A stretch of DNA of 64,000 bases from an uncultured Paenibacillaceae bacterium (GTDB lineage Bacteria > Bacillota > Bacilli > Paenibacillales > K13), in NCBI GenBank assembly GCA_913056365.1, contig CAJXLT010000012.1, forward strand, positions 1 through 64,000. The letters are read 5' to 3'. Below are positions 1 to 64,000 of the stretch, one piece after another. How positions within the stretch are numbered: the stretch's first letter is position 1; every line of letters starts with the position of its first letter. The position numbers and the translations under genes were made by a program. Below the pieces are notes generated by a model. That model was not told the origin of the DNA and did no database searches. It worked only from the letters and a program-made list of their open reading frames with translations.

Positions 1-156
1 ATTCCGAGAGTACCCTACCTTCTTCTATTTGTGAATACACTTTTTACCGAATTACACAAACTATTTTACGTCATCTGCGTGAATGCCGTTGTCGATCTAT
101 AAGTCCCTCAAGTTCCGCTATTCGCGTCGCGTTCGACCTCGGTGTAGTTTAATTCC

Positions 157-264
157 GTTATGTGTGATCCACTTCGGTGCAGATCATGTACTGTTATGTG
201 CGATCCACCCCGGTGCAGATCATGTACTGTTATGTGTGATCCACTTAGGTATAGTCCACGTTCC
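157..264. repeat. Three tandem copies of a 36-bp repeat in the 5' gene-free stretch
   Basis: Copies begin at 157, 193 and 229, each starting GTTATGTG(T/C)GATCCAC. The first two differ by a few bases and the third diverges in its second half; a weaker related copy precedes them at about 121-156. The unit is a multiple of three, so the plus frame stays open (about 83-373) and reads as a degenerate 12-residue repeat, but there is no ribosome-binding site and I do not call a protein. There are no spacers, so this is not a CRISPR array. The remainder of bases 1-428 holds nothing else I can identify apart from the leader of the first gene. Confidence 0.8.
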
Positions 265-428
265 GCTATGTACGTCGTGTATGTCGTGCTTGTCATCTCC
301 CGCTAGTGTGCGATCCCCCTCGCTGTTAGTAACCTGTAGTTTTGACAAATGTAGCTGTGATCTTGCGGTGTGAAAGCCAGGTCCAAGGTGCTATCATTAA
401 CGAAAAATGAACATCGGAGGAGATTACG

Positions 429-1475
429 ATGGGAGAAGTACTCGTATTTGATTCGCAACGTTCGATTCGTTTTGATACTTATGCGGAGGTAGAGCTGCAG
501 CCGGGACAGGTGCGGCTTCACACTTTATATTCTGGGATTAGCGCAGGGACACAACTGACCGCTTATCGGGGGACGAATCCGATGGTAGGCAAGGCCCGTG
601 ATCCGAAGACAGGACTGTTCGAAGCGCGATCGGACGGAACCTCCATCTATCCCGTGGTCGGAGGCTGGGCCTACGAAGAAGTAGGCAAGGTGGTTGAGCT
701 CGGTCCTGGTGTGGAGCGCGTTAAGCTTGGCGATATCGTCTACGGTACATGGGGGCATCGCAGCTCACATATTGTGTCAGAGGAATTTGCCTTGGATCAC
801 ACGCTCCGCAGTGAGTTAGACCCGATCGTCGGCATCTTCTCTCAGATGGGCGCGATCGCGCTGAACGCTGTACTGGACGCTCATCTGCACGTTGGTGAGT
901 CGATTGCCGTATTCGGTCAAGGTGTGCCCGGTCAGCTAGCAGCACGGCTCGCTGCATTGAACGGTGCCAAGGTAATCGCGATTGATCTGGACGATTGGCG
1001 CTTGGAGCGTTCGGCTCAATTCGGAGCGGCGCACACGATCAACAGCAGTGCCGGGGATACCGCGCGTGTGATACGCGCATGTTGCGGCGAGGATGGGGCA
1101 GATGCGGCCATTGAGCTGTCAGGCTTCACGCAAGGGCTCCATGAAGCGATCCGTTCAGTCGTGTATAATGGAAGAGTAGTGGCAGCAGGCTTCTACCAAG
1201 GGGAGGCGCAGGGCTTGTTCCTTGGCGAAGAATTCCACCATCGCCGCGTGCAGATCGTATGCTCGCAGATCAGCAATGTATCCACGGAACTGACGAATCG
1301 CTGGAACCGCCTGCGCATGGAGCGAACGATCTTCGATCTCGCTGCGTCGGGAAGCTTGGACCTGCAAGGTTTGATCACACATGTCGTGCCATTCAAGGAT
1401 GCGGCACACGCCTACGATATGCTGGATAATCAGACGGAGCCGAGCCTGCAAACTGTACTGACCTTCGAGACGTAA
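429..1475 (+). CDS. Zinc-independent MDR-superfamily dehydrogenase
   Basis: 348-residue medium-chain dehydrogenase/reductase. An N-terminal GroES-like fold is followed by a Rossmann domain with the dinucleotide motif GQGVPG at about residues 159-164 and the acidic end of beta-2 in IAIDLDD. The catalytic zinc ligands of classic alcohol dehydrogenases (C-G-I-C-G-T-D) are replaced by SGISAGTQ near residue 36, and no structural four-cysteine lobe is seen, so it is probably zinc-free, as in BchC-like or threonine-dehydrogenase-like sugar or cyclitol oxidoreductases. A strong site CGGAGGAG precedes the ATG. It lies 21 bp before an AraC regulator and upstream of a TIM-barrel isomerase, which suggests a small carbohydrate or polyol catabolic operon. 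The substrate cannot be read from the sequence. Confidence 0.85.
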   Translation: MGEVLVFDSQRSIRFDTYAEVELQPGQVRLHTLYSGISAGTQLTAYRGTNPMVGKARDPKTGLFEARSDGTSIYPVVGGWAYEEVGKVVELGPGVERVKLGDIVYGTWGHRSSHIVSEEFALDHTLRSELDPIVGIFSQMGAIALNAVLDAHLHVGESIAVFGQGVPGQLAARLAALNGAKVIAIDLDDWRLERSAQFGAAHTINSSAGDTARVIRACCGEDGADAAIELSGFTQGLHEAIRSVVYNGRVVAAGFYQGEAQGLFLGEEFHHRRVQIVCSQISNVSTELTNRWNRLRMERTIFDLAASGSLDLQGLITHVVPFKDAAHAYDMLDNQTEPSLQTVLTFET

Positions 1476-1496
1476 TCGCCACAACGAGGAGGATGC

Positions 1497-2333
1497 TTGT
1501 TGGACAGAAGCGAGACACTTCGCATACTGATTGAGTATGCCGCGTTGAAGATTGTCGCCTTCGATGTGCATAGCCGGACCGAGCTGAATATACGCGGACG
1601 GCAGCTGCCATGGTACGTCGTCTCTTACATGAAGGAAGGCAGCTGCCGGCTCCGATTGGATGGGCAGGACTACCATGCAGCGCCTGGGGATGTTGTGCTC
1701 ATCCCCCCGCATACGTCCCACGACCATGTGAAGGATACGGATGAGAACACCGTATTCATGTGGTGGCACTTTACTTATCAGCTTGCAGGTGTTATGGATG
1801 TATTGCGATTGTTCGAGCTGCCGGTCTGCTTCTCGTTGCCGAATGCAGAGAAGTTCGAGGATAGCTTCAGCCAATATATGAAGTACGCCTCCGAACCAAG
1901 AAGTGTGGCCGATATCCTTATGAAGGAAGCGAGAGCGCTTGAGCTGATGGCTATTGTGCTAGAGGCTGTAATCGACCGCAGCGAATCGCTGTTGACGGTG
2001 AAGCCGTCAGGCATGTTCGCACAGATGCTGACCGATATGCTCCGTCACCCAGAGAGGCATTATTCGCTTGAAGATTTACGAGAGCGCTATCATATGCATC
2101 CGACGTACATTTCGAATCAATTCAAGCGAATTTTCGGGCTGACACCTAAGCAATTTCAGGCGAAGCTTCGCTTAGAGCAGGCTAAGAAGCTGTTGCTCGC
2201 AGATGAGAAGTCGATCACGCAGATTGCTAACGCATTAGGCTATCACGATGTCGATGACTTCACCCGTTTTTTCAAAAAACAGGAAGGTCTGTCGCCGCGC
2301 GCGTACAAAAAAGCGCATCCCTTGTTGCAATGA
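1497..2333 (+). CDS. AraC-family transcriptional regulator
   Basis: 278-residue regulator. The N-terminal half is a cupin-like sensor (RLRLDGQDYHAAPGDVVLIP, with PPHTSHDH following), the usual effector-binding fold. The C-terminal ~100 residues hold the paired helix-turn-helix motifs: LEDLRERYHMHPTYISNQFK for the first and ITQIANALGYHDVDDFTRFF for the second, with the family signature ending GLSPRAYKK. The start is TTG (1497, or the next TTG at 1500) behind GAGGAGGA. It sits between the dehydrogenase and the isomerase genes and probably regulates that operon in response to a sugar. It could repress or activate; the sequence does not tell. Confidence 0.9.
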   Translation: MLDRSETLRILIEYAALKIVAFDVHSRTELNIRGRQLPWYVVSYMKEGSCRLRLDGQDYHAAPGDVVLIPPHTSHDHVKDTDENTVFMWWHFTYQLAGVMDVLRLFELPVCFSLPNAEKFEDSFSQYMKYASEPRSVADILMKEARALELMAIVLEAVIDRSESLLTVKPSGMFAQMLTDMLRHPERHYSLEDLRERYHMHPTYISNQFKRIFGLTPKQFQAKLRLEQAKKLLLADEKSITQIANALGYHDVDDFTRFFKKQEGLSPRAYKKAHPLLQ

Positions 2334-2383
2334 AATGATAGGTAAGCTAGTTCAAAATCCAGTATACAAAGGCGGGAAGTATT

Positions 2384-3157
2384 ATGAAATTATCAGTATC
2401 TTTGCATGCAGCCATTCCGGGCAAGTCCCTTACGACAGAGCAGAAGCTTCGGATGGCAGCTGAACTCGGGTATTCTGCTGTAGAATTCTGGGCGTGGTGG
2501 GAGGAAGATGTGGAGGCAGTCGCCAAGACGGCAGCAGCAAGCGGTCTGGAGATTGCATCCGTCTGCACGCGATTCGTCAGCCTCGTCGATCCGAGCGCGC
2601 GTGAACAGTATCTGGAAGGAATCGCCGAGAGCATAGAAGCGGCGCGCCGATTGGGTTGCCGGTACTTGATCAGCCAGACGGGGAACGCCATTCCGGGGGT
2701 AAGCCGGGAGGAACAGACAGCGTCGTTGATAGAAGGCTTGCAGGCAGCAGGCAAGCTGCTTGAAGGTACGGATATTACGCTGATCGTAGAGCCGCTGAAC
2801 ATCTTGGTGGACCATCCAGGCTACTTCTTGGTGCACGCAGACGAAGCCGCGGACATTATTCGCCGTGTCGATTGTCCGCAGGTGAAGCTCGTATACGACG
2901 TGTATCATCAGCAAGTATCAGAGGGGAACCTGATTCCAACGATACGCAAGCATATGGATACGATCGCATACTTCCATATTGCTGACCATCCGGGCCGTCA
3001 TGAACCAGGAACGGGCGAAATCCATTACACGAATGTGCTCCAAGCGATTCGAGACGAGGGTTATAACGGCTACGTCGGTCTCGAATATTTCCCGCAGGGC
3101 GAACCAGACGCGGCGCTTAAGAAAGTGCTGGAGGAATACGGCGCTTTTAACGACTAA
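2384..3157 (+). CDS. Hydroxypyruvate isomerase-like TIM-barrel sugar isomerase/epimerase
   Basis: 257-residue protein of the xylose-isomerase-like / AP-endonuclease-2 TIM-barrel family. Visible metal-site motifs are IVEPLN (Glu about residue 133), KLVYDVYHQQ (Asp/His around 170-174), HIADHPGRHEPGTGEI (His about 199 and 202) and GLEYFP near the C terminus, which match the Glu-Asp/His-His-Glu set of hydroxypyruvate isomerase-like enzymes. A ribosome-binding site GGCGGGAAG precedes ATG at 2384. It is the third gene of the run with the dehydrogenase and the AraC regulator, so it likely interconverts an oxidised sugar or keto acid. Exact substrate is unknown. Confidence 0.85.
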   Translation: MKLSVSLHAAIPGKSLTTEQKLRMAAELGYSAVEFWAWWEEDVEAVAKTAAASGLEIASVCTRFVSLVDPSAREQYLEGIAESIEAARRLGCRYLISQTGNAIPGVSREEQTASLIEGLQAAGKLLEGTDITLIVEPLNILVDHPGYFLVHADEAADIIRRVDCPQVKLVYDVYHQQVSEGNLIPTIRKHMDTIAYFHIADHPGRHEPGTGEIHYTNVLQAIRDEGYNGYVGLEYFPQGEPDAALKKVLEEYGAFND

Positions 3158-3164
3158 AAACACT

Positions 3165-3238
3165 CCCGTTAAAAACCTCCTATACTTATCCCAAGGGAAG
3201 AATACGGGACGAAGCATAGGAGGTTGCGTTGCGGGAAA
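3165..3238 (+). terminator. Large inverted repeat, probable terminator of the isomerase operon
   Basis: AACCTCCTAT (3174-3183) pairs perfectly with ATAGGAGGTT (3216-3225), and outer CCCG/CGGG bases extend the stem. There is no long T tract, so termination is inferred from position just after the stop codon. Confidence 0.5.
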
Positions 3239-3269
3239 ATGCAAATAGGCATGTATTCAGTCGAAGTTA

Positions 3270-3520
3270 GTGACAAATGAGCCTTAAACCTGCGAAAGTA
3301 CATGCTTTTGATGCCTAGGTAGTTAAATACGGCTATTTCAGCATTTGAAAGATGCAGATTCGCAGGAACTCCAAAACATTCCCCCACTTATCACAATTGA
3401 AGCCTGCACAATAGCAGGAATTCATGGCACACACAATCGAAGTCTGCACGATGAGTCAATCTCTGCTCGATATCTGCTGAACAGGCAGCAGGAGTTGAGG
3501 CAGATAGAGTTGGCGAGGTG
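3270..3520. repeat. Degenerate CCTGCGAA / TTCGCAGG repeat region
   Basis: Between the isomerase gene and the convergent qox operon there is no credible gene. The stretch is AT-rich and carries recurring words CCTGCGAA, TTCGCAGGAA, GCCTGCACAA and TAGCAGGAATTC in both orientations. The same vocabulary appears at 11015-11330 and 54995-55250, so this is one member of a dispersed intergenic family. Confidence 0.5.
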
Positions 3521-3605
3521 CAAGGATGACCGGACCAATCACGTGAATAGGACACGGTGACACGATCATCCTCTTTAACAATTCTTCCGTCCATCCAATG
3601 ACGAA

Positions 3606-3911
3606 TCAATGCGAATGCGTGCCGCCGAACGACATGACCCAGATGCTGCCGGCGACGATGATGACGGCGAGGAAGACGCCGTATAGAATGTTGATCCACT
3701 GGGAGTGGCGGTCTTCGCCTTCATTGACATGCATGAACATTGTCAGCTGCAGTCCGGCCTGTACGACAGCCAAGCCGCCGATGATCCACATGATCGTCTT
3801 GAACGACAGGGAGGTCTTCAGCGCAATACCGGCTGCCGCGAATGTCAGCAGCAGGGAGAACAGGAAGCCAAGCACATGTCCAATTGGAAAACGGCTCATT
3901 TTCTTCTCCAT
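3606..3911 (-). CDS. qoxD: Cytochrome aa3 menaquinol oxidase subunit IV
   Basis: 101-residue membrane protein with three predicted transmembrane helices (about residues 12-32, 38-58, 74-95) and the family phrase QLTMFMHVNE after helix 2. It is the small accessory subunit of the heme-copper quinol oxidase and helps assemble subunit I. It is the last gene of qoxABCD, one base after qoxC. The ATG at 3911 is given as start; the ATG at 3899, four codons on and preceded by GGAGAAG, is an equally good choice. Family members from Bacillus are a little longer. Confidence 0.9.
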   Translation of the reverse strand: MEKKMSRFPIGHVLGFLFSLLLTFAAAGIALKTSLSFKTIMWIIGGLAVVQAGLQLTMFMHVNEGEDRHSQWINILYGVFLAVIIVAGSIWVMSFGGTHSH

Positions 3912-3912
3912 G

Positions 3913-4524
3913 TTAAGACACCATCCCTTTCAGGTACACGAATGTGAAGATGAAGATCCAGACGACATCGAGAAAGTGCCAGTATAGGCCGATGATGAAC
4001 GTTTTGCGCGCGGTTACTGGCGTCAATCCCCGCTGCAGCAGCTGGATGATGACCATGATCGCCCATAAGATGCCGAAGGTGACGTGCAGGCCATGCGTGC
4101 CGAGCAGGACGAAGAAGCTGGATAGGAAGGCACTCGTCTGCATCGTCGCGCCTTCGTGTACATAATGCATGAATTCATTGATCTCCATATAGAGGAATCC
4201 GGCACCGAGCAGCAGAGTAATGACCAGCCAAGTGAGCAAACCCTTCAGACTGCCGCGCCGCATCTCATGGATGGCGACGCCGCAGGTGAAGCTGCTAGTC
4301 AGGAGCAGCATCGTCTGGATCATGACCTCGCGAATCATAATGATGTCCTGATGGGTTGGCCCTCCGGCATAACGTTCATACAGTACGCCATATACGCCGA
4401 ACAAGGTAGCGAACAGGACGATCTCGGCACCGAGGAAGATCCAGAAGCCGAGTATGTTCATCCGGCTTTGCTCCGATTGATATTCGAGCGGTAAGGACGA
4501 CGTTCCATAAGCTTTAGCCGACAT
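3913..4524 (-). CDS. qoxC: Cytochrome aa3 menaquinol oxidase subunit III
   Basis: 203-residue integral membrane protein with five transmembrane helices, the usual number and length for subunit III of quinol-type heme-copper oxidases. Recognisable stretches are NILGFWIFLGAEIVLFATLF in helix 1, the GTHGLHVTFGILWA segment and the C-terminal LYWHFLDVVWIFIFTFVYL that places conserved His and Asp/Val residues. It overlaps the end of qoxB by 11 bp, indicating translational coupling in the qoxABCD operon. Subunit III stabilises the complex and lies next to subunit I in the cytoplasmic membrane. Confidence 0.93.
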   Translation of the reverse strand: MSAKAYGTSSLPLEYQSEQSRMNILGFWIFLGAEIVLFATLFGVYGVLYERYAGGPTHQDIIMIREVMIQTMLLLTSSFTCGVAIHEMRRGSLKGLLTWLVITLLLGAGFLYMEINEFMHYVHEGATMQTSAFLSSFFVLLGTHGLHVTFGILWAIMVIIQLLQRGLTPVTARKTFIIGLYWHFLDVVWIFIFTFVYLKGMVS

Positions 4525-6493
4525 AGCGGTTCACCTCTCCTTCCCGTAATCTCCAAGCTTGCTCAGTCTGTTCCACTTCTGCCTTATGAATGTGGTAACC
4601 GTCGTTGTAGTCGAAGGAACGCACGATCAAGCAGGCGAAGATGCCGATAGCGGCAACGGCAGCTGCCAAGTGCCATTCGAAGACGAGCAGGAAGCCTGCG
4701 ATGCCGAAGATGATGCCCATGACGAATGGCAGTCCAGAATTGTTCGGCATGTGAATCTCTTCAATCTCTGTCTGCTGCAGCGTGAGCTCAGGACTGTCGG
4801 ATTTCTTCATGTGCCAGAAGGCATCCAATTTGTCCACGACAGGCAGCTTGGCGAAGTTGTATGGCTGTACTGGCGAAGCAGTCGCCCATTCGAGCGTACG
4901 CGCATGCCACGGATCGCCGGTGATGTTGCGGTCAGCATGACGCAGGCTCCAGTAAATGTTGTAGCAGAAGACGGCGAAGCCTGCAGCCAGTATGACCGAG
5001 CCGAGCGCGGACACGAGGAACAGATTCGAGAAGCCGGACTCGACCGAGAATGTGTAGCTGCGCCGTACTGCGCCCTTCAGACCGAGGAAGAACATCGGCA
5101 TGAAGGTGACGTTGAAGCCGATCACGAACAGCCAGAAGTGCCATTTGCCGAGCCGTTCATTGAGCAGGAAGCCGAACATCTTCGGCCACCAATAATAGAG
5201 ACCGGCGAACACGGCGAACACGACGCCCGGAATGAGCACATAGTGGAAATGCGCGACTAGAAACAGCGTGTTGTGGTATTGGTAATCGGCTGCGCCCATC
5301 GCTAGCATGACGCCGGTCACACCGCCGATGACGAAGCACGGTACGAATGCCAGCGCCCACAGCATCGCCGTAGTCGTGCGGATGCGGCCGTGGCGCATCG
5401 TGAACAGCCAGTTGAACATCTTCACACCGGTCGGCACCGCGATTAGCATCGTCGTAATCGAGAAGACCGAGTTGACCGCGGCGCCAGCGCCCATCGTATA
5501 GAAGTGATGCACCCATACGAGCATGCTGAGCAGCGCGATCCCGACGATCGATACGACCATCGACTTATAGCCGAACAGCGACTTGCGGGAGAAGGTCGCG
5601 ATGACTTCTGAGAAGATACCGAACGCTGGCAGGGCGACAATGTACACCTCGGGATGGCCCCACAGCCAGAACAAGTTCGCCCATAGCATATCCAGCCCGC
5701 CGCCGGACAAGGTGAAGAAGTGTGTGCCGTACAGACGGTCGAATGTCATCAGTCCAAGCGCCACGGTGAAGATCGGGAATGCGGCGACAATAATGATGGA
5801 CGTGACCAGCGTCGTCCAGCTGAACATCGGCATACGCATGAGCGTCATGCCCTTCGTACGCATCTTCAGTATCGTGACGACGAAGTTGATCCCAGACAGC
5901 AGCGTACCAATCCCGGCGATCTGCAAGGCAACGGCGTAATAGTTGTTGCCAATGCCTGGGCTGAATTCCTTGCCCGCGAGCGGGAAGTAGGACGTCCAGC
6001 CGGCATCCGGCGAACCGCCAATGACGAATGAGACATTGAACAGCATCGCCCCGCTGAAGAACAGCCAGAAGCTGAGCGCGTTCAGTTGCGGGAAGGCAAC
6101 GTCGCGCGCGCCGATCTGCAGCGGAATGACGACATTCATCAGACCGATCAGGAACGGCATCGCCATGAACAGAATCATAATGACACCGTGTGTGGTGAAA
6201 ATCTCGTTATAGTGCTGAGCGGTGAGGAATTCCATCTCCGGGCGCGAGGTCTGTGCCTTCATGAGCAGACCGTCCATGCCGCCGCGGAAGAACATTAACA
6301 CCGCTGAAATAATATACATGATGCCGATCCGCTTGTGATCGACGGTCGTCAGCCACTCGCGCCATAGCCACTTCCACCGCTTGAGATAGGTCAAGCCAGC
6401 CACGATGCCCAGCATCGTGAGCACAATAGCAATCTGGGAGCCCAAGATGAGCGGATCGCCTGTTATGAAGAATTCATCCCATTTAATGCCCAT
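4514..6493 (-). CDS. qoxB: Cytochrome aa3 menaquinol oxidase subunit I
   Basis: 659-residue catalytic subunit of the heme-copper quinol oxidase, which reduces O2 to water and pumps protons. Heme and copper ligands are visible: TTHGVIM (low-spin heme His), WGHPEVYIVALP (CuB His and the cross-linked Tyr), VHHFYTMG (two CuB His) and VAHFHYVLIPG (high-spin and low-spin heme His). Length and about 14-15 transmembrane segments fit QoxB/CyoB. It overlaps qoxA by 11 bp and qoxC by 11 bp. The distinction from cytochrome c oxidase rests on subunit II, which lacks CuA. Confidence 0.96.
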   Translation of the reverse strand: MGIKWDEFFITGDPLILGSQIAIVLTMLGIVAGLTYLKRWKWLWREWLTTVDHKRIGIMYIISAVLMFFRGGMDGLLMKAQTSRPEMEFLTAQHYNEIFTTHGVIMILFMAMPFLIGLMNVVIPLQIGARDVAFPQLNALSFWLFFSGAMLFNVSFVIGGSPDAGWTSYFPLAGKEFSPGIGNNYYAVALQIAGIGTLLSGINFVVTILKMRTKGMTLMRMPMFSWTTLVTSIIIVAAFPIFTVALGLMTFDRLYGTHFFTLSGGGLDMLWANLFWLWGHPEVYIVALPAFGIFSEVIATFSRKSLFGYKSMVVSIVGIALLSMLVWVHHFYTMGAGAAVNSVFSITTMLIAVPTGVKMFNWLFTMRHGRIRTTTAMLWALAFVPCFVIGGVTGVMLAMGAADYQYHNTLFLVAHFHYVLIPGVVFAVFAGLYYWWPKMFGFLLNERLGKWHFWLFVIGFNVTFMPMFFLGLKGAVRRSYTFSVESGFSNLFLVSALGSVILAAGFAVFCYNIYWSLRHADRNITGDPWHARTLEWATASPVQPYNFAKLPVVDKLDAFWHMKKSDSPELTLQQTEIEEIHMPNNSGLPFVMGIIFGIAGFLLVFEWHLAAAVAAIGIFACLIVRSFDYNDGYHIHKAEVEQTEQAWRLREGEVNRYVG

Positions 6494-7484
6494 GGTGCTC
6501 GCCTCCTTCGTTGTCCGGGTTTGGATGATGATGTTCTTGGTCTGCTGCCGGGGTATCGGATTGGTTCAAATAATGATCTTCTTCCTCGAACACCTTGCCC
6601 TGATAGCCGTGATAGCGGTACAGCTCCGGGTTCGTGTAAGTCGGCGAATCGACCTCCGCATGATTGACCCATTCCAGATGCGTATTCGTGAAGGTCAGAC
6701 GTCCCAGATGCGTCGGCTTCAGCAGCTCCTCGTAATGTTCTTCCGTCAGTGGATCGGCCGTCTCATGCACATCCTCCACCCACTGCTTGAATTCCGCAGG
6801 TGTCTGTGCCAGCACCTCGAACTCCATCTGCGCATAGCCGCGTCCGTTGAAGTTAGTGTTCTTGCCGAAGTAGGAGCCGGGATGGTCCGCAACCAGATAC
6901 ATCTGCGTTTCCATCTTGCCCATCGTATACTTCTGCCCGCCAAGCGCAGGAACCCAGAACGATTGCATCGTGCTAGCTGAGGTCAGCTTGAACAGAATCG
7001 GCGTATCCTCCGGGATATTCACATAGTTGACGGTTTCGATATTGTGCTCCGGATAGCTGAAGATCCACTTCCAGTCTGCAGATGTAACATGGATCACGAC
7101 CGGGTCTTGGTTCTCGTAGCCTTCCGGCACTTCTTCCAATGCGTAGAGCGTCCTCACAGTCGGAATCGTGAGAGCTATGACGATCAGGATCGGAATGGCG
7201 GTCCAGATAATCTCCAGCTTGATGCTGCCATGCTCCTCCGGCGGATCGACATCCTCAGTGCCCGGGCGCTCCCGATACTTCCAGACGATATAGGCAAACA
7301 GGGCGAAGACGACGACAACGACGAGCAGCATCCACCAGAGTGACCAATTGATCAACTCCATAATACTGCGGGCTGCGGGACCTTGCGGTTCGAATACGAC
7401 CATGTTCGTCTCGCAGCCGCTGAGAAGCAGGACAGGCACGAGCGTGAGCAATAGTATCCAGCGTGCGGGGGTACGTCGATTCAT
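6483..7484 (-). CDS. qoxA: Cytochrome aa3 menaquinol oxidase subunit II (lipoprotein, no CuA site)
   Basis: 333-residue first gene of the qox operon. A lipoprotein signal peptide ends in LLLSGC, so the mature protein is anchored by a lipidated Cys about residue 24; two transmembrane helices follow (first around INWSLWWMLLVVVVVFALFA, second around IWTAIPILIVIALTIPTV). The periplasmic cupredoxin domain has the segment HPGSYFGKNTNFNGRGYAQM where cytochrome c oxidases carry the CuA cysteines and histidine; none is present, which is diagnostic of quinol oxidases. A His-rich tail (EHHHPNPDNEGGEHHGH) ends the protein. The start ATG has AAAAGGAGATGA upstream. Confidence 0.95.
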   Translation of the reverse strand: MNRRTPARWILLLTLVPVLLLSGCETNMVVFEPQGPAARSIMELINWSLWWMLLVVVVVFALFAYIVWKYRERPGTEDVDPPEEHGSIKLEIIWTAIPILIVIALTIPTVRTLYALEEVPEGYENQDPVVIHVTSADWKWIFSYPEHNIETVNYVNIPEDTPILFKLTSASTMQSFWVPALGGQKYTMGKMETQMYLVADHPGSYFGKNTNFNGRGYAQMEFEVLAQTPAEFKQWVEDVHETADPLTEEHYEELLKPTHLGRLTFTNTHLEWVNHAEVDSPTYTNPELYRYHGYQGKVFEEEDHYLNQSDTPAADQEHHHPNPDNEGGEHHGH

Positions 7485-7565
7485 AGGTCAGTTCATCTCC
7501 TTTTTTGCTCATAACAGATAGTTTGAGAAAAAATTCACAATACGTTCAAAAAAATTTTATATTTG

Positions 7566-7581
7566 TGTGATAGAGATCACG
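7566..7581. promoter_or_regulatory. CRP/FNR-type half-site pair upstream of qoxA
   Basis: TGTGA-TAGAGA-TCACG matches the CRP/FNR-family consensus TGTGA-N6-TCACA at nine of ten informative bases and contains the perfect palindrome GTGAT-N4-ATCAC. It lies about 80 bp ahead of qoxA, in the AT-rich stretch where the operon promoter must be. An Fnr-type oxygen sensor acting on a terminal oxidase operon is plausible but inferred. Confidence 0.5.
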
Positions 7582-7810
7582 GTGCTTGATGCGCTGCTGT
7601 GATCTGATCTTGTTGTGATTACGATCATATCATGGGAATGCGCTGTCAATTGTTACGGAACGGTTAAAACTGTGACAGAAATCGGGTGAAACTGTGTCGG
7701 AATTGCGAAGGGGATTTATGTATAACAAAAAGCCGCCCAGATGGAGACATTTTTCTTTACAATTTAATTCGGCAGGAGTATGATTCAGTTTATAATTGAA
7801 TTCATATTCT

Positions 7811-7960
7811 GGATCGCTGAATTTCCGATTAGGAAGACGGGGGAACCACCGTAACATGGGGTGAATCCTTCGGGGAATGCTGTCATATTCCCTGAAGGTA
7901 GGGCTACTCTCAAGGGCCCGAATCCGACAGCTAACCTCGTAAGCGTGCCTGAGAGAGGAT
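7811..7960 (+). ncRNA. c-di-AMP riboswitch (ydaO/yuaA class) aptamer
   Basis: The leader of ktrA holds hallmark blocks of the ydaO class in the right order: GGATCGCTGAAT at the 5' end, GACGGGGGAACCACC, TGGGGTGAATCC, a variable hairpin, GGGCCCGAATCCGACAGC and CTAACCTCGTAAGCG. High c-di-AMP normally turns these switches off, lowering potassium uptake. The gene controlled here, ktrAB, is a classical target in Bacillus. The 7485-7810 gap between the divergent qox and ktr units contains only control DNA. Aptamer ends are approximate. Confidence 0.93.
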
Positions 7961-7991
7961 GATGGGACTTGTGTGTCTACATTGACTGATT

Positions 7992-8018
7992 CACAGGGGG
8001 CTGCCTCTGTGTTTTTTT
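7992..8018 (+). terminator. Riboswitch expression-platform terminator ahead of ktrA
   Basis: CACAGGGGGCTGCCTCTGTG followed by seven T residues forms an intrinsic terminator between the c-di-AMP aptamer and the ktrA start, the expected off-state structure. Confidence 0.9.
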
Positions 8019-8061
8019 GTTGTTTAAAGGGAGTAACCATTCGGTGAAGGAGGGATCTGCA

Positions 8062-8718
8062 TTGAAGCAATTTATTGTGGTAGGATTGGGACGCTTCGGA
8101 GGGAGCGTCACGAAAACGTTGATTTCGATGGGTTACGAAGTGTTGGCGATGGATAAAGATCAGAAGAAAGTTCAAGAGTTTGCAGCTATAGCCACCCATG
8201 TGTTTCAAGCGGATTCTACCGATGAGCAAGCTTTGGTTGAATTAGGAGTTAGCAATTTCGATCATGCGATTGTCGCCATCGGAGACGATCTGCAAGCAAG
8301 CATTCTCACCACCTTGCAGTTGAAGAAGTTGGGACTAACAACCGTCACGGCCAAAGCGGTGAATGAATTGCATCATAAGGTTTTGGAAAAGGTAGGCGCC
8401 GATCATATCGTCCATCCGGAACGCGATACAGGAATCAGGGTAGCCCATCAGGTGACTTCGAAAAATTTGATTGATTTCATTGAATTGTCTCCGGATTACA
8501 GTCTGGTAGAAATTTCGGCGCCGACATCCATGCATGGACAGTCGCTGGAAACATTGAATATCAGAGCCCGCTACGGTTGCAGCGTAATGGCCATCCGCAC
8601 GAGAGCGAACGAGATGATCATTTCACCGAATGCCCAGGATCAAGTCCATGAAGGCGACATCCTAGTGGTCATCGGAAGCAACGATGATATTGCCCGATTT
8701 GAAAAAGGGTACGAGTAA
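8062..8718 (+). CDS. ktrA: Ktr potassium uptake system regulatory subunit A (RCK domain)
   Basis: 218-residue cytosolic subunit that gates the KtrB membrane channel. The N-terminal RCK_N Rossmann fold starts with FIVVGLGRFGGSV (GxGxxG) and has an acidic residue after beta-2 (AMDKD) for nucleotide binding; an RCK_C domain, the second c-di-AMP-binding site in homologues, covers about residues 135-218. The chosen start is TTG at 8062, eight bases after AAGGAGGG; longer in-frame forms would run into the terminator. Family length is about 220 residues. ktrB follows after 24 bp, and expression is under the upstream c-di-AMP riboswitch. Confidence 0.94.
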   Translation: MKQFIVVGLGRFGGSVTKTLISMGYEVLAMDKDQKKVQEFAAIATHVFQADSTDEQALVELGVSNFDHAIVAIGDDLQASILTTLQLKKLGLTTVTAKAVNELHHKVLEKVGADHIVHPERDTGIRVAHQVTSKNLIDFIELSPDYSLVEISAPTSMHGQSLETLNIRARYGCSVMAIRTRANEMIISPNAQDQVHEGDILVVIGSNDDIARFEKGYE

Positions 8719-8742
8719 GGAAAGTGGAAGGAGAACAGAGCA

Positions 8743-10086
8743 ATGGTACTGCCATGGTCGAAAAAAGTATTTGTGCTGAATCCTCATCAATGGATGCTTA
8801 TCGGATTCGGTATCATTATATTCATTGGGACCATACTGCTTGGTTTACCTGCGGCTTCTTCATCGGGTGAAAGTATTGGCTTCCTAAATGCATTATTTAT
8901 GTCGACATCTGCTGTGTGCGTGACAGGATTAGCGGTGATAGATACCGGAAGCGCCTTGTCTGTATTCGGTCAACTGGTCATTATGGTGTTAATTCAAGTT
9001 GGCGGTCTTGGGTTCATGACATTCGGTGTGATTATTGCCATAGTGTTGGGCAAAAAGCTGGGATTGAAGTACCGTCTGTTAATCCAGGAATCAACGAAAG
9101 CTACCACTATACAAGGCCTGGTCAAGCTTTCGTTTAGTATATTCCTGATTGCCTTCATATTTGAAGCGATCGCAGCTGCCATATTGATGTTTCGCTGGGC
9201 TGGAGAGATGGGGTACGGGAAAGCAGCGTATTATGCTGTATTTCATGCTGTCTCCGCATTCAACAATGCCGGATTCGCGCTGTGGTCGGACAGCTTAAGC
9301 CGTTTTGTAGGAGATCCGATTATCAATGTTGTCATCAGCGCTATGTTTATCTTGGGCGGGATTGGATTCACAGTTATTATGGATGTATGGCAGAAGAGCA
9401 GCTGGAAGAAGCTGTCCTTGCATTCCAAGGTGGTGCTGTTAACGAGTACTGTATTGTCGTTGCTTGGATTCTTATTTATCTTCATTCTAGAATCGTTAAA
9501 TCCATCCTTTTATGATTTAAGTCTTAGCGAGCGGTTGTGGGGTGCTTATTTTCAAGGGGTTACGCCAAGAACAGCGGGTTTCAATACGATGGACATAGCC
9601 GGAATGATGGCAGCTTCCCAGTTTTTTATCATCTTCTTAATGTTCATCGGCGCTTCGTCAGGCTCTACCGGCGGGGGGATCAAGACCAATACATTTGTCG
9701 TCTTGATTCTAGCCATGTATGCGACAATTCGCGGCAGGAGTGAAGTGCACGTATTTAATCGGAAGATCGTGACCGATATTATTATGCGGGCCCTGACGGT
9801 TATCTTAGCCTCCTTAGGTATCGTGTTGATGGTTGCCTTTCTGCTGACGATTACCGAGCATGCGTTGCAGCGTGATTTTCTGGAAATTTTGTTTGAAGTT
9901 ACGTCTGCATTCGGTACCGTAGGTTTGTCAATGGGCTTGACGCCGGAGTTGACATCGCTGGGCAAGCTACTCATCATCTTCACGATGTTCGTGGGTAGAT
10001 TGGGACCATTGACCTTGGCATTTGCTCTTGCGCAAAAGAAGACCACCCATATTGGATACGCTGAGGAAAAAGTGCTAATTGGTTAA
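8743..10086 (+). CDS. ktrB: Ktr potassium uptake system membrane subunit B
   Basis: 447-residue TrkH/KtrB/HKT-family potassium translocating protein. It is built of four membrane-pore-membrane repeats; the four selectivity-filter glycines can be read in VCVTGLAV, AFNNAGFAL, TPRTAGFNT and AFGTVGLSM. The segment GASSGSTGGGIKTNT forms the characteristic gating loop of the third repeat. AAGGAG lies nine bases ahead of ATG. With KtrA it makes the Na+-coupled or Na+-activated K+ uptake system used in osmotic adaptation. Confidence 0.95.
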   Translation: MVLPWSKKVFVLNPHQWMLIGFGIIIFIGTILLGLPAASSSGESIGFLNALFMSTSAVCVTGLAVIDTGSALSVFGQLVIMVLIQVGGLGFMTFGVIIAIVLGKKLGLKYRLLIQESTKATTIQGLVKLSFSIFLIAFIFEAIAAAILMFRWAGEMGYGKAAYYAVFHAVSAFNNAGFALWSDSLSRFVGDPIINVVISAMFILGGIGFTVIMDVWQKSSWKKLSLHSKVVLLTSTVLSLLGFLFIFILESLNPSFYDLSLSERLWGAYFQGVTPRTAGFNTMDIAGMMAASQFFIIFLMFIGASSGSTGGGIKTNTFVVLILAMYATIRGRSEVHVFNRKIVTDIIMRALTVILASLGIVLMVAFLLTITEHALQRDFLEILFEVTSAFGTVGLSMGLTPELTSLGKLLIIFTMFVGRLGPLTLAFALAQKKTTHIGYAEEKVLIG

Positions 10087-10111
10087 AACTAGAGAGGACA
10101 GGTGAAAGCAG

Positions 10112-10903
10112 ATGAAAAAGGTATACGAACCGGACCGCATTCAACAAGAGGTGCCGTTGGAATCAATTCCAGACGAAGTGCGGGCATTGTATCTTCGCCC
10201 AGGCGAGATCATGGCAATTCAGGAGCAATTCCCCGTAGCGTTCCAGCCGCTGGGTACACTGGAGTGGCATGGTCGGCATAACCCGATCGGCGTTGACTCG
10301 ATCAAGGCCGAGCGACTCTGTGAGGAAGCGGCGAATCAGGCAGGCGGGATCGTCATGCCAACGATCCACTTCGCAGCTGACGCTCACTGGGATCGTGGCT
10401 ATGGCTTGGGTCATGGGATGGATGCGGCTGCGGGCTACCAGCTCCCCGGCTCGTATTACCAAATTCCGACCGAGCTCTTGAAACAGTATGTCCTGAACGC
10501 CTGCAGCAATTATCTGCAGCGCGGATTCAAGCTGGTGGTAATGGTGTCTGGTCACAATCCGCCTATTCAGCAGAGCTTGATGGACGAGGTGTGCTACCTG
10601 ATGAAGTCGCCGGATGGTCATGAGCCGGTCTGCTTCGTGATGGATTATACTTTGATAGAAGAAGGGAATCCGCGCCGTAACAGCGATCATGCGGCAGGAG
10701 TCGAGACGAGCATGATGATTCACTTGCAGCCGGATCGTGTTAACATGCAGGCCAATGACGGTCACGAACGTCCCGATCTCGGGCAGCTTGGCTCGTTCCC
10801 TTATCATGAAGCGACTGCCGAGGAAGGCCGCATCCGCTTCGAGCTGCAGGTGGACGGGCTAGCCAAGCTCGCGAGGGAGAGACTGGAGCGGTTGACGAGG
10901 TGA
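10112..10903 (+). CDS. Creatininase-family amidohydrolase
   Basis: 263-residue protein of the creatininase/creatinine amidohydrolase superfamily. Metal-binding signatures are PLGTLEWHGRHNPIGVDSIK (Glu and His of the E-x-H-G motif, then Asp), the VSGHNPP element in place of the usual GHGGN, and SDHAAGVETSMM, equivalent to the D-x-HAG-x-ETS motif with the last metal Glu. The family covers creatininase, mycofactocin MftE and formamidopyrimidine hydrolases, so the true substrate is open. It follows ktrB by 25 bp, but nothing ties it functionally to potassium transport. Confidence 0.82.
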   Translation: MKKVYEPDRIQQEVPLESIPDEVRALYLRPGEIMAIQEQFPVAFQPLGTLEWHGRHNPIGVDSIKAERLCEEAANQAGGIVMPTIHFAADAHWDRGYGLGHGMDAAAGYQLPGSYYQIPTELLKQYVLNACSNYLQRGFKLVVMVSGHNPPIQQSLMDEVCYLMKSPDGHEPVCFVMDYTLIEEGNPRRNSDHAAGVETSMMIHLQPDRVNMQANDGHERPDLGQLGSFPYHEATAEEGRIRFELQVDGLAKLARERLERLTR

Positions 10904-10934
10904 ACGGAGTGGGATATGCAGCGTAATGAAGACT

Positions 10935-10955
10935 GCGGGAAGGCCGCCTTCCCGC
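10935..10955 (+). terminator. GC-rich hairpin after the creatininase gene
   Basis: GCGGGAAGGC immediately followed by CGCCTTCCCGC forms a near-perfect hairpin 31 bp after the stop codon. Only a weak T-rich tail follows (ATGTCTCCCTCTC), so it is a probable, not certain, terminator for ktrAB and the creatininase gene. Confidence 0.6.
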
Positions 10956-11014
10956 ATGTCTCCCTCTCGCTTCCGGTTCTCCTGTGAGAATCGTCTGGAT
11001 ATCATGCGCTAATC

Positions 11015-11330
11015 TCTCACAGCCAGTGGAAGTGTTGTGCCGATTCGTGGGAATCCGCTTGGGCCGAGTGGAATAAACCTACTTAAGCTAGATGAAAGTC
11101 GTGCAGATTCCTGCGAAACCAACTCATGCCCAGTGAATCGCTCGGATTCCTGCGAATATGCAGGTTTTAGCATTTGATGAAGCACATAGTTGATAATTTG
11201 ATGCGAAAATGCATCGTTTTTGCTTAGATCAACCGTATATCGAGTTTTCGTAGTGGAATTCCAGTATTTTCGCAGGCATTCGGCAATAGGGGCTCTGAAT
11301 CGGAGGCAAAGCCTGCATGTTAGCATCTAT
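11015..11330. repeat. Degenerate CCTGCGAA/TGCAGG repeat region, second locus
   Basis: Gene-free stretch after the creatininase gene. It contains ATTCCTGCGAAACC, ATTCCTGCGAATATGCAGG, ATGCGAAAATGCATCG and TATTTTCGCAGGCATTC, in mixed orientation, separated by AT-rich DNA. The same words occur at 3270-3520 and 54995-55250. Nothing else is seen between 10956 and 11408. Confidence 0.55.
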
Positions 11331-11408
11331 TTCAAGCTGAATGGTCTTGCATGAGCACATATACTAAGGAATTCGGGCGTACTTTGTCGTCAACGGAAAT
11401 AGCGAAGT

Positions 11409-11570
11409 CTATTTTTTAATCGAGTTCCTTCCAATAGTCTTCTCTTTAAGCCTCATGAATATCCACACCACAATCCCTACTAATACTATTATTGAATAAA
11501 TTACAACTAATAATCCAAAAGCAAGTTTGCTGAATCCAACGTTGATTCCCTTATTTAACTCAGTAATCAT
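11409..11570 (-). CDS. Small single-pass membrane protein, 53 residues
   Basis: A 53-codon frame with ATG at 11570 and TAG at 11409. The product begins MITELNKGINVG, has one strongly hydrophobic helix at about residues 15-38 (LAFGLLVVIYSIIVLVGIVV) and ends in a basic tail (RLKEKTIGRNSIKK), giving a clear N-out/C-in topology under the positive-inside rule. The ribosome-binding site is weak (TTTGAGTCAACT). Codon use is more AT-rich than in neighbouring genes. It lies just beyond the terminator of the CNNM/CorC-type gene on the same strand. No family recognised; the amphipathic layout supports a real small protein. Confidence 0.55.
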   Translation of the reverse strand: MITELNKGINVGFSKLAFGLLVVIYSIIVLVGIVVWIFMRLKEKTIGRNSIKK

Positions 11571-11609
11571 AGTTGACTCAAACTTTTTTTTGATCTATGC
11601 AGACTTAAA

Positions 11610-11642
11610 TATAAAAGGCCAACCGCAAAACGCCGGTTGACC
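11610..11642 (-). terminator. Intrinsic terminator of the CNNM/CorC-type gene
   Basis: On the minus strand GGTCAACCG and CGGTTGGCC form a nine-base stem around GCGTTTTG and are followed by TTTTATATTT. Confidence 0.8.
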
Positions 11643-11681
11643 GTTACAATGTTAGCCTGCATCAAATTCACCTATCCGAGC

Positions 11682-12977
11682 TCACCCCACCCTACAAGCC
11701 TTCACTTTGACGATCTTCTTGTCGTCGGCTTCCTCGACCTTGAAGAGCACGTCGTTGAACTCGATCTCGGAATGGTCGTCCGGTCCCGGGATGCGGCCGA
11801 GCTGGCCGATGAGGAATCCGCTTAATGTGTCGTATTCGTGCAATGGCAGCTCGACGTCGAACACGCTGGCTACTGTGTCCAGATCGATGATCCCCTTCAT
11901 GAGAAAAGTGTGCTCGTCGAGCTTGAACATCTCCTTCTCTTCTTCATCATACTCATCGAATATATTGCCGACGATCTCTTCAATCAGATCCTCGATTGTC
12001 ACAATGCCAGCTGTGCCGCCGTACTCGTCGAGAACGATAGCCATGTGCAGCTTGCGCTTCTGCATGTCACGGAACGCCTCGTCTGTCTTCAGTGAGGAGG
12101 GAATGAACAATGGCTTACGAATCACACTCTTCAAGTCGAACTGTTTCCCGTCGCAATCCGCGATGAATGGCAATATATCCTTCGCATGCAGCAAGCCGAT
12201 AATATTGTCAATGCGGTCTTCATAGACAGGGAAGCGTGTGAATCGTTCCGATTGAATGAGCTCAACCAATTGCTGCAATGAATAGTGCAAGGGAATACCG
12301 ACAATGTGTGTGCGGTGTGTCATAATTTCGGATACGGTCTTATTGTCGAATTCGAAGACGTTGTTGATCATGATTTTTTCCGATTCTTGAATAGTGCCGC
12401 GCTCCTTGCCGAGATCGACCATCATCCGAATTTCTTCTTCGGTAACCTGCTCGTCCTGCTCATGGGGATCGACGCCGAATAAGCGGACGACAAGGTTAGT
12501 GGAACCTGTTAACAGCTTAACGAACGGTGCAGTGATAGCTGACAGAATGGTTAATGGACGAGCAGCGAACATGGCGATCGGCTCTGCCTTGCGCATGGCA
12601 AGCCGCTTGGGAACAAGCTCACCGAACACGAGGGTGAAGTAAGAGAGGATCAAGGTAATGAGTGCGACGGACAATGTGCTCAGTAGCGCTTGGGACAGCG
12701 GGACGCCTTGTTGTAGCAGGAGATCTACCAGTTGGCTGGCGAATTTCTCGGCGGCGAAGGCGCTGGCCATGAACCCCGCAAGTGTGATGCCGATTTGGAT
12801 CGTGGCGAGGAAGCGGCTCGGTTCGGCGAGCAGCGCCTGCAGCAGTTTCATCTTGGGGTGACCTTCGTCCGCCATTGTCTTGACTTTGTTGTCGTTCAGA
12901 GAGATCAATGCGATCTCAGAGGCAGCGAAAAAAGCATTCAATACGATAAGCACAACTAGTACGATAATTTCGATCAT
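11682..12977 (-). CDS. CNNM/CorC-type (hemolysin-family) membrane protein with CBS pair
   Basis: 431-residue protein with the order DUF21/CNNM membrane domain (about residues 1-190, three to four helices, starting MIEIIVLVVLIVLNAFFAAS and SEIALISL), two CBS domains (about 205-330; IMTHRTHIVGIP and HMAIVLDEYGGTAGIVTIED) and a CorC/HlyC C-terminal domain (about 345-431). Relatives include bacterial Mg2+/Co2+ efflux proteins such as MpfA and archaeal CorB, so magnesium export is the likeliest job, known for the family and inferred here. ATG is preceded by TGGAGTG. The gene stands alone on the minus strand with its own terminator. Confidence 0.88.
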   Translation of the reverse strand: MIEIIVLVVLIVLNAFFAASEIALISLNDNKVKTMADEGHPKMKLLQALLAEPSRFLATIQIGITLAGFMASAFAAEKFASQLVDLLLQQGVPLSQALLSTLSVALITLILSYFTLVFGELVPKRLAMRKAEPIAMFAARPLTILSAITAPFVKLLTGSTNLVVRLFGVDPHEQDEQVTEEEIRMMVDLGKERGTIQESEKIMINNVFEFDNKTVSEIMTHRTHIVGIPLHYSLQQLVELIQSERFTRFPVYEDRIDNIIGLLHAKDILPFIADCDGKQFDLKSVIRKPLFIPSSLKTDEAFRDMQKRKLHMAIVLDEYGGTAGIVTIEDLIEEIVGNIFDEYDEEEKEMFKLDEHTFLMKGIIDLDTVASVFDVELPLHEYDTLSGFLIGQLGRIPGPDDHSEIEFNDVLFKVEEADDKKIVKVKACRVG

Positions 12978-13151
12978 GCAGCAATCACTCCAGTGGCAGC
13001 GGTTGAGTATGTAGGATATCCGCTGAGGATAAGTAAGTAAGGCAAGGCATATGAGCCAAACCTCCCACCAATTATAGGGAACTTATACGGTACCACACAT
13101 GACTATGCCAAGTCTTAGTCAGTATTTGTTGCCAGTACAGAGATCATACAA

Positions 13152-13196
13152 CAAAAGAAGAAGCTGTTCCAGTCCGATGACTGTGCAACAGCTTCC
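13152..13196 (-). terminator. Intrinsic terminator of the cortex-lytic enzyme gene
   Basis: GAAGCTGTT (13160-13168) pairs with AACAGCTTC (13187-13195); on the minus strand the hairpin is followed by TTCTTTTGTTGT. Confidence 0.75.
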
Positions 13197-13222
13197 CCGT
13201 ATCGTAGTGGTGTATGTGACAA

Positions 13223-13873
13223 TTATTTCGTGAAGATATGATTGCCGATCCGCTGGATCATCGGTCGCGTGCGAATCCAAGCGCTGGTCGCTGTCTGCGG
13301 ATTGTAGTAGAACAACGCTTCGCCCGATGGGTCCCATCCTCGGACGGCATCCTCCGCTGCTCGGTACGCAGTGGCATTCGGTGTGAGCCAATATTGACCG
13401 TCATCTACAGCTGTGAAAGCACCTGACTGGAAGATGACGCCTCGGATGGAATCCGGGAATTCGCTTGATTGAATGCGATTCATGACGACGGCGCCGATGG
13501 CGACTTGTCCGATATAAGGTTCGCCGCGTCCCTCGCTGTAAATCGCTTTGGCCAGTATATCCATTTCATATCGATTCAACGTATATTTGCGCAATGTTTT
13601 CCAGGTTTGAGCGCCGGTGATGCCGTCACCCGTTAATCCATAATGCTGCTGGAAGCGTTGCACAGCACGAATGGTCTCCCTTCCATACATGCCGTCAAGG
13701 GGTTCTTGGTAATAGCCAAGCACCTTCAGTCGGTATTGAACGTCCCACACATCGCCATTCGCACTGCCTGATGTCAACAACGTTCCGGCTTGCGTCGATA
13801 TGGGCGACAGTCCTGTTATGGCTAGTATGAATACGAGCATGGATACGATTAGCTTTTGCCTCATAGTTGTCAT
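13223..13873 (-). CDS. sleB: Spore cortex-lytic enzyme, SleB type
   Basis: 216-residue exported cell-wall hydrolase. A signal peptide (about residues 1-30, ending SPISTQAG) is followed by a peptidoglycan-binding repeat domain (YRLKVLGYYQEPLDGMYG through ITGAQTWKTL, about 44-100) and a Hydrolase_2 catalytic domain (about 110-216) with the catalytic Glu in AIYSEGRGEPYIGQVAIGAV and the C-terminal IQRIGNHIFTK typical of SleB. SleB degrades cortex peptidoglycan containing muramic-delta-lactam during germination. The ATG at 13873 follows AAAGGAAT; an upstream extension would destroy the signal peptide. YpeB, the usual partner, is not adjacent here, so CwlJ-like or other hydrolase roles remain possible. 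Confidence 0.85.
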   Translation of the reverse strand: MTTMRQKLIVSMLVFILAITGLSPISTQAGTLLTSGSANGDVWDVQYRLKVLGYYQEPLDGMYGRETIRAVQRFQQHYGLTGDGITGAQTWKTLRKYTLNRYEMDILAKAIYSEGRGEPYIGQVAIGAVVMNRIQSSEFPDSIRGVIFQSGAFTAVDDGQYWLTPNATAYRAAEDAVRGWDPSGEALFYYNPQTATSAWIRTRPMIQRIGNHIFTK

Positions 13874-14010
13874 GGATTGATTCCTTTCTCTATATAGTTG
13901 AAAAATTTTAGTGTATTCCTCACGTGGGCTGCAGAACCTCTTGCATGGTAACATAGTGGAAACAAGGTATGCACTATGGGGTTATTGGAAATTAGAAGGG
14001 AGAGTTGCAG

Positions 14011-14904
14011 ATGTGTGCGAGTAGGGATTTGGAAAAGGTGAAGACAGCATTGACGCAACGGCAGGTGAGGTTGACGAATGGCAAGACTGTGCCGGCAATT
14101 GGACAGGGTACGTGGTATATCGGTCAATCCCTGGCTAAGCGTCAGCAGGAAATTAATAGCTTACGGCTGGGCGTCGAGCTTGGGATGACATTGATCGATA
14201 CGGCGGAGATGTACGGTGACGGCTTGTCTGAGGAGCTTGTAGGTGAGGCGATTCGCGGGTTGCGGGATGAGGTGTTCCTCGTCTCGAAAGTATACCCGCA
14301 CAACGCAGGGCTTGGAACAATTGCGAGCAGCTGTGAACAAAGCTTGCGAAGGCTGGGTACAGACTGCTTGGATCTCTACTTGCTGCATTGGCGCGGAAGT
14401 GTGCCGTTCAGTGAGACGATCGAGGGCATGGAGAAGCTGGTGGAGGCGGGTAAGATTCGCAGCTGGGGTGTCTCGAATCTCGATACGGCAGATATGGAAG
14501 AGCTGACCGCGCAGGCGCAAGGAACCCACTGTGCCACGAATCAGGTGCTCTATCATCTGGGCTCGCGCGGGATCGAATACGATCTGCTCCCTTGGCAGCG
14601 TGCGAATGACATGCCAATTATGGCTTACTGTCCATTGGCACAGGCAGGCTCTCTGCGCAGAGGATTGGTGGAGCATCCGACGGTACAAGCAATTGCGAGC
14701 AATCACGGTATCTCCCCTTATCAGCTGTTATTGGCTTGGTGTATACGCAAGGAAGCGGTTATCGCGATTCCGAAGGCTTCCTCGGAGGAGCATGTCCGTG
14801 AGAATGCAGCGGCGATTCTCGTTGAACTGTCCGCAGAAGAGCTGCTGCAGCTGGATGAAGCGTTCCCTGCTCCGACTCGCAAGCTGCCATTGGATATTGT
14901 GTGA
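14011..14904 (+). CDS. Aldo/keto reductase
   Basis: 297-residue TIM-barrel NADPH-dependent aldo/keto reductase. The catalytic tetrad can be read as Asp and Tyr in DTAEMYGDG, Lys in FLVSKVYP and His in LYLLHWRG; the cofactor-phosphate region AIPKASSEEHVREN is near the C terminus. It probably reduces aldehydes or ketones such as methylglyoxal or sugar aldehydes, as in the AKR5-type group, but the substrate is not defined by sequence. ATG at 14011 follows AGAAGGGAG with good spacing; a TTG two codons earlier is less likely. It is monocistronic and is followed by a DnaA-box cluster. Confidence 0.9.
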   Translation: MCASRDLEKVKTALTQRQVRLTNGKTVPAIGQGTWYIGQSLAKRQQEINSLRLGVELGMTLIDTAEMYGDGLSEELVGEAIRGLRDEVFLVSKVYPHNAGLGTIASSCEQSLRRLGTDCLDLYLLHWRGSVPFSETIEGMEKLVEAGKIRSWGVSNLDTADMEELTAQAQGTHCATNQVLYHLGSRGIEYDLLPWQRANDMPIMAYCPLAQAGSLRRGLVEHPTVQAIASNHGISPYQLLLAWCIRKEAVIAIPKASSEEHVRENAAAILVELSAEELLQLDEAFPAPTRKLPLDIV

Positions 14905-14954
14905 GGCACATATCCTTGTCCGGATGGGGCGATGGACATAGCTGTTAGGGTGCA

Positions 14955-15106
14955 TGTGGATAGGTACATTGTCCACAGTTCTATCCACATTACCCACAAG
15001 GAGCCGACTACGGTTGTGCATAAGAATAGGCCTATCCTATTAACATATCCACAGAATTACTTGTCCACAGGTTGGATCTTGTCGAATGAACAGGAAGTTA
15101 TCCACA
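14955..15106. promoter_or_regulatory. Cluster of eight DnaA-box-like 9-mers
   Basis: Boxes at 14955-14963 (reverse, CTATCCACA), 14969 (TTGTCCACA), 14981 (CTATCCACA), 14990 (TTACCCACA), 15015-15023 (reverse, TTATGCACA, full match to TTATNCACA), 15045 (ATATCCACA), 15061 (TTGTCCACA) and 15098 (TTATCCACA, perfect consensus). All others are one base off the consensus. The gap 14905-15301 has no gene. No dnaA, dnaN, rpmH or AT-rich unwinding element is near, so an origin is unlikely; a DnaA-titrating or regulatory cluster like those described outside oriC in Bacillus subtilis fits better. Confidence 0.8.
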
Positions 15107-15301
15107 ACTTGTAGCGGATCGCTTTTGTTTTCATAATCAGCCAGGAAGGGCATGTTAATCAGAATGAGATGAAGATTGGACTATAGGTGTGTTTTTTTCG
15201 CAGACAGTGTGGTTTTCTTAAGTAATTGTGGATGTGCGGCTATGTTCGACATGGGATTGTCTTATAATGAGGCATAACGAATGGAGAAGGGATGAGTGGC
15301 C

Positions 15302-16294
15302 ATGACAACACGAAGGATGGACAAGGTTTTGGTAACGGTGCAGTACCCGCCGCATCATTTCGATAGGATGAGCAAGGTGTTCGCCCCGGCAGAGCTGTTA
15401 GTCGTTGACAAGCATGATGATGAAGCGATGCAAGCTGCACTAGAGGTTGCGGATGCAGCGGTAATCGAAGGTGATTTGGATGAGCGCTTCTGGCAGGCGC
15501 CCAAGATGAAGTGGGTGCATTGTGACCACGCCGGACTGAATGGATCGGCCCGCCCTGAAGTATTCGAGCGAGGGCTGCTCGTCACAGGCTCCTCTGGGCG
15601 TTCTGCTCCAGTGCTTGCTGAACACGTTATGCTGTTCGCGCTGCTTCATGTATACCAATATGCGAATTTCTATGAAGCGCAGAAGAAGCATCAGTGGGGT
15701 GTGCCCGGCTATGAACAGCTACGCGGCTTGTATGGGAAGACGATGGGCATCATCGGTCTTGGCCATACTGGCAAGGAGCTAGCTGTGCGCGCCAGCGCAT
15801 TCGGCATGCGAGTGCTGGGTTACCGGCATAGTGCCGGTTCTCCGCCGCCGAGTGTTGATCAGCTGTATAGCGCTGCGGCTGGCGATTCGCTGGATACACT
15901 GCTGCAGGAGAGCGACATTGTAGCGTTGGCGGTTCCGCTCAGTGACGATACGCACCACCTGATCGGGGAGAAGGAATTGCAGCTGATGAAGCCGACCGCC
16001 TGTTTGATTAATATGGCGCGCGGTGCTGTAGTGGATGAAGCAGCCTTGGTGAAGGCGCTGCATGACGGGGAAATCGGCGGCGCCGGGCTCGACACCTTCG
16101 TCCAAGAGCCGATGCCTGCGGACGACCCGCTGTGGGATGCGCCGAACACGTATATTACGCCGCATTGCACGCCTGCGGTGCCGGATCGGATCGGGCGCTC
16201 GCTCGATGTCATCTGCGAGAATGCTGTACGCTTCCGCGAAGGGCGCGAGCTGCTGAACCTGCTGCGCAAGGAGCAGATGTACACGAAGGGCTGA
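15302..16294 (+). CDS. D-isomer-specific 2-hydroxyacid dehydrogenase
   Basis: 330-residue NAD(P)-dependent dehydrogenase. The Rossmann domain inserted in the middle carries GIIGLGHTGKELA (GxGxxG). Catalytic residues of the family are visible: Arg in NMARGAVVDE, Glu in LDTFVQEPMP and His in YITPHCTPA. This set belongs to D-lactate/glyoxylate/phosphoglycerate dehydrogenase relatives; the absence of an ACT domain argues against SerA. The start could be ATG 15302 or GTG 15296; AGAAGGG lies upstream, and a TATAAT at 15263-15268 is a possible -10 box. A terminator follows at 16343. Confidence 0.88.
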   Translation: MTTRRMDKVLVTVQYPPHHFDRMSKVFAPAELLVVDKHDDEAMQAALEVADAAVIEGDLDERFWQAPKMKWVHCDHAGLNGSARPEVFERGLLVTGSSGRSAPVLAEHVMLFALLHVYQYANFYEAQKKHQWGVPGYEQLRGLYGKTMGIIGLGHTGKELAVRASAFGMRVLGYRHSAGSPPPSVDQLYSAAAGDSLDTLLQESDIVALAVPLSDDTHHLIGEKELQLMKPTACLINMARGAVVDEAALVKALHDGEIGGAGLDTFVQEPMPADDPLWDAPNTYITPHCTPAVPDRIGRSLDVICENAVRFREGRELLNLLRKEQMYTKG

Positions 16295-16342
16295 CGCCGA
16301 GCGGCATGATTGGTACAATATGTACGGGACACGCAGGGATGA

Positions 16343-16374
16343 AGCCTGCCAGATGTGATTCTGGCGGGCTTTTA
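16343..16374 (+). terminator. Intrinsic terminator after the 2-hydroxyacid dehydrogenase
   Basis: AGCCTGCCAGA and TCTGGCGGGCT form an 11-base stem with a short loop, followed by TTTTA. Confidence 0.85.
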
Positions 16375-16420
16375 ATGATTGGCGTGCTTAACGGAGGTGT
16401 CCATCGTTGCTATCTTGTGC

Positions 16421-16609
16421 TCTAACGGAAATCAGAGCCGCTTACAGCCCGTTTTTTGACCAATTGGAATTCTAACGGAAATCTTGCACCCTTAGCGCCG
16501 CTCAGTAGAAGAATTCAACCGCTTTGCTAGTAAATAAGGACCGCTGGCTTCCGTTAGAATGGAAATCTCATCGAAAATGACCTGTAAGCGCCTTAAGTTT
16601 CCGTTAGAA
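16421..16609. repeat. Four-copy TCTAACGGAAAT intergenic element, locus 1
   Basis: TCTAACGGAAAT occurs forward at 16421 and 16471 and reversed (TTCCGTTAGAA) at 16549 and TTTCCGTTAGAA at 16598. The two forward copies are 50 bp apart, as are the two reverse copies, so the whole 190-bp element is an inverted array. The same layout recurs at 48135-48326. No ORF fits. Together with the tandem repeat at 16634 it fills the gene-free stretch 16375-16883. Confidence 0.85.
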
Positions 16610-16633
16610 CTACCCGTGACTAACCAACTGCAG

Positions 16634-16821
16634 CGTACATGGGCAAGAGTCGATGTGGTCAGGAGTATCGGCTAGTTCCACGTACATGGGCAAGAGTCGA
16701 TGTGGTCAGGAGTATCGGCAACTTCCACGTACATGGGCAAGAGTCAATGCCGTCAGAAGTATTGGCTACTTCCACGTACATAGGTTAGAATCGATATAGT
16801 CAGGAGCATTGACAGCCTCCG
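16634..16821. repeat. Four tandem copies of a 47-bp repeat
   Basis: Units start at 16634, 16681, 16728 and 16775 with CGTACATGGGCAAGAGTC, exactly 47 bp apart. Units 1 and 2 are nearly identical, unit 3 has several changes and unit 4 is the most diverged, as expected for an old tandem duplication decaying from the downstream end. It ends about 60 bp before the cysP promoter. 47 is not a multiple of three and no frame is open. Confidence 0.9.
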
Positions 16822-16883
16822 CGTTCACTGGCGAAAGCGGAGGCTTGATCTGGAAGCTACTTGCTTTTTCTGCAAAAAAAGCA

Positions 16884-16913
16884 TTGACGAACGCGGGGCA
16901 AAACCGCTAATAT
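16884..16913 (+). promoter_or_regulatory. SigA-type promoter of the sulfate permease gene
   Basis: TTGACG, an 18-base spacer and TAATAT lie about 70 bp ahead of the cysP start codon; no other gene intervenes. Confidence 0.6.
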
Positions 16914-16981
16914 GAGACAATAACCCATAATTCATACCTTTTTAGTAGGGATTATGTGAGTAAAGAGAGAGCGGGTGGAGT

Positions 16982-18064
16982 ATGACCTATCTGGTTATAG
17001 CGGTTGCGTTGTTTTTTGCTATGAATATTGGTGCTAGCGGTGCCGCAGCCACGATGGGCGTAGCTTATGGGAGCGGAGCGCTGAAGCGCAAGCGTACTGC
17101 ATTGATTCTCGTCGCGATAGGTGTGTTTCTCGGTGCATACTTGGGCGGCGGTGAAGTCGTGAAGACATTGGGGTCGGGCATCATTCCGACTGATCTGCTA
17201 TCGGTTTCCATTGTGTTGATTATACTGATCGGAGCAACAGGGACGTTGTTCCTTGCGAATATGCTGGGCATTCCTTTATCTACGAGTGAGGTAACGGTCG
17301 GATCAGTTGTCGGTGTGGGCGTAGCGTACCAGGTGCTGTATGTCGACAGCCTGCTAGTGATCGTAGCTTTCTGGCTGATCATACCGGTGCTGGCCTTCGG
17401 CATTGCATGGAGTGTAGGGCATTGGATTCGCCGATTGGAGAGGCGCGATGCCCGCTGGCGGGGGCAGGGCAGTCGCGGGTGGCAGAGGATGCTTGTGCTG
17501 CTAGTAATCGGAGCAGGCTTCGTGGAAGCATTCTCTGCGGGGATGAATAACGTGGCGAATGCAATCGGACCGCTCGTAGGGGCGGGCATGATGAGTACCG
17601 GCAATGGGATATTGTGGGGCGGCTTGTTCGTCGCATTGGGTGCCTTGCTGTTAGGTGGTCGTGTGCTGGAGACGAACGGGAAGAAGATTACGCAGATGTC
17701 CCTGCTTCAAGGCACAGCTGTCTCAAGTACAGGCGGATTTCTCGTCATTGTGGCTTCGTTGTTCGGCATTCCTGTTCCATTGACACAAGTAACAACATCA
17801 GCCATTCTAGGCATCGGCTCGGTTAATCATGGTGTAGATATGTGGCAAAAAGGTATTGTGCTGAAAATATTGAAGGTGTGGCTCGTTTCACCGCTATTGT
17901 CGCTTGTTGTTTCCTTCTCCTTAGTGAAGATCTTCGTCGAACCAGAGCCTTATCAAGTTATCGTGATGACGGCAGGCTTGCTCTCACTGATCGGTCTGAA
18001 GAGCTTGTATGACAGCGCACAAGCGGAGAAGCGTGCGACACATGAGGAAGGCGGAGGGATTTGA
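16982..18064 (+). CDS. cysP: CysP-type sulfate permease (PiT family)
   Basis: 360-residue membrane transporter of the inorganic phosphate transporter superfamily. Two repeated half-domains are visible: FFAMNIGASGAAATMGVAYG at the N terminus and FSAGMNNVANAIGPLVGAGM in the second half. The first signature has GASG where phosphate carriers have NDAAN; this matches the B. subtilis sulfate permease CysP rather than PitA-type phosphate transporters. About ten transmembrane helices with a central hydrophilic loop (RRLERRDARWRGQGSRG). GGGTGGAG precedes ATG. No sulfate-assimilation genes adjoin it here, so a phosphate transporter cannot be fully excluded. Confidence 0.8.
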   Translation: MTYLVIAVALFFAMNIGASGAAATMGVAYGSGALKRKRTALILVAIGVFLGAYLGGGEVVKTLGSGIIPTDLLSVSIVLIILIGATGTLFLANMLGIPLSTSEVTVGSVVGVGVAYQVLYVDSLLVIVAFWLIIPVLAFGIAWSVGHWIRRLERRDARWRGQGSRGWQRMLVLLVIGAGFVEAFSAGMNNVANAIGPLVGAGMMSTGNGILWGGLFVALGALLLGGRVLETNGKKITQMSLLQGTAVSSTGGFLVIVASLFGIPVPLTQVTTSAILGIGSVNHGVDMWQKGIVLKILKVWLVSPLLSLVVSFSLVKIFVEPEPYQVIVMTAGLLSLIGLKSLYDSAQAEKRATHEEGGGI

Positions 18065-18118
18065 GCGTTTCGCCGACGGACTTGGTTGCATCTGCGGGAT
18101 TATTTAAGCGAATAGGGG

Positions 18119-18164
18119 GAATTTCTTTGGCAGTTGGGCGAGACTGCAAGGAAATTCTTTTTTT
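18119..18164 (+). terminator. Intrinsic terminator of cysP
   Basis: GAATTTCTTTGGCAGT pairs with ACTGCAAGGAAATTC and is followed by seven T residues, 55 bp after the cysP stop. Confidence 0.88.
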
Positions 18165-18272
18165 ATTGTCATAATAGCTGTATAGAGGTGCGTTTTCGAT
18201 CTCCGCGAAAGTAATCGGAATAAGCTCCGAAGCAGCCCGTCACTTTCGTGGGTACACAAGGGAGGGATACCG

Positions 18273-19361
18273 ATCAAACCAATAAAGTTAAAGCCAACTC
18301 GCGTATGGAGAACCTATGTAGGCGGAGCCATGCTGGAACAGTGGCGCGGTGCGGAACAGCCTATGGACGGACGGTTTCCAGAGGAATGGGTCGCATCTGT
18401 CGTCAACGCTCGCAATCCGGGCAGAGAAGACGTCGTGCAAGAGGGGCTCAGTCTCCGTGAGGATGAGCCGTCACAGACATTGCGTGCGTATATCGAAGCG
18501 AATCCTGAGGAGGCACTTGGCGCCGCGCATGTAGCCAAGCTCGGCTCGCATCCGGGGCTGCTGGTGAAGCTGCTAGACGCTGCAGAGCGGCTGGCCATTC
18601 AAGTGCATCCGGACAAGCTCACTGCCGACAAGCTGTTTCAGTCTGCATACGGGAAGACAGAGGCTTGGTTTTTTCTTGGCGGCAGACGTATTGGCAATGA
18701 AGCACCATACGTATTGTGTGGATTCAAGCCGGGTATGACGCGCGAGAAGTGGGAGAGGCTGTTCCATGCACAGGATATTACAGGCATGGTGGAAGCGCTG
18801 CATAAGGTATACCCGAAGCCCGGTGACGTGATGCTCATTCGCGGCGGTCTTCCACATGCGATCGGTCCGGGCAACTGGATGGTAGAAATTCAGGAGCCAA
18901 CGGATTACACGATTCGCACCGAGCGGAAGACCCCTTCCGGCATGGAACTAGCGGATCATGCTATTCATCAAGGGCTTGGCTTCGATCAGATGTTCGATTG
19001 TTTCCATTACGAGTCAGGAACAGAGGAAGACATGCTGCGGCAGTGCAAGCTGTCTGCGGAGATCAAGGCTAGCGGGCAAGGCTGGCAGATGAAGCAGCTC
19101 ATTCGATATGCGGATACCCCGTACTTCAGCATGGATCAGCTTGAATTAGATGCAGTCTCGCAAGGGCCTGCATGGACGACCGAAGGACGATTCGCTGTCC
19201 TGATCGTATTGGCAGGCAGTGGTACGATTCGCTGTCCTGACGGTGTGCAAGATGTGAACCAAGGAGATCAGCTTTTCATTCCAGCTAGTGTGTCTGCTGT
19301 CGTATTGGAGAGCGGAGACAACTCGCTGCAGATCGTTAGGTGTTTGCCGCCTGAATTGTAG
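18273..19361 (+). CDS. manA: Mannose-6-phosphate isomerase, class I, probable ATC start
   Basis: Cupin-fold isomerase linking mannose 6-phosphate and fructose 6-phosphate. Zinc-site elements are AIQVHPDK (Gln/His), KTEAWFFL (Glu) and GLPHAIGPGNWMVEIQEPTDY (His, then the Arg in YTIRTERKTP). The first ATG in frame is at 18330, but the 19 codons before it read KPIKLKPTRVWRTYVGGA, the conserved N terminus of the family. No ATG, GTG or TTG lies in frame between that stop at 18183 and 18330; GGGAGGG sits six bases ahead of ATC at 18273, so ATC is the likely start (362 residues), barring a sequence error. The gene precedes a GH26 mannanase, consistent with mannan use. Confidence 0.85.
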   Translation: MKPIKLKPTRVWRTYVGGAMLEQWRGAEQPMDGRFPEEWVASVVNARNPGREDVVQEGLSLREDEPSQTLRAYIEANPEEALGAAHVAKLGSHPGLLVKLLDAAERLAIQVHPDKLTADKLFQSAYGKTEAWFFLGGRRIGNEAPYVLCGFKPGMTREKWERLFHAQDITGMVEALHKVYPKPGDVMLIRGGLPHAIGPGNWMVEIQEPTDYTIRTERKTPSGMELADHAIHQGLGFDQMFDCFHYESGTEEDMLRQCKLSAEIKASGQGWQMKQLIRYADTPYFSMDQLELDAVSQGPAWTTEGRFAVLIVLAGSGTIRCPDGVQDVNQGDQLFIPASVSAVVLESGDNSLQIVRCLPPEL

Positions 19362-19382
19362 TGGATACAGATTAGCGCAGTT

Positions 19383-19411
19383 CCCTCATTCCTTATGGAG
19401 TGGGGGTTTTT
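19383..19411 (+). terminator. Probable intrinsic terminator of manA
   Basis: CCTCATTCC and GGAGTGGGG can pair with two G-T pairs around TTAT; TTTTTG follows. Confidence 0.65.
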
Positions 19412-19554
19412 GTTGTGTGAGTAAATGTAGATACATAAATAAAGTTAGTATTTGTTATTGAAATAATAATATTTTTATAATAACATATCAGTACAGGTGC
19501 TAGGGATCCGAGATTTCTATAAGGAAACAGGGATCCTTTTCTACAAGCACTTTA

Positions 19555-19568
19555 TGAAAGCGGTTACG
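19555..19568 (+). promoter_or_regulatory. Catabolite-responsive element (cre) ahead of the mannanase gene
   Basis: TGAAAGCGGTTACG matches the CcpA consensus TGWAANCGNTNWCA at all but the last base. It is about 95 bp upstream of the mannanase ATG, suitable for carbon catabolite control. The rest of the 19412-19660 leader holds no gene. Confidence 0.6.
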
Positions 19569-19660
19569 AATTATTGGAGGAGGTGACTTGTTAGCGGTAA
19601 GCTTTCGTTTTGTTAGGAAGGGCATACTTATCGATCACGTATGAAGAGGAGGATAACAAG

Positions 19661-22600
19661 ATGAGTCGAACTAGAAGATTCCTTGTCATGATGCTTGCAA
19701 TGACACTTATATTCACACTGACTGCTCCGGTGTACGCCGAACGAGCATTTGATGCATCAGACCATTCACAGACTGATAGCCACCCTGGCAAGGGCAAAGG
19801 GAAGGGCAAGCATGAGCTTGATCTTGTCGATGCTAATGCAAGCGTTTACACAAAATCGCTGTTTGCCTATTTGCAAGGCTCGATGGGTGAGCGAGTATTG
19901 TTCGGCCAGCAGCATGTGACGGATGAAGGCTTGACGATTTCTACTACTACCGGTACAGAGTCTGATGTGAAGAATGCAGTAGGTGACTATCCAGCCATAT
20001 TCGGTTGGGATACACTGAGCTTGCAAGGCTATGAGAAGCCGGGATCGCAGGACAATACGGACGAAGAGAACGTGGAAGCCCTCGCAGCCAGTATGATTCA
20101 AGCATATGAGCTGGGCGGGATCGTAACCTTGAGCACGCATCCACGCAATTTCGTAACAGGCGGCGCTTACAATGATACTTCGGTCAGAACGGTTGAGCAT
20201 ATTTTGCCGGGTGGTGCCTACCATGACGAATTGAACGCCTATCTTGATCTGGTTGCAGATTTGGCAGACAGTCTCGTGGACAAGAAGGGCGAGGCTATTC
20301 CACTCATCTTCCGTCCATGGCACGAGCAAAGCGGAAGCTGGTTCTGGTGGGGCGCAGGCACGACCACATCGCAGGAATACATTGCCTTGTATCGCTATAC
20401 GGTTGAATATTTGCGCGATGCGAAGGGTGTCCGCAATTTGCTGTATGCGTGGTCCCCGAATGCTTCCTTCCAAGGCGATGCTGACAAGTACTTGACGACC
20501 TATCCGGGTGATGATTACGTCGACATTCTGGGCATGGACCAGTATGACAACAAGGAAGCCCCAGGCACAGATGCCTTCCTTGGTTCAGTCGCTGAGGATT
20601 TGGGCATGATCGTGAAGCTTGCAGAGGAAAAAGGCAAGATCGCAGCACTCACTGAATTCGGGTTCAGTCCGCAAGGCATGTATCCGGAAGGCAATGCGGA
20701 GCTGGAATGGTTCACGAAGCTGCTCAACGCGATCCAATCCGATCCAGATGCTCGCAAGATTGCTTACATGCAGACATGGGCCAACTTCGGTTATCCGAAT
20801 AACATCTTCGTTCCTTATAGAGATTCCGAAGAGTATGGCTCACACGAGCTGTTGCCGGATTTCGTCGCTTTCTATGAGGATGCTTATTCTGCATTTGCAG
20901 GGGAACTGAAGCATGTCTATTCCAAGCGCAAAAGATTTGTGGCCGAAGAGCAGTCGTTCATGCACATCGCTTCGCCGATCGACCAAAGCACTGTTCGCGA
21001 CAACACTACACTTGTGCGGGCAAGATTGCTGAATATGGAACCGGATCGTGTCGTCTACACGGTCGGTGAATCCGATGCGGAAGTCGAGATGACGCTCGAT
21101 AGGGCAACTGGATATTATACCGCGGAATGGTCACCGCCCGGTGAGGTCAATGGGCATTCCACGACATTGACAGTGAGGGTATACGATAGCGGTGAAGTTA
21201 CTCATGAACAGACGAATACGATCTACGTGCAAGTGGAGGAAATTTTGCTGCATGTCTACACGTTCGATGAAGACATTAGCGGCATTCAGAATAACGGCAC
21301 ATGGCCGGACAGCATGGGACTGGAGCTGTCTCACGGTGAATGGAATGGCGACGGCGTGCTAGAGCTATCGGTTACGGATGTCGATCCGGCGGAAACCTGG
21401 CAGGAATGGAAGTTGGAATTGCCGCAACTGAGCGATGAAGTCGCATTGTCGGCCATCAATCGTGTGAAATTCGATCTGGCAGTGCCGGCCGCAGCTGGCG
21501 AGAGCAATGACAATGCCACGCTGCGTGGTGTAGTGATGCTGCCTCCAGATTGGGAAGAGAAGTACGGGATGACTTCGACAGAAGTGCGGCTAGCTGATCT
21601 TGAAGCTGGAGAAGACGGTTATCTCCGCTATGCTGTCTCCATCGATGTGAACAATATCGAAGCCAGAGAAGCAGCAGAGAGCTTGGCAATCTCCATTGTG
21701 GGCAATGGCATGGAGCTGGCGGAAGGAAACTTGTATGTAGATAATATTGAACTGTACAGCTACTATTATGAACCGCCGGCTGATCCGGCCTTGGTGGACA
21801 ATTTCGAAGGGTATATGGGCAGCGATGAGAAGTTGAACAATGCTTGGACCGTAGCAGGCGATGGCGTCGAGATTGCATTGGACAGCACCCATGCAAGCGA
21901 AGGCAATTATGCGCTTAACTATACGTATACACTTGGCGGACAAGGATATGCGGGCCGCATCACACCGCTTGACAGCGTGGATTGGTCAGGATTCAACAAG
22001 CTTCGCTTCTGGCTTGTTCCAGATGGCAACGACCAACGAATGGTCGTTCAGATCCGAACTGAGGCGGGTCATTATGAGGCATTCCCATCCCTGGCCGGAA
22101 CAGAGGGGCAGTGGGTGGACCTGCACTTCAATGATTTCATTCCTGCATCGTGGGATACTAATCAGGGATCCGTGCTGACCAAGGAAAGCTTGCAAAGTGT
22201 GACACAGTTCGCCATCTATGTGAATGCCGTAGACAGCGCGCAGTTGACTAGCACACTGTATCTGGATGCAATCAAGGCCATTTACGACGAGCAAGCGCCG
22301 ACTGTACCGAACGGAGGCAGCGGTCCGGGAAGCACTCCCGAGCAGGAAGGCTTGCTGTACGGATTTGAGGAAGGTGCAGAGGGTTGGACGGTAGAAGTGA
22401 ATAACGCCTCTGCATCTCCGCCGATCAGCTCTGAAGAAGCGGCGGCTGAAGGTACACGTTCGCTCGCTACAGCTTTCAGTACGGAAGGCAGTGATTTTGA
22501 ACTAACGAAAGTGCAAGCCTTGGATTTGTCTCAGGTAGATACGTTGCTTGCGCAAGTGAAGCTATCTGGCGGTACGGCCAAAGCGACACTCTATGTGAAA

Positions 22601-22807
22601 ACTGGCGAAGGTTGGCAGTGGCATGATGGCGGTCAGACAGACGTTGGCACAGCATTTGCACCGCTTGCGATTGACTTGAGTGGGATTGCAAATCCGGATC
22701 AGGTGCAATCGATCGGGATCAAGCTGGAGTCGTTCACAGGATCAGGTGAAGCTACTGTGTATGTCGATGATGTAAGGCTTGTCGGAGGAAGCGGCGGCGA
22801 GGAGTAA
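19661..22807 (+). CDS. Secreted multidomain beta-mannanase, GH26 with carbohydrate-binding modules
   Basis: 1048-residue exported endo-beta-1,4-mannanase. A signal peptide (1-26, ending APVYA) and a short Lys/Gly linker precede the GH26 barrel (about 45-400), with acid/base Glu222 in FRPWHEQSGSWFWWG and nucleophile Glu332 in LTEFGFSPQG. An Ig-like domain follows (about 420-520), then three beta-sandwich modules: a CBM27-like one starting FDEDISGIQN, a second beginning LVDNFEGYMG and a third beginning YGFEEGAEGWTV (CBM23-like), the last two separated by a Gly/Ser/Pro linker. ATG at 19661 follows GAGGAGGA. Adjacent manA and an upstream cre fit inducible mannan degradation. Assignment to exact CBM families is from pattern only. 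Confidence 0.9.
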   Translation: MSRTRRFLVMMLAMTLIFTLTAPVYAERAFDASDHSQTDSHPGKGKGKGKHELDLVDANASVYTKSLFAYLQGSMGERVLFGQQHVTDEGLTISTTTGTESDVKNAVGDYPAIFGWDTLSLQGYEKPGSQDNTDEENVEALAASMIQAYELGGIVTLSTHPRNFVTGGAYNDTSVRTVEHILPGGAYHDELNAYLDLVADLADSLVDKKGEAIPLIFRPWHEQSGSWFWWGAGTTTSQEYIALYRYTVEYLRDAKGVRNLLYAWSPNASFQGDADKYLTTYPGDDYVDILGMDQYDNKEAPGTDAFLGSVAEDLGMIVKLAEEKGKIAALTEFGFSPQGMYPEGNAELEWFTKLLNAIQSDPDARKIAYMQTWANFGYPNNIFVPYRDSEEYGSHELLPDFVAFYEDAYSAFAGELKHVYSKRKRFVAEEQSFMHIASPIDQSTVRDNTTLVRARLLNMEPDRVVYTVGESDAEVEMTLDRATGYYTAEWSPPGEVNGHSTTLTVRVYDSGEVTHEQTNTIYVQVEEILLHVYTFDEDISGIQNNGTWPDSMGLELSHGEWNGDGVLELSVTDVDPAETWQEWKLELPQLSDEVALSAINRVKFDLAVPAAAGESNDNATLRGVVMLPPDWEEKYGMTSTEVRLADLEAGEDGYLRYAVSIDVNNIEAREAAESLAISIVGNGMELAEGNLYVDNIELYSYYYEPPADPALVDNFEGYMGSDEKLNNAWTVAGDGVEIALDSTHASEGNYALNYTYTLGGQGYAGRITPLDSVDWSGFNKLRFWLVPDGNDQRMVVQIRTEAGHYEAFPSLAGTEGQWVDLHFNDFIPASWDTNQGSVLTKESLQSVTQFAIYVNAVDSAQLTSTLYLDAIKAIYDEQAPTVPNGGSGPGSTPEQEGLLYGFEEGAEGWTVEVNNASASPPISSEEAAAEGTRSLATAFSTEGSDFELTKVQALDLSQVDTLLAQVKLSGGTAKATLYVKTGEGWQWHDGGQTDVGTAFAPLAIDLSGIANPDQVQSIGIKLESFTGSGEATVYVDDVRLVGGSGGEE

Positions 22808-22865
22808 CGCCATGAGGAACGGCGAACAGCAGTAAGGTTGGACACAAGAATTGTGCTTGTCTTAT

Positions 22866-22917
22866 CAACCCTCTATGTGGAAATCGGAACGAAAGGGTCC
22901 GTTCGCATAGAGGGTTG
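22866..22917 (+). terminator. Perfect 12-base inverted repeat after the mannanase gene
   Basis: CAACCCTCTATG and CATAGAGGGTTG form a strong stem around an inner GAACG/CGTTC hairpin. It lacks a T tract, so Rho-independent termination is uncertain; it may be a stability or processing structure. Confidence 0.5.
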
Positions 22918-22939
22918 CATGTGTATGACGAAACATAAA

Positions 22940-22953
22940 TGTAACCGCTTGCA
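22940..22953 (+). promoter_or_regulatory. Candidate cre site upstream of fixABCX
   Basis: TGTAACCGCTTGCA matches the CcpA consensus at 13 of 14 positions and lies about 120 bp before the fixA start, in the only gene-free DNA ahead of the operon. Confidence 0.5.
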
Positions 22954-23071
22954 AAAAAGTTGCAGGAACTTTTCAGTAAAGGTTGAATAGGTATGTTAGA
23001 AATGTCGTGACACTTCAGTCAACTTGCTTATGCGAAAGTGAACACATTCACAAAGTAAGGAGGCGAGAGCA

Positions 23072-23926
23072 TTGCTGCATATCGTCGTATGTATCAAGCA
23101 GGTGCCAGACAGCAGGGAAATTCGGATTGATCCCGCAACGAACACACTCATTCGCCAAGGTGTCCCTAGTATTGTCAACTTTTATGATCTGCACGGGCTG
23201 GAGGAAGCGCTGCGAATTAAGGAGGAGACAGGCGCGCGTGTGACCGTCGTGACGATGGGACCTCCCCCTGCGGAGAAGAGTCTCAAGATTTGTATAGGTC
23301 TCGGTGCCGATGAAGCCGTGCTTGTGACGGACAGAGGCTTCGCAGGCGCGGACACGCTGGCTACGTCCTATGTGCTGGCCAAGACGATTGAGAAAGTAGA
23401 GCAGGAATGGGGCAAGGTCGATATCGTGTTCTGCGGGAAGCAGACATTGGATGGAGATACCGGTCAGGTAGGTCCAGGCATTGCGTGCAGGCTTGACCTA
23501 GAGCAGCTGACGTATGTCAGTGAAGTGAAGCAGGTCAATGCCGAACAGCGAACGGTGCAGGTGGGGCGCAAGTTAGAGGATGGCATAGAAACTGTGGAAA
23601 CTCGTATGCCTGTCCTCATTACGGCGCTGAAGGAACTGAATCAAGTGCGGCGCGCTTCGCTGCCGGGTATGATTCGCGGTCATCGGTACAAGCCGACGGT
23701 TTGGACGACAGCTGATTTCCCAGATTTGGACAGGGCGCGAATCGGTCTGAAGGGCTCGCCGACGATCGTCGCCAAGACGTGGGTGCCGGAGGCGAAGTCT
23801 GTCAACTGTCAGTGGATAGACGGAGAAGACGCACAGGCGCAAGCGAACCAGCTGTACGATGGATTGTGGGACGCTGATCTGCCGGCCCGATTGGGCTGGG
23901 TCCAAGGAGGTGCTTCTCATGGCTGA
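23072..23926 (+). CDS. fixA: Electron transfer flavoprotein beta subunit, FixA type
   Basis: 284-residue ETF beta subunit. The family start LHIVVCIKQVPDSREIRID, the TMGPPPAEKSLKICIGLGAD nucleotide-binding segment and FCGKQTLDGDTGQVGPGIAC are clear. In FixABCX-type bifurcating complexes, FixAB binds two flavins and splits electrons from NADH between quinone (through FixC) and ferredoxin (through FixX). The start is TTG at 23072 after AAGGAGGCGAG. It overlaps fixB by 8 bp and opens a four-gene operon. Confidence 0.93.
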   Translation: MLHIVVCIKQVPDSREIRIDPATNTLIRQGVPSIVNFYDLHGLEEALRIKEETGARVTVVTMGPPPAEKSLKICIGLGADEAVLVTDRGFAGADTLATSYVLAKTIEKVEQEWGKVDIVFCGKQTLDGDTGQVGPGIACRLDLEQLTYVSEVKQVNAEQRTVQVGRKLEDGIETVETRMPVLITALKELNQVRRASLPGMIRGHRYKPTVWTTADFPDLDRARIGLKGSPTIVAKTWVPEAKSVNCQWIDGEDAQAQANQLYDGLWDADLPARLGWVQGGASHG

Positions 23927-24992
23927 AGCGGTGCAGGAACAAGCGTATGATTGGTCGGAATATCGCGGTGTGCTCATCTATGTGGAGCAGCGGGAAGGGC
24001 TCGCGAAGCCTGTGTCCTGGCAGCTGCTCGGACAGGGGAGGCGGCTTGCGGATAAGCTGGATACGCAGCTGTTCGCTGCCGTCATCGGTGCTCAGGTCGA
24101 GCATCTGGCGCAGGACGCCGTAGCGTATGGAGCGGATCGTGTCTACATCTGTGAAGCAGAGGAGCTTCGCGATTACCGGACACGGCCATACAGCCGGGTC
24201 ATGATGCAGCTAATCGAAGAGGTCAAGCCGGAGATTGTACTGTTCGGCGCTACTGCGACGGGCCGTGATCTGGCGGGCGCGATCGCCACGCATCTGCCGA
24301 CAGGACTGACCGCTGATACGACGGAGCTGGATGTCGAGCCGGACCCGTCACGGTTGCTGCTGGCAAGCAGACCTGCCTTCTCCGAGAAGATGATGGCGAC
24401 GATTCTATGCAAGCAGTACCGGCCGCAGATGGCGACGGCGCGGGCAGGTGTGTTCGAGGCGTTGCCGCGAGACAATCAGCGCAGCGGCGAAGTCATTCGT
24501 CTGGACAATCGGATGCAGGAGGAAGACATCGCCGCGAAGGTGCTGGACTTCGTAGAGGATCAGGCAAGCGTCAATCTGGAGGAGGCCGAGATCATCGTAG
24601 CTGGCGGACGCGGCTTGGGCGGACCGGAAGCGTTCCGGCTGTTGGGTGAGCTGGCTGCAGCGATGGGCGGGGAAGTCGGTGCCTCCCGAGCTGCTGTTGA
24701 TGCCGGGTGGATCGGTCACGAGCATCAGGTAGGGCAAACGGGGTACACCGTACGACCGAAGCTGTACTTCGCAATCGGCATCTCTGGTGCTGTACAGCAT
24801 ACGGTAGGGATGTCGAATGCGGATTGTGTCGTGGCGATTAACAAGGACAAGGATGCGCCAATCTTCCAAGTAGCCCATTACGGCATTGTAGGGGATCTGT
24901 TTCAGATTGTGCCGGCTCTGACAGAGGAGATGAAGCGAAGGAAGGCGGCCGGTATGCAGGCAATGCATGAAGAAGGGGAGGTGGGCGCATGA
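23919..24992 (+). CDS. fixB: Electron transfer flavoprotein alpha subunit, FixB type
   Basis: 357-residue ETF alpha subunit. The C-terminal FAD-binding domain contains IIVAGGRGLGGPEAF, GASRAAVDAGWIGHEHQVGQ and YFAIGISGAVQHTVGM, ending with the VAINKDKDAPIFQVAHYGIV phrase that holds the flavin adenine. Start chosen is ATG at 23919, which overlaps fixA and has CAAGGAGG eight bases upstream; the earlier in-frame ATG at 23859 lies inside fixA without a site. The stop overlaps the fixC start (ATGA). Confidence 0.94.
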   Translation: MAEAVQEQAYDWSEYRGVLIYVEQREGLAKPVSWQLLGQGRRLADKLDTQLFAAVIGAQVEHLAQDAVAYGADRVYICEAEELRDYRTRPYSRVMMQLIEEVKPEIVLFGATATGRDLAGAIATHLPTGLTADTTELDVEPDPSRLLLASRPAFSEKMMATILCKQYRPQMATARAGVFEALPRDNQRSGEVIRLDNRMQEEDIAAKVLDFVEDQASVNLEEAEIIVAGGRGLGGPEAFRLLGELAAAMGGEVGASRAAVDAGWIGHEHQVGQTGYTVRPKLYFAIGISGAVQHTVGMSNADCVVAINKDKDAPIFQVAHYGIVGDLFQIVPALTEEMKRRKAAGMQAMHEEGEVGA

Positions 24993-26299
24993 ACGAGAAG
25001 TTCGACGCAGTCATTGTCGGTGCCGGACCAGCAGGAGCCGCTGCAGCGATGACGCTGGCTAGAGCGGGATTGTCGGTCGTCATGCTGGAGCGGGGCGAAT
25101 TTCCAGGAGCAAAGAATTTGTTCGGCGGTGTCCTGTACCGCAAGCAGATCGAGGAGTTCGTTCCGGAATTCTGGAAGGAGCGCAACGCGCCGATCGAACG
25201 GCATATCGTAGAACAACGCATCTGGATGATGGGCGAGGACTCGATGGTGACGTTCGGCCATCGCAATGAGAAGTATAAGGAGCCATATAACTGCTTCACT
25301 GGCTTGCGCGTCAAGTTCGACCAATGGTTTGCGAACAAGGCTGTAGAAGCGGGCGCCATCCCTGTGTATGAGACAGTTGCGCTCGATGTCATTCGTGAAG
25401 GGAATCGAGTAGTCGGGGTGAAGACAGATCGCGAGGATGGCGATCTCTATGCAGATGTCGTCATCATCGCGGACGGTGTGAACTCCTTGCTCGGCAAGAA
25501 GATGGGTATTCACAGAGAATGGCAGCCAGATGAAGTGTCGCTTGCTGTGAAGGAAGTAATCGCGCTGCCGAAGGAGAAGATTGAGGATCGCTTTAACCTA
25601 GAAGGCAACGAAGGTGTCACGATTGAATATATGGGACAGACGTCGCTAGGTATGGCTGGTATGGGCTTCCTCTATACGAACAAGGATACGATCTCCTTCG
25701 GTATCGGTGTGATGGTCAATCATCTGCGGGACAAGAAGATCAAGCCGTATGCTCTGCTGGACGCAGCGAAGCAGCATCCGATGCTGCGCAGATTGATTCA
25801 AGGGGGCGAGACGGTGGAGTACTCAGGCCATCTGATCCCTGAAGGGGGCTATCATTCGATTCCGCCGCTGTCCGGTGAAGGCTGGGTCGTCTGCGGGGAT
25901 GCTGCGCAGCTGGTCAACTTCGTGCATCGAGAGGGCACTAATTTGGCTATGACGAGTGGACGGTTGGCGGCAGAGGCGATCATTGAAGCGCGGGAGTCAG
26001 CCGATCTGTCCCCGACAGCGCTGCAGCGCTATGATGCGAAGGTTAGAGCTTCCTTCATTCACAAGGATCTGAAGAAGTACAAGGGCATGCACACCTTGCT
26101 GAAGGAGCAGGACCCTAACTTGCTGTTCGATAAGCTGCCGCGTGCTGTGAATGAAGCGGCGTATCAGATGTTCCTCGTCGACGGCGAGCCCAAAGCGGAC
26201 AAACAGAAGAAAGCAGTAGGCATTATGAAGGATGCAGCCGGCGGCACTGTGAATATGATGAAGCTAGGATGGAAAGGATGGAGGGCGATGAACGGATGA
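24989..26299 (+). CDS. fixC: FAD-dependent ETF:quinone oxidoreductase, FixC
   Basis: 436-residue flavoprotein of the geranylgeranyl-reductase/ETF-QO family. The N-terminal FAD motif VIVGAGPAGAAAAMTLARAG and the following LERGEFPGAKNLFGGVLY are typical; a second flavin motif is VVCGDAAQLVNFVHREGTNLAM. FixC passes electrons from FixAB to menaquinone. It is fused by four-base overlaps to both fixB and fixX, indicating coupled translation and equimolar production. Lacks the C-terminal ferredoxin-like domain of mitochondrial ETF-QO, which is supplied by FixX. Confidence 0.94.
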   Translation: MNEKFDAVIVGAGPAGAAAAMTLARAGLSVVMLERGEFPGAKNLFGGVLYRKQIEEFVPEFWKERNAPIERHIVEQRIWMMGEDSMVTFGHRNEKYKEPYNCFTGLRVKFDQWFANKAVEAGAIPVYETVALDVIREGNRVVGVKTDREDGDLYADVVIIADGVNSLLGKKMGIHREWQPDEVSLAVKEVIALPKEKIEDRFNLEGNEGVTIEYMGQTSLGMAGMGFLYTNKDTISFGIGVMVNHLRDKKIKPYALLDAAKQHPMLRRLIQGGETVEYSGHLIPEGGYHSIPPLSGEGWVVCGDAAQLVNFVHREGTNLAMTSGRLAAEAIIEARESADLSPTALQRYDAKVRASFIHKDLKKYKGMHTLLKEQDPNLLFDKLPRAVNEAAYQMFLVDGEPKADKQKKAVGIMKDAAGGTVNMMKLGWKGWRAMNG

Positions 26300-26583
26300 G
26301 CCAGAACAATATTGCGGATCGCTTATTCACGATTCGATACAAGTGTGACGACAAATCCCACCTGACGATCAAAGAAACAGAAACATGCCTGCAATGCACG
26401 ACGAAGGACTGCAACTACTTCTGTCCGTCTGACGTGTATGAATGGGATAAGCTGCACAAGATCACAACAGTGGCGTATGAAAATTGCATCGAATGCGGTA
26501 CATGCCGCATCGGTTGCCCATCGGACAATATTGAATGGGTGTATCCGACCGGCGGCTACGGCATGACGTATAAGTACGGGTAG
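26296..26583 (+). CDS. fixX: Ferredoxin-like protein FixX
   Basis: 95-residue iron-sulfur protein. Cysteines lie in CLQCTTKDCNYFC (first group) and CIECGTCRIGC (a C-x2-C-x2-C-x3-C 4Fe-4S motif at about residues 65-75). The C terminus IEWVYPTGGYGMTYKYG is characteristic of FixX. It starts at ATG 26296 overlapping the fixC stop; the upstream in-frame ATG belongs to fixC sequence. It is thought to carry low-potential electrons within the bifurcating complex. Confidence 0.93.
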   Translation: MSQNNIADRLFTIRYKCDDKSHLTIKETETCLQCTTKDCNYFCPSDVYEWDKLHKITTVAYENCIECGTCRIGCPSDNIEWVYPTGGYGMTYKYG

Positions 26584-26614
26584 ATTTCTCTGAATGAGGA
26601 GATAGACTGACGGG

Positions 26615-26657
26615 CGAGGCAACCTGAATGGCACCCTATGCTTGGACGATTGCCTCG
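26615..26657 (+). terminator. Inverted repeat after fixX
   Basis: CGAGGCAA and TTGCCTCG pair across 27 bases, 32 bp after the fixX stop. No T tract; probable weak terminator or end-protecting hairpin. Confidence 0.45.
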
Positions 26658-26784
26658 TCTGTGAAATTTCTGTGCTGACGTTAGTCCTTAGTAAAATGCA
26701 TGTACAGGTTTTCCTCCGCGTACTCATGTGATAAATTGAGATAGGGGTCACTGCGTTGCAACATGAGAAGGAGGGCAATCTATA

Positions 26785-27522
26785 TTGGCTGCAGCACTTA
26801 TTGGAAGCTTCATCTCCGCAATGGCAACTGTACTCGGCGCTATTCCGATCTTATTCGTGAAGCAGCTGTCGGAGAAGTGGAAGGATATATTGATCGCATT
26901 CACAGCGGGTATTATGGTATCGGCTTCAACCTTCGGTCTGATGCCACAGGCGATTGAAGAATCGGGTATTATTTCCCTTACGATCGGATTTATAATCGGC
27001 ATTGCCGTATTGGATTTGATTGAACGCAATATCCCGCACATTGATGTTGAGAATGATGCCGGTTCGGGTATTCGCTCGTTCGATAACAAGTCACTGCTGG
27101 TCATCATTGCGCTATTTATCCATAACATTCCGGAAGGACTCAGCACAGGCTTCAGCTATGCCAGTCAGAATGAAAGCCTCGGACCGATGGTGGCTATCGC
27201 GATCGGAGCGCAGAATATGCCGGAAGGTCTTATTCTAGCTGTGTTCCTGATCAACTCTAAGGTCAGCAAGCTGAAATCCTTGATGATTGTGACGCTTACC
27301 GGATTGATGGAAGTCGTATCCGCGATTGTCGGCTATTTCACAGCAAGCTACATTCAAGTGTTAATTGGTTCAGGGCTTGCCTTTGCAGCGGGTGCTATGA
27401 TGTTCATCGTGTACAAGGAGCTAATACCAGAGAGCCACGGACACGGCTATGAACGGCCGTCTACATTCTCCTTTATATTGGGATTACTTGTGATGGTGTA
27501 TATCAGCTACGTATATGGGTAA
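26785..27522 (+). CDS. ZIP-family divalent metal transporter
   Basis: 245-residue membrane protein with eight predicted helices. The signature metal-binding helices are read as FIHNIPEGLSTGFSYA (HNxPEG, helix 4) and IGAQNMPEGLILAVFL (helix 5, Q-N-x-PEG variant). The family imports zinc, iron or manganese. Start is TTG at 26785 behind GAAGGAGGG. It stands alone between fixX and a cold-shock gene; no Zur or MntR box was recognised. Confidence 0.9.
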   Translation: MAAALIGSFISAMATVLGAIPILFVKQLSEKWKDILIAFTAGIMVSASTFGLMPQAIEESGIISLTIGFIIGIAVLDLIERNIPHIDVENDAGSGIRSFDNKSLLVIIALFIHNIPEGLSTGFSYASQNESLGPMVAIAIGAQNMPEGLILAVFLINSKVSKLKSLMIVTLTGLMEVVSAIVGYFTASYIQVLIGSGLAFAAGAMMFIVYKELIPESHGHGYERPSTFSFILGLLVMVYISYVYG

Positions 27523-27616
27523 TCATTGAATTGTGTGCCAGTTGTGATTTACAAGCAAATATGGTATCATTGTAGTATCGTGACCAAAGAGACCTATTAT
27601 CGCATTCACATATGGT

Positions 27617-27651
27617 AAAGGGTACCCTGTGGTGAGTCGATGGTACCTTTT
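27617..27651 (+). terminator. Hairpin AAAGGGTACC...GGTACCTTTT
   Basis: Near-perfect 10-base stem followed by TTTTGC, between the ZIP gene and the cold-shock gene. It can be the terminator of the ZIP gene or part of the long cold-shock leader that changes fold with temperature. Confidence 0.6.
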
Positions 27652-27724
27652 GCTATATGTGAATTTTTTATTTGGCGTACGAATAAAGAAAGAACATGTA
27701 AATTTATTGATGGAGGTAATCCAA

Positions 27725-27925
27725 ATGCAAAACGGAACAGTAAAATGGTTTAATGCAGAGAAAGGCTTCGGCTTTATTGAGGTGGAAGGCGGAGACGACG
27801 TTTTCGTTCATTTCAGTGCGATTCAAGGCGAAGGCTTCAAGACTCTGGACGAAGGCCAGCGCGTTCAATTTGATGTGGTTCAAGGCAATCGCGGACCGCA
27901 AGCAGAGAATGTTGTAAAGTTGTAA
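27725..27925 (+). CDS. Cold-shock protein (CspA/CspB family)
   Basis: 66-residue single cold-shock domain. RNP1 (KGFGFIEV) and RNP2 (VFVHFSAI) are intact, and length and the [16 protein letters not shown] start match Csp proteins. It binds single-stranded RNA and DNA as an RNA chaperone. ATG at 27725 follows ATGGAGGTAAT. A leader of at least 70 and probably about 150 nt precedes it, as in other csp genes. A strong terminator follows. Confidence 0.96.
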
Positions 27926-27936
27926 GGCATATTAGG

Positions 27937-27973
27937 ACTGCCCTTAACGTATGGTTAAGGGCAGTTCTTTTTT
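27937..27973 (+). terminator. Intrinsic terminator of the cold-shock gene
   Basis: ACTGCCCTTAAC, a 5-base loop region and GTTAAGGGCAGT followed by TCTTTTTT. Confidence 0.93.
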
Positions 27974-28103
27974 CCCAAGGCTCCGCAACCGTCCTATCGC
28001 ATGCGATCATGGATGCGGAGGCACGAATGGAGGCAACTGCATTCGCCCAAGTACAGCGGCTAAGGCTGCGGGCAGTACTTATGAAGGTATGGGAGGGGTT
28101 TGG

Positions 28104-28337
28104 ATGTACGCAAGAAGAAGGTCAGAAGACGAAATTCAAAAGATGGACACGGTCGTATGGCTATGTTCGAACGAGGACTGCAAGGTTTGGATCAGAGATG
28201 ACTATTCCTTCGAGGATACACCTACCTGCACATTATGCGGCTCAACGATGCAACGGAGCAGTAAGCTGCTTCCGGTGCTGATGAATAACAGTCAAGACTG
28301 GAAATTGCCTAAGAACACATCCAATTCCAAATCATAG
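28104..28337 (+). CDS. YdjO-like cold-inducible small zinc-ribbon protein
   Basis: 77-residue protein. Four cysteines in two pairs, CSNEDC (C-x4-C) and CTLCGSTM (C-x2-C), with W-x-C and WIRDDYSFEDTPTC between them, and the tail SKLLPVLMNN, resemble B. subtilis YdjO, annotated as cold-inducible. It starts at ATG 28104, five bases after GGGAGGGG; the longer open frame upstream runs through the csp terminator and has no site. Close linkage with csp supports a cold or stress role. Confidence 0.8.
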   Translation: MYARRRSEDEIQKMDTVVWLCSNEDCKVWIRDDYSFEDTPTCTLCGSTMQRSSKLLPVLMNNSQDWKLPKNTSNSKS

Positions 28338-28377
28338 GAGTGCCGGCTAGCTGCCAATAAGAATAGGGGGAATGAAC

Positions 28378-28578
28378 ATGAACGTAAGTGGTGCTTTGCA
28401 AGCTGCGAATAGCGGTAATGGACTGAAGCAAGCTGTAGGTGTCGCCGTACTGGACAAGGCGCTGAACGCGGAGGCTGCTCAGATGGAGAAGCTGTTAAGC
28501 GGATTTGAGAAGAATCAAGCGGCGATCAAGCAAGCCTCACATCCCCATTTGGGGACGCTGCTGGACATTCAAGCCTGA
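28378..28578 (+). CDS. YjfB-family putative motility protein
   Basis: 66-residue protein MNVSGALQAANSG... with the repeated small-residue amphipathic helices and the ending HPHLGTLLDIQA typical of the YjfB family (annotated as putative motility protein, function unproven). ATG at 28378 has AGGGGGA eight bases upstream; ATG at 28372 is too close to that site. Short helical protein without transmembrane or cysteine residues. It ends with a good terminator. Confidence 0.75.
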   Translation: MNVSGALQAANSGNGLKQAVGVAVLDKALNAEAAQMEKLLSGFEKNQAAIKQASHPHLGTLLDIQA

Positions 28579-28602
28579 ACCGTACAAGCGAATAAGCTAG
28601 GC

Positions 28603-28641
28603 AACTGCCAAACTGTCACAGCAGCGAATGTGGCAGTTTTT
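28603..28641 (+). terminator. Intrinsic terminator of the YjfB-like gene
   Basis: AACTGCCA pairs with TGGCAGTT, followed by TTTTTC; an overlapping inner pairing CTGTCACA/TGTGGCAG is also possible. Confidence 0.85.
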
Positions 28642-28751
28642 CTATATTTGGACAGTTATGTGTGTGTTGCGATGGAGCGAGCAATGTGCTCGGCTCAGGC
28701 GCACGTATGTGAGAGCTCGTTATGAGAGAATGATGCTGAGGAGATAAGCTG

Positions 28752-29423
28752 ATGCGTATACAGACTTGGGTAAAGGTGTTGTCGTTATCAGGCTTGCTGC
28801 TGCTCGCTGCAGCGGCATTGTTGTCAGAGCCGGTCATGCTTCTTCTGCAAGGAGATCTGCAGGCGATGCGAGAGCTGGCTGGGGACAGTATAGGTTTATT
28901 ATTGCTGACGACCTTGGCGTTGATGATCATACAAAATGTATTTACAATCATTCCGTTAATCTTGCTCATCTCCGTGAATGTTACGCTTTTCGGCTTCACA
29001 TACGGATATATATGGAGCTGGGTTTGCAGTATAATCGGCGGCATTGTCGCATTCCTGGCGGCTCGCTATTGGTTCCACGACTGGTTTGCCAAGCGGCTGC
29101 AGGCGCGGATTCAGGAGAAACTTGAAGCGAATGGTCTTCTGTTTGTATTTCTTGGGCGTATCATGCCGTTCGTCCCGACTAGTATCATCAACATTGCTGC
29201 TGGGATCAGCACGATTAGGATGAGTCATTTTGTCTACAGCACGATGATCGGGAACTTGCTCTACTTCTTCCTTCTGGCTTTCGTCGCTTTAGGGGTACTG
29301 TCTATTCGAATGGAAAAGATGGTCATCTATGTGCTTGGCGGAAGTGCTGTTCTGGGCTATGTGCTCTATCGAATATGGCGCAGCCGGAGAGAGAAGATCA
29401 GGAAGCAGGATGTGCCGAACTAA
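28752..29423 (+). CDS. TVP38/TMEM64 (DedA-like) membrane protein
   Basis: 223-residue integral membrane protein of the VTT/SNARE-associated family. Two N-terminal helices precede the conserved core FLAARYWFHDW, the basic KRLQARIQEKLEANGLLFVF stretch and the signature GRIMPFVPTSIINIAAGISTI. C-terminal helices follow and a basic tail ends the protein. Relatives move lipids such as undecaprenyl phosphate or phosphatidylglycerol across the membrane; inferred only. GAGGAGATAA precedes ATG. Confidence 0.88.
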   Translation: MRIQTWVKVLSLSGLLLLAAAALLSEPVMLLLQGDLQAMRELAGDSIGLLLLTTLALMIIQNVFTIIPLILLISVNVTLFGFTYGYIWSWVCSIIGGIVAFLAARYWFHDWFAKRLQARIQEKLEANGLLFVFLGRIMPFVPTSIINIAAGISTIRMSHFVYSTMIGNLLYFFLLAFVALGVLSIRMEKMVIYVLGGSAVLGYVLYRIWRSRREKIRKQDVPN

Positions 29424-29460
29424 GGGTCCATCTAGTTTTCCGTCGGCAGTGCTCTTTTTT

Positions 29461-29490
29461 TTGACATCTATATTCCTTGTGTGGTATATT
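29461..29490 (+). promoter_or_regulatory. Strong SigA-type promoter
   Basis: TTGACA, 18-base spacer and TATATT. The -10 region lies within TTCC...AAGGAA dyad symmetry. It should drive the SRPBCC gene after a leader of about 130 nt in which I see no known riboswitch. Confidence 0.75.
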
Positions 29491-29629
29491 CCCTTTAAGG
29501 AATAAATGAAAAGAAGAAGGAAGGTGCTTGGATAGAGAAAACTATCGAGCAGTAGGCAAATAGCTGGCGGCGGCAGTCACTTACAGTAGACAAGAAGCGT
29601 TACCAAATCAAGATTCGGAGGGGATTCAG

Positions 29630-30121
29630 TTGTCTCAAATTGAATTAACACATACTTTTCATGCTCCGCGTGAGCTAGTATTCAAGGCTTTTACCGATTC
29701 CGAGCATTTGCAGCATTGGTGGGGACCTGCGGGGTGGGCGTTCCATGTCTCTACATCAGATATTCGCTCCGGCGGTGTATTGCATTACAGTCAGAAGCCC
29801 GATGATGGCGACGTTATGTGGGTCAAATTTGAATATAGTGAAATTATTACGCCAGAGAGGATCGTGTATACGAGTTACTTCTCCGATGAGGATGGCAATG
29901 TCATCCGCGCTCCATTCGACGATACATGGCCGTTGCGAGTGGAGCATACCTATAGGTTCCTTGAGCAAGAAGGCAAGACTGTTCTAACGATGGCAGGCGC
30001 TCCTGTATCCGCCACTGAAGATGAGATGAAGACGTTCCGTGATTCGCAAGCTATGTTTCAGGAAGGGTTCTCGGGAACATTCGCGCAGCTGGACAGCTAT
30101 TTGTCTGCGGGTTCCATCTAG
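29630..30121 (+). CDS. SRPBCC-domain protein (AHSA1/CalC-type)
   Basis: 163-residue START-like fold protein. The N-terminal phrase LTHTFHAPRELVFKAFTDSE, followed by LQHWWGPAGWAFHV, and the C-terminal EGFSGTFAQLDSYL are characteristic of the activator of Hsp90 ATPase 1-like family, which in bacteria includes many small-molecule-binding stress proteins. ATG is absent; the start is TTG at 29630 after CGGAGGGG. Function not specified. Confidence 0.85.
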   Translation: MSQIELTHTFHAPRELVFKAFTDSEHLQHWWGPAGWAFHVSTSDIRSGGVLHYSQKPDDGDVMWVKFEYSEIITPERIVYTSYFSDEDGNVIRAPFDDTWPLRVEHTYRFLEQEGKTVLTMAGAPVSATEDEMKTFRDSQAMFQEGFSGTFAQLDSYLSAGSI

Positions 30122-30162
30122 ACGGCGAATAGCAACAATCGCTGCGGCAGCTTAACAAAAGA

Positions 30163-30191
30163 TTGACTGCAACCGTGATAATGATTATCAT
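30163..30191 (+). promoter_or_regulatory. Promoter overlapped by a perfect 7-1-7 Fur box
   Basis: TTGACT and TATCAT are separated by 17 bp. The sequence TGATAATGATTATCA at 30176-30190 covers the -10 box and is a perfect Bacillus-type 7-1-7 Fur operator. A second related half, GTGATAATCAT, follows at 30207-30217. Iron-replete repression of the next gene is predicted. Confidence 0.8.
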
Positions 30192-30234
30192 TATAGGTAG
30201 TAATCGTGATAATCATGTGACAAGGAGCGGCGAG

Positions 30235-30462
30235 ATGAAGAAGATCCAATACTGCTGCCGAAATCTGAAGCGATACGAAGCTAAATTTCTATACCAATCC
30301 ATGAAAGACACGCATCCTGAGCTGAAGCATAAGAAGAAGGATTGCTTGGGAGAATGCAAGATGTGCAAGCAGCAATGCTTCGTCAAGGTCGGCAAGCATA
30401 AGCTGCTGTGCAAGCAGTCACCTGATGAATTGTACGCTGCAATTAGCAAGCTAATTGGTTGA
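30235..30462 (+). CDS. DUF1450-family small cysteine protein
   Basis: 75-residue protein of the YuzB/DUF1450 family. It has cysteines CC near residues 7-8 and the cluster CLGECKMCKQQC (residues ~37-48), plus one later Cys, in a very basic chain. Such proteins look like thioredoxin-fold iron or redox proteins without assigned function. The start ATG 30235 lies behind AAGGAGCGG. The Fur box immediately upstream makes an iron-starvation role likely, by inference. Confidence 0.8.
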   Translation: MKKIQYCCRNLKRYEAKFLYQSMKDTHPELKHKKKDCLGECKMCKQQCFVKVGKHKLLCKQSPDELYAAISKLIG

Positions 30463-30514
30463 TTCGTTGACAGTGCCAATGCTCGTGGTGCTGCGTTAGA
30501 AGCTGTGAATGAAG

Positions 30515-30553
30515 AAGGCGCCACTTCTCGTATTCGTACGACAAGGGCGCCTT
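30515..30553 (+). terminator. Probable terminator of the DUF1450 gene
   Basis: AAGGCGCC and GGCGCCTT pair perfectly across 23 bases and are followed by TCGTTCG; T tract is short. Confidence 0.55.
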
Positions 30554-30770
30554 TCGTTCGTATATAGATTACTCTACCGTATGGTCGGGCTTCAGCATGT
30601 CCTGAATCCTACATTCGAATCATATTCCGCTCGCAGCGTTCTTTCCTATTCAGCAATGCTTCTCGTATAATAAGGTGGACGACATCATTCGGCGAAGGCT
30701 AGGAAGCCTGGCATGTGTTAGGCGCATTGCCGGAGCGGGTTCGCTTACGAACAGGGAGGAGACAGATACA

Positions 30771-31532
30771 GTGCAGATTGACTTATCAGGTAAGCTGGTA
30801 TTAGTAACAGGAGCTTCCGGTGAATTAGGGAGGACGATGGCACGAACGCTGGCCCAATGCGGCGCAGACATCGCTGTGCATTACAGAGGGAATGAAGCCA
30901 AGGCCCGGACGTTGCAAGCAGAGCTGGAGGAGCTAGGGAGAAGAACGGTTGCGGTACAAGCGGATGTGACTAAGCTAGACGATGTGCTGCGGATGAAGGA
31001 GCAGATTGCGGAGCAGCTCGGCACGATCGATATTGTGGTGGCTAATGCGGTCATTCAATATGCGTGGACTACGGTCTTGGAGCAGCCGGTGGAGGACTAT
31101 GTGAGTCAGTTTGAATCCTGTGTGCTGCAAAGTGTGCATCTGGCCAAGGCGTTCGTTCCTGATATGGTTGCGCAGCAGGGAGGCCGTATGATCGGCATTA
31201 ACACGGAATGTGTGATGCAGAACTTCCCGACACAATCTGCCTATGTAGCTGGCAAGCGGGGAATGGATGGGGTGTATCGGATACTGGCCAAGGAGGTTGG
31301 CGAGCATCAGATTACGGTCAATCAAGTAGCGCCAGGATGGACGATCAGTGATAAGGACCGGGACAATCATACGGAGCAGAACGAAGGATATTCACAATCT
31401 GTGCCGCTCAAGCGCCGGGGAACCGATCAGGAAATTGCCAACGTGGTTGCATTCCTTGCGTCGGATTTGTCCAGCTTTATTACAGGTGCGTACATACCAG
31501 TGAACGGCGGCAACGTGATGCCTTCGATTTAA
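30771..31532 (+). CDS. Short-chain dehydrogenase/reductase
   Basis: 253-residue NAD(P)-dependent SDR. Cofactor motif VLVTGASGELGRTMA, the VVANAV (NAG-like) element and the active-site YVAGK (Tyr, Lys) are present; the usual catalytic Ser 13 residues before the Tyr is Thr (INTEC), which is less common. The C-terminal ITGAYIPVNGGNVMPS matches the classical VDGG ending. GTG start at 30771 follows GGGAGGAG. Resembles FabG-type reductases; substrate unknown. Confidence 0.85.
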   Translation: MQIDLSGKLVLVTGASGELGRTMARTLAQCGADIAVHYRGNEAKARTLQAELEELGRRTVAVQADVTKLDDVLRMKEQIAEQLGTIDIVVANAVIQYAWTTVLEQPVEDYVSQFESCVLQSVHLAKAFVPDMVAQQGGRMIGINTECVMQNFPTQSAYVAGKRGMDGVYRILAKEVGEHQITVNQVAPGWTISDKDRDNHTEQNEGYSQSVPLKRRGTDQEIANVVAFLASDLSSFITGAYIPVNGGNVMPSI

Positions 31533-31557
31533 TGCATATGGGGCGGATCGCAATGAA

Positions 31558-31596
31558 CAGCAGCCATTCCCGAGAGGGGAGCTGCTGTTTTTTTTT
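31558..31596 (+). terminator. Intrinsic terminator of the SDR gene
   Basis: CAGCAGC pairs with GCTGCTG, with an inner TTCCC/GGGGA stem, followed by nine T residues. Confidence 0.92.
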
Positions 31597-31628
31597 GGTG
31601 TTGTCTGTCTAGTGCGTGAGGAGTAGTA

Positions 31629-31865
31629 TTAAGCGGCGTAACGGCGAGTACGGGAGCGCGCTGCGATCACTCGAAGCTCATGCAGTAGACGATCCACCTC
31701 ACGTTGCAGCTCGTGCAGTCTTTCGTAGGAACGCGTCTGGAGATCGTCTAATTCTGATGCAGGCATATGTTGAAAATCCGCATAGTTCTGTTCGGGCAGG
31801 CGTTGACTGAGACGATCGATGTTCTCATTGGACAAATTCAGACGAGATGGTGCAGGTACAGTCAT
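31629..31865 (-). CDS. Small basic helical protein of unknown function
   Basis: 78-residue protein. The N-terminal half is polar and proline-containing; residues ~38-70 (ASELDDLQTRSYERLHELQR and on) form a heptad-like helix, followed by an Arg-rich tail ARSRTRRYAA. ATG at 31865 lies eight bases after AAGGAGCG; ATG at 31871 is too near the site. No recognised family. It is convergent with the SDR gene and lies downstream of the orphan RNA unit on the same strand, which might instead be its leader. Confidence 0.6.
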   Translation of the reverse strand: MTVPAPSRLNLSNENIDRLSQRLPEQNYADFQHMPASELDDLQTRSYERLHELQREVDRLLHELRVIAARSRTRRYAA

Positions 31866-32029
31866 GGTCATCGCTCCTTCGACAAGTTTTCCTTATTGTA
31901 AACAGGAAGTATGTGAGCAGCATTAATACGAATCATGACTTTTGTTAAAATTGTCCGTTAAAGTGATTCCAATTGGCTTAGTGGGCAGTAACCAAGCGTC
32001 AAGCTGGGGCGCAGCCTGCAGTGTATAAA

Positions 32030-32296
32030 TTAGACAACCCCTGTTCGCAAGCGAACAGGGGTTTATAGACAGCGTAACCGCTGATGGTTCTTTCCGAATT
32101 TCTTGCACGAAAACAACGAAAGCCCTACCTCTCAATCGTCTCTTGCGGCTCCGTGGCCGCGCCTGTCATGAATCCGTGAATCCTTCTTGCAGCCGCGATT
32201 CATTCATAGAAAAGGAATATTCATACGCCCATGCGAGGAAAGGTGGCGCATGCTTAGAAAGAGGGGAATGTCATTCCCTGAGGTTACACGTCTAAC
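32030..32296 (-). ncRNA. Candidate structured non-coding RNA, about 265 nt
   Basis: A minus-strand transcription unit without an ORF: consensus promoter at 32331-32303, predicted start near 32296, terminator stem at 32036-32063. The RNA folds well by eye: its 5' part GACGTGTAACC pairs with 3' GGTTACGCTGTC (one bulge), closing internal hairpins GGGAA/TTCCC, ATGCG/CGCAT, ATGAATC/GATTCAT and GCGGC/GCCGC, and TCTTTC pairs with GAAAGA. I could not match it to 6S, SRP, RNase P, tmRNA or a known riboswitch. It could be a leader of the small gene at 31629-31865. This fills the 31866-32463 gap together with the palindrome at 32341. Confidence 0.55.
32036..32063 (-). terminator. Terminator of the candidate RNA
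   Basis: AACCCCTGTTCGC and GCGAACAGGGGTT form a 13-base perfect stem with a two-base loop; minus-strand tail GTCTAATTT. Confidence 0.75.
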
Positions 32297-32302
32297 TGTT
32301 CA

Positions 32303-32331
32303 ATAATATCATGCGTGCAAGAGGTTGTCAA
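32303..32331 (-). promoter_or_regulatory. Consensus SigA promoter on the minus strand
   Basis: TTGACA, 17-base spacer and TATTAT (minus strand), starting directly after the terminator palindrome of the phosphorylase gene. Confidence 0.75.
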
Positions 32332-32340
32332 ATATAAGAA

Positions 32341-32428
32341 GACCGTCCCTCAGCTAAGCTAGCAAGGGAGTCCAGTTCATTATGCGGTTAACATCAGGTG
32401 CATGATGAACTAGACTCGTGGGACGGTC
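32341..32428 (-). terminator. 88-bp imperfect palindrome after the phosphorylase gene
   Basis: GACCGTCCC (32341) pairs with GGGACGGTC (32428 end), and GAGTCCAGTTCATTATGC pairs with GCATGATGAACTAGACTC with two mismatches. On the minus strand it follows the gene and is followed by TTCTTATATTT, fitting a terminator, but the size is unusual. Confidence 0.6.
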
Positions 32429-32463
32429 CTTCACTTATTCACAATCCATGTGCAAGAGATGAA

Positions 32464-34899
32464 TTATCCGAGGATAACCTCGATGTCATACGTGCCGCCG
32501 TCACCGGCAACCGGCACGATATTGCCTTCGATCGCCTTGCCGTTCACCGCAACTGACTTCACACCTTTGGTCACATGATTCGGGTTCTTGACCGCAATGT
32601 TCAGCGTATCGCCGCGGAAGACGCGGGTAATCTTGAAGCCGTCCCATTCCTTAGGCAGGCACGGATCGATCTTCAAGCCGTCGAAATCCGGCTGAATGCC
32701 GAGTATCGCCTGGGTAATGGCTACATAATTCCATGCGGCTGTACCCGTCAACCAGGAGTTCTTCGCTTCCCCTTCACGAACAGCGTCCTTGCCTGCAATC
32801 ATCTGGGCATAGACATAAGGCTCCATGCGATGAACTTCGCTGATATCCTCCAGATAAGCCGGCGCGATCTTCTTGTACAGCTCGAAGGCGCGGTCGCCGC
32901 GTCCGATTGCGGCTTCTGCCATCATGACCCAAGGATTGTTGTGGCAGAAGATTCCAGCATTCTCTTTGTATCCAGGCGGGTAAGTCGAAATTTCACCAAG
33001 GTTCAGATAGTACTTCGAGAATGGCGGGTTATTCAGCACGATACCGTAGTCGGTTTCCAAGCGTTCCTTCACGGCATTCAAGGTTTTCTCCGCTAACCCT
33101 TCTTCTACACCGATGCCGGCCATGACACACATGCCTTGCGGCTCGATGAAGATCTGGCCCTCTTCATTGTCCTTGCTGCCGATCTTCTGTCCGTAGTGAT
33201 CGTAGGCGCGCAGGAACCATTCGCCGTCGAAGCCATGCTCCAGTGTAATCTTGCGCATCTCTTCAATGTGCGCTTGCGCTTCCGCTGCTTCTTGCTCCAG
33301 ACCTCTGCGCTTGCACAGCTCCACGTAATCCGGCCCGACGAAGACGAACAGGCCGGCAATGAAGATCGATTCGGCTACACGGCCTTCAATGTTGGCCGTA
33401 GTCTGGAACGATTCGCCCGGTTCCTTGGAGAAGCAGTTCAGATTCAAGCAGTCATTCCAGTCAGCGCGTCCGATCAGCGGCAAGCCGTGAGGCCCTTTGT
33501 TATGGATGACATGATAGAAGGAACGCTTCAGATGCTCGAACAGCGTAGCTGTGTTGTTCGGATCGCTGTCGAACGGGACTTGATCATCCAGAATGCTGAA
33601 ATCGCCGGTCTCCTTTATGTACGCGGCGGTACCGAGAATGAGCCATAGCGGATCGTCGTTGAAGCCGCTGCCCACTTCGTTATTGCCCTTCTTCGTGAGC
33701 GGCTGATATTGATGATAAGCACTGCCGTCCTCGAACTGTGTAGACGCAATGTCGATGATCCGCTCTCTCGCGCGTTCGGGAATTTGGTGAACGAAGCCGA
33801 GCAGATCCTGATTGGAGTCGCGGAATCCCATGCCGCGACCGATGCCGGATTCGAAGTAAGAAGCGGATCGAGACATGTTGAACGTGACCATACATTGATA
33901 CGGATTCCAGATGTTCACCATACGGTCCAGCTTCTCATCATGGCTTTCGATCAAGTACTTGGACAGCAGGTTGTTCCAATAAGCGCTTAGGTCCGCCATC
34001 GCCTTGTCTACGTCCGCGTCGGTAGCGAATTGATCGATCATCGCTTGCGCACGTGTCTTGTTAATGACATTCGGTGCTTCCCACTTCTCTTCCTCGGGAT
34101 TCTCTACATACCCGAGCACGAAGATGAAGGTCTTCTCCTCACCTGGCTGCAAGGTGATGTCAATGGCATGCGAAGCGATCGGCGACCAGCCGCTTGCAAC
34201 TGAATTTGAAGCTTGACCTGCTTCAACTACCTGCGGCGTGTCCAAGCCGTTATAAGCGCCGAGGAATGATTCGCGATCTGTATCGAAGCCGTCAATCGCG
34301 CTGTTCACCGAGTAGAAGGAATAATGATTGCGGCGCTCGCGATACTCTGTCTTATGGTAGATTGCCGATCCTTTCACTTCCACTTCGCCTGTGCTCAGGT
34401 TACGCTGGAAGTTCGTCATATCATCGTGTGCGTTCCACAAGCAGAACTCGATGAAGGAGAACAGCTTCACCTGCTTCTCGGCATCGGAAGTGTTCGACAC
34501 GGTAACCTTGTGAACCTCACCGGTGAACTGAAGCGGTACAAGAGCAAGCTGGTTGACGCGGATACCATTGCGCTCGCCGGTAATCGACGTATAGCCTAGC
34601 CCGTGGCGGCATTCATAGAAATCAAGATCGCGCTTGACAGGCATCCACCCAGGTGTCCAATAATCGCCATTGTCATGCAAGTAGAAGTACCGACCGCCGC
34701 TGTCTATAGGAATGTTATTGTAGCGGTAGCGGGTAATGCGGCGCAAACGGGCGTCGCGATAGAAGCAATAGCCACCTGCTGTGTTGGACATCAGTCCAAA
34801 GAACTGCTCATTCCCCAAGTAGTTGATCCATGGGTAAGGGGTTTTGGGGGTGTTGATGACGTATTCCTTGTGGGCGTCATCGAAGTGACCGAATTTCAT
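32464..34899 (-). CDS. Cellobiose phosphorylase (GH94)
   Basis: 811-residue cytosolic enzyme, the exact usual length for cellobiose phosphorylases, which split cellobiose with phosphate into glucose 1-phosphate and glucose. Visible elements are the N-terminal beta-sandwich start [14 protein letters not shown], substrate-loop [11 protein letters not shown], catalytic-acid Asp480 in [13 protein letters not shown] and the late helix-barrel [15 protein letters not shown]. It is transcribed away from a LacI gene; a perfect operator palindrome lies 33 bp before its start. GGAGAGGAG precedes ATG. Other GH94 specificities (cellodextrin, chitobiose) are less likely given the overall pattern, but cannot be excluded. 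Confidence 0.9.
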
Positions 34900-34931
34900 T
34901 GTTCATTCTCCTCTCCATCCATATGATGATC

Positions 34932-34947
34932 GTGAACGCGCGTTCAC
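34932..34947. promoter_or_regulatory. LacI-type operator ahead of the cellobiose phosphorylase gene
   Basis: GTGAACGCGCGTTCAC is a perfect 16-bp palindrome with the central CG of LacI-family operators. On the minus strand it fills the spacer of a possible promoter (TTGTGA-17-TCATAT). A second, near-identical copy is at 36125. Confidence 0.85.
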
Positions 34948-35059
34948 AAATGCAACAAGTTCCCGTATAATAGGGATACTCGCTAAGTGAAGCAGCTTGC
35001 CTTGCAGTCCATCTATATCGTAACGGCTCCAAGGCAAGCGTGCGAATTGCGGTAGGCAG

Positions 35060-36106
35060 TTACAGCTCCTTACAGGATTCCCGTATCATGAGCTTAGTTG
35101 GGAATTGTACAGTATGGAATGCGACCTGTCTTCGTTCGCACATGGCTGTTACTGTATGGACGGCTTCCTTCGACATTTCATACAACGGCAGTCGGACAGA
35201 GGTGAGTCGGGGGGCGAGTTGATCTGCTACAGGAACATCGTCGAATCCGATTATAGACACGTCATCTGGCACATGCAGTCCTTCCTCGCGAAGAGCCTCC
35301 ATCGCAGCAATCGCCATATCATCATTAGCCGAGAAGATCGCTGTAGGCCGCTCGCCGTTGCGAATGAGACGCTTCACTTCGTCGTAAGCCTTCTGCTTCA
35401 GAAACTCGCCGGTCAGTACATACGATTCCTTGAAGGGGATGTCATGGGCTTGCAAAGTATCCACATACGCCTGAAAGCGCTGCCGCCCTGAGTAAGTATT
35501 CGCCCTGCCCGCGATCATGGCAATCTCTCGATGGCCGAGGCTGATCAAGTGGGCAACGGCTTCCTTGGCGCCTGCGTAATCGTCTGTGTTAATGATGGAC
35601 ATGTAATTCTGGTCCAGCTGATTGTCTGTAATCTCTGACACATCGTAGTCGATTAGAATAAATGGGGCCTGCAATCCGGCAATTTCCCGAACCATCGCAA
35701 TGTTAGTTTGGGTTCCGACTATAATACCGCCGTCAATCCGTCGCTGCAGGAATGCTTGGCGAACCTTGGCGAAATCTTCTTGCGTATAGACAGTGTGGAT
35801 AAGTACGTAATAGCCCAGACTGTTCGCTGTATCGACGATCGCGTCGACGAACGGGGCGAAGTAGTTGTTCTGATAAATACGATTCGACGATTGGCGATCC
35901 GCAATGCTGACTACGAACAGACCGATCGTATTCGTTCCCTTGCCCGCCAGTACTCTAGCTGAAGTATTCGGTTCATATCGGTATTGCTCGATAACCTTCA
36001 TCACTTTGCGGTGTGTTTCCTCCGGCACGTTCGGGTAATTGTTCATCACTCGTGATACAGTGCTTCGGGATACACCGGCCAACTTGGCAATGTCTTCGCT
36101 GCGCAT
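35060..36106 (-). CDS. LacI-family transcriptional regulator
   Basis: 348-residue repressor. The N-terminal helix-turn-helix and hinge read MRSEDIAKLAGVSRSTVSRV and NYPNVPEETHRKVMKVIEQY; the remaining chain is the periplasmic-binding-protein-like sugar sensor (AHLISLGHREIAMIAGRANT, PDDVSIIGFDDVPVADQLAP). It is next to cellobiose phosphorylase on the same strand but upstream, and both have the same palindromic operator, so it probably represses the phosphorylase and itself until a beta-glucoside or its product is present. Confidence 0.92.
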   Translation of the reverse strand: MRSEDIAKLAGVSRSTVSRVMNNYPNVPEETHRKVMKVIEQYRYEPNTSARVLAGKGTNTIGLFVVSIADRQSSNRIYQNNYFAPFVDAIVDTANSLGYYVLIHTVYTQEDFAKVRQAFLQRRIDGGIIVGTQTNIAMVREIAGLQAPFILIDYDVSEITDNQLDQNYMSIINTDDYAGAKEAVAHLISLGHREIAMIAGRANTYSGRQRFQAYVDTLQAHDIPFKESYVLTGEFLKQKAYDEVKRLIRNGERPTAIFSANDDMAIAAMEALREEGLHVPDDVSIIGFDDVPVADQLAPRLTSVRLPLYEMSKEAVHTVTAMCERRQVAFHTVQFPTKLMIRESCKEL

Positions 36107-36124
36107 AGAAGTCTCCTTGTCAAT

Positions 36125-36140
36125 GTGAACGCGCGTTCTT
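36125..36140. promoter_or_regulatory. Second LacI-type operator, upstream of the regulator gene
   Basis: GTGAACGCGCGTTCTT, 14 of 16 bases identical to the perfect palindrome at 34932. It lies 19 bp before the LacI start codon, fitting autorepression, and also lies in the intergenic space shared with the divergent GGDEF-EAL gene. Confidence 0.8.
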
Positions 36141-36274
36141 GTGTTGCTATTATTGTACTGCGGCTCAGTTGAAATTTCAATGAATTATTGTTCCGGCGCA
36201 TCTATTGTTTTTGGAGGAAATAGTAGGAATTTGTTCTTCTATGTTGAATGTATTAATCTGACGAGGTGATGCGG

Positions 36275-38908
36275 ATGGACAACCAGAGCCGGCCTGTTCC
36301 TATGTGGAAAAGCTTCATAGCTTTCCTTGCCTGTATCGGATTGGCTGTAGCAGGTCATGCCTATACACTGCCGACTGCTTTCGGATTGGATATGATATTC
36401 TCTGGCATCTTCCTGCTGGCAGCTGTACGAATTCTTGGTGTATGGGCCGGAGCCGGAGCAGCGGCACTAACCGCAGGTATAGTCTATGTGGGAATAACTC
36501 CTAACCCGGTCGTGTTCATGCTAATAATCGAGGTCGTGTTCATCGGTATAGTGACGAACGTAGGCAAGCGGGCAAGTGTATTCGGAGCGAGCTGTCTATA
36601 TTGGATTTTGCTCGGATTGCCTGTGCTGGCAGGGATTCTGTATGGATTCGGCGAACCGGAGCCGCTCGCTACTATTCTCATTCTGGGAAAGAGTGCAGCG
36701 AACGGGCTGTTCAATGCATGGGTGGCGGATATCCTTCTGATCTATGCGCCGATTCAGCGTTGGCTTATCAGGGAAAGGGTGCATAAGTACCCGCTTCGCC
36801 AAATTATGTTCCACATTACGATGGGTGTAGTGATGGTGCCGTTCATGCTCTTTACAGTCATTAGCGGATGGTTCCAATCTAACTCCATTCAGCATCGCAG
36901 TGAAGAGCTGGCAGCAAGTGTTGCGCAGACGTTGCAGTCAGATTTGAGCACATGGAGTAGCATGGACTTGAAGCAGCTGCAGATGGGCGGAGCCGTACAG
37001 ATGGGTAGACTCCACGAGCTGATTCATAATTCGAATGCTACGAATGATTGGATTGTATCGGTAGAGACCCCTTACGGTATCAGGATGAACGGCACGCAGG
37101 TGAATGAGGCAAGCGGTCTCGACGAATGGTATGCAATGGGAAATGTGGAACTACTGGGTGAAGGACTGTACGAATGGACGCCGGGCGATCAGGTGTTGTA
37201 TGCGATACTCTCATGGCGCGAGATGGAGCACATTGTTCAGATGACGTTGGAGCCGATGCCATTCACATTCTATGTGCAAGTCCCGTTGTCAGTCTATATG
37301 CAAGACACACAACAATTTTATGTCATTCAATATGGGGTGATGATTTTATATATTATATTCGGCACATGGGCTACGTCGTTTCTGAGCCACAGTATGAGCC
37401 GCTCGATCTCGGGGCTCGCACATGCGACCATCGATTTGCCGAATAAGTTGAAGCGTCAAGAGTCGATTGATTGGCCGACGAGCAGTCTGCGGGAAATTCA
37501 TCAGCTCATTAGGAATTTCCGCGGCATGGCTGATAACTTATATGGCGCTTTTCAGAAGCAGAAGCAATCGGAGCAAACGTTACATGAGCTGGCTTATTAT
37601 GATGCACTTACAGGTTTGCCTAATCGACGCTCCTTCTCACGAGACTTGTCTAGCCAGCTAGAGGAGGAGAACAGCGAGAAGCAGCAAGCAGCTGTGCTGT
37701 TCATGGACTTGGACCGGTTCAAGCAGATCAACGATTCACTCGGACATTCTGCAGGTGACGAGCTGTTGCAGGGGATTGCCGAGCGCTTGCAGCGAGTAAT
37801 TGCGGATCAAGGCACGGTGTACCGGCTAGGCGGCGATGAATTCACGATTGTGCTCCCACACGTGCAGGAGGAGGAGGTACATGCCTTGGTGCATGAAGTT
37901 CAGCAAGCATGCAAGGAACCGCATGCGATATCAGGTCAAGAACTGCGCACCTTCGTCAGCATCGGCATCAGCATGATCCCGCGGGACGGAACCGATCTGG
38001 ATACGATCGTTCGTCATGCGGATATGGCGATGTACAAGGCGAAGGGTCAAGGAGGCAAGGGCTATGAATTTTACCATGATTCCATCGCACACACGGAAGA
38101 CCGTATGTTGCTTGAGATCGAGCTGCATAAGGCGGCTGCGAATGAGGAGTTCGAGCTCTATTACCAGCCGAAAGTACAGCTCTCCTCGGGGACAGTGACT
38201 GGTGTTGAGGCGTTGATTCGCTGGAATCATGCTGAGCGGGGCGTCGTGCCGCCAGATCAATTCATCCCGCTAGCTGAAGTGACCGGCTTGATCGTGCCTA
38301 TAGGAGAATGGGTGCTCCGGGCAGCTTGCAAACAAGCGAAGCAATGGCACGACCAAGGAATTCTGCCATTGGCGGTATCGGTTAATATCTCAGCGCGCCA
38401 GTTGAGCGGCGATCATCTGGTTCAGACCATTACTCGCATACTGGAGGAGACAGGGCTGCCTCCGTCCAGTTTGGAACTGGAGATTACAGAAGGGTCACTT
38501 ATATGGGACAAGGATATGGCCGTTCATACTTTATCCGTCCTGAAGCACTTAGGCATTCGCATCAGCATTGACGACTTCGGCACCGGATATTCGTCACTGG
38601 GACAGTTGAGACAGCTTCCGATTCATACGATCAAAATTGACAAAGCATTCGTTCGTTCCATTCATAACGACAAGGTGAATGCTGCGATTGTCGAGGCAAT
38701 TATCCGCTTATCCAAAAGCATGGAGCTAGAAATATTGGCAGAAGGGGTAGAAACGCAGGAGGAGCTGAAGAAGCTGCAACAGATCGGTTGTGACTTGATA
38801 CAGGGCTATCTGTTCAGCAAGCCGCTACCAGCAGAAGCATGCCAGTCTCTGTTGGCGGAGGAAGGCGTAGGTGCAGAGGGCAATGCGAAGGGAGGAGGAT
38901 TGTTATGA
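36275..38908 (+). CDS. Membrane-bound GGDEF-EAL c-di-GMP protein
   Basis: 877-residue protein. Five to six N-terminal membrane helices (to about 165), an extracellular sensor segment (about 190-350), a further helix around 360, a short linker, GGDEF domain (motif GGDEF at 519-523) and EAL domain (EALIRW from 645; EITEGS, DDFGTGYSSL, KIDKAFV and EGVET all kept). Both active sites look intact; no RxxD inhibitory site precedes GGDEF. It can therefore in principle make and degrade c-di-GMP. ATG 36275 lies behind GAGGTGA. The stop overlaps the start of a solute-binding lipoprotein (ATGA), suggesting joint production. Confidence 0.92.
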   Translation: MDNQSRPVPMWKSFIAFLACIGLAVAGHAYTLPTAFGLDMIFSGIFLLAAVRILGVWAGAGAAALTAGIVYVGITPNPVVFMLIIEVVFIGIVTNVGKRASVFGASCLYWILLGLPVLAGILYGFGEPEPLATILILGKSAANGLFNAWVADILLIYAPIQRWLIRERVHKYPLRQIMFHITMGVVMVPFMLFTVISGWFQSNSIQHRSEELAASVAQTLQSDLSTWSSMDLKQLQMGGAVQMGRLHELIHNSNATNDWIVSVETPYGIRMNGTQVNEASGLDEWYAMGNVELLGEGLYEWTPGDQVLYAILSWREMEHIVQMTLEPMPFTFYVQVPLSVYMQDTQQFYVIQYGVMILYIIFGTWATSFLSHSMSRSISGLAHATIDLPNKLKRQESIDWPTSSLREIHQLIRNFRGMADNLYGAFQKQKQSEQTLHELAYYDALTGLPNRRSFSRDLSSQLEEENSEKQQAAVLFMDLDRFKQINDSLGHSAGDELLQGIAERLQRVIADQGTVYRLGGDEFTIVLPHVQEEEVHALVHEVQQACKEPHAISGQELRTFVSIGISMIPRDGTDLDTIVRHADMAMYKAKGQGGKGYEFYHDSIAHTEDRMLLEIELHKAAANEEFELYYQPKVQLSSGTVTGVEALIRWNHAERGVVPPDQFIPLAEVTGLIVPIGEWVLRAACKQAKQWHDQGILPLAVSVNISARQLSGDHLVQTITRILEETGLPPSSLELEITEGSLIWDKDMAVHTLSVLKHLGIRISIDDFGTGYSSLGQLRQLPIHTIKIDKAFVRSIHNDKVNAAIVEAIIRLSKSMELEILAEGVETQEELKKLQQIGCDLIQGYLFSKPLPAEACQSLLAEEGVGAEGNAKGGGLL

Positions 38909-40185
38909 AGAATAATTGGGCGGCCTTGGTGTGGATAGGCTGTATCTGTGCGTTGCTTACCGCATGCAATAACGGTGCATCTCAGCTGATGTTCGAAGCG
39001 CAAGAGGCTGAGGTCGCGCACGTCGGTGTGCGCGAGCAAGCAAAGGACAAGGAGCTTACGTTGTGGACCTATTACGATCCGGCTCCGCTCCTGAAGGAGT
39101 TTCAGGAGAAGCACCCCGACGTGCAATTGACTGTCAGGCTCGTCCAATATGAGACAATGGTGGAAGATTACATGAATGGCTTGGCGAGTGACGATCCGCC
39201 TGATGTCTTAGTTATTGACAATAACAAAGTCGGTACCTTCCGTGCGATTCAAGGTTTGGAGAACTTGATGGAACAGCCTTATGGGGGGGAGCGTTATCGT
39301 CGGTTAATACCGGATCAAATGTGGGGGTATTATTCATCCATAACGGAGAAGCAGATGATCGCGATGCCGATTCAAGTTCTGGGAGCGGTCACCTATTACC
39401 GGGCGGACATTCTTGAACAGTATGGCTTTCCAACTGATCCGGCTGAACTTGCCTATTACTTAGAGAGTGCGGATAATTGGCTGCATATGGCGAAGGTGTT
39501 GAAGGAGCACGACATCTATATCTTCCAATTCGCTACTGATCCGCTAGAGGTGGCAGGGATGCACTATAGCTTGCTTGATCGTTTCTACCGATTTGCCCGC
39601 AACAATGAGACTGTGCGTGAAGCGGCCAAGCTAGGCAGGGAGATTCGCAAGCACGGCTTAAGTCTGCAGTATGATGTGCATGATCCAATGTCGCAGAGAG
39701 CGATGCAGGAGAATCGTTTTGCTATGTTCTATATGGGGGCATGGGCGACACAGGAACTGCAACGATGGGCGCCTGGCACGGAGGGCAAGTGGCGAATTAC
39801 ACGATTGCCGATGAATTTGTACGGTGTAGACGGAGGGTCCTCGCTTGCCATTGCATCATCCAGTCGAAACAAAGCATTGGCGTGGGAGTTGGTCGAGTCG
39901 GCTACACGATTGGATGAAGTGTTGAACAACCCAGAGGACCGTGCGTTTCTTGGCGGACAGAACTTAACGTATTATTATAGCAATCAGCTGCAGCGCATGG
40001 ACAAGGCTATTCCTTCGCCGTTTGATGAGAAGCTGTCCCATTATTGGTCGGCAGGAATGGCGAGTGTGATCGAAAGCTCGAATAATATAGGGGATCACTT
40101 CAATGCACTGGAGAAAGAAATGATAGACAGTATTACCGAGGATCGCCAGCGAATGCTCCACTATTTGAATCTAAGTCCGGACTAG
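38905..40185 (+). CDS. Extracellular solute-binding lipoprotein (carbohydrate ABC type)
   Basis: 426-residue lipoprotein. A signal peptide ends with the lipobox ALLTAC; the mature chain has the family-1 solute-binding fold (LTLWTYYDPAPLLKEFQEKH, then DVLVIDNNKVG; C-terminal SSLAIASSSRNKALAWELVE). These proteins normally feed sugar ABC importers, but no permease or ATPase gene is near. The start ATG overlaps the stop of the GGDEF-EAL gene and has AAGGGAGGAGG upstream, so it may act as an extracellular sensor partner for that protein; this is inference. Confidence 0.88.
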   Translation: MKNNWAALVWIGCICALLTACNNGASQLMFEAQEAEVAHVGVREQAKDKELTLWTYYDPAPLLKEFQEKHPDVQLTVRLVQYETMVEDYMNGLASDDPPDVLVIDNNKVGTFRAIQGLENLMEQPYGGERYRRLIPDQMWGYYSSITEKQMIAMPIQVLGAVTYYRADILEQYGFPTDPAELAYYLESADNWLHMAKVLKEHDIYIFQFATDPLEVAGMHYSLLDRFYRFARNNETVREAAKLGREIRKHGLSLQYDVHDPMSQRAMQENRFAMFYMGAWATQELQRWAPGTEGKWRITRLPMNLYGVDGGSSLAIASSSRNKALAWELVESATRLDEVLNNPEDRAFLGGQNLTYYYSNQLQRMDKAIPSPFDEKLSHYWSAGMASVIESSNNIGDHFNALEKEMIDSITEDRQRMLHYLNLSPD

Positions 40186-40231
40186 AACTGCATTGGGTAT
40201 TCAGACGCAGACAGATGAGGATGTGAATGGT

Positions 40232-41212
40232 ATGAACGCAATAGCAAGCAGAATTCAGGAACTTCAGCAATATTCACCGGCTCGAACAGCAGCGCCGGAT
40301 TTGGATAGCTTCTGGCAGCGCACATGTAAGGAAGCGCGGGACCTTCCCTTCCGTGCCGAGAAGGAGTTGCAGCCGACGCTAATACAGGGGATGAGTGTAT
40401 ATGCCGTATCCTTTGACAGCTTCGGAGAAACACGTATCTCCGGCAGATTGATCGTCCCTCAGGCAACGAATGACGGGCGATCTGGCACCCGATTTCCTTG
40501 TGTAACCGTGTTCCCGGGATATACGAATGCAATGGACCATCATGCCGCGTATGCCCATTGGACGATGATGGGTGTGGCCGTACTGGCACTTGATGTTCGC
40601 GGGCAAGCGGGGGAGTCGGGGAACCGGCTGGGAAGCGACTATGGGATGACCAAAGGCTGGATAACAGAGGGGATACTGGACCCGCACAGCTGTTATTACA
40701 AAGCGCTGGCAATCGATGCATGGCGGGCGTTGGAATGGGTATCTGTCCAGCCTGAAATTGATGCGTCCCGCATCGCTGCAGTGGGGGCAAGTCAGGGCGG
40801 AGGACTGGCCTTGCTTGCAGCAGCGCTGCATAGCAAGGTTTCGCTCGCAGTTGCTGATATTCCGAATATGTGCCATATGGACTTCGGGATCTTGCATTCG
40901 ACTGGATCACTGACCGAAGCGGCGGAATTTTGCCGCAAGCATCCAGCGCAGACCGAAGCTGTCCTGCGTACGCTTAGCTATTTCGATATGTTGAATTTGG
41001 CTGCGCGGGTCAATGTTCCATTATTGATGTCAGTTGGGTTGAAGGACTCGGTCTGCATGCCGGAGCAAATATTCCCTGTGTATGAGCGAATTGCGTCTGC
41101 AGATAAACAGCTTGCGATTTACCCGTTCACTGGACATGCTGTTGAGACAGACCAATGGGATAAGATGCTGCGATTTGTGCATGACAAGTTCGACCTGAGT
41201 GCTGCAGGATGA
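40232..41212 (+). CDS. Acetyl esterase, AXE1/cephalosporin-C deacetylase family
   Basis: 326-residue alpha/beta hydrolase. Catalytic triad visible: Ser in VGASQGGGLAL, Asp in VGLKDSVCMPEQ and His in PFTGHAVETD; the family phrase RGQAGESG and the substrate-pocket LDVRGQ are present. Family members remove acetyl groups from xylo-oligosaccharides and cephalosporin C inside the cell. Start taken at ATG 40232; GTG 40223 is also possible. It follows the solute-binding protein by 46 bp and fits plant-polysaccharide use. Confidence 0.9.
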   Translation: MNAIASRIQELQQYSPARTAAPDLDSFWQRTCKEARDLPFRAEKELQPTLIQGMSVYAVSFDSFGETRISGRLIVPQATNDGRSGTRFPCVTVFPGYTNAMDHHAAYAHWTMMGVAVLALDVRGQAGESGNRLGSDYGMTKGWITEGILDPHSCYYKALAIDAWRALEWVSVQPEIDASRIAAVGASQGGGLALLAAALHSKVSLAVADIPNMCHMDFGILHSTGSLTEAAEFCRKHPAQTEAVLRTLSYFDMLNLAARVNVPLLMSVGLKDSVCMPEQIFPVYERIASADKQLAIYPFTGHAVETDQWDKMLRFVHDKFDLSAAG

Positions 41213-41235
41213 GTCGAGCTGTTCGAGTGGAACCT

Positions 41236-41269
41236 CTGGACCTAGCGTGTGATGATGCGCTTGGTCCAG
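41236..41269 (+). terminator. Hairpin after the acetyl esterase gene
   Basis: CTGGACC, TA, GCG pair with CGC, TT, GGTCCAG around a ten-base loop. No T tract; likely transcript-end hairpin. Confidence 0.45.
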
Positions 41270-41401
41270 AAGCCGCCGCGGAAATAACGAGGCTCAAGCT
41301 GCTGCGGCCAAAATCAGGAGTGGAGAGTCGATTGCTTCACAGGTTGGACCAATGGTATGATGTATAGTGGACTTTTAAGGAATGGAGCCGACGAGTTTAC
41401 C

Positions 41402-41908
41402 ATGCGCTTACTTCGCACCATGAGATATAACATGATAAGGCTATTTCGAATCAAAGCGGGAGCACACCGGATTGCGCTCGGTTTTGTGTTAGGTTTTTTT
41501 CCATGTTGGTTCCCAACATTCGGCGTGGGTCCATTCTTATCTGTTGTGCTCACCCGATGGATCAAAGGAAATGTAGTTGCGGCAATAGTTGCAGCCTCAG
41601 TAGGTTCCTTCTTGTGGCCGGTATTATTCTATCTGAACTACATGACGGGGAAGATGATAACAGACAACTGGGATCGGGCGCCTGATCCGAATGAGGATTA
41701 TGGGACAACAGTGGAACAGGTTACATCTCTGAACGATATGGGTATGGACTTTGTTATCGGTTCGCTTATGAACAGCATTGTCATGTCTTTGGCAGGATAC
41801 TGGTTGTTGCGAGCGCTGTTCACCTACTTCCGACCTCAAATTTATAGTTGGATCAAGAAGATGACGCTTAAGAAGCGTCAGCGGGTGCAGAAGAAGACTT
41901 TGAGCTAA
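41402..41908 (+). CDS. DUF2062 membrane protein
   Basis: 168-residue protein of the DUF2062 family. The core is the hydrophobic ALGFVLGFFPCWFPTFGVGP motif followed by a transmembrane segment, a hydrophilic loop and a second hydrophobic stretch (about 120-140), then a basic tail. Function unknown; some relatives are fused to glycosyltransferases. ATG 41402 is preceded at some distance by GGAATGGAG; a possible promoter (TTGCTT-18-TATGAT) lies at 41332-41361. The next gene downstream is controlled separately. Confidence 0.8.
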   Translation: MRLLRTMRYNMIRLFRIKAGAHRIALGFVLGFFPCWFPTFGVGPFLSVVLTRWIKGNVVAAIVAASVGSFLWPVLFYLNYMTGKMITDNWDRAPDPNEDYGTTVEQVTSLNDMGMDFVIGSLMNSIVMSLAGYWLLRALFTYFRPQIYSWIKKMTLKKRQRVQKKTLS

Positions 41909-41959
41909 TGGCAACGTTACGGGCATGGTGATGTCATGCCTGTTTGCACATTTACGCAT

Positions 41960-42021
41960 GATACATATTGTATTAATTAGTGAAAAATGACTTGACAAAG
42001 ATACATAATGTATCATATTCT
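41960..42021 (+). promoter_or_regulatory. Promoter with GATAC-N5-GTATC operators (sites A and B)
   Basis: TTGACA (41992), an 18-base spacer and TATTCT (42016) form a strong promoter. The spacer consists almost wholly of the palindrome GATACATAATGTATC (42000-42014). A second copy with one change, GATACATATTGTATT, lies upstream at 41960-41974. Paired sites, one over the promoter, suggest cooperative repression of the gene at 42188. Confidence 0.8.
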
Positions 42022-42187
42022 TGGGATGAATGTACGGTTTCAAGTACAAATAGTGCCCTTTTTTACATCGACAAAAGAATATAAAATACACCAACGGGTT
42101 TCGACATGTTTTTTGTTGGAACGGCTCTATAATAGAACCAGGCTATAAATATAAACGAATACTAATGGATGGGTGAGGATGATCGTC

Positions 42188-42412
42188 GTGGGAAACCGTA
42201 AAATAACAGTGGACATCCATGATATCATGCATCAAATGGGCATTCCAAGAAATGCGTTCGAAATATTCGGCACGAACAACGGATCTTATCATACGTCGGC
42301 TAATGATCGAATTCAGCAATCTCGAAATTCCGAACAAGAACAACCGCGCAAGGAACCCAGCCGCAAGGAATGGCAAACAGACCCCGTAGAATTGGTGGCA
42401 GCATCTTCCTGA
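42188..42412 (+). CDS. Small hydrophilic protein of unknown function
   Basis: 74 residues if started at GTG 42188 (nine bases after GTGAGG); ATG 42179 is an alternative. The N-terminal third is structured looking (KITVDIHDIMHQMGIPRNAF), the rest highly polar with an E/Q/R/K-rich stretch. No family recognised. It lies behind the operator-containing promoter at 41960-42021 and is convergent with the XRE gene, so it is a likely target of that regulator. Confidence 0.6.
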   Translation: MGNRKITVDIHDIMHQMGIPRNAFEIFGTNNGSYHTSANDRIQQSRNSEQEQPRKEPSRKEWQTDPVELVAASS

Positions 42413-42427
42413 ACGGCTCTGCGTTCG

Positions 42428-42799
42428 TCAATCGTTCATCGATCGTTCAGCTCGTATGAAGGCGATGAATCGCTTTGCTTCTTCCACGGTTAGCTTTCTG
42501 CCGTCAATCGTCAAGTCGAACTGCTCTAGAATCTGCTCATCAGCCAACTCCAATGACTCCTGGAACAACTGAATGCTGGGATCAAGCTTGCTATGCGGAT
42601 CATTCGTACGTCCGAGAATATAATCAATGGACACCTGGAAGTATTCTGCTATCGCCTCAATCGTCTCATAATCAGGTTCTCTGCGATTGTTCTCATAATG
42701 GGATAAGGCGGCACGGGTGATTCCCAGCTTGCTGGAAAACTCTTCTTGCGTTAGATGTCTAGCTCTCCTCAGCTGAGCAATGCGGTGACCACAATTCAT
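42428..42799 (-). CDS. XRE/Cro-family transcriptional regulator
   Basis: 123-residue protein. The N-terminal Cro/C1 helix-turn-helix runs over residues 5-60 (IAQLRRARHLTQEEFSSKLG then ITRAALSHYENNRREPDYET and IEAIAEYFQVSIDYILGR). A C-terminal helical region (about 75-120) probably mediates dimerisation. The start ATG 42799 lies behind CCAGGAGGAGG. Four palindromes of identical layout flank it at 41960, 42000, 42857 and 43319; the third is in its own upstream region. It resembles SinR/Slr or phage repressors in domain size, but no phage gene is near. Confidence 0.9.
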   Translation of the reverse strand: MNCGHRIAQLRRARHLTQEEFSSKLGITRAALSHYENNRREPDYETIEAIAEYFQVSIDYILGRTNDPHSKLDPSIQLFQESLELADEQILEQFDLTIDGRKLTVEEAKRFIAFIRAERSMND

Positions 42800-42849
42800 A
42801 GGAAGACCTCCTCCTGGGAAGGGAAAATTCTGCATGAAAGAAAAAAACG

Positions 42850-42878
42850 CTTGACACGATACGACTTGTATCATACAG
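42850..42878 (+). promoter_or_regulatory. Promoter with GATAC-N5-GTATC operator (site C)
   Basis: TTGACA, 17-base spacer and TACAGT directed rightward; GATACGACTTGTATC at 42857-42871 fills the spacer. It lies between the divergent XRE gene and the 56-residue gene at 43120 and can control both. The rest of 42800-43119 is leader DNA without another convincing gene. Confidence 0.75.
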
Positions 42879-43119
42879 TAACAGTAGGTTATCGTTACGG
42901 TTCGTATCGATTAGAAGCGAAAGTTGTCAAGCATTATGGACTTTGCCATAGTACGGACCTTAACTATTGAACGCTGTTCGTTACTAGGAGCGTACATTCC
43001 TCCCGCACATCTGTCATTATATACTACCGGAAGAGCACCGCGCAACTGGCAGTCGCGTCCACTCGTATTCCTTCTTAGTCACGGACAGATTGGAGAAGAA
43101 CAAAGGAGAGTGAATCAAG

Positions 43120-43290
43120 ATGGAACACTTTTTTTGCTGCAGATGCAGGAGAATTCGGAACCTCCATCCGGGATCACACATATTCCGTACAGGCTTCTAT
43201 CGGGTGCATACACAGCTTGGCAAATGCTTGGAATGTGTCGAAGCAGATCATATTCGTGCAGGGGAGAAGCTTGTCCACATTACGGCGTAA
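43120..43290 (+). CDS. 56-residue zinc-ribbon-like protein
   Basis: Short basic protein with cysteine pairs C6-x2-C9 and C36-x2-C39 (FCCRCRR and KCLECVE), an extra Cys7 and several histidines, the layout of a zinc ribbon. A strong site AAAGGAGAGTGA lies upstream of ATG 43120. It shares the stretch with a longer open frame in another phase that has no site; the strong site and the paired cysteines favour this one. It follows promoter C, so is a probable member of the XRE regulon. No family recognised. Confidence 0.65.
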   Translation: MEHFFCCRCRRIRNLHPGSHIFRTGFYRVHTQLGKCLECVEADHIRAGEKLVHITA

Positions 43291-43307
43291 GCAGGGCAAT
43301 ATTTTTT

Positions 43308-43335
43308 TTGACCGAAGTGATACACTTCGTATCAC
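43308..43335 (+). promoter_or_regulatory. Promoter with GATAC-N5-GTATC operator (site D)
   Basis: TTGACC, 16-base spacer and TATCAC, overlapped by the perfect palindrome GATACACTTCGTATC (43319-43333). The -10 is weak. It precedes the 114-residue gene and the mutase-like gene. Confidence 0.65.
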
Positions 43336-43412
43336 TGGCGAATTCGTCCGAATGATGTCGAGACTATATGGGAGATGCGGCAGATTTTCATGCAGGAAAA
43401 GGGAGGAAGACG

Positions 43413-43757
43413 GTGGTGGACGTTAAGAGAGTGTTATCCTTGGCAGCACTTCGCGAAGTATCTATGCAATCGCGGTTGGATAAGCCCTTAAGTTCAACTG
43501 CTGAGCGATCGGCTGATCGGAAACGTACACATGCAGAAGTAGTTGCGGAACTGTCACTTACGAGTCAAGGTCAACAGCAGAGATCAGCACGTTCGGTAAG
43601 GATGCCTTTGCCCGAACCTGCTTGGAACTACACGATGTTTCAATACGGTACACTTGCATCGGCAGCGGGTCTAGCACAGTTGCAGGCTGTCCGTGCCTAC
43701 CGGAGGTGCGCTGACATAGCAGCCAAATCTGACAGTTCATTCGACCAGTTGGTGTAA
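43413..43757 (+). CDS. Protein of unknown function, 114 residues
   Basis: Starts with GTG 43413 (or GTG 43416) behind GGGAGGAAG; an earlier in-frame ATG at 43368 has no site. The product begins MVDVKRVLSLAALREV, is rich in Ser, Arg, Gln and Ala, and has a more hydrophobic C-terminal part (YTMFQYGTLASAAGLAQLQA). No motif or family recognised, and composition is unlike a membrane protein. It lies between operator D and the mutase-like gene, 24 bp ahead of the latter, so is probably co-transcribed with it. Confidence 0.6.
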   Translation: MVDVKRVLSLAALREVSMQSRLDKPLSSTAERSADRKRTHAEVVAELSLTSQGQQQRSARSVRMPLPEPAWNYTMFQYGTLASAAGLAQLQAVRAYRRCADIAAKSDSSFDQLV

Positions 43758-43781
43758 GCGACACTGGAAAGGATGGTTAGC

Positions 43782-45578
43782 ATGCAGGCAAGTTACCCAA
43801 CAACTAGCGGAATGGCGCAGGAGCGGTATCATCGTTGGACGAGATTTAACCTAATCGAGCCTTGGAAGAGTGATCTTCAACGCATTGAAGATGCAAGCGA
43901 AATCGAAGATCGATTTTATCGGCATCTGGAATTCGGACCAGCTGGATTGCAAGGACAGATTGGGGCAGGCATTAATCGAATGAACACGTATACGATACGC
44001 AGAATGGCAATGGGCTTAGCGTTGTACTTGCGGCGCAGAGGGCTTGCTCATATGAAGCAGGGAGTCGTGATTGCCTACGATAACCGTATGTTCTCCGCGC
44101 ACTTTGCAGAAGAGACCGCGCTAGTGCTAGCAAGGGGTGGGATACCGGTATATCTGTTCGATCGAATGCGTCCCACGCCCATGATGTCATTCGCGGTTAG
44201 AGAGCTGAAGGCTGCGGCAGGTGTATCGATCACAGCGAGCCACAAGGAAGCGAAGTATAATGGTGTGAAGATGTTCGGTGAGAATGGCGCGCACATATCG
44301 CAAAAAACCGCCATCGCCCTGACGCGGAGCATGGAGAGAGTGAATGATGAGCTGCTCGTTGAAGCGATGCGTTTGCAACAGGCAATGCGTAAAGGATACT
44401 TGACCTACATCGGGGAAGAGCTGGAAGAAGGTTATTACCGTCAGCTCGAAACCGTGATCCAAGACGCTACGCTCCTTCCTAGCGCGGGTGACAAGCTGTC
44501 TATCGTATATACACCGCTGCATGGAAGCGGAGGCATTCCCGTGCGTGAAGCCCTGCGGCGTGCAGGGTTCAAGCATGTTCATCGAGTTGAAGCCCAAGAG
44601 AAGCCGGATCCCTATTTCACGACCATAGCGGAGCCGAATCCTGAAGAGACCGAAGTGATGTCCATGGCGCTTGCAGCAGCCAAACAGTCGCGTGCGGATG
44701 TTGTCCTCGGAACAGATGCAGATGTATCTAGTACAGGCGTGACAATTCGAACACGACAAGGGAGTTACGTTCAGCTTACAGGCAACGAGCTTGGCGCATT
44801 GCTGCTCCATTACATGCTTCTACAGAAGCAGAAGAAGCGGCAATTGCCTGCAGACAGCATCCTGCTTAAATCGATTGTAACCTCTGAACTGGGCAGTCGA
44901 ATTGCGGAACAATACGGTGTGAATACGATCCGCACGCTTTTAGGCTTCAAGTATATTGCTGAGAAAGTATTCGAGTATGAGCAGAGCGGTACGGCGACCT
45001 TCTTATTCGGTTATGAGGAGAGTCACGGGTATTTGGCAGGTGCGTTCGTAAGGGATCGAGACGGAATACAAGCATGTCAGCTTATATGTGAGATGTCAGC
45101 CTATTATAAATCTAAGGATCGTACGTTGGATGAGGTGCTGGAGGAGCTGCAGGTCAGGCATGGCTATCATCAAGAAAGCCGCCTCGCTTACAATTGGAAC
45201 GGTCGTGAAGGAAACAGCCGCATGAAGCGTATTATGCGTCAGCTGCGCAAGCAGCCTCTGCCAAGATTAGAAGGCTATCCAGTAGCATGTGTGCATGACT
45301 ACTTATCCAGTGTGACTCACTATGAAGACGGTGCGAGCGATTCGCTGGACATGCCGCGTGCAGATGTAATCAAGGCGGAGCTGCGCGATGGATCATGGTT
45401 CGCTATCTGTCCTTCCGCCACGGAACCGAAGCTCACTGCCTACATTGGCGTAACAGCGAGCACTCGCGTCGATTGCGAGAGTAAGCATGAATCGGTCAGG
45501 CTTGCGGTACAAAGTTGGTTGAAGCAGACGTTCGAGGAAGCGGAGCATCAACGCAAGCGTCGCAAGAACAAAAGATAA
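43782..45578 (+). CDS. Phosphoglucomutase-like protein with degenerate metal loop
   Basis: 598-residue paralogue of PgcA-type phospho-sugar mutases, aligned over the full length. Domain 1 has the catalytic Ser153 in TASHKEAKYNG, though TASHNPPEYNG is usual; sugar-binding GYEESHGYL and phosphate-binding PSATEPK (usually PSGTEPK) are near normal. The metal-binding loop, normally TDPDADRLG, is TDADVSSTG (311-319): the third Asp (316) and the Arg (317) are both Ser. LEFGTGGMRG is LEFGPAGLQG. The protein may be inactive, altered or regulatory. ATG 43782 follows GGAAAGG. It ends the likely XRE-controlled group. Confidence 0.85.
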   Translation: MQASYPTTSGMAQERYHRWTRFNLIEPWKSDLQRIEDASEIEDRFYRHLEFGPAGLQGQIGAGINRMNTYTIRRMAMGLALYLRRRGLAHMKQGVVIAYDNRMFSAHFAEETALVLARGGIPVYLFDRMRPTPMMSFAVRELKAAAGVSITASHKEAKYNGVKMFGENGAHISQKTAIALTRSMERVNDELLVEAMRLQQAMRKGYLTYIGEELEEGYYRQLETVIQDATLLPSAGDKLSIVYTPLHGSGGIPVREALRRAGFKHVHRVEAQEKPDPYFTTIAEPNPEETEVMSMALAAAKQSRADVVLGTDADVSSTGVTIRTRQGSYVQLTGNELGALLLHYMLLQKQKKRQLPADSILLKSIVTSELGSRIAEQYGVNTIRTLLGFKYIAEKVFEYEQSGTATFLFGYEESHGYLAGAFVRDRDGIQACQLICEMSAYYKSKDRTLDEVLEELQVRHGYHQESRLAYNWNGREGNSRMKRIMRQLRKQPLPRLEGYPVACVHDYLSSVTHYEDGASDSLDMPRADVIKAELRDGSWFAICPSATEPKLTAYIGVTASTRVDCESKHESVRLAVQSWLKQTFEEAEHQRKRRKNKR

Positions 45579-45599
45579 TGCCTGAGAGCCATCAAAAGC

Positions 45600-45645
45600 A
45601 CAAGGAAGCTGTCCCGTTATATGAAGGGACAGCTTCCTTGTGTTC
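45600..45645 (+). terminator. Strong terminator of the mutase-like gene
   Basis: ACAAGGAAGCTGTCCC and GGGACAGCTTCCTTGT form a 16-base perfect stem, followed by GTTCT. Confidence 0.85.
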
Positions 45646-45796
45646 TGATGGGCGTTATACTTTGCATTGATTTATGTCCGAATGAAGAAAATATAAAGCA
45701 GTATACGAATCAGGGTAATAAACGCAAGGAATTCCTAAGTTTGGGCTATTTTTTTTCGATGAAAGATGTATAATGACAGGGAAAGGAAGGTCTTGC

Positions 45797-46711
45797 ATGA
45801 CGAAGAAAGTAGCTGTTTTATCGGTTAAAAGTGTGCTAATCTTGGCTGCGCTCTACTTTATGCTTGTGCATGTAAAACTGCCATTAGCGGAAGTGTTCTA
45901 CTTCCTGACTCATACGAATGTGAATTTTTATGCCTCAGTTGCGCTATTCACCCTGTTTCTTGTGCTTCAGGCATGGATATGGGTACAGATTCTGAATGAT
46001 TCCGGCAATGCTATGCCATGGTTCAAAGGAATCTTGATCTATATTAATTCTCAATTTGCGAAGTATATACCGGGCGGATTCTGGAACTATCTTGGCCGCA
46101 TATATTATACAAGCCGGGAAGGCATTTCGCTGCAAACCCAGCTAGTGACACTACTGTATGAGAACATCTTGTTGGTGATGGCTGCATCTGTCTATGCTAT
46201 CATTTTGGCGAAGCTTACGGGTATGATCGGCTTTGGCTGGCTAATCGTATTTTTTGCTATGCTTATCTTGTTTTTTTTCTATTATCGCCCGGTAACTGGT
46301 ATACTGGAACAAGGTGTTCACAGATTCATTAAGAAGTTCCGTGATGTGCCCATGACGTTGACGAGGAAGAGCTTCTTCACGTACTTGTTCTATTTTCTCA
46401 TTAGTCATATGGTTATGGGGTGGGCGTTCTGGCTATTGCTCGTTAGCATGGGTGTCTCGAATATCGGCTTCTTCTATGCAGCCGGCACGTTCGCGGCAGC
46501 GTGGCTGATTGGCTTGCTTAGTCCGCTTCCAGGAGGGCTTGGCGTACGGGAAGGCATCATTGTATTTCTAATCGGAATAGTCGTGAAGGACGCGGCGCTG
46601 GCGACGCAGATCTCGATTATTGCACGTATATGGAATGTCATCAGTGAAGTGCTGTTTTTCTTAATTGTGAACGGCGCGTATCAGTTGAGAAGAAGGTGGG
46701 GGCATCATTGA
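45797..46711 (+). CDS. UPF0104 / lysylphosphatidylglycerol-synthase-TM-family membrane protein
   Basis: 304-residue protein with about eight transmembrane helices, of the flippase-like domain found in MprF and the AglD/UPF0104 group. Conserved landmarks are QFAKYIPGGFWNYLGRIYY and GLLSPLPGGLGVREGIIVFL. Such proteins assist lipid-linked sugar transfer or lipid flipping in the envelope. ATG 45797 lies behind AAAGGAAGG. It overlaps the glycosyltransferase start by four bases, so the two are one envelope-glycan operon. TATAAT at 45768-45773 is a probable -10 box. Confidence 0.88.
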   Translation: MTKKVAVLSVKSVLILAALYFMLVHVKLPLAEVFYFLTHTNVNFYASVALFTLFLVLQAWIWVQILNDSGNAMPWFKGILIYINSQFAKYIPGGFWNYLGRIYYTSREGISLQTQLVTLLYENILLVMAASVYAIILAKLTGMIGFGWLIVFFAMLILFFFYYRPVTGILEQGVHRFIKKFRDVPMTLTRKSFFTYLFYFLISHMVMGWAFWLLLVSMGVSNIGFFYAAGTFAAAWLIGLLSPLPGGLGVREGIIVFLIGIVVKDAALATQISIIARIWNVISEVLFFLIVNGAYQLRRRWGHH

Positions 46712-47913
46712 AGAAGAAGAAGGTGCTGCTGGTTACCGGTGTATTTCCGCCGGGCATCGGCGGTATGCAGAGCTATTATTATCATTTGTGCCGCAGCTCG
46801 AAGCTGGACATGACGGTACTTGCACCGCAGTATGAAGGCGACGCAGCATTCGATGCTGTACCGCAGAGCTATAAGATCATTAGAGGACCGTTCTTCAGAG
46901 ACGAGAAGATAAATCCGGGAAGCTGGCTTAGTCTGCTGCGGTATACGTGGCGCACTATTCGGCAGGAGAAGATAGAAGTAACCGTATATGGCTATATTCT
47001 GATCGGCTTCATTGGCTGGTTGTTCAATCTGTTGTTCGGCAAGGAATATGTGATTTCTACACATGGCAAGGATATGATGGAATTCCGCAATATTATTGGA
47101 CTTCGCTTCTTGACGAAGATCATATTGAAGAGAGCGACCGGTATTTTGACCAATAGCGAATTTACCCGTAAGGAAGTGGAGAAGTACGGAGTAGATCCGC
47201 ATCGTATCCAATTGATCTATCCGGGTGTGGAGGATGTCTATGTGCCCGAGGACAAGGATCCGGCACTTGTCGAGAAGCATGGACTTGCAGGCAAGTATGT
47301 CATGATGACAGTTGGCCGGCTCGTCCGGCGCAAGGGACATGATATGGTAATTCGCGCTTTGCCAGAAGCGGTGAAGCAGATTCCGAATCTTGTTTATCTA
47401 ATCGTAGGCGACGGACCTAAGCGGGATAGATTAGAGCAGCTGGCGAAGGAGTGTGGCGTCTGGGATCGTGTTGTCTTCGCGGGGTATGTCGAAGGCAATG
47501 ACGAAGCGAAGAAATATTACAACCTGTGTGACCAGTTTATTATGACGAGCAGGCTGTTGGAGAACAAGGGCGATGTGGAAGGCTTCGGCATTGTGTATCT
47601 CGAAGCGGCAAGCTGCCGCAAGGCTGTGATCGCCGGTAATTCGGGCGGTGTCGGCGAAGCCGTGCTGCACGAGGAAACAGGACTGTTGGTTGATCCTGAG
47701 TCAGCTTCAGAGATCGCGTCAGCTATTGTGCGGCTGTATCATAATCCGCAGCTTCGCGAGAATTTGGCGAATCGGGCCTACGAGCGTGCGAAGAAGAGCT
47801 TCCGCTACAAGCGGCTTGGTGAGCAATTCGACACGTACTTAGCGAATGTCAGCCGGATGTCGGTCATGCCAGCGGAAGATATTGCTGCACTCAAAGCACG
47901 CCTGCGCTTATAA
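46708..47913 (+). CDS. Glycosyltransferase family 4
   Basis: 401-residue GT-B enzyme. N-terminal acceptor domain with VTGVFPPGIGGMQSYYYHL; linker IQLIYPGVEDVY; nucleotide-sugar domain with VGRLVRRKGHDMVIRALP and the donor-binding EGFGIVYLEAASCRKAVIAG with GGVGEAV. Resembles PimB-type mannosyltransferases acting on lipids or exopolysaccharides. The TTG start at 46708 (behind AGAAGGTGGGGG) overlaps the stop of the flippase-like gene. A terminator follows at 47932. Confidence 0.9.
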   Translation: MKKKKVLLVTGVFPPGIGGMQSYYYHLCRSSKLDMTVLAPQYEGDAAFDAVPQSYKIIRGPFFRDEKINPGSWLSLLRYTWRTIRQEKIEVTVYGYILIGFIGWLFNLLFGKEYVISTHGKDMMEFRNIIGLRFLTKIILKRATGILTNSEFTRKEVEKYGVDPHRIQLIYPGVEDVYVPEDKDPALVEKHGLAGKYVMMTVGRLVRRKGHDMVIRALPEAVKQIPNLVYLIVGDGPKRDRLEQLAKECGVWDRVVFAGYVEGNDEAKKYYNLCDQFIMTSRLLENKGDVEGFGIVYLEAASCRKAVIAGNSGGVGEAVLHEETGLLVDPESASEIASAIVRLYHNPQLRENLANRAYERAKKSFRYKRLGEQFDTYLANVSRMSVMPAEDIAALKARLRL

Positions 47914-47931
47914 TCTAATCATGTCTGAGAC

Positions 47932-47957
47932 AAGCCGGCGGAGAGCCGGCTTTTTTT
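47932..47957 (+). terminator. Intrinsic terminator of the glycosyltransferase gene
   Basis: AAGCCGGC, short loop, GCCGGCTT then seven T residues. Confidence 0.9.
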
Positions 47958-48134
47958 GTGGCTCGGCGTGCCTAGGTGCGCATCTTCAAGCGGTTGAAAG
48001 TCCGGTCGTGGTTGACCGCCGTCATGCGAAGCCACACCACGCGCTGGGAGCTGTGCGTGGTGCGAAAAGCCTTATGCTGCTAGCGAAGGTGTGCAGGAGT
48101 GCTTACCGGGGTAGGTGTATGCACCTTGGGAGCT

Positions 48135-48326
48135 TCTAACGGAAATAGGAGGACACTATTGCGCCGAATTAGGGGTGTGACGAGCTCTAACGGAAATAGA
48201 AGCAGCTTATTCAGTAAGATTTAGGCTGAACGGATAGGATATGGCTGTCTAAGAGTTTCTCATTTCCGATAAAAATAGAAATCGAAAGAAAAACAGGCGA
48301 TTAGATGCCTCTCAGTTCCGTTAGAA
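48135..48326. repeat. Four-copy TCTAACGGAAAT intergenic element, locus 2
   Basis: Forward TCTAACGGAAAT at 48135 and 48186 (51 bp apart); reverse copies at about 48263 (degenerate, TTTCCGATAAAAA) and 48316 (TTCCGTTAGAA), 53 bp apart. The overall layout matches 16421-16609. The DNA between copies is not conserved. Nothing else is recognised in the gene-free stretch 47958-48467 except the leader of the next gene. Confidence 0.8.
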
Positions 48327-48467
48327 TACTAGATCGATCAATGATGGGCTGTCAGATTCGTGAGAATGGCAAATGTGTGGATGGAAGTGATGAAGTATGG
48401 CGGGGGATAGTGAAATGGCGACGGAATAGTAAAATTATAAAAAATAGTGGCGAGGGAGGCGGAACAT

Positions 48468-49190
48468 ATGGAAACTGGAAACTTGGCAGAACACAATGGA
48501 GAAGCCAGGCGGGACAAGCGTGCTATTCTTCACAATGATTGGGCACAGCTGCTAGAAGCGGAATGCAAGAAAGACTATTACTTGCGCTTGCAGCAATTTC
48601 TGAGAGATGAGTACCAGAAGTATACCGTATATCCAGAATCGGCGTACGTACTCAATGCGCTTCACCATACCCCTTATGCGAACGTCAAGGTCGTGATTCT
48701 TGGTCAAGATCCATACCATGGTCCGGGCCAGGCGCATGGCTTGAGTTTTTCAGTGCGGCCAGGTGTGGAAGTGCCGCCTTCTCTGCGGAATATCTACAAG
48801 GAATTGCAGCAAGATGTTGGCTGTCCTATACCAACTCATGGCTGCTTGGCCGGTTGGGCAGAGCAGGGGGTGTTGCTGCTGAACACGGTGCTGACTGTTC
48901 GCCAAGGAGAGGCTCACTCCCATAAGAATCAAGGCTGGGAGACATTCACAGATGCTGTCATGGACCAACTGAATGCACATCCGGACCCGATCGTGTTCTT
49001 ACTATGGGGACGACCGGCTCAGAATAAGGCGAAGCGTATTACGAACGCCAGACATCTGTTGCTGAGCGCACCGCATCCTAGTCCATTGTCTGCGCATCGG
49101 GGGTTTATAGGCTGCGCGCATTTCTCCAAGACGAACGTCTTCTTGGAAGAGCAAGGACGCGGACAAGTGAATTGGCGTTTGCCTGAATAA
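48468..49190 (+). CDS. ung: Uracil-DNA glycosylase, family 1
   Basis: 240-residue base-excision repair enzyme that removes uracil from DNA. The water-activating loop [18 protein letters not shown], the uracil-pocket [10 protein letters not shown] and the DNA-intercalating loop [11 protein letters not shown] are all canonical. ATG 48468 lies behind GAGGGAGGCGGA; the seven codons upstream in the same frame lack a site. It has an N-terminal extension of about 15 residues compared with typical Ung. Confidence 0.96.
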
Positions 49191-49336
49191 CTATGTGGTT
49201 GACCAATGCGGCATCTAATTGTCTACTAATATGTCGTAAGGTGAATAAAATGAGCTTAAATCACGTCTTTACCGTTCCATTATCTTGCACCCTCCTGTAT
49301 AATGTTATGTATTCTAACATCATTGGGGGAGATTAT

Positions 49337-50722
49337 ATGCCGTTGTGGGGATTCGGGAGGAAAGATGCAGGCAGCGATTCACAAATTCGTGATAAAGAAG
49401 CGCAGATGCGCCGATTTGTTCGGGAATCACAGGTTGTCGCTGATCGCATGCTGGGTGCGGTGGAAGAGGTAGGGGCTTCTGTTTCGACATTGACCGATGT
49501 GGCGGATCACTCTGTGGAGCACGAGAACCGATTGCGGAGCAACGGCACACAAACCTTGGTGCGCGTGGAGAGCACGTTCTCTTCCTTGCAGGAAGCTGCC
49601 TCAGCAGCCAATGAAACTACTGCAACGGCTCGGAGGCTGGGCGAACAATCAGAGGAAACGAACGAGCTTGTATTGGAGGTCGCTCGTTCCTTGCAGCATA
49701 CCGATGAAGTGATGGCGAAGATGAATGGTGTGCAGCGGAAGATGGAGACGAGCATTATGGAGCTGACAGAAGAGGCTGGTCGAATTGATGAAATTAATCG
49801 ATTTATTCATGAAGTTGTGTCGCAGACATCGCTGCTGGCATTGAATGCATCTATAGAAGCGGCGAGGGCAGGTGAGCACGGGCATGGGTTCTCGGTTGTC
49901 GCGCAGGAAATTCGCAAGCTGGCGGATCAGGGGAGCGGTGCCGTGAAGCGCTCTTCTGATCTGGTGTCCTCCATTGAGAATGGTGTCGCAGAGGTGGTCG
50001 CAGCTGTCAGGGAAGAGCGTGCATCCGTGGAGGAAGGCATTGAGGAAATGCGGACGGTTAAGGACAAGATGGACCGCGTGTTCCTCGGCGTGCAGGCTGT
50101 GCACAAGCTGGTCGATCATACCCGGCAGTCTAATGAGCAGCAATCGGAAGTAGTGTCTCGCGTTGCGGATATGCTTCAAGAGGTTGTCCTGCTTGCCAAC
50201 CAAACACTGCAAGATGTAGACAGAGCCGTATCCAACATGGAGGTGCAACGGCAGCAAATTCACAAATTGACGATGATTCGTGATGAGTTGGAACGCTCTT
50301 CTGGGGAGCTTGCTGCGTCTGTTCGGGAGCTGGATTGGCAAGAGCAGGAAGCCAGCCTGAGAGTTACAGAAGAACAGATGCGGGCATGGATGGCAAGTCT
50401 TGTGCAGGATGATGAGCTGATTCCTGTGGATGATCAAGTGCATGCCAAGAAGCTGGAAATTTTTTATGAGGCGAATGAGGCGATCGAAGCTGTGTGGTCG
50501 AATCGTACAGACGGCACATTCATCTGCTCTTTTCCCCCAGCTGGTCTGTTGAATGCTAGACAACGGGATTGGTGGCAAAGCGCAATGAACGGAGAGAGTT
50601 ACGTATCGTCGATCTATGTATCAGCCATCACCAAAAAACCGTGCATCACATTATCGCGATCACTTACAGACGATAACGGACAGACGGTAGCTGTCGTTGG
50701 TATGGATATACGCATGGATTAA
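49337..50722 (+). CDS. Soluble methyl-accepting chemotaxis protein with C-terminal Cache-like domain
   Basis: 461-residue chemoreceptor without a transmembrane segment. A long coiled-coil signalling hairpin has the tip [20 protein letters not shown] and [16 protein letters not shown] at about residues 165-200. After about residue 360 a globular domain follows with [19 protein letters not shown] and later [14 protein letters not shown], the phrases of PDC/Cache sensor folds, which are normally extracellular. ATG 49337 lies after GGGGGAGA, with TATAAT at 49298-49303. It probably reports on a cytosolic ligand to CheA/CheW or a related pathway. No che genes are adjacent. Confidence 0.85.
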
Positions 50723-50868
50723 AATTTGACGAGTTGTCGGTCATCCTGCATCTGCATGCGGAACAACGCTTCCAACCCGACTTTCATTCGCTCCTGTTCT
50801 TGCGTATTCAAGTGGGGGAACAACTCCTGCAATTCCTCCAACACAATATCTTGCCATCGTTTGCGCAT
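50719..50868 (-). CDS. Small helical protein, 49 residues
   Basis: A 49-codon gene on the minus strand with a good site GAGGAGGCTCGACCCC before ATG 50868. The product [20 protein letters not shown]... is amphipathic and charged, probably two helices, without cysteines or membrane segment. Its stop overlaps the chemoreceptor stop by four bases on the other strand. Not recognised; the N-terminal MRK and helical nature recall small regulators such as Sda, but the sequence does not match. Confidence 0.6.
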
Positions 50869-50984
50869 GGGGTCGAGCCTCCTCGTACTTAAGCATAAAC
50901 CATAGTTATTCTATAATTCTAGAACAGCCGAACGATGATGGCTATGCGCCGTAACGATTATTTTGGGGCGCGCACAATGTGAGT

Positions 50985-51021
50985 ATAAAGGCCTAGCCAC
51001 GAATAGCGGCTAGGCCTTTAT
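50985..51021. terminator. Bidirectional hairpin between the CBS gene and the small gene
   Basis: AAAGGCCTAGCC and GGCTAGGCCTTT form a 12-base perfect stem with a short loop. On the minus strand it closes the CBS-protein gene. Confidence 0.8.
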
Positions 51022-51036
51022 GAATGGGACATCAAG

Positions 51037-51456
51037 TTATGACACAGCGTCCGGCTTCATTAGCAACTGCGAGCAATATTCCATAATTTCACGTCTACGT
51101 ATAATGCCGATGAACTTCTCCTGATCATCCACGACCGGAACGAAGTTTTGGGCGATTGCAAGGGTAACTAAGTCCTCGATGTGCGCATCAATCGGTACCG
51201 TTTTGTTCTTCACTTTGCAAGGTATATCCTGCAGCCTCATCTTGTTGATCGATGCGAGACTAAGGTCAGGCGTATTCTTCAGCGCCCACAGCAGGTCGCC
51301 TTCTGTAATGGTTCCGACATACCTTCCTTCATCATCCAACAACGGGACAGCGCTATAGCGATGGTACTCCATTCTCTCCAGAGCTTGCCGCACTGTGGAC
51401 CCGGGTGACAGACAAATAACATCCTTCTTGGGCAACAGAAAAAAAGCGATATTCAT
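51037..51456 (-). CDS. Two-CBS-domain protein
   Basis: 139-residue protein consisting of a CBS (Bateman) pair: LSPGSTVRQALERMEYHRYS with YVGTITEGDLL in the first domain and APIDAHIEDLV-type segment then NFVPVVDDQEKFIGIIRRRE in the second. Such stand-alone proteins bind adenosyl or cyclic nucleotides; one in Bacillus (DarB/YkuL) binds c-di-AMP, but the sequence is not close enough to assign that. AAGGAGGAAC precedes ATG. Ligand unknown. Confidence 0.85.
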   Translation of the reverse strand: MNIAFFLLPKKDVICLSPGSTVRQALERMEYHRYSAVPLLDDEGRYVGTITEGDLLWALKNTPDLSLASINKMRLQDIPCKVKNKTVPIDAHIEDLVTLAIAQNFVPVVDDQEKFIGIIRRREIMEYCSQLLMKPDAVS

Positions 51457-51657
51457 GCTGTTCCTCCTTAACTCCTCTCCTCATTAGTATACCATTCATT
51501 CTGATTCAAGCGTAAGGGGATAGGGTAATCCCGTTATAACAGGCTGCAGAGGGAGGGCAGGGAATGTTCTAAGTTTCTTGTCATCACATAATGTAGTAGA
51601 GAGAGATTCATAGATAGCAGGGCAGTCCTAGCTGACATGATGAGGAGGGGATGAATC

Positions 51658-52260
51658 ATGAGCGGATTCGGTGTAGGTATTATGTGTATGCAGGCAGTGT
51701 TGCTGTTAGGAGGATTATCTAGCCAGTTGCCTCTTGATGATGGCGGACAAGCATGGTTCGAGCGGGAAGCGGGGAACGGGCAGATGGCAGCGGTGAATGA
51801 GACAGCTGCCGTTGTCGGACAACCGTGGTACTATTCGGATCAGACTGACATAGAACGTACAAGTGAGAGAGACAGCCTGCGAGAATGGAACAGCTTGGAG
51901 GGCATTGCACTAGATGCGAATAAGGATCAAGTGGCAACGCTTCTGGGAGAACCCGATCGTATAGAACAAGACCCGCATATTAAGGGAAGGGAAGCTTGGA
52001 CGTACTCGCACACGGAAATCGGGTTTTACCATAACAATGTAGAGTACATCTCTGTCCAAGCAGCTGCGCAAGAGGCGGCTATTAACGGGACGTCCTTGGA
52101 GATGGAGAGGAAAGTGTTGGAAACCAAGCTCGGTATCCCGACATTCGAAGCGGAAGATGGTATTGTATATGTACGCGGTCATACTGTGTTGAAGCTGTTC
52201 CTCGACCCCGAGACAGGGGAAGGAAGATCGCTTGATATGTACACATTATCGGTCGTTTGA
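51658..52260 (+). CDS. Exported or membrane-anchored protein of unknown function
   Basis: 200-residue protein with an uncharged N-terminal segment (MSGFGVGIMCMQAVLLLGGL) that looks like an uncleaved signal or anchor. The rest has two similar stretches with the pattern LLGEPDRIEQDP and KLGIPTFEAEDG, each followed by a strand-rich segment (AWTYSHTEIGFYHNNVEYIS; VYVRGHTVLKLFLDP), a duplication reminiscent of BamE-like or DUF4309 repeats. GAGGAGGGGATGA precedes ATG. It is followed by the SigB promoter and rsbV. Confidence 0.65.
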   Translation: MSGFGVGIMCMQAVLLLGGLSSQLPLDDGGQAWFEREAGNGQMAAVNETAAVVGQPWYYSDQTDIERTSERDSLREWNSLEGIALDANKDQVATLLGEPDRIEQDPHIKGREAWTYSHTEIGFYHNNVEYISVQAAAQEAAINGTSLEMERKVLETKLGIPTFEAEDGIVYVRGHTVLKLFLDPETGEGRSLDMYTLSVV

Positions 52261-52281
52261 TGGAGTAGGTGTGATACAATC

Positions 52282-52307
52282 GTTTCAACAGCCTACCTAT
52301 GGGGTAC
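52282..52307 (+). promoter_or_regulatory. SigB-type promoter of the rsbV operon
   Basis: GTTTCA, 14-base spacer and GGGTAC match the SigB consensus GTTTAA-N12-15-GGGTAT at ten of twelve bases, 34 bp before the rsbV start, predicting autoregulation. Confidence 0.75.
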
Positions 52308-52340
52308 TAGACTAATAAGATTGCGGAAGAGGTGAAGCAA

Positions 52341-52652
52341 GTGAAATTTCAAGTTCGCACAGAAGAGACGGAACAGAAGATCACGATCATTGTGGACGGT
52401 GAGCTGGATTTATCTACAGCACCTCAACTTACAGAGGCTATTAACCAATCCGTAGAGCGAACGGACAAATTGTTGGAGTTGGATCTAGGCGGTCTCCAAT
52501 ACATCGACAGTACCGGGCTTGGTGTCATGATATCAATGTTGAAGGAACGAGACCGCTTGCATGCGGAAGTTACCATCTCGCATATTCCGCCCAAGATTAA
52601 GCGATTGCTTGATATAACAGGAGTGAGCCGGTTTTTGGCAGTCTCATCATAA
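52341..52652 (+). CDS. rsbV: Anti-anti-sigma factor RsbV
   Basis: 103-residue STAS-domain protein. The phosphorylatable Ser lies in LQYIDSTGLGVM, and VDGELDLSTAPQLTEAI forms the first strand and helix. Unphosphorylated RsbV binds RsbW and frees SigB. The GTG at 52341 lies six bases after GGAAGAGGTGA; GTG at 52332 overlaps that site. First gene of rsbV-rsbW-sigB-rsbU. Confidence 0.92.
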   Translation: MKFQVRTEETEQKITIIVDGELDLSTAPQLTEAINQSVERTDKLLELDLGGLQYIDSTGLGVMISMLKERDRLHAEVTISHIPPKIKRLLDITGVSRFLAVSS

Positions 52653-52691
52653 TGGAGCACAGTCGAACAGTAACGGAAAGGAAGATGGAAT

Positions 52692-53126
52692 ATGCTGGTG
52701 GTGAAAAATAAATCAGTTGGGTTGGAAATTCCAGCAGAAGCGGAATATATTGATGTCGTTCGCTATACCTTATACGGCATTGCCGCCAATATGGGATTCT
52801 CGTACGAAGCGATTGAAGATATGAAGGTCGCCGTCTCTGAGGCAGTGAACAATGCGGTGCTTCATGCCTATGAAGGAAGCGACGCTCAGAAAGTCGATGT
52901 GCGTTTCGAAACCTTTGATCAAGGGATGCAGATTATTGTGAAGGACTACGGAGCCAGCTTCGATGCGGATTCAGCCAGTTCTCGCGCTAAGCCTGTATTG
53001 GAACAAGATATCCAACGTGTTGGTGCAGGAGGGCTTGGCATCTACTTGATGCAGGCGTTGATGGATGAGGTGGAAGTTACGAGCGAGGACGGGACAGAAG
53101 TCATTATGACCAAGTTTCTGAAGTAA
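52692..53126 (+). CDS. rsbW: Serine-protein kinase / anti-sigma factor RsbW
   Basis: 144-residue GHKL-fold kinase. N box in MKVAVSEAVNNAVLHAYEGS, G1 box in VKDYGASFD and G2 box in GAGGLGIYLMQALMDEV. It binds and inactivates SigB and phosphorylates RsbV. Start ATG 52692 after GGAAAGGAAG. Thirty-nine bases separate it from rsbV and eighteen from sigB. Confidence 0.93.
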   Translation: MLVVKNKSVGLEIPAEAEYIDVVRYTLYGIAANMGFSYEAIEDMKVAVSEAVNNAVLHAYEGSDAQKVDVRFETFDQGMQIIVKDYGASFDADSASSRAKPVLEQDIQRVGAGGLGIYLMQALMDEVEVTSEDGTEVIMTKFLK

Positions 53127-53144
53127 TGGGAGAGTTGATTCGCG

Positions 53145-53894
53145 ATGAAGGATGGTTCTAGTGATCTAAATAGCAGGATAGCACAACTTCAGTCGGCATA
53201 CAGTGAAGAACTGGCTACCGAGCTGCTGCTGCAATTCGAATCGATGATCAAGATGAGTGCGCACAAGCTTTCCTATAATCGACCGGAACTATTCGACGAC
53301 CTATTCCAAGTCGGTCAAATGTCATTGTACAAGTCTCTGCAGCAATTTGATTCATCCATGGGAGTGCCCTTCGAGGCCTATGCGATGAAAAGCTTGGTCG
53401 GACATATGAAAAATTACTTGCGCGACAAATCGTGGTACATCCAGGTGCCTAGACGAATCAAGGAACAAGGGGCCAAGGTGCAGAAGACGATTGATGCAAT
53501 GACAGGAAGCTTGGGACGCTCACCGAACATCAAGGAGATTGCTGCCGAGTTAGACTTAACCGAACAGGAGACGGTGGAAATTCTGGCTGGACGAGATTGC
53601 TACCGTCCCGCTTCGCTCGATGTGCCTGTAAGTGATGAGGACGGCACAACGATGCGCGGAGATCTCATTGCTGCGGCCAACGATGATTTTCTCAACTTGG
53701 AAGATCGATTAATTCTTGAGGATGCCATGCAGGAGCTGGATGAGGTGGAGCGTCAAGTGCTTGAGCTTGTGTTCCATCAAGGACTGTCCCAGCGTCAGGT
53801 AGCGTCTCGGCTAGAGATCTCGCAGATGAGTGTGTCTCGCGTACAGAAGCGTGCTGTCAAGAAATTGAAGGATCAATTCAAGCTAGTAACATAG
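53145..53894 (+). CDS. sigB: General stress sigma factor SigB
   Basis: 249-residue sigma-70 group 3 factor. Region 2 reads PELFDDLFQVGQMSLYKSLQ with the -10 recognition helix KNYLRDKSWYIQVPRRIKE; region 3 LGRSPNIKEIAAELDLTEQE; region 4 helix-turn-helix HQGLSQRQVASRLEISQMSV. It follows rsbW and precedes an RsbU-like phosphatase. SigK/SigF/SigG are less likely because of the RsbV-RsbW neighbours. Confidence 0.92.
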   Translation: MKDGSSDLNSRIAQLQSAYSEELATELLLQFESMIKMSAHKLSYNRPELFDDLFQVGQMSLYKSLQQFDSSMGVPFEAYAMKSLVGHMKNYLRDKSWYIQVPRRIKEQGAKVQKTIDAMTGSLGRSPNIKEIAAELDLTEQETVEILAGRDCYRPASLDVPVSDEDGTTMRGDLIAAANDDFLNLEDRLILEDAMQELDEVERQVLELVFHQGLSQRQVASRLEISQMSVSRVQKRAVKKLKDQFKLVT

Positions 53895-53927
53895 TGAGTG
53901 ATATAGGGTGAAGGAGATTCCGCTTAC

Positions 53928-54938
53928 ATGGATAAGCAGTTAATGGATCAATATGGTCAAATGCTTGAACAGTATGTACATACCCAAGATGAGCATGTAT
54001 TGGATCAGACGAGGGAGATTTCCAGGGCGTTCATGCGTGAGCAGATCGGCTTGGAGGAGGCAATTGGTTACCACCTCGACAAGATCGGCCAGCAGGTCGA
54101 ACTGCCTCCTCTGTGGAAGAAGTCCTTTCAATTTCTTATAGAATTTGTCGTCTATTATAGTGTGGCATTCAGAGAGCGTGAAGAATTAATCCAGAGCAGA
54201 ACCCAACTATTGGAGGAGCTGACGCTTGCCGCGGATGTACAGAAGTCGCTTCTGCCTAATATGGAACAGCTGGATATGCCGGATGGTACAGAAATAGGCG
54301 TAGTGAGTGAAGCGGCAAGGAAGGTGAGCGGCGACTTCTATAATATATTGCCTACCGAGCGAGGGGTGAAGCTGCTCGTTGCCGATGTGGCAGGCAAGAG
54401 TATGCCGGCTGCCATCCTCATGTCCACGATCAAATTTACGATGGATAGTGTGCTTGTTCATTCCCAAAATCCGCATATGGCCCTTCATGCGTTGAATCGC
54501 TTCATCGTACAGAACAGCGAAGCATCGATGTTCATTACGATGTTCTGGGGCAAGTATATGCAGAGCAAGGAGCGCTTCTATTATTCCAGTGCTGGACATG
54601 AACCGGCACTTCTATACAAGGCGAAGCATAACCGCTTCCGCGATATTAGTACAGACGGAGCGGCGCTAGGTCTGTCTACGCGCTTCACCTACAAGACACG
54701 CAGCGTTAAGCTGGAGCCAGGCGACTTCGTGTTGATGTATACGGATGGTGTGACCGAGAGCCGCCAGCCTGATGTGATCGACAGCAATCGTAAGCTGCGC
54801 CGCTGGTTGAGAGAAATCGACCTGACGCAGCGTGCACAGGCCATTGTAGAAGAGCTTCATCGCTATGTGGCAGCAGAGAATGGTTATGAGACGCCGGACG
54901 ATCAGACGATGCTCCTGTTCCGCCGTTCTCCGAGCTGA
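53928..54938 (+). CDS. rsbU: PP2C-type phosphatase RsbU
   Basis: 336-residue protein. The N-terminal helical domain (about 1-90) resembles the RsbT-binding domain of RsbU, and a short coiled linker (ELTLAADVQKSLLP) joins it to the SpoIIE/PPM phosphatase domain. Metal Asp residues are visible in KVSGDFYNI, VADVAGKSMPAAILM, MYTDGVTESR and PDDQTMLL. It should dephosphorylate RsbV under stress. In B. subtilis rsbU lies upstream with rsbRST; here it follows sigB and no stressosome gene is in the window. Confidence 0.9.
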   Translation: MDKQLMDQYGQMLEQYVHTQDEHVLDQTREISRAFMREQIGLEEAIGYHLDKIGQQVELPPLWKKSFQFLIEFVVYYSVAFREREELIQSRTQLLEELTLAADVQKSLLPNMEQLDMPDGTEIGVVSEAARKVSGDFYNILPTERGVKLLVADVAGKSMPAAILMSTIKFTMDSVLVHSQNPHMALHALNRFIVQNSEASMFITMFWGKYMQSKERFYYSSAGHEPALLYKAKHNRFRDISTDGAALGLSTRFTYKTRSVKLEPGDFVLMYTDGVTESRQPDVIDSNRKLRRWLREIDLTQRAQAIVEELHRYVAAENGYETPDDQTMLLFRRSPS

Positions 54939-54958
54939 GGTGAACAGGGGCATTTCCG

Positions 54959-54994
54959 CGCAGCATGCCCCGCAGCATACCGCGCAGCGTGCCC
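54959..54994. repeat. Three tandem 12-bp repeats
   Basis: CGCAGCATGCCC, CGCAGCATACCG, CGCAGCGTGCCC, contiguous, 20 bp after the rsbU stop. A minus frame reads a four-residue repeat through it, but there is no site for translation. Confidence 0.75.
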
Positions 54995-55250
54995 CGTAAG
55001 CTGAAATTACTGCAAATCTGCAGGTTTGGAGTATGCAGAATGGGCGATTGTCCGAAATGTCTGCGAATGTGCATCTTTATATGCGGTAATTGGCCCGTTC
55101 AGGTGGTATGTGCATTGAAAAGATGTATATCCGCAGGTATTTACTACTTCAGGGGTATTTTGGAGGGAAAGCCTGCAGGATCGCGGTCATTTACCGCTTC
55201 TAGTCAGGCTTGTGCACATAAGCCTGCACGGGCGTCCGCTATTCCTAGTA
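54995..55250. repeat. Degenerate CTGCGAA/TGCAGG repeat region, third locus
   Basis: Gene-free DNA between rsbU and the TetM-like gene with ATCTGCAGGTTTGG, GTCTGCGAATGTGCATC, ATCCGCAGGTATT, AGCCTGCAGGATCG and AAGCCTGCACGG. Word content matches 3270-3520 and 11015-11330. Bases 55300-55485 after it hold nothing I can identify. Confidence 0.5.
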
Positions 55251-55268
55251 GCAATATAATGCGCGAGA

Positions 55269-55299
55269 GATGATGGCATTCAGCATCGTCTTTTTTTTT
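55269..55299 (+). terminator. Intrinsic terminator or attenuator before the TetM-like gene
   Basis: GATGATG pairs with CATCGTC (one G-T) and is followed by nine T residues, about 200 bp ahead of the next gene. It may end the rsbU transcript or act as attenuator of the TetM-like gene, as leaders of such genes often do. Confidence 0.7.
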
Positions 55300-55501
55300 G
55301 CTGTAATCCATCCTGCATACAACGAGAGTAGCTTGGGAATAGACGCAGTTCCTGCTGCCAGCTCAAGCTTTAATGATGTGTTGTTGGATTCTTGTGTATG
55401 CCCCATGCCATCGTATTGCACAATCGCTGCGGGAGGGGTAGAGTAATAGGACAGCATAGGAGTCATATGAAATGGGCTCCAGAACAAGGAGACGGACAGC
55501 A

Positions 55502-57502
55502 GTGGCTATGGAACGACGACAATCGATTCGCAATATTGGCATCTTCGCTCACGTGGATGCCGGCAAAACAACGACAACCGAACAAATCTTATATCATAGC
55601 GGACGTACGCGCTCGCTCGGCAGTGTGGACAATGGTACTGCGCTGACCGATTGGCTTGATGTAGAGCGTGAGCGCGGCATCTCGGTTCGCGCCGCGGTGA
55701 CTCGCTTTGCTTGGCGTGATGTGGCGGTGAATGTGATTGACACGCCAGGTCATGTCGATTTCGTAGCAGAGGTCGAGCGCTCGTTGCGCGTCATGGACGG
55801 CGCGGTATTGATTGTATCCGCGGCGGAAGGAGTGCAGGCACAGACGGAGATGATCTGGCAGGCGCTACGCGAGCGAGGCTTGCCGACAATCATCTTCATC
55901 AATAAGCTGGATCGTGTCGGAGCGGACCCGCAGCGGGTGCTTGCTGAAGTGAGGAGGCTGCTGACAGATACGGCCGTGCCGATTCAAGCGCCTGATGGGG
56001 TGGAGGCTGCTTATATAGGCAACAGTGAACTGTTGGAGCTGCAGCCGGATCAGCTGCCACAGCACGCGGTAGCGTATAAGGAGCAGCTGCTAGAGTCGGC
56101 AGCAGAGCAAGACGAATGGCTGCTGGAGCGGTACTTGAGTGAGCAGCCTATTGAGACGGATGAGCTGGCACAATGGACATGGTCACGGACCCGAGAAGCG
56201 CGGATCGTACCCGTCCTGTTCGGAGCTGCCAATCGGGGCATCGGCATCGAGGCTTTGATGAATGTGATGGTGCAAGGTGTGCTGGAACCGGGCGGCGATG
56301 AGCAAGCGGCTGTCTCTGGTGTAGTCTTCAAGCTGGAGCGTGATCCGTTAATGGGCAGAATGGCGTACGTGCGCATGTATAGCGGCACGATTCGCAACAG
56401 GGAGGCTGTGCGCAACGCCACACAGGATATCGAGGAGAAGGTATCGCAAATCCGCAAGGTGGACGGGCAGCGATCGGAAGACATCGGCGTGCTCGAAGCG
56501 GGAGATATTGCCGCCGTGTGCGGCTGGAATCGCGTGCGCATCGGTGATGTGATCGGTGACCCCGCTCATGTGCCGGGAGCCCAGCGGATGGCGGTGCCGC
56601 TATTAACTGTGAAGGTGCGTTGGCGCGATCCGTCCGACTATCCTGCGATTGTGGCGGCGTTGCAGGAGCTGGCTGACGAAGATCCGTTGCTAGACCTGCA
56701 ATGGCTGCAGGAGCAGAGAGAGCTTCACCTTAAGGTTATGGGACCGATACAGGTCGAAGTGCTGTCACACGTCATGCGCAGCCGCTTCGGTCTGGAGGTT
56801 GATTTCGAAGCGCCATCCGTCATATATAAGGAAACACCTGCAGGCATAGGTGAAGGGTATGTGGCGTATTTGGCCCCTAAGCCTTGCTGGGCAATCCTGC
56901 GCTTCCGTATCGAACCGCTGGAACGGGGAAGCGGGCTGCAGTATGCATCGCTGGTGCGGTCTGACAAGCTGCTTGAGAGCTATCAGAACGAGGTGGAGAG
57001 ACGCGTTCCCGAGGCGCTCCAGCAAGGTCTGAGAGGCTGGGAAGTGACTGATTTGAAAGTAACCTTGGTTGAGGGTGAACATCATATTTGGCATACGCAC
57101 CCGTTGGATTTCGTCGTAGCAACGCCGATGGGCATCATGGATGGGCTGAATCGAATCGGGACGAAGCTGCTTGAGCCGATGCTTCGCTTCCGCTTGTCTG
57201 TACCCGAGGAGGTTGGCGGCAAGGTTATGCATGAATTGTTAAGCATGCGCGGTCGCTTCGACACACCTGTCGTGCGGCAGGAGCGCATGGAGCTGGAAGG
57301 TGAGCTTCCGGTTGCTACCTCACTTGATTTTCCCGCCCGCCTCGGCTCGATGACCAAAGGGCGCGGTGTATTGACTACATTTTTCGCGGGTTATCAGGAA
57401 TGTCCGGCGGATGTAGAAGCAGAACGTATCCGTGTTGGGGTCAATCCGTTGGATACGGCGAAGTATATTTTGGCGGTGCGCAGTGCGATTACTTCTACGT
57501 AA
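55502..57502 (+). CDS. TetM/EF-G-like ribosome GTPase with altered tip loop
   Basis: 666-residue translational GTPase aligned along TetM/TetO. G motifs: IFAHVDAGKTT (P-loop), RGISV, IDTPGHVDF and FINKLD. Domains II-V follow. In TetM the domain IV tip loop that displaces tetracycline is YYSPVST before PADF; here the matching sequence is HHIWHTH before PLDF, so the loop is wholly different. The C-terminal helix is also unlike TetM. GTG 55502 follows AAGGAG; ATG 55508 is an alternative. Could be a tetracycline protection protein of another subclass or an EF-G-like factor for other stalled-ribosome states. Confidence 0.85.
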   Translation: MAMERRQSIRNIGIFAHVDAGKTTTTEQILYHSGRTRSLGSVDNGTALTDWLDVERERGISVRAAVTRFAWRDVAVNVIDTPGHVDFVAEVERSLRVMDGAVLIVSAAEGVQAQTEMIWQALRERGLPTIIFINKLDRVGADPQRVLAEVRRLLTDTAVPIQAPDGVEAAYIGNSELLELQPDQLPQHAVAYKEQLLESAAEQDEWLLERYLSEQPIETDELAQWTWSRTREARIVPVLFGAANRGIGIEALMNVMVQGVLEPGGDEQAAVSGVVFKLERDPLMGRMAYVRMYSGTIRNREAVRNATQDIEEKVSQIRKVDGQRSEDIGVLEAGDIAAVCGWNRVRIGDVIGDPAHVPGAQRMAVPLLTVKVRWRDPSDYPAIVAALQELADEDPLLDLQWLQEQRELHLKVMGPIQVEVLSHVMRSRFGLEVDFEAPSVIYKETPAGIGEGYVAYLAPKPCWAILRFRIEPLERGSGLQYASLVRSDKLLESYQNEVERRVPEALQQGLRGWEVTDLKVTLVEGEHHIWHTHPLDFVVATPMGIMDGLNRIGTKLLEPMLRFRLSVPEEVGGKVMHELLSMRGRFDTPVVRQERMELEGELPVATSLDFPARLGSMTKGRGVLTTFFAGYQECPADVEAERIRVGVNPLDTAKYILAVRSAITST

Positions 57503-57693
57503 GTAGTGGGAGTATTAGTGATGTCGGCTTGTCGGAGTTGCAACGGTGTGCACAGACGGGCTGTGGACAGGCTGTAACAGCGGCTTTGTGACCTATGTAG
57601 ATTGTGGTAAAGTGAGAGAATACAGTTGCGGCACGCTGACGGTTCACTGAAAGTTGATCGGCAGGGCTGCTGAAGGAAGAGGAGGAATTATTC

Positions 57694-59181
57694 GTGCTGC
57701 TTGGCATTGATATTGGAACTACGAATATGAAGGCGGGGGTTTTCGCACTGGATGGTAATCAGGTGGCTGTGGCGAGCAGACCGACACCTGTGCATACACA
57801 TGCGGAGGGCTTTGCTTGCTATGATCCGGAGGAAATCTGGCAGACCGTATTGTCAGCGATGGAGGAAGTATTAGAGCAGGCTGGTCGGCCAACCGTTGCA
57901 TCGATCGGCATAACAAGTATGGCCGAAGCTGGGTTGCTAGTAGACAGGACTAGCGGAGCGCCGCGCTCGCTATTCCTTCCATGGTACGAGACGTGCTCGG
58001 CGCCGCAAGCTGAACGGATTAAGCAGGAGGCGGACTTGTATGAACGCTTCACACTGAGCGGGTTGCATCTAAGCTTCAAGCACGGTCTGCCTAAGCTGTT
58101 GTGGCTGAAGGAGCGGGATGCGTCCTCCTTCGACAATGCGGTCTGGCTGTCTGCTTCGGGCTATATCGCCTATCGGCTGACAGGTCAATTCGCCTTCGAT
58201 TATTCACTTGCTGCACGTACGTATGCGTTCCGTATCGATACGAAGGAATGGGATGATGCATGGATTCGGCACTTTGGTATAGATCCTGCAATCTTCCCGG
58301 AAGCGACGCCGGCGGGTACGACAGCAGGCACAGTGCAGGCTGGTGTAGGCAGTCTGCAGCCAGGTACGCCGGTCGGTATATCCGGGCATGACCATGTATG
58401 CGCCGCTCTATCGGTTGGCGCCATACAGCCGGGTGTCGTCTATGATTCCATGGGAACAGCAGAGACGCTTGTCGGCACATTCCGAGAAAGGCCGCTAGGA
58501 CGACGTGAGTATGAATCGGGTCTCTCCTATGGCTGTCATGTAGCGCCAGGCCATTACTTCTGGATGGGGGGCAACTCTGCATCCGGCGGCTCGGTAGAGT
58601 GGTGGCGTTCACAGCTGGGGGACGAACCCGTACGTTATGAAGAGCTGTTGCGTTGGCTGGACGAAGGCGATGCGCAACCAAGCGGCATATTATATTATCC
58701 GTATTTGAGCGGGAGCGGTGCACCGATTCCGGATGCGCGCGCCAGGGCGGCATTGATTGGCTTCACCAAGCAGCATAGCCGTCGCGACTTGATTCAGGCA
58801 GTGCTGGAAGGCACCGCCTATCAGCTGGAAGCGATCCGACGCGAAGCAGAGGAAATTGGCGGAACACCGATTCGGCAGCTTATCGTTGTCGGCGGGGGGA
58901 CCCGCAATCCGCATTGGCTCCGTGTGAAGGCCGACATTGTAAACTGCGAGCTGCATGTGCCACCGGTGGAGGAAGCGACGATGCTAGGCGCAGCTCTGAC
59001 TGCAGCGGCAGGTGCTGGCGTATACAGCTCGATTGAAGAAGCGGGCGCTGCAATAGCTGGCGCGCAATCGAAGCAGATTCAACCAGATCGTGAGCGTCAC
59101 GAGCAATATCGCAGACTGTATGAAGAAGGATATGCTGCCCTGCAGCCTGCCCTGCGTCAGTTCTATGGTCAATTCGCCTAA
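57694..59181 (+). CDS. FGGY-family carbohydrate kinase
   Basis: 495-residue sugar kinase. N-terminal phosphate-loop LLGIDIGTTNMKAGVF, the FGGY_N end RTYAFRIDTKEW, metal/catalytic Asp in GISGHDHVCAAL and C-terminal ATP-binding LIVVGGGTRNPHWLRVKADI. The family phosphorylates xylulose, ribulose, gluconate, erythritol and others; specificity is not clear. GTG start at 57694 lies behind GAGGAGGAA. Its 3' end overlaps the predicted mobA start by 17 bp, so the two are coupled although unrelated in function. Confidence 0.9.
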   Translation: MLLGIDIGTTNMKAGVFALDGNQVAVASRPTPVHTHAEGFACYDPEEIWQTVLSAMEEVLEQAGRPTVASIGITSMAEAGLLVDRTSGAPRSLFLPWYETCSAPQAERIKQEADLYERFTLSGLHLSFKHGLPKLLWLKERDASSFDNAVWLSASGYIAYRLTGQFAFDYSLAARTYAFRIDTKEWDDAWIRHFGIDPAIFPEATPAGTTAGTVQAGVGSLQPGTPVGISGHDHVCAALSVGAIQPGVVYDSMGTAETLVGTFRERPLGRREYESGLSYGCHVAPGHYFWMGGNSASGGSVEWWRSQLGDEPVRYEELLRWLDEGDAQPSGILYYPYLSGSGAPIPDARARAALIGFTKQHSRRDLIQAVLEGTAYQLEAIRREAEEIGGTPIRQLIVVGGGTRNPHWLRVKADIVNCELHVPPVEEATMLGAALTAAAGAGVYSSIEEAGAAIAGAQSKQIQPDRERHEQYRRLYEEGYAALQPALRQFYGQFA

Positions 59182-59827
59182 TCGTTCGATGTGCGGTCTC
59201 ATTCTAGCCGGAGGCCGCAATACTAGGATGGGCGGTAAGCTTAAGGCGGCGCTGCCCTACGCAGGGACAACGGTGCTGGAGCGCATCGCTGTGACGATGG
59301 CCGAGCATTGCAGGCATATCTATGTAGCAGTAGCTGCTGATACACCGGTGGCGCTTCTGCGAATTGAGGAAACTGAGCAGAGCGCGGGCGTCCCGATCCT
59401 TGTACGGGTTGATCAGCACGCCGCAATCGGTCCGCTTGGCGGCATATTCACGGCTCTTCGAAGTGAAGCTCAGCGGGCAGATTGTGCACATACCGTGTGG
59501 GTATCGGCAGGAGACATGCCGTTCGTCTCCTCTGCTGCCGCAGCACTCATGCTGGCTCATATACGGAATGAAGTAGATGCAGCTGTACCGCATGTGGATG
59601 GGCGCAAGCAGCCTCTGCAGGCTATCTATCGGACGCAAGCGCTCTATCGAGCGGTGGCAGCTTGCATAGACGGTGACGATCACAGTATGCGCAAGCTACT
59701 GTCTCAGCTGCGGGTTGCCTATTTGGATGATGCGGCATGGGAAGCGGCAGGCATTGATCGGCGATTTGTCTATAATGTCAATACACCGCGGGATTACACA
59801 CGAGCATTGGAAGAGGAAGGGCGATAG
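59165..59827 (+). CDS. mobA: Molybdenum cofactor guanylyltransferase
   Basis: 220-residue nucleotidyltransferase that adds GMP to molybdopterin. The GTP-binding signature is GLILAGGRNTRMGGKLKAAL, with the usual Asp of RMG-x-DK missing; further motifs are IGPLGGIFTAL and VSAGDMPFVSS. Starts possible at ATG 59165 or 59189; neither has a good ribosome-binding site, so translation is probably coupled to the kinase gene ahead. Part of the molybdenum cofactor cluster with moaA, mobB and moeA about 600 bp on. Confidence 0.85.
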   Translation: MVNSPNRSMCGLILAGGRNTRMGGKLKAALPYAGTTVLERIAVTMAEHCRHIYVAVAADTPVALLRIEETEQSAGVPILVRVDQHAAIGPLGGIFTALRSEAQRADCAHTVWVSAGDMPFVSSAAAALMLAHIRNEVDAAVPHVDGRKQPLQAIYRTQALYRAVAACIDGDDHSMRKLLSQLRVAYLDDAAWEAAGIDRRFVYNVNTPRDYTRALEEEGR

Positions 59828-59877
59828 AAGGAAGAACTTCACTCAAGCTTGCGGAATAGCGGAGGGAGCGACAGCTG

Positions 59878-60252
59878 ATGAGTTGGATGGATGCCATTGT
59901 GGAGGAGAGGATTCGCGAATCGATTAAGAAGGGCGAATTTGACGGTTTGCCGGGAGCCGGCAAGCCGCTTTCCCATGAAGACGATACGGCAGTACCGGAT
60001 GAGCTTCGGCTTGGTTACAAGCTGCTCAAGAATGCTGGCATGCTGCCGGAAGAACTGCAGCTGCGGAAGGAGCTGCTTACGCTGGAAGAGCTGCTGAACT
60101 GCTGCAAGGATGAAGCGGAGCGGGGCAAGCTTCGCGAACAGCTGTCTGTTAAGAAGCTGCGCTACGAGTTGTTGATGAAGGGAAGAAGTTGGCAGGACAC
60201 AGGAGCCTTCCTAGAGTACGAGCGTCGTATGCAGGAGAAGCTGACCGAATAG
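59878..60252 (+). CDS. DUF1992 (DnaJ-C28-like) protein
   Basis: 124-residue protein of the DUF1992 family. Landmarks are MDAIVEERIRESIKKGEFDG, LPGAGKPLSHED and GYKLLKNAGMLPEELQLRKE. Homologues are stand-alone bacterial proteins or the C-terminal region of human DNAJC28; function unknown. GGAGGGAGCG precedes ATG. It lies between mobA and moaA, 50 bp after the first. Confidence 0.88.
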   Translation: MSWMDAIVEERIRESIKKGEFDGLPGAGKPLSHEDDTAVPDELRLGYKLLKNAGMLPEELQLRKELLTLEELLNCCKDEAERGKLREQLSVKKLRYELLMKGRSWQDTGAFLEYERRMQEKLTE

Positions 60253-60332
60253 ACCTTGTTCGGATATCGCTGCCACAGCGGTACCGGGTGAGGTCTTGTT
60301 CGTTATCGGATGCAATTATAGGGTCAATGTCA

Positions 60333-60390
60333 GATAAATTAACATCAATTTATCAAATTGTCGTTGGTGATGGACGAAATCTGTTATAAT
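60333..60390 (+). promoter_or_regulatory. moaA promoter with upstream inverted repeat
   Basis: GATAAATT-N6-AATTTATC at 60333-60354 is a perfect eight-base inverted repeat. The -10 box TATAAT lies at 60385-60390, while the -35 (TTGGTG, spacing 15) is poor. The dyad is centred about 54 bp before the expected start, a typical activator position. Confidence 0.6.
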
Positions 60391-60433
60391 AACAGAAAGC
60401 TGACTGTGCAATCTGCTCAAAGGGGGAGAACCA

Positions 60434-61438
60434 ATGACCGGAAATTTGATCGACCGTTTCGGTCGTGTGCACGACTACTTGCGAATATCCGTTACGGATC
60501 GTTGTAATTTGAGATGTGTTTATTGTATGCCGGCGGAAGGCATGGAATTCGAGCCGGAATCCAATATATTAACCTACGAAGAAATTACAGATGTCGTGCG
60601 CGTGCTTGCCGGGATGGGTGTCAGGAAGCTGCGTCTAACAGGCGGCGAGCCGATGGTGCGCAAGGAGCTGGAGAAGCTGATCGGCATGCTTGCTGCTATA
60701 CCTGGAATTGAGGATATCGCGTTGACAACGAATGGCATCTTCTTCGCTGCCAAGGCCGATAAGCTGAAGGCGGCAGGATTGACGCGGATTAATATAAGTC
60801 TAGATTCATTGAAGCCGGACCGATTTGCAGCTATAACCCGCGGTGGGGATGTGCAGCGTGTATTGGATGCTGTCGATGCTAGCTTCCGCGTTGGGCTGTC
60901 TCCGATCAAGTTGAATGTCGTATTAATGAAGGGTGTGAATGACGACGAGATCGATGATTTCCTGCACATGACGATTGACAAGCCGGTTCAAGTCCGGTTC
61001 ATCGAATATATGCCGATCGGTCACAGTGACGACGGATGGAAAGGCAAGTACTTGCCGCTCTCCACGGTGCTGGATCGTTGTGCCGAACGAGGCTGGGAAG
61101 TAGAGCACAACGGCAAGGTATATGGCAATGGTCCGTCACAGGATTACCGCATTGCAGGCAGCAAGGGCGGGTTCGGGTTAATTCATCCAGTCAGCGACCA
61201 CTTCTGTGAGACGTGCAATCGGCTGCGCCTGACAGCAGATGGCAATATTAAGCCGTGTCTCTATTGGAATGACGAATTCAATGTGCGCCGTTATATAGGG
61301 AATGATCAGGCGATGAAGGAGCTGTTCCTGAAGGCGCTGGACATCAAGCCGGAAAATCACGAGATGGCGAACGCATTGAACGGCGAGGAGCAGTCGCATC
61401 TGCCGACCGTTCGCAGGATGTCCCAAATTGGCGGATGA
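60434..61438 (+). CDS. moaA: GTP 3',8-cyclase MoaA
   Basis: 334-residue radical-SAM enzyme making the first molybdenum cofactor intermediate from GTP. N-terminal cluster motif VTDRCNLRCVYCMPAEG, SAM-binding LRLTGGEPMVRKEL, C-terminal 4Fe-4S cysteines in HFCETCNRLRLTADGNIKPC, and the functional C-terminal Gly-Gly (RRMSQIGG). AAAGGGGGAGAACC precedes ATG. First gene of moaA-mobB-moeA. Confidence 0.97.
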   Translation: MTGNLIDRFGRVHDYLRISVTDRCNLRCVYCMPAEGMEFEPESNILTYEEITDVVRVLAGMGVRKLRLTGGEPMVRKELEKLIGMLAAIPGIEDIALTTNGIFFAAKADKLKAAGLTRINISLDSLKPDRFAAITRGGDVQRVLDAVDASFRVGLSPIKLNVVLMKGVNDDEIDDFLHMTIDKPVQVRFIEYMPIGHSDDGWKGKYLPLSTVLDRCAERGWEVEHNGKVYGNGPSQDYRIAGSKGGFGLIHPVSDHFCETCNRLRLTADGNIKPCLYWNDEFNVRRYIGNDQAMKELFLKALDIKPENHEMANALNGEEQSHLPTVRRMSQIGG

Positions 61439-61461
61439 TGATGGGGAAGGAGCAGCTCGAT

Positions 61462-62037
61462 GTGAGCAAACCGTTGATTATCCAGGTGGTCGGCTACAAG
61501 CATACTGGGAAAACAACCTTAGTCTGCAAGCTCGTGGAACGATGGAAATCCAGCTCTGCGCGAATTGCGACGATCAAGCATGATGCGCATGATTTCAACA
61601 TAGACCGGGAAGGGACAGATACGTGGCGCCACCGCCAAGCTGGGGCGGCGGCAGTGGTCATCGCCTCGCCGCATCGCATTGCTGTTATGCGCAGCGAGCC
61701 GCAGCCGGTTCAACGAGGAACTGACAGCGAGCGCCGACAATTGGACAACCTGCTTGCACAGCTTGCCGATATGGATGTCGTGCTGGTGGAAGGCTACAAG
61801 TCAGCTGCCTATCCGAAGATTGTGCTCATTCGTGAGCATGCGCACTGGTGCCTGCTGGATACATTGACGAATGTCGTTGCGGCGGTCTATTGGCCGGAGG
61901 CAGAACTGCCGGTGTCCGAAGCTAATGAGACTGACTCGTCTGTGCTGCATATCCCGTTGCATGAAGCGGCCGGTCCCTCTATGATGGATCGGTTGCTTGC
62001 TATGCACACAAGCAGGGACGCTGATGATACGGAGTAG
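61462..62037 (+). CDS. mobB: Molybdopterin-guanine dinucleotide biosynthesis adapter MobB
   Basis: 191-residue P-loop GTPase-like protein. Walker A motif in QVVGYKHTGKTTLVCKLVER; later SPHRIAVM and VLVEGYKSAAYPKIVLIR match MobB. GTG 61462 lies about nine bases behind GGGGAAGGAG; a run of ATG codons at 61435 overlapping the moaA stop is an alternative without a site. It lies between moaA and moeA. Confidence 0.9.
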   Translation: MSKPLIIQVVGYKHTGKTTLVCKLVERWKSSSARIATIKHDAHDFNIDREGTDTWRHRQAGAAAVVIASPHRIAVMRSEPQPVQRGTDSERRQLDNLLAQLADMDVVLVEGYKSAAYPKIVLIREHAHWCLLDTLTNVVAAVYWPEAELPVSEANETDSSVLHIPLHEAAGPSMMDRLLAMHTSRDADDTE

Positions 62038-62103
62038 AACGGATAGCTGTAATACTTCTCACTTGCGGCTCTTTGTCACAGAATGGAAACGAGGGAATAG
62101 AGT

Positions 62104-63387
62104 ATGAAATTTGATCGCAAGCCGGTGTCTGTGGAGGAAGCGCAGAAGCGGGTGCTGTCCTGTGTGTCTAAGCTGCAGGTTGAATACGTCCCCTTGGAGC
62201 AAGCGTGGGGGAGGAGGTTAGGTGAAGATATAGAGGCGGATCATCCTGTCCCGCACTTTCCCAGATCAGGGATGGACGGTTATGCTGTACGTGCGTCAGA
62301 TACTGCGGGGGCAACAGCGGCATCTAAGGTTGAACTGGATGTGCTGGAGACGATCGCTTGCGGGCAATTTCCTACGCAGCCGGTAGGAGAGGGACAAGCG
62401 TCCAGAATTATGACGGGAGCGTGCCTCCCTGACGGTGCGGATGCTGTCATTATGCTGGAGCAGACAGATCGGCGCGACAGCGGTCCTGCTGTTGCCGGAG
62501 ACAAGGTAGGCGTGAAGAAAGCGATGTATCCAGGGGAGAATGTCACTCCTGTTGGCATGGAAATATCGCTTGCCGAGACGGTTCTGCGTAAGGGAGAGCG
62601 TATCTTATCTGGTGACATAGCGATTCTCGCCACATTCGGCAAGGCGGTTGTACCTGTATTCCGCCGACCTAAGGTAGCTGTGGTCTCGACGGGCACGGAA
62701 TTGCTGCAAGTGCAAGAACCGGTACAGCCTGGCAAGATACGGAACAGCAACAGTCATATGATTGCAGCGCTAGTGCGAGAGGCTGGCGGGGAGCCGATCC
62801 TCTTCCCGCCGCTGCCGGATTATCCGGCAACGGCAATCGCCGGAATGGAAGACGCATTGCGGCAGGCTGATATGATGATTACGACCGGCGGGGTGTCTGT
62901 CGGCGATTATGATATCCTGACAGCGTGGTTTGCTGAATGGCCGCACGCTGCTGATGTCGGACAACACCAGCGCGCTGTGCTGTTCAACAAAGTAGCGATG
63001 CGTCCGGGCAGTCCGACTACCGCTGCGATTAGCGACGGCAAGCTGCTAGTTGCCTTGTCGGGCAATCCGGGGGCTTGTTATGTGGGGTTCAAGCTGTTCG
63101 CTGAGCCAGCCATGCTTGCCATGCAAGGCGTGAAGGCGGCACTTCCCCGATCGTATCAGGCTACGCTGGATACAGCGTTCCCGAAGCCGTCGCCATTCCC
63201 GCGGTATGTCCGTGCGGCAAGTCGCATGGAAGAGGGACGGATTCGGGTATTGCCGACAGGACCGGACAAGTCCAGCATGCTCAGCACGATCAAAGATGCA
63301 ACGGGTTTGATCATCATCCCTGCAGGCGGAAGCGGGGCGGCAGAAGGACAGTTGGTCGAGTATATAGATTTCACCATGCAGCGGTAG
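62104..63387 (+). CDS. moeA: Molybdopterin molybdenumtransferase MoeA
   Basis: 427-residue enzyme inserting molybdate into molybdopterin. Domains in order: MoeA N-terminal (PHFPRSGMDGYAVRASDTAG), the MoCF domain with VAVVSTGTELLQ, TTGGVSVGDYDIL and KVAMRPGSPTTAA then LVALSGNPGACYVGF, and the C-terminal beta-barrel. GAGGGAATAGAG precedes ATG. With moaA, mobB and mobA the window holds much of cofactor assembly; moaC, moaD/E and moeB are not present here. Confidence 0.95.
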   Translation: MKFDRKPVSVEEAQKRVLSCVSKLQVEYVPLEQAWGRRLGEDIEADHPVPHFPRSGMDGYAVRASDTAGATAASKVELDVLETIACGQFPTQPVGEGQASRIMTGACLPDGADAVIMLEQTDRRDSGPAVAGDKVGVKKAMYPGENVTPVGMEISLAETVLRKGERILSGDIAILATFGKAVVPVFRRPKVAVVSTGTELLQVQEPVQPGKIRNSNSHMIAALVREAGGEPILFPPLPDYPATAIAGMEDALRQADMMITTGGVSVGDYDILTAWFAEWPHAADVGQHQRAVLFNKVAMRPGSPTTAAISDGKLLVALSGNPGACYVGFKLFAEPAMLAMQGVKAALPRSYQATLDTAFPKPSPFPRYVRAASRMEEGRIRVLPTGPDKSSMLSTIKDATGLIIIPAGGSGAAEGQLVEYIDFTMQR

Positions 63388-63409
63388 TGGACGCAGCTCC
63401 CGTGATAGT

Positions 63410-64000
63410 CTAATTTCTCGCCTCCAGCATATAACCGATGCCTCTGCACGTATGTATCAATTTCGGTTTGAAGTGCCGGTCGAGCTTTTGCCGAAGATAG
63501 CGGATGTACACATCGACAACATTCGTTTCGCCTATGTGCGCATAGCCCCAAACCTGCTGCATGATTTGCTCGCGGCTTTGCGGCTTGCCCTCGCGTTGCA
63601 GCAGATACAGCAGCAGGTCGAATTCTCGCGGAGTGAGCCATATTGAAGTGCCGCTCCGAATGACGCGTCGCTCTGCCAGATGAACGACGAGATCGGCAGT
63701 TTGCAGGACAGCGGCGGAATCAGTCAACTCTTGGAACAGCTGAATAAGGTTGCGAATGCGTGCCAGCAGCACCTCCATGGAGAGCGGCTTGGTGACACAA
63801 TCATGGGCACCCTGATTCAATCCGTTCACTATGTCGGAGACAGTGTCCTGTGCTGCAAGTAAAATGACAGGCACACGCATACCTGACTTGCGGATCCGGC
63901 GCAGCACCTCGATGCCGTTCAGCTCTGGCAGCTCTTCATTCACCACAATGAGATCCCACTGCTGTCCGGAGAGGGCCAGCTTGAGTCCGCTGTCGCCGTC
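63410..64000 (-). CDS. OmpR/PhoB-type response regulator, partial, with degenerate receiver
   Basis: The last 196 residues; the start is beyond the window. Receiver: the site corresponding to the phosphoacceptor Asp reads DLIVVNEELPELNG, so it is Asn; the switch Thr (usually VI-x-L-T-A) is Ala in VILLAAQD; the conserved Lys is kept (VTKPLS). The DNA-binding winged helix is intact: LTPREFDLLLYLLQ, VDVYIRYLRQKLD and THTCRGIGYMLEA-type ending. Likely works without phosphorylation or with a non-standard signal. A partner kinase, if any, would lie outside the window. Confidence 0.88.
   Translation of the reverse strand, partial: DGDSGLKLALSGQQWDLIVVNEELPELNGIEVLRRIRKSGMRVPVILLAAQDTVSDIVNGLNQGAHDCVTKPLSMEVLLARIRNLIQLFQELTDSAAVLQTADLVVHLAERRVIRSGTSIWLTPREFDLLLYLLQREGKPQSREQIMQQVWGYAHIGETNVVDVYIRYLRQKLDRHFKPKLIHTCRGIGYMLEARN

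Follow-up and report, generated by a model that had tools for sequence, protein, structure and literature searches.

The described systems closest to the locus reported here are the clusters of DnaA boxes that lie outside oriC in Bacillus subtilis and the datA and DARS loci of Escherichia coli. The original paper on the B. subtilis clusters, by Okumura in 2012, reportedly calls them oriC-proximal in its title. Joint removal of the six off-oriC clusters leads to early initiation, which a single cluster placed elsewhere partly relieves, as described in PMC13220808 and PMC5295017, the second of which nevertheless rates the role of the clusters as not significant. According to Table 1 of PMC4447404, the cluster regions contain 4 to 11 boxes per 300 bp and bind DnaA in vitro about as strongly as oriC. 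They lie near ywcI/vpr, gcp, trmE, ywlC, sda/yqeG and yydA, with gcp among the places listed in PMC4447404, where it is also stated that DnaA, acting from an array of this type, activates B. subtilis sda. B. subtilis is described in PMC13220808 as being without IHF, datA and DARS. In E. coli, each DARS locus is a short intergenic array in which the boxes are spaced at fixed distances and one of them is oriented against the other two, and datA needs an IHF site together with boxes 2, 3 and 7 (PMC5742627).

The window, by which we mean the whole stretch of 64,000 nucleotides that was analysed from the genome of an uncultured Paenibacillaceae bacterium, carries an array of this kind between an aldo/keto reductase gene (PF00248, 14005–14904, + strand) and a D-2-hydroxyacid dehydrogenase gene (PF02826, 15296–16294, + strand), both recognized with Pfam. 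A first-pass annotation had counted eight boxes within 152 bp, in both orientations and two of them exact, and a motif scan allowing at most one mismatch to TTATNCACA returned the same set: eight sites at 14955–15106, six on the + strand and two on the − strand, with exact boxes starting at 15015 (−) and 15098 (+) and boxes with one mismatch at 14955 (−) and at 14969, 14981, 14990, 15045 and 15061 (all +). The annotation had also held that chance would give far fewer. At the density of the genome, which has 4157 such matches in 4.65 Mb compared with 3026 for the reversed control pattern, 0.13 sites are expected per 152 bp, and the Poisson probability of at least eight is 1.7 × 10−12. The window as a whole contains 79 matches, against 46.4 in dinucleotide shuffles (SD 6.6, maximum 69), and outside the cluster no 152 bp stretch of it holds more than two. 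Among the stretches of the genome that were compared, this array is the densest 152 bp, with eight matches versus six downstream of tsaD and five at oriC.

The core of the array is a fixed layout of about 100 bp, in which box A is followed after 3 bp by box B, after a further 25 bp by box C in the opposed orientation, after 20–21 bp by box D, which is preceded by AAC, and after 7 bp by box E. In the window, the motif scan places A (TTGTCCACA) at 14969–14977 (+), B (CTATCCACA) at 14981–14989 (+) and C (TTATGCACA) at 15015–15023 (−), while D (15045–15053) forms, with the conserved AAC, the 15-mer ATTAACATATCCACA at 15039–15053 (+); E (again TTGTCCACA, 15061–15069, +) is also supported by an alignment of 73 copies of the element. 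The part that spans AAC and D, AACATATCCACA, is nearly invariant across these aligned copies, in which weaker box-like sites adjoin B and D. The first of these is represented in the window by box B′ (TTACCCACA, 14990–14998, +), which abuts B and which both the motif scan and the alignment detect, the family consensus at this place being a weaker, box-like site. Outside the conserved core the scan finds an outlying box with one mismatch (CTATCCACA, 14955–14963, −) and a distal exact box (TTATCCACA, 15098–15106, +); in the sister species, and also in one genome of family f5 (L003), reading of the aligned loci places a similar box 3′ of E. We note a TGTCGAA resembling a Spo0A box at 15080–15086, in the interval that separates box E from the last box; the sister species (L002) has it in this interval as well. 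Spo0A boxes overlapping DnaA boxes have been reported in the oriC of B. subtilis (PMC5295017).

When the whole region was compared by nucleotide BLAST with 99 genomes, two besides this one were matched, both weakly, and BLAST alone would have suggested little conservation; both of these relatives carry the same ATTAACATATCCACA string with the same box spacing, and a motif search was needed to see the layout. The exact D-derived 15-mer is present in 17 of the 296 genomes of the order, against one for the reversed control, and at 16 of its 19 places the layout surrounds it, with some boxes degenerate in some genomes. The other three places were set aside, L019 being a chance match in AT-rich coding DNA and L033 and L035 having a partial layout that was kept out of the profile described below. 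A pattern made of D and E only (AACATATCCACA followed by TNTCCACA across a gap of eight free bases) matches 78 stretches of a public set with one genome per species, 73 of them titled Paenibacillus, where a hand estimate with equal base frequencies gives about two by chance. Among the 74 Paenibacillus matches to this pattern, box A stands at its fixed offset in 69, box B in 66, A and B together in 66 and box C in 56; 50 matches have all three, and a single match has none of them; in the five matches from outside Paenibacillus, A, B and C are at offset in none (0/5). This offset test is independent of the profile, and since the 15-mer alone and the D–E pattern alone each lead to A, B and C in their fixed positions, the conservation is not circular. 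A box at +16 from D is also present in 65 of the 73 copies found with the profile, although offsets in these copies are partly built in by the way they were retrieved.

Conservation, on which the first-pass annotation had staked its reading, is thus strong by the 15-mer, by the profile and by the D–E pattern. The view that DnaA-box-like words have clustered here by chance or through base composition could draw on the abundance of one-mismatch matches in the genome. It is refuted by the 15-mer, the D–E pattern and the fixed offsets, which are conserved at non-orthologous places, and 20 mononucleotide shuffles of 145 kb produced no layout of four or more boxes; with the Poisson probability given above, we attach practically no credence to it.

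A sequence-only profile, R1, was built from the 16 layout-bearing loci. In this genome it has one strong match, to the window element, which it delimits as a complete element at 14968–15072 (+; 67.8 bits, E-value 2.4 × 10−18), and its next best matches, at oriC and at other clusters, reach at most 16.5 bits. R1 matches 206 of the 296 genomes of the order at an E-value of 0.01 or less, and strong places (35 bits or more) number 150 in 83 of the 296 genomes, these being 74 of the 104 genomes of family f5 and nine from families f1, f6 and f10, with one to several copies of the element per genome. Many genomes of family f10 have only weak matches or none, so not every member of the order has the element. 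In two f6 genomes (L104 946–1206 and L106 869–1128) two copies are arranged in tandem, with starts about 156 bp apart.

In a class-wide sample, R1 matches 50 of 398 genomes at an E-value of 10−4 or less, with a maximum of 32.4 bits outside the order. It meets weakly, at scores up to that maximum and often with half of the profile only, box clusters of other Bacilli near genes that we take to be tsaD/gcp, ywlC/sua5 and rlmH/yydA, the names having been assigned by eye from the translations. Two of the rlmH-linked arrays (L190 and L207) share the left half of the layout, A-3-B-25-C, and two gcp-linked arrays have a D-like CAACATATCCACA site. The left half shared outside the order hints that the fixed layout may predate the order. 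No DNA similar to the queried stretches was found in plasmid and phage collections and the D–E pattern had no match among viral contigs, and a plasmid or phage origin of the element was rejected on these grounds. A literature search, in which subscription journals were thinly covered, found no paper on DnaA-box clusters of Paenibacillus.

The 73 copies with flanks fall into 35 neighbourhoods by similarity of the flanking ORFs, the largest containing 10 copies. By a mechanical gene call, the neighbouring genes are co-directional at 29 copies ('> E >'), divergent at 22 ('< E >'), opposite at seven and convergent at six, with no call at nine, and at 14 of the 73 copies there is an overlap with a mechanical reading frame at least 100 aa long. 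From the orientations, the overlaps and the number of neighbourhoods it follows that the copies do not follow one gene; they look mostly intergenic and tied to no single gene. The first-pass annotation had offered, as a second possibility, a DnaA-controlled promoter for the dehydrogenase. On such a view, transcription of the neighbouring gene would be tied to replication by DnaA bound at the array. In the two genomes of the genus the element does lie about 200 bp upstream of the dehydrogenase gene, most copies are followed by a co-oriented gene (the 29 and 22 above), and the activation of sda from an array in B. subtilis, as given in PMC4447404, provides a precedent. However, the co-orientation may just mirror the usual leading-strand bias of genes, a consensus scan of 14850–15350 found no sigma-70-type promoter, and regulation of a gene would leave the near-oriC position described below unexplained. 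With unrelated genes in the 35 neighbourhoods, promoter control is not supported as a general role and we consider it distinctly unlikely, although a local effect on the dehydrogenase gene is possible.

The gene dnaA was located in 20 genomes, and position was analysed in the 12 of these for which the assembly is one contig of known length and strong matches were listed. All 25 strong copies in the 12 genomes lie 0.25–1.53 Mb from dnaA, corresponding to 6–45 % of the arm (mean 21 %), and 22 of the 25 read from A to E away from oriC. Compared with a uniform distribution along the arm, the Kolmogorov–Smirnov P value is 10−8, or 5 × 10−4 with one value (the farthest) per genome, the 12 genomes being related and the 25 copies therefore not independent events. 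Five genomes with strong matches were left out, having several contigs or no exact length (G052, G067, G077, G125 and G165); measured by hand, their copies are about 0.4–0.95 Mb from dnaA wherever both are on one contig, one copy in G067 not being measurable. The remaining three of the 20 (G002, G079 and G200) are without a listed strong match. The window element itself is on contig C12, which is unplaced relative to oriC, and gltB is 53 kb away on the same contig. In the relatives, gltB, located by hand, is in the left arm at 0.6–1.5 Mb from dnaA in 11 of the 12 genomes; in the remaining one, G050, it is far off. An origin-proximal place for the window element would fit this position of gltB in relatives, which is the sole basis for it.

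The only DnaA C-terminal domain found in this genome is encoded on contig C13, where a bipartite box cluster flanks dnaA, one part being upstream (10 matches in 300 bp) and the other immediately downstream. Exact TTATCCACA and TTATTCACA are among the oriC boxes, and the DnaA of this organism has the usual DNA-binding domain; since oriC uses the same TTATNCACA boxes, this motif is presumably also the one that this DnaA recognizes. A second replication origin, or the relic of an oriC that has moved, might be suspected from the dense boxes in both orientations, but dnaA with its bipartite cluster is on C13, the layout is absent from the oriC stretch of this genome and every strong copy in the 12 measured genomes is at least 0.25 Mb from dnaA, and we regard an origin here as very improbable. 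The earlier judgement that the array is not an obvious oriC is in keeping with this, and with the copies of relatives being near oriC but away from dnaA.

A second dense cluster is located directly downstream of tsaD/gcp (L009 4684–4900; G000:C7, about 82684–82900), with nine matches in 300 bp, and the layout is absent from it; B. subtilis has one of its clusters at this place. Four exact boxes and one near-match occur in about 100 bp, apparently intergenic, at L211 5661–5759 (G000:C8:77660–77758), and smaller clusters are present at L007 5859–5950 (G000:C14) and L008 4729–4790 (G000:C5). The C5 cluster is upstream of a gene that, judged by eye, is presumably tadA-like; in an f10 relative (L205), boxes likewise precede a similar gene. 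A search upstream of rlmH in this genome revealed no cluster. With the clusters at tsaD/gcp and on C14, C5 and C8, this genome carries a putative set of off-origin clusters comparable to that of B. subtilis, and the window element is apparently one more, with an architecture that the others lack.

The element is real, conserved and ordered. The recurrence of the same pattern beside unrelated near-origin genes in many bacteria of the Paenibacillus type suggests that it is a chromosomal element by which DNA replication is controlled, and we think it probable that this is an oriC-proximal, ordered DnaA-binding element that restrains initiation, a counterpart of the B. subtilis clusters with a fixed architecture. 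A counterpart of this restraining type had been proposed in the first-pass annotation, and it appears to be the best-supported reading, through the conservation seen with the 15-mer, R1 and the D–E offsets and through the oriC-proximal position in relatives; the fixed layout, the multiple copies, the independence from particular genes and the origin-proximal position go beyond what was then proposed. That DnaA binds the element and that initiation is affected we infer from the sequences. In outline, DnaA would bind the five-box array cooperatively, and the element, being copied soon after initiation, would double in dosage early; the doubled element would take up free, probably ATP-bound, DnaA, and this uptake would delay re-initiation at oriC.

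With its fixed layout, the element suggests an ordered complex of DnaA and not a loose sink. Simple titration needs neither fixed spacing nor a conserved AAC, so a richer mechanism may be at work, or another protein may read the site too. One such mechanism would be that of an active element like datA or DARS, on which DnaA, besides being held in the ordered complex, would have its nucleotide state altered by ATP hydrolysis or ADP release. The rigid spacing is the main reason for keeping this explanation; the single opposed box, the mixture of strong and weaker box-like sites and a length (about 100 bp) close to that of DARS1 (101 bp according to PMC5742627) are also consistent with it, and a different geometry could do work similar to that of datA and DARS. 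On the other side, the core-box spacing of DARS was not found in the element, the layout is absent from the DARS1, DARS2 and datA regions of E. coli, the aligned copies show no conserved accessory site in the gaps between boxes, and B. subtilis is, as noted above from PMC13220808, without IHF, datA and DARS. We therefore consider an active element of this kind unlikely.

A broader proposal, which we put forward tentatively and with considerable doubt, is that these arrays represent a portable DnaA-control family in Firmicutes, so far unnamed: a rigid five-box array on which a specific DnaA complex would assemble and alter the nucleotide state or the polymer of DnaA. Such an array would be retained in the vicinity of oriC, on one arm or on both, and serve as a gene-dosage timer. 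Its action would be like that of datA or DARS, with a different architecture. To our knowledge, Hda, SeqA, datA and DARS are not available to Firmicutes, and the element bears on how these bacteria time initiation. Being portable and of fixed geometry, present in several near-oriC copies and easily searched for with a profile, it offers direct objects for study, and strains with one copy and strains with many form a natural comparison.

Set beside the known systems, and on the reading that we favour, of an ordered element restraining initiation, the element resembles the B. subtilis clusters in consisting of non-coding TTATNCACA arrays away from dnaA, several per genome. It differs from them in being rigid in layout, the B. 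subtilis clusters being known by gene neighbourhood and compared here by published descriptions only, in which we met no mention of a fixed layout, and it is at none of their six places. Like DARS1 and DARS2, it is a short intergenic array with fixed spacing and one opposed box, although in DARS (I> 5 bp <II 3 bp <III) the boxes are close together, whereas in the element 25 bp and about 21 bp separate the opposed box from those on either side. Like datA of E. coli, it is a DnaA-box locus off the origin, and the restraint of initiation that we propose for it is a feature of datA.

Follow-up and report, generated by a model that had tools for sequence, protein, structure and literature searches.

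The best-described case of short chromosomal repeats tied to one dedicated protein is the REPIN/RAYT system, in which REP doublets (REPINs) occur with REP-associated tyrosine transposases (RAYTs) (PMC3116915, PMC8049555). The element studied here, found in a 64-kb window (the whole stretch of DNA that was analyzed, 64,000 nucleotides, belonging to contig 12 of its source genome), resembles this system in several respects: it consists of short palindromic units in inverted pairs scattered through extragenic DNA, each repeat class has its own chromosomal protein gene nearby, there are several classes per genome, and the four-box elements flank the protein gene of their class. In the open-access literature (which leaves out subscription journals), we found no description of such an element in Paenibacillus and nothing that combines DUF559, a winged helix and repeats.

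Anatomy of the element and its copies in the source genome

A preliminary description of the window had claimed a four-copy inverted array without convergent flanking genes. The array, with two forward and two reverse boxes, is indeed present there and at a second locus, and the genes next to the first locus are arranged in tandem, both on the forward strand (Table 1). With two mismatches allowed, single copies of the 12-mer TCTAACGGAAAT are common by chance (3.6 expected); their arrangement, however, is not a chance product. A blind scan of the 64-kb window for any 8-mer in ++-- order with 50/75/50 geometry (maximum score 32) recovered both loci, with scores of 32 and 31, plus one weak match (27). 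The feature in the window is certainly a true member of a large four-box family.

It had also been claimed that only the motif and its spacing are shared between the loci. The common part is in fact longer than the 12-mer, comprising approximately 22 bp per box (TAACGGAA....SAG.GRC.CTTA), and the spacers carry a pattern that is weakly conserved between copies. Each box comprises invariant TAACGGAA, a middle of variable sequence and a mirror half that is degenerate (..CGTTA or ..CGCTTA), and in some families the box is a near-perfect palindrome (e.g., TAACGGACACGGATGTCCGTTA and TAGTGATCAATCTTGATCACTA). The consensus of the outer boxes differs from that of the inner boxes, and the two arms mirror each other.

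Table 1. Features of the two four-box loci, their surroundings and the partner gene (window positions unless a contig is named)
Feature	Position	Strand	Remarks
Four-box element, first locus	16421..16608	none	box starts 50/76/50 apart, ++--
12-mer copy 1, first locus	16421-16432	+	exact match to TCTAACGGAAAT
12-mer copy 2, first locus	16471-16482	+	exact match to TCTAACGGAAAT
12-mer copy 3, first locus	16547-16558	-	2 mismatches vs TCTAACGGAAAT
12-mer copy 4, first locus	16597-16608	-	1 mismatch vs TCTAACGGAAAT
Box 1 (outer)	16423..16444	+	TAACGGAAATCAGAGCCGCTTA
Box 2 (inner)	16473..16494	+	
Box 3 (inner, reverse)	16535..16556	-	
Box 4 (outer, reverse)	16585..16606	-	
Four-box element, second locus	48135..48325	none	spacing 51/76/52
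12-mers, second locus	48135, 48186, 48262, 48314	+, +, -, -	third with 2 mismatches, fourth with 1 mismatch
D-isomer 2-hydroxyacid dehydrogenase	15296..16294	+	upstream neighbor of first element, context only
PHO4 phosphate transporter	16982..18064	+	downstream neighbor of first element, context only
47-bp tandem array, 3.7 copies	16634..16806	none	begins 25 bp beyond first element's edge
Partner gene (L048/L255)	G000 contig 6:99594-100298		lies between two elements

The 4.65-Mb source genome (G000) contains approximately 26 full copies (extracted elements). Genome-wide spacing and orientation, which the preliminary description had named as a check, proved nearly constant, with ++-- order and 50/75-76/50 spacing in nearly all copies and one-base variation. 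The three-box pattern TAACGGAA-N40-44-TAACGGAA-N64-70-TTCCGTTA gave 39 matches across the genome, a number exceeding the element count because each element can match on both strands, while the reversed control gave 0. All copies lie between genes, in 18 tandem, 7 convergent, 1 divergent and 2 undetermined settings when two partial elements are included.

Several unusual loci were also observed in this genome. At the end of contig 22, boxes 1 and 2 are intact and the inner arm is interrupted by unrelated sequence, probably due to insertion of a repeated IS (L059:1660-1744). On C11, four direct TAACGGAA-like boxes on one strand with 32/37/32 spacing form an arrangement unlike that of the family (L053:1488-1600), and on C1 the left arm of an element has six forward boxes with a 50-52 bp period, which looks like unit-by-unit expansion (L034:1268-1660). 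A cobalamin riboswitch is located approximately 130 bp from one element (L046:1805-2006, reverse strand).

Distribution of the elements

Exact three-box signatures with TAACGGAA were detected in 45 of 392 genomes and 17 of 49 genera of the order (up to 70 matches per genome), and those with TAACGGAC in 86 of 392 genomes and 20 of 49 genera (up to 229 matches per genome); reversed controls gave 0 throughout this search for both boxes. The distribution is patchy, ranging from 0 to more than 100 matches among related genomes. Named hosts of the TAACGGAA form include Paenibacillus, Cohnella, Saccharibacillus, Gordonibacillus and Ammoniphilus. One Pirellulaceae MAG (contig JASMLW010000099.1, L151) has a lone three-box match, the only one outside Bacillota, which is likely due to chance or contamination. 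No match to the box pattern was found in viral contigs.

Among 91 elements from other genomes, arm spacing is exactly 50 in 156 of 182 arms and the center is exactly 75 in 80 of 91 elements. Across several genomes, 153 of 155 elements are intergenic; the adjoining genes are tandem at 71, convergent at 47 and divergent at 16 (p = 1e-4 for convergent against divergent). Several whole elements occur in tandem or close succession, with steps of, e.g., ~233 to 326 bp, in Paenibacillus phocaensis (L187, L200) and Paenibacillus sp. GM2 (L145, L153). The four-box family can account for much of the intergenic repeat DNA of Paenibacillus genomes.

A nuclease-like partner protein

Clustering of the proteins encoded next to elements yielded a single recurrent unknown protein, a family of approximately 230 residues, whose gene is flanked by two elements in the source genome and likewise in the sister genome. 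The clade serving the TAACGGAA box has no match in Pfam, NCBIfam or PADLOC and only sub-significant matches in PHROG. However, distant paralogues in the same genome (L284, L286, L287, L288) exceed the DUF559 (PF04480) cutoff over the N-terminal domain and also have winged-helix matches, and the TAACGGAA clade is connected to them by homology and not by a direct profile match. Alignment of the family reveals invariant D82, E95 and H102 and a C-terminal winged helix-turn-helix (wHTH) domain; the three residues are consistent with a PD-(D/E)XK site, and the protein is a predicted nuclease on this basis. The AlphaFold model of the nuclease domain is poor (mean pLDDT 50), reflecting an alignment that is too shallow, and a PDB sequence search with the partner protein returned generic winged helices only. 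Seven members are present in the source genome. Across the order, 293 of 392 genomes encode the family, which has weaker matches in some other Bacilli as well. A RAYT or other Y1 transposase as the mobilizer was ruled out, as Y1_Tnp is absent from the source genome, in which control profiles were detected.

A nuclease fold with fast-changing specificity, present as multiple paralogues per genome, could also belong to a defense or self-recognition system that uses the boxes as labels of self DNA or as a means of restricting DNA with rival boxes. The genes are chromosomal, and the protein has no match in phage records and one weak match in plasmids, which would fit such a role. This interpretation is nevertheless highly improbable: besides the missing PADLOC match, the elements have no recurrent defense-gene neighbors, and there is no obvious target because viral contigs lack the box pattern.

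Linkage of genes and elements and a recognition code

We examined 122 family genes scoring above 300 bits and found a four-box element within 450 bp of 108 of them at score 27 and of 100 at score 28, against a background of one false match (score 27) per 64 kb and none in 20 shuffled loci. These elements are located downstream in 113 cases and upstream in 28 (p = 3e-13). Their boxes vary by clade and include TAACGGAA, TAACGGAC, TAACGAAC/T/A, TAACGCTT, TAACGGTT and others. Of 20 loci outside the order, 5 again show approximately 50/75/50 geometry at a score of at least 29, with other boxes. A strong protein match was obtained for 69 of the 76 genomes that have five or more element matches and for 114 of the remaining 316 (Fisher p = 5e-19; genome sets assembled by hand from the element and protein searches). 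Some genomes (G110, G136, G074 and others) have elements and no close protein.

At least three protein-box families coexist in the source genome, namely TAACGGAA with L255, TAACGGAC with L283 (adjoined by one of the TAACGGAC elements) and TAGTGATC with L285, the last having elements at four places, one of them near this paralogue (control 0). The recognition helix, [TS]-[DE]-R-[HY]-A-R-x, varies together with the box. When box base 6 is G, helix position 4 is Arg in 68 of 76 cases, and when it is A or C, this position is Gln, Pro, Thr or Ser in 21 of 21 (G/not-G vs Arg/not-Arg, 68:8 / 0:21, p = 4e-15). Similarly, C at base 8 accompanies Arg at helix position 8 in 58 of 61 cases, and with other bases this residue is not Arg in 29 of 36 (C/not-C vs Arg/not-Arg, 58:3 / 7:29, p = 7e-15). 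Pairing of Arg with G and of Gln with A is what would be expected of helix-DNA contacts in general. On a helix-masked tree, the box bases changed only 4 and 11 times. None of the independent pairs with support (3 and 7) runs in the opposite direction, all being either concordant or neutral, but their numbers are too small for significance.

At genes with the helix DRHARN or VRHARN (L256, L257, L169, L171), the downstream element has TAACGGAA boxes and the upstream one TAACGGAC boxes; the encoded protein is possibly of dual specificity or transitional.

The fixed geometry, the cognate wHTH gene beside elements and the covariation of helix and box support the previous suggestion that the array binds a protein. 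Judging from these sequence patterns, the element is very probably bound by the wHTH protein that is encoded beside other copies.

A function through RNA structure is the alternative that the preliminary description had proposed alongside protein binding. In one such scenario, the transcript would fold as one long double hairpin acting as a terminator, attenuator or mRNA stabilizer. Folded as single sequences, the first locus gives a strong z of -5.45 and the second a weaker one of -2.31, and elements are biased to gene 3' ends. However, RNAalifold detected no compensatory changes between the arms in 25 natural copies (covariation term +0.12), and the RNA hairpin was rejected despite its strong single-sequence fold. 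At variable positions, boxes 1/4 and 2/3 of the same element are no more complementary than boxes of different elements, and opposing boxes sometimes fall below chance (z down to -2.9). Rfam gave no match to the element; it returned only the cobalamin riboswitch in the vicinity of one copy and a match below threshold that is due to chance. Considering that helix/box covariation points to reading of DNA, a structured RNA is extremely unlikely, and the RNA part of the earlier proposal finds no support.

Mobility and retention

In other genomes, the whole element is dispersed among unrelated flanks, with copies 75-95% identical across approximately 190 bp in G110, G071 and G380, and with whole elements or larger units 75-97% identical in G110, G071 and G064. 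Four-box modules in G064 and G223 are included in larger MITE-like units that have their own terminal inverted repeats (TIRs) and putative target duplications of 6 bp and approximately 10 bp. These are two unrelated units (L289-L293 in G064 and L294-L300 in G223), each carrying a TAACGGAC module as cargo, with GAGGYTGTCGATTCATTGTG and CAATGTTGTCAGG as terminal inverted repeats. Because either the whole element of ~190 bp or a larger MITE has been dispersed, the family is or was mobile, and the module spreads alone or as cargo. The previous statement that the array is not a decaying transposon therefore holds only in part: spacers diverge around conserved boxes, yet the element or its carrier MITE has been dispersed elsewhere.

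Such dispersal, together with the TIRs and putative target-site duplications (TSDs) of the MITE-borne copies, could also be explained if the element were an ordinary MITE, i.e., derived by internal deletion from a conventional IS whose transposase binds the boxes. Against this, no cargo-bearing autonomous long version occurs among 91 full elements (in a search needing three close boxes and thus biased against long versions), and at the 91 loci, where the search favored complete elements, no terminal inverted repeats in common with an autonomous transposon were detected and no transposase recurs as a neighbor. The dispersed copies examined showed no obvious TSD and no excision junction where the 190-bp element is bare. 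Moreover, the internal length is constant across genera, conservation is limited to the boxes, and the recurrent neighbor is the DUF559-wHTH gene and not an IS transposase. An ordinary MITE is therefore unlikely and has a small probability in our judgment, though whole-element dispersal does occur.

Ten elements share neighborhoods with the sister genome G001, for several of which a single flank confirms this. At these loci, identity is 44% for flanking DNA, 53% for spacers and 71% for boxes, and in nine shared pairs compared with unrelated pairs it is 0.61 vs 0.46 at variable box positions and 0.48 vs 0.37 in spacers. These values suggest that boxes at fixed sites are under purifying selection, in a test that is partly circular because the elements were found through their intact boxes. 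With the same reservation, box retention hints at a host-level role instead of pure selfishness.

The boxes that seem to be kept while spacers and flanks diverge are one reason to consider a regulatory or chromosome-organizing site of the host, for which the wHTH protein would be an autoregulated DNA-bridging or transcription factor with a nuclease fold that is inactive or used for dimerization, and the elements would be its regulon or domain anchors. The rigid four-site symmetry and the almost exclusively intergenic location with avoidance of divergent promoters would also be expected. However, a host site accounts poorly for the downstream bias of gene-adjacent elements, the patchy distribution among related genomes, the many paralogues each with its own box, whole-element dispersal and the conserved nuclease residues, and we consider it doubtful.

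Tandem arrays begin at element edges on 13 of 50 sides in the source genome versus 87 of 1116 control intergenic points, on 5 of 38 versus 17 of 843 in the sister genome and on 17 of 222 versus 226 of 4995 elsewhere, the control points being not independent of each other. The 47-bp array beside the first element (Table 1) is one example, and arrays of a similar kind border many other copies. This enrichment fits, indirectly, breakage and repair at the element edge.

Proposed mechanism and comparison with known systems

The explanation that we favor, with a probability of roughly 0.6 for the statement as a whole, is that the nuclease-wHTH protein and the four-box element form a REPIN/RAYT-like pair with nuclease-driven dispersal. 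The element would be the cognate four-site DNA target of the sequence-specific nuclease-like protein encoded on contig 6 (Table 1). One wHTH dimer would probably occupy each imperfectly palindromic box of ~22 bp, with the recognition helix reading TAACGG-A-A/C, and four boxes with center spacing of approximately 50/62/50 bp would give a two-fold symmetric complex. The nuclease would probably nick or cut at the element edge, and subsequent repair would copy or duplicate the element and adjoining DNA. In this way, a vertically inherited chromosomal gene would be flanked by, and serve, a population of short dispersed elements. Geometry, dispersal, gene linkage and helix/box covariation support the mechanism, within which we infer binding, dimers, cutting, copying and hence mobilization.

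More generally, the paired elements and nuclease-like genes suggest an undescribed self-spreading or genome-marking system. There is an even chance that they represent an undescribed class of intragenomic replicators in Paenibacillales and some other Bacilli, in which each DUF559-like nuclease/wHTH protein is paired with a rigid four-box element whose sequence is clade-specific, the amino-acid/base recognition code is readable, and a genome contains several independent pairs. Since the fixed geometry and box-specific helices provide many natural protein/site pairs, binding specificity and any cutting are predictable and could be tested.

Several known systems share features with this pair. MITEs are likewise small, gene-free and dispersed with inverted ends, whereas the bare four-box element has no detected parent transposon or TSD, keeps its internal four-box geometry across genera and is linked to a non-transposase gene. 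Enterobacterial BIME/REP sequences are also composite intergenic arrays of small palindromes with a preference for gene 3' ends; however, BIMEs are composed of alternating REPs, in contrast to the ++-- order at fixed 50/75/50, and the protein partner is different. With DUF559/Vsr-like PD-(D/E)XK nucleases (PF04480), the family has in common the N-terminal domain (above the cutoff in distant paralogues) and the D, ExX, H pattern, but it differs in its C-terminal wHTH fusion, its own DNA element and the lack of a Pfam/NCBIfam match for the TAACGGAA clade. TnsA of Tn7 is a PD-(D/E)XK and wHTH protein as well, and multi-site transposon ends carry several protein sites per end; by contrast, no TnsB/TnsC neighbors were seen beside the partner genes, and the four-box elements have no cargo.

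REPIN/RAYT differs in that its protein is an HUH/Y1 transposase, replaced here by a DUF559-like nuclease with a wHTH domain, and in that a REPIN is one hairpin pair, whereas the present element has four boxes in ++-- order at rigid spacing without conserved hairpin pairing. With an unrelated protein and a different architecture, the four-box pair is not a member of REPIN/RAYT. If the proposed mechanism is true, it would be a second, unrelated solution to the problem of short repeats living with one dedicated chromosomal protein, and the persistence of such sequence populations would become testable by comparison with REPIN/RAYT.

Follow-up and report, generated by a model that had tools for sequence, protein, structure and literature searches.

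A stand-alone structured RNA at the BsrC locus of Paenibacillales, encoded opposite to its Rfam model and possibly tied to cold-shock proteins

Introduction

The window analyzed here, a 64,000-nucleotide stretch of DNA from an uncultured Paenibacillaceae bacterium (contig CAJXLT010000012.1), contains an interval for which the initial annotation, made from the letters alone, proposed an orphan minus-strand structured RNA gene that could be 6S-like, a new regulatory RNA or the leader of the gene at 31865. This raises several questions: is there an RNA gene of its own at this place; which strand does it occupy; is it known under another name; how widely is it kept; and which genes, if any, does it accompany?

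Results

Promoter, terminator and extent of the RNA gene

The elements delimiting the gene are as follows:
32326 to 32331, minus strand: -35 hexamer TTGACA (promoter scan and direct reading)
32303 to 32308, minus strand: -10 hexamer TATTAT, preceded by TG, 17-bp spacer (promoter scan; relatives with a promoter at a comparable position)
32030 to 32297, minus strand: structured non-coding RNA, 5' end predicted at 32297 and 3' end past the terminator, both ends predicted for this strain
32036 to 32063, minus strand: intrinsic terminator hairpin (terminator scan)
32341 to 32428, minus strand: inverted repeat GACCGTCCC/GGGACGGTC, then T-rich DNA (direct reading)

The sigma-A-type promoter that had been read by eye, TTGACA (32331-32326)-17-TATTAT (32308-32303), is present on the minus strand with 11 of 12 matches and is the best of five promoter-like sites within 3.5 kb, where 3.3 are expected by shuffling; the predicted 5' end lies 6 nt after the -10 box, a placement modelled on a published P. 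riograndensis transcript (see below). Upstream of the conserved core of the RNA (also below), promoter scores averaged 9.6 across 140 loci vs. 7.95 in shuffles, and reached at least 10 in 65 of the 140. The terminator is there as well, although its stem, initially given as 13 bp, measures 12 bp by the tool (32063-32036), with a 4-nt loop and the T-containing tail GTCTAATTTA; a strict-tail terminator scan of 60 loci missed even this one and was not used. The inverted repeat at 32341-32428 is probably the terminator of the upstream gene (GH94 by Pfam), parting that gene from the RNA gene.

The interval had also been described as approximately 265 nt without an ORF, which does not hold to the letter, as a mechanically called 70-aa ORF with a TTG start (31923-32135) overlaps the 3' half of the RNA. 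The spacing between invariant core columns, however, is 40 nt in 30 of 89 sequences, 41 nt in 55 and 42 nt in four, and therefore neither strand keeps a reading frame. That the locus is a small protein-coding gene, for which that ORF would be the argument, is barely credible when core length differs by 1-2 nt among the 89 sequences while the helices covary. The locus thus has its own promoter, its own terminator and no conserved reading frame, as an independent small RNA gene should.

A conserved three-way-junction core and its strand

A covariance model of the core, R1, was built on the RNA's own (minus) strand, and the core was aligned for 89 sequences, which were left from 120 loci after the removal of near-duplicates (at least 88% identity). 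In the window, the core and the catalogued family at the same place read as follows:
32098 to 32193, minus strand: conserved core (R1 match, E 2.7e-25)
32173 to 32177, minus strand: core helix P1, 5' strand ACGGA (alignment)
32107 to 32111, minus strand: core helix P1, 3' strand TTCGT (alignment)
32145 to 32160, minus strand: core hairpin P2, 32156-32160 with 32145-32149 (alignment)
32115 to 32140, minus strand: core hairpin P3, 32133-32140 with 32115-32122, loop AGAGGTAGGG at 32123-32132 (alignment)
32103 to 32191, plus strand: match to Rfam RF01410 (BsrC), antisense of the core, 56.6 bits against a gathering score of 38

P1, P2 and P3 are paired in 88.8%, 97.1% and 95.9% of their cells among the 89 sequences, with four of five, four of five and six of eight pairs covarying, i.e., 94.3% of 1602 cells and 14 of 18 pairs for the three minus-strand helices taken together; several letters of the P3 loop are invariant, and P3 of the window sequence contains two U-U mismatches. 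The covariation score amounts to 0.520 vs. at most 0.161 with partners slid by 1-3 columns.

The same 18 pairs also tell the strands apart. A G.U pair reads as A.C on the complementary strand, and the alignment contains 224 G.U vs. 16 A.C cells; this places the true RNA on the minus strand and leaves the BsrC model describing the antisense. That Rfam is right after all, with the real RNA on the plus strand or with both strands transcribed as an antisense pair, is highly improbable: RF01410 was reportedly curated from a B. subtilis report (Saito et al. 2009), and the minus-strand signal would be compatible with a second, plus-strand transcript, but the wobble counts, the placement of both promoter and terminator on the minus strand, the P. 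riograndensis transcript on the R1 strand, and the sharing of the strand of the cold-shock protein (csp) gene by the element at 34 of 38 csp matches near the core all argue against it.

Relation to the Rfam BsrC family

The RF01410 match at 32103-32191 coincides with the R1 core (32098-32193), hence the locus is homologous; it is found on the plus strand only in the window, the RNA's own strand giving no match that reaches the gathering score. All 12 further loci checked likewise have BsrC on the strand opposite to this RNA, and its model also matches in the B. subtilis control genome. The RNA is consequently no orphan, as RF01410 covers its locus, if on the antisense strand, and the Rfam search proposed as a check did return a known family, yet on the opposite strand; the suggestion of a new regulatory RNA survives in part, as the locus is already known, but its strand is mis-assigned and its model truncated. 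As the RNA lies at the RF01410 locus and fails on strand, we class it as BsrC in full length and on its true strand, outside the present model.

No other Rfam family scored above threshold at the locus, and a permissive search added just two sub-threshold matches to other families, so the idea of a 6S-like RNA, in the family sense, is dropped; the Rfam 6S models gave no match at the locus, and the SRP and riboswitch identities were rejected on the same grounds. Elsewhere in the window, positions 7805-7960 (plus strand) carry a c-di-AMP riboswitch (RF00379, 99 bits).

In the open-access literature searched for bsrC and RF01410, no description of a BsrC strand error was found. Two further papers were set aside: in PMC11805744, "BsrC" is a strain name and not the sRNA, and PMC5376654 is, by its listing, on a human fibroblast topic.

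The whole fold and its closing helix

The full-length RNA folds at a minimum free energy of -92.4 kcal/mol (z = -3.0), a value that none of 200 shuffles reached; z is -2.0 for the complementary strand of the locus. The two strands closing the fold are:
32282 to 32292, minus strand: closing helix, 5' strand GACGTGTAACC (pairing probability 0.60-0.88)
32068 to 32079, minus strand: closing helix, 3' strand GGTTACGCTGTC (ensemble pairing; helix comparison in relatives)

The pairing between the 5' and 3' parts noticed at the outset is recovered in the ensemble, where GACGTGTAACC (32292-32282) pairs with GGTTACGCTGTC (32079-32068) at a probability of 0.88 over eight inner pairs and approximately 0.6 over three outer ones, and promoter, terminator and fold together bear out the closed-ended structured RNA gene. 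A contiguous-helix test across genomes (the first 40 nt vs. the stretch after the core, with swapped partners as the control) found long closing helices 3 to 6 times more commonly than with swapped partners: six of 25 loci of the order scored at least 10 (1.0 expected), as did 15 of 39 loci of the class at a score of at least 9 (4.3 expected). The difference in a duplex-energy test was modest (real mean -20.2 vs. -17.8 swapped; 12 of 67 loci in the top 5%). Both tests required a promoter score of 9 and a suitable distance, which kept 93 of 140 loci, and the subsequent removal of similar loci left 67 for the duplex-energy test and 25 plus 39 for the contiguous-helix test; the window (L001) appears without its stem in the latter because the 3' stretch taken for it opened 55 nt past the start of the core, a point already slightly within the stem. 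The sequence of the helix varies with its pairing kept (e.g., TTTAACCCC/GGGGTTAAA, AAGGTAACT/AGTTACCTT and AAGTAACTTG/CAAGTTACTT).

Full-length RNAalifold on 14 loci of one clade, which we take to be Planococcaceae-like, did not recover the closing helix and proposed UUCACACUGG/CCAGUGGAA, a pseudoknot with P1. This pseudoknot is suggestive only: by eye, the motif reads GUGGAA in copies with core UUCACAC and GUAGAA in those with core UUCAUAC, A and G core variants likewise accompanying GUAGAA, and the motif is partly misaligned by MAFFT in alignment A3. Two motifs flanking the core were also noted. GTGGAA-n-ACCGCGG is strongly conserved 3' of the core, with TCTGGCATTCTGC 5' of it, in L062, L082, L099, L104, L117 and relatives, and CGGCTGCTGGAA lies 5' of the core in L003 and 3' of it in L136, i.e., on opposite sides in two lineages, its window counterpart CGGCTGCAAGAA being on the 5' side.

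Distribution

Within the order, R1 matched 279 of 296 genomes (249 of 262 when only those of good quality are counted), as one copy in all listed positives but one, and it matched 98 of 100 genomes of one genus; in the class, it was found in 212 of 398 genomes and 79 of 146 genera, with up to four copies, and across the phylum, in 14 of 398 genomes, all 14 within the class, all of these searches having used Infernal's stricter filters, which lose weak matches. RF01410 alone matched 153 of 299 genomes of the class.

A near-universal single copy in the order, closed ends with a long-range helix, invariant loop and junction letters, and neighbors that are not conserved are what a housekeeping ribonucleoprotein RNA (a scaffold, or polymerase/ribosome-associated, like 6S or SRP) might look like, in which case it would not be mainly a csp regulator. 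Such an identity seems unlikely, given that R1 was not found in the 384 other genomes of the phylum sample or in about half of the class sample, that some genera hold up to four copies, that csp adjacency recurs, and that no 6S or SRP model matches at the locus.

Transcription in relatives

RNA-seq of P. riograndensis SBR5 reported a "BsrC sRNA" (s0008) of 322 nt on the minus strand, 688,067 to 687,745 (PMC5670726). In the one-contig genome G414, from another genus of the order, R1 matches at G414:C1:687841-687934, minus strand, with the published start 6 nt downstream of the TATAAT of a TTGCAA-17-TATAAT promoter. G414 appears to be a very close, not provably identical, assembly of SBR5, to judge by this strong coordinate match, and the published transcript would thus fit the strand and position of R1.

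For B. subtilis, published reports place bsrC between ydaG and ydaH and give it an Hfq enrichment of 53.6, the highest among the sRNA-table rows shown, as a co-immunoprecipitation peak for which the strand is lost (PMC3574147), describe the bsrC region on tiling arrays as expressed and joined to the upstream gene (PMC2784878), and list a second Rfam BsrC copy between cspC and ydeB in BSGatlas (PMC8208703). In a B. amyloliquefaciens FZB42 study, a BsrC homologue was not detected (PMC4634765).

Neighboring genes and the question of a leader

Does the RNA serve as the leader of gene 31865? The two are parted by a terminator, this 80-aa gene was found at one of 120 loci, and 22 of 29 loci of the order have their next downstream gene of at least 100 aa in the opposite orientation (one of 30 had none), which leaves the claim unsupported. 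GH94, on the other side, was found at two of 120 loci. Neither in the window nor in the order is there a conserved same-strand downstream gene free of an intervening terminator; a conserved gene on the same strand is seen in the csp lineages only, and the RNA is here independent of its neighbor genes. At L057 and L061, the order is B. subtilis-like, with what we take, by recognition, to be a ydaG-like gene, then the element and, in L061, a presumed ydaH/amj-like gene, all on one strand. A short protein with a sub-threshold DUF1450 match (27.1 vs. 30.1 bits) is encoded at 30163-30462 (plus strand) of the window.

A cis-acting leader everywhere (riboswitch, thermosensor or attenuator), which in the window would belong to the gene at 31865, could call on the resemblance of the three-way junction to an aptamer and on the eight genera that have csp downstream on the same strand, mostly with a terminator-like hairpin in between. 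The intervening terminator, the single occurrence of the 80-aa gene and the opposite strand of the next gene in the order make this reading very unlikely in general, and for the window, it is largely refuted.

Association with cold-shock protein genes

Of the 120 loci, 25 have a csp gene downstream in the same orientation, in 24 cases no more than 245 nt away from the core (L036, one of these 24, matches only in part); a csp gene lies upstream in the same orientation at nine and on the opposite strand at four. By hand count, csp adjacency occurs in 15 genera; the downstream same-strand arrangement is seen in eight, nearly always at 130-245 nt from the core, in a sample that is unbalanced, as 13 of the 25 loci are from one genus. 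In most of these csp leaders, the terminator-like hairpin ATTCACATAT...ATATGTGAATTTTTT, or a close variant, stands between the core and the gene, and an Rfam scan of the L040, L014 and L064 leaders returned the general cspA family only. At L084 and L087, the core comes shortly after a csp gene and immediately ahead of its own terminator, with no clear promoter, an arrangement that suggests core plus terminator as the minimal unit.

In the order containing the window, csp follows in the same orientation at just two of 30 loci, and the csp gene of the window lies 4.1 kb from the RNA gene. The window genome has only three CSD genes, and two of these three csp genes, the one at 27725 in the window and one other, have the csp hairpin without the core, so the hairpin does not need the core. 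In the window, this leader hairpin, ATTCACATAT...ATATGTGAATTTTTTATTT, lies at 27610-27680 (plus strand), upstream of csp 27725, and the same hairpin recurs at the second csp gene of the genome (L158) as well as before csp in several other genera; it looks like a conserved csp attenuator.

Discussion

The locus is almost certainly a stand-alone, sigma-A-transcribed, intrinsically terminated ncRNA of approximately 265 nt, i.e., the true-strand, full-length BsrC. What such an RNA does is a more delicate matter. Its end-closing helix surrounds variable hairpins together with the strongly conserved three-way-junction core (P1, P2 and P3 with its AGAGGUAGGG loop). We envisage as the most likely mechanism that a chaperone-type RNA-binding protein (Csp and/or Hfq) would dock on this core, that the stand-alone RNA, as in the window, would act in trans, and that an element beside csp would regulate it in cis, probably at the terminator-like hairpin of the csp leader. 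This functional part (docking of Csp/Hfq, trans or cis action) is tentative and rather doubtful, as most copies in the order are not beside csp. B. subtilis Hfq, moreover, has limited known roles. The near-certain identity and the doubtful function, taken together, leave the explanation as a whole evenly balanced, and we hold with low to moderate confidence that this is a regulatory RNA tied to the Csp/RNA-chaperone system, the protein partner, the action in trans and the link to cold/stress physiology being inferred.

A bolder version would have a Bacilli-wide, chaperone-linked RNA control cold-shock protein synthesis through antitermination, cis-acting when placed upstream of csp and trans-acting when alone. 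The conserved core segment AUUCACA is also the 5' arm of the terminator-like hairpin of the csp leader (AUUCACAUAU...AUAUGUGAAUUUUUU) and could therefore pair with the 3' arm, UGUGAAU; the window segment, AUUCAUG, still pairs with it via two G.U wobbles, and other core variants (e.g., UUCAAAC) would not. Judged from such complementarity, antitermination is quite improbable.

Several Firmicutes sRNAs block ribosome-binding sites through C-rich loops, and the 5' domain of the RNA could be suspected of acting as a trans-acting antisense sRNA in this manner, being pyrimidine-rich in the order (C 0.207, G 0.157, T 0.349), with the Hfq enrichment of bsrC in B. subtilis (strand lost) pointing the same way. 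C-rich tetramers, however, are hardly above the shuffled level (92 vs. 82.7 at 27 order loci; 25 vs. 24.6 at 40 class loci), and AGAGGUAGGG, the loop with the highest conservation, is rich in purines and so of the wrong sense to block Shine-Dalgarno sequences, which makes this role decidedly unlikely.

What is new here is the true strand, the full length, the three-way-junction core, the near-universality and the csp linkage. If this is right, the catalogue gives an RNA kept by nearly a whole bacterial order the wrong strand and one third of its length, so that automatic annotation looks for its complement, and probes/deletions designed from the catalogue may miss the RNA. A corrected model would give structure-guided mutants, strand-specific testing in B. 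subtilis and a direct question: are Csp proteins regulated by, or do they work through, a dedicated RNA?

Comparison with known systems

6S RNA is of comparable size and has a closed outline, but the RNA described here shows no match to it in the Rfam scans. Among the csp 5' leaders of other Bacilli, those of eight genera have this core ahead of csp and in the same orientation, whereas the RNA of the window is an independent gene, and the window csp at 27725 has the hairpin and no core. CsfG (formerly the "ylbH leader") offers a precedent (PMC3574147) for a conserved Bacillus RNA first put on the wrong strand, the two RNAs not being known to be related. The P. riograndensis s0008 is a 322-nt transcript that shares the strand of R1 and the orthologous position; its authors named it from Rfam, and the accessible portion of their paper (PMC5670726) holds no discussion of the strand disagreement, structure or function. 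With RF01410 BsrC, finally, the locus and the conserved core are shared, but the model comprises only 87 nt and one hairpin on the opposite strand, whereas the RNA described here extends over approximately 265 nt of the other strand and consists of P1, P2 and P3 together with a closing helix.

Follow-up and report, generated by a model that had tools for sequence, protein, structure and literature searches.

An XRE regulator and a palindrome of the form GATAC-N5-GTATC are linked across the order Paenibacillales, and the main output of the system that they form appears, from sequence comparison, to be the synthesis of exopolysaccharide (EPS). We put the probability that a repressor, this operator and EPS genes make up the core of the explanation at roughly 0.8. 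The regulator is encoded on the minus strand at 42428–42799 of the window, by which we mean the whole stretch of 64,000 nucleotides that was analysed. It is a protein of 123 residues with a Cro/C1-type HTH (residues 1–64; Pfam HTH_3, E=1.1e-18) and a C-terminal domain (residues 77–122) as well conserved as the HTH, and its AlphaFold model has a pLDDT of 89.

Exact copies of the palindrome, GATACNNNNNGTATC, begin at 42000, 42858 and 43319, and single-mismatch copies at 41960 and 42894. The original prediction had named all of these (the second exact site as 42857) except the last, which it missed. Upstream of a small-protein gene described below, the exact operator GATACATAATGTATC (42000–42014) sits in the −35/−10 spacer of a rightward promoter, with a perfect TTGACA at −8 (41992–41997, plus strand) and a −10-like hexamer at 42014–42020; the one-mismatch copy GATACATATTGTATT (41960–41974) lies 40 bp away and has a one-mismatch counterpart in G001, the only same-genus genome. 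The exact operator GATACGACTTGTATC (42858–42872), 59 bp ahead of the start codon of XRE, likewise occupies a rightward-promoter spacer, here of 17 bases between a perfect TTGACA at −7 (42851–42856, plus strand) and a −10-like TACAGT (42874–42879). Another operator, GTTACGGTTCGTATC (42894–42908, one mismatch), is likewise upstream of the XRE gene, 36 bp from the one at 42858, and is identical in G001. The third exact pattern match, GATACACTTCGTATC (43319–43333), has a −35-like TTGACC before it (43308–43313, plus strand) and belongs to a weaker promoter, so that all three exact sites do lie between −35 and −10 boxes on the plus strand, as had been proposed. Counting up to one mismatch, the window holds seven palindromes against 1.5 expected from shuffled windows, and no shuffle reached seven.

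A search of the genome for the palindrome, with a check for overlap with promoters, had been called for. The 4.65-Mb genome from which the window comes contains 15 exact palindromes, compared with three matches to a reversed control pattern. Six are intragenic and all of these have a G+C-rich centre; the other nine are at promoters and have AT-rich or mixed centres. Three of the nine are those of the window, three lie upstream of wzz, and one precedes a sugar transferase in a polysaccharide cluster; of the remaining two, one heads a cluster of lasso-peptide-like type and the other precedes a paralog of XRE that consists of the HTH only.

Comparative genomics gives the link between regulator and palindrome strong support, from 79 loci and 151 genomes. 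The loci were independent named XRE loci of 20 kb each from Paenibacillus and Cohnella. When all 5-base inverted repeats with spacings of 0–12 were counted in the 400 bp upstream of the 79 XRE genes, the top repeat was GATAC with a spacing of 5, present at 55 loci; the best unrelated repeat reached 11, and shuffles at most 4. Allowing one mismatch, 70 of the 79 loci have the palindrome upstream of XRE. The loci hold 196 exact palindromes in total, against a mean of 2.5 over the 1024 possible half-sites and none for the reversed control, and the consensus of the palindrome centre is R-W-W-W-Y. Chance occurrence is rejected by the window shuffles, the reversed control in the genome, the inverted-repeat count and the half-site controls in the named loci.

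Close orthologs of the regulator (57–90% identity) occur in most families of Paenibacillales, and 102 of 151 genomes of the order carry a match at E<=1e-40; when 300 genomes were sampled across the class, Paenibacillales was the only order with matches at this threshold. Across the 151 genomes, the refined site GATACRWWWYGTATC occurs 6.65 times per genome with XRE, 0.47 times without it and 0.17 times where there is only a distant homolog, counts in which related species are not independent, yet the contrast is also seen between genera of one family. One XRE-bearing genome (G114), for example, has eight refined sites and its XRE-lacking congeners have none or one. Three genomes with a strong XRE match have no refined site.

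The genes around the regulator are metabolic and EPS genes. All four targets of the original prediction exist, the “114-residue” one being an open reading frame of 114–129 residues (43368–43757, plus strand) of which only the C-terminal 46 residues are conserved in G001. Upstream of it, a 56-residue CxxC zinc-ribbon-like protein (43120–43290, plus strand) weakly resembles DUF3973 in Pfam, at E=0.022 in the window and 1.8e-4 for the G001 ortholog, neither of which reaches the curated cut-off. Downstream lies a protein of the phosphoglucomutase/phosphomannomutase family (43773–45578, plus strand; PGM_PMM_I, E=9.5e-34, plus domains II and III), which would supply sugar-1-phosphate and so fits a role in EPS precursor formation. 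The comparison of gene order in relatives that had been called for finds genes and palindromes syntenic in G001: the order DUF2062, small protein, XRE, 56-residue protein, 114-residue reading frame and phosphoglucomutase is kept, and so is every palindrome, with arms nearly unchanged and, in two of the three exact sites, an altered centre. The window also encodes a large protein in whose translation GGDEF and EAL motifs are visible (36266–38908), some 3.5 kb ahead of the XRE region.

The evidence for an EPS output comes from the window's own genome (G000) and from its relatives. In the former, palindromes front a wzz-cpsD-galU operon on a contig other than that of XRE, in a cluster with Pfam matches to Wzz, AAA_31 (CpsD type), NTP_transferase, UDP-glucose dehydrogenase (UGDH) and Bac_transf. 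These sites before the eps operon (contig G000:C2), together with conservation throughout the order, overturn the earlier view of a compact local system, and a purely local one is rejected. Among the 79 loci, 47 have wzz, cpsD, cpsB, galU or an initiating sugar transferase within 10 kb of XRE. In 11 XRE-bearing genomes the 600 bp upstream of wzz contain palindromes, and in four of these (G000, G001, G010, G039) the eps operon is unlinked to XRE and on another contig; in three more (G032, G034, G036) the operon head is cpsB or another gene, and the palindromes are found there. In the six XRE-lacking genomes examined, and in G025, which has only a distant XRE homolog, wzz has no palindrome upstream. 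Six XRE-bearing genomes (G005, G006, G014, G018, G024, G031) lack a site immediately upstream of the best match to wzz. The output, formerly described as uncharacterised, can be replaced by EPS synthesis and a conserved small protein.

Other genes behind palindromes have Pfam matches to PilZ and LytR-CpsA-Psr (LCP). PilZ-domain proteins are encoded directly behind palindromes beside XRE at about 25 loci (L073:8973-9395 and 24 others, grouped by clustering, with a Pfam test of one member); this hints at a link to c-di-GMP, the level of which could be set for PilZ proteins by the GGDEF/EAL-motif protein of the window. The lasso-peptide-like cluster in the eps region (L052:8323-9549 and 15144-19974, L053:336-350), with a palindrome at its head, contains genes for asparagine synthase, transglutaminase-like and PqqD-like proteins, and short peptides are found behind palindromes in other loci. 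At seven named loci, a 172-residue tyrosine recombinase of the phage-integrase family (Pfam E=3.1e-22) is encoded behind palindromes adjoining XRE (L063:9022-9540; L093, L096, L112, L114 and L117 near 10500-11250); it might invert a promoter.

The second conserved partner of the regulator is the small protein. The predicted gene for a 74-residue protein exists, but its length depends on the start: the open reading frame spans 42173–42412 and gives 74–79 residues, namely 77 from ATG 42179 (42179–42412, plus strand, convergent with XRE; HMM E=2.4e-11) and 74 from GTG 42188. Changes between the window and G001 copies number 18, 20 and 34 at the three codon positions, which fits a coding gene. A profile built from 13 seeds collected 113 members, present in 72 of the 79 loci; they share the core xIxLDIRxILxQLGIxxxKW (its R also given as x) and have a variable, hydrophilic tail. 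A palindrome lies upstream of 37% of the members and of 8.9% of other open reading frames of the same size. At 46 of the 79 loci, in the pattern to which the window belongs, a copy is convergent with the XRE gene and directly behind it. The profile matches in 90 of the 102 XRE-bearing genomes and in none of the 49 others, although all seeds came from XRE loci and very divergent relatives elsewhere could escape it. The structural model has a two-helix core (pLDDT about 80–90) and a disordered tail.

What this protein does is suggested by two known systems. Among solved proteins, the closest to the regulator by sequence and fold is the repressor of phage Phi106 in complex with AimX (PDB 9sf2, 9iaq), to which it is homologous over its full length, C-terminal domain included (9sf2_A profile, E=2.2e-16, residues 2–120); in a Foldseek search the Phi106 repressor–AimX entries took ranks 1–4 and SinR–SinI rank 7. 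The Phi106 repressor is antagonised by a small protein, and that system is a prophage whereas the present one is chromosomal. SinR/SinI of Bacillus subtilis follows the logic proposed here, an XRE repressor of eps operons with a small-protein gene, and SinR has an HTH fold similar to that of the window protein (1b0n, 3zkc). SinR recognises a GTTCTYT-type operator. In contrast, the conserved operator here is GATACRWWWYGTATC, the small protein has no SinI domain match, and the XRE system has more than one target class and an order-specific distribution. Because an obligate small protein adjoins a repressor of the AimX-bound type, it may be an antirepressor working like SinI or AimX, a proposal by analogy that we hold tentatively, at somewhat under even odds. 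Homology to either is rejected: the small protein has no Pfam or NCBIfam family, none of 34 members matched the Sin-type Pfam models, no PDB chain (AimX included) was matched at E<0.4, and a fold search with the low-confidence model returned no structural match. The idea that it mimics the sequence of the XRE C-terminal segment, for which an alignment by eye looked good, was also dropped, as hmmsearch and hhalign found no similarity between the two proteins.

Nearly as good as an even bet is a different role for the small protein, with XRE and operator acting as proposed: it would be a co-regulated output, for instance one that regulates the polysaccharide machinery or a step involving c-di-GMP and PilZ. 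Such a role would suit its lack of similarity to SinI, AimX and XRE, the several paralogs per genome that stand first behind palindromic promoters in different places, and the variable tails, which look fitted to different partners. It would also suit a second copy in the window's own genome, near the eps cluster and without an upstream palindrome (G000:C2:501836-501979; L181:5836-5979). However, the small protein tracks XRE and not eps operons, being absent from wzz-bearing genomes without XRE, and its frequent convergent position directly behind the XRE gene also speaks against a mere output.

That the regulator represses is inferred because the palindromes sit in −35/−10 spacers, where polymerase must sit. 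Of the 196 sites, 71, about a third, have a TTGACA-like hexamer whose first base lies 7–8 bases ahead of the palindrome, an arrangement in which the 17-bp spacer is filled by the 15 bp of the operator; pairs of promoter-like hexamers average 0.78 per site, compared with 0.17 for each control window. Paired sites are frequent, 22 or 30–38 bp apart, those of the window being spaced by 36 and 40 bp. This placement is a repressor architecture and points to direct binding, repression and autoregulation. XRE could instead be an activator or dual regulator of EPS genes, given that some sites lie outside promoter spacers (about two thirds are not exactly in a recognisable one) and that paired upstream sites exist; we consider this improbable in view of the sharp TTGACA peak at −7/−8 from the palindrome, as in phage repressor operators.

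The operator itself is already known from phages. The published operator consensus of PBSX Xre, a Cro/C1 HTH repressor, is GATACATTTTGTATC (as cited in PMC4243335), an exact instance of the window motif. PBSX Xre controls prophage lysis genes, whereas the window XRE belongs to the core chromosome throughout an order and appears to control EPS genes. Among 413 phage records that match the window protein, the best identity, 39%, is concentrated in the HTH and belongs to the repressor gp33 of Listeria phage A500. Its repressor–Cro region (L182:1114-1456) carries five GATAC palindromes, four of them exact and the main group 28–34 bp apart; gp33 differs in being a phage immunity gene with a C-terminal part not clearly similar to that of XRE. 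The palindrome was absent from the other matching phages examined (Lily, A403 and Paisley). Since the operator matches the PBSX Xre consensus and also occurs at the A500 repressor, XRE and its operator are likely a domesticated phage-type repressor pair.

No phage genes were found around the window site, the XRE loci or the eps operon, and with metabolic and EPS neighbours, synteny in G001 and presence in 102 of 151 genomes the regulator shows neither a prophage location nor control of phage genes; a resident prophage is rejected on the basis of these phage-free loci. The claim that there is no phage or SinR context stands for the neighbourhood and fails for the operator, which is of the PBSX/A500 phage type, and for the output, which is SinR-like. 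The HTH-only paralog mentioned above (70 residues; G000:C2:563712-563927, L054:15713-15925) is 49% identical to the window XRE, is preceded at about 110 bp by an exact palindrome of its own, and is possibly a Cro-like counterpart on the same operators; similar matches of 64–72 residues occur in many related genomes. It is highly improbable that the window XRE is incidental and that the palindromes serve this paralog, or repressors of resident prophages, as operators: that paralog's palindrome and the use of the same palindrome by phage repressors would allow it, but the palindromes cluster around full-length XRE in the 79 loci and disappear in genomes without it, many XRE genomes have no such paralog or only a weak match to it, and phage genes are missing around both the window site and the eps operon.

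In the mechanism that we favour, XRE would be an order-wide, chromosomal, phage-type (Cro/C1) repressor of EPS genes. It would bind GATAC-R-WWW-Y-GTATC in the form of a dimer or a larger oligomer, often at two sites 22 or 30–38 bp apart. Seated between −35 and −10, it would block RNA polymerase at its own promoter and at the adjacent small-protein promoter, and likewise where the eps operon (wzz-cpsD-galU-sugar transferase) begins, with PilZ, LCP and phosphoglucomutase genes as accessory targets. In a weaker step, the small protein might bind the C-terminal domain of XRE, as in AimX–Phi106 repressor and SinI–SinR, and its own derepression could then produce a switch-like on-state and matrix production. 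The fullest version of this account, i.e. a single domestication in Paenibacillales that yielded a bistable EPS master switch with an obligate, hitherto unnamed antirepressor family (>110 members) and a Cro-like HTH-only paralog, is possible, though we would sooner expect parts of it to fail.

A search of the available literature found no XRE regulator of Paenibacillus EPS and no description of how matrix production is switched on in Paenibacillus and relatives; a study of P. polymyxa EPS mentions SinR of Bacillus as the only model (PMC7911366), and the main text of a catalogue of XRE motifs (PMC12565409) does not print the motif. XRE factors shared by host and phage are reported to control adhesin development in Caulobacter and phage phiCbK (PMC10688885), in a different phylum and by a different system. 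Although the operator was known, the order-wide EPS regulon and the dedicated small-protein family were not found in the literature searched.

In conclusion, the analysis supplies a defined regulator, an operator, a target list and a candidate switch protein for Paenibacillus and its relatives, among them bacteria that promote plant growth and others that produce polysaccharides for industry. The system would be a clear case of a phage-type repressor–operator pair serving cell physiology and, if the proposal is true, a domesticated switch equivalent to SinR/SinI and built from different parts.
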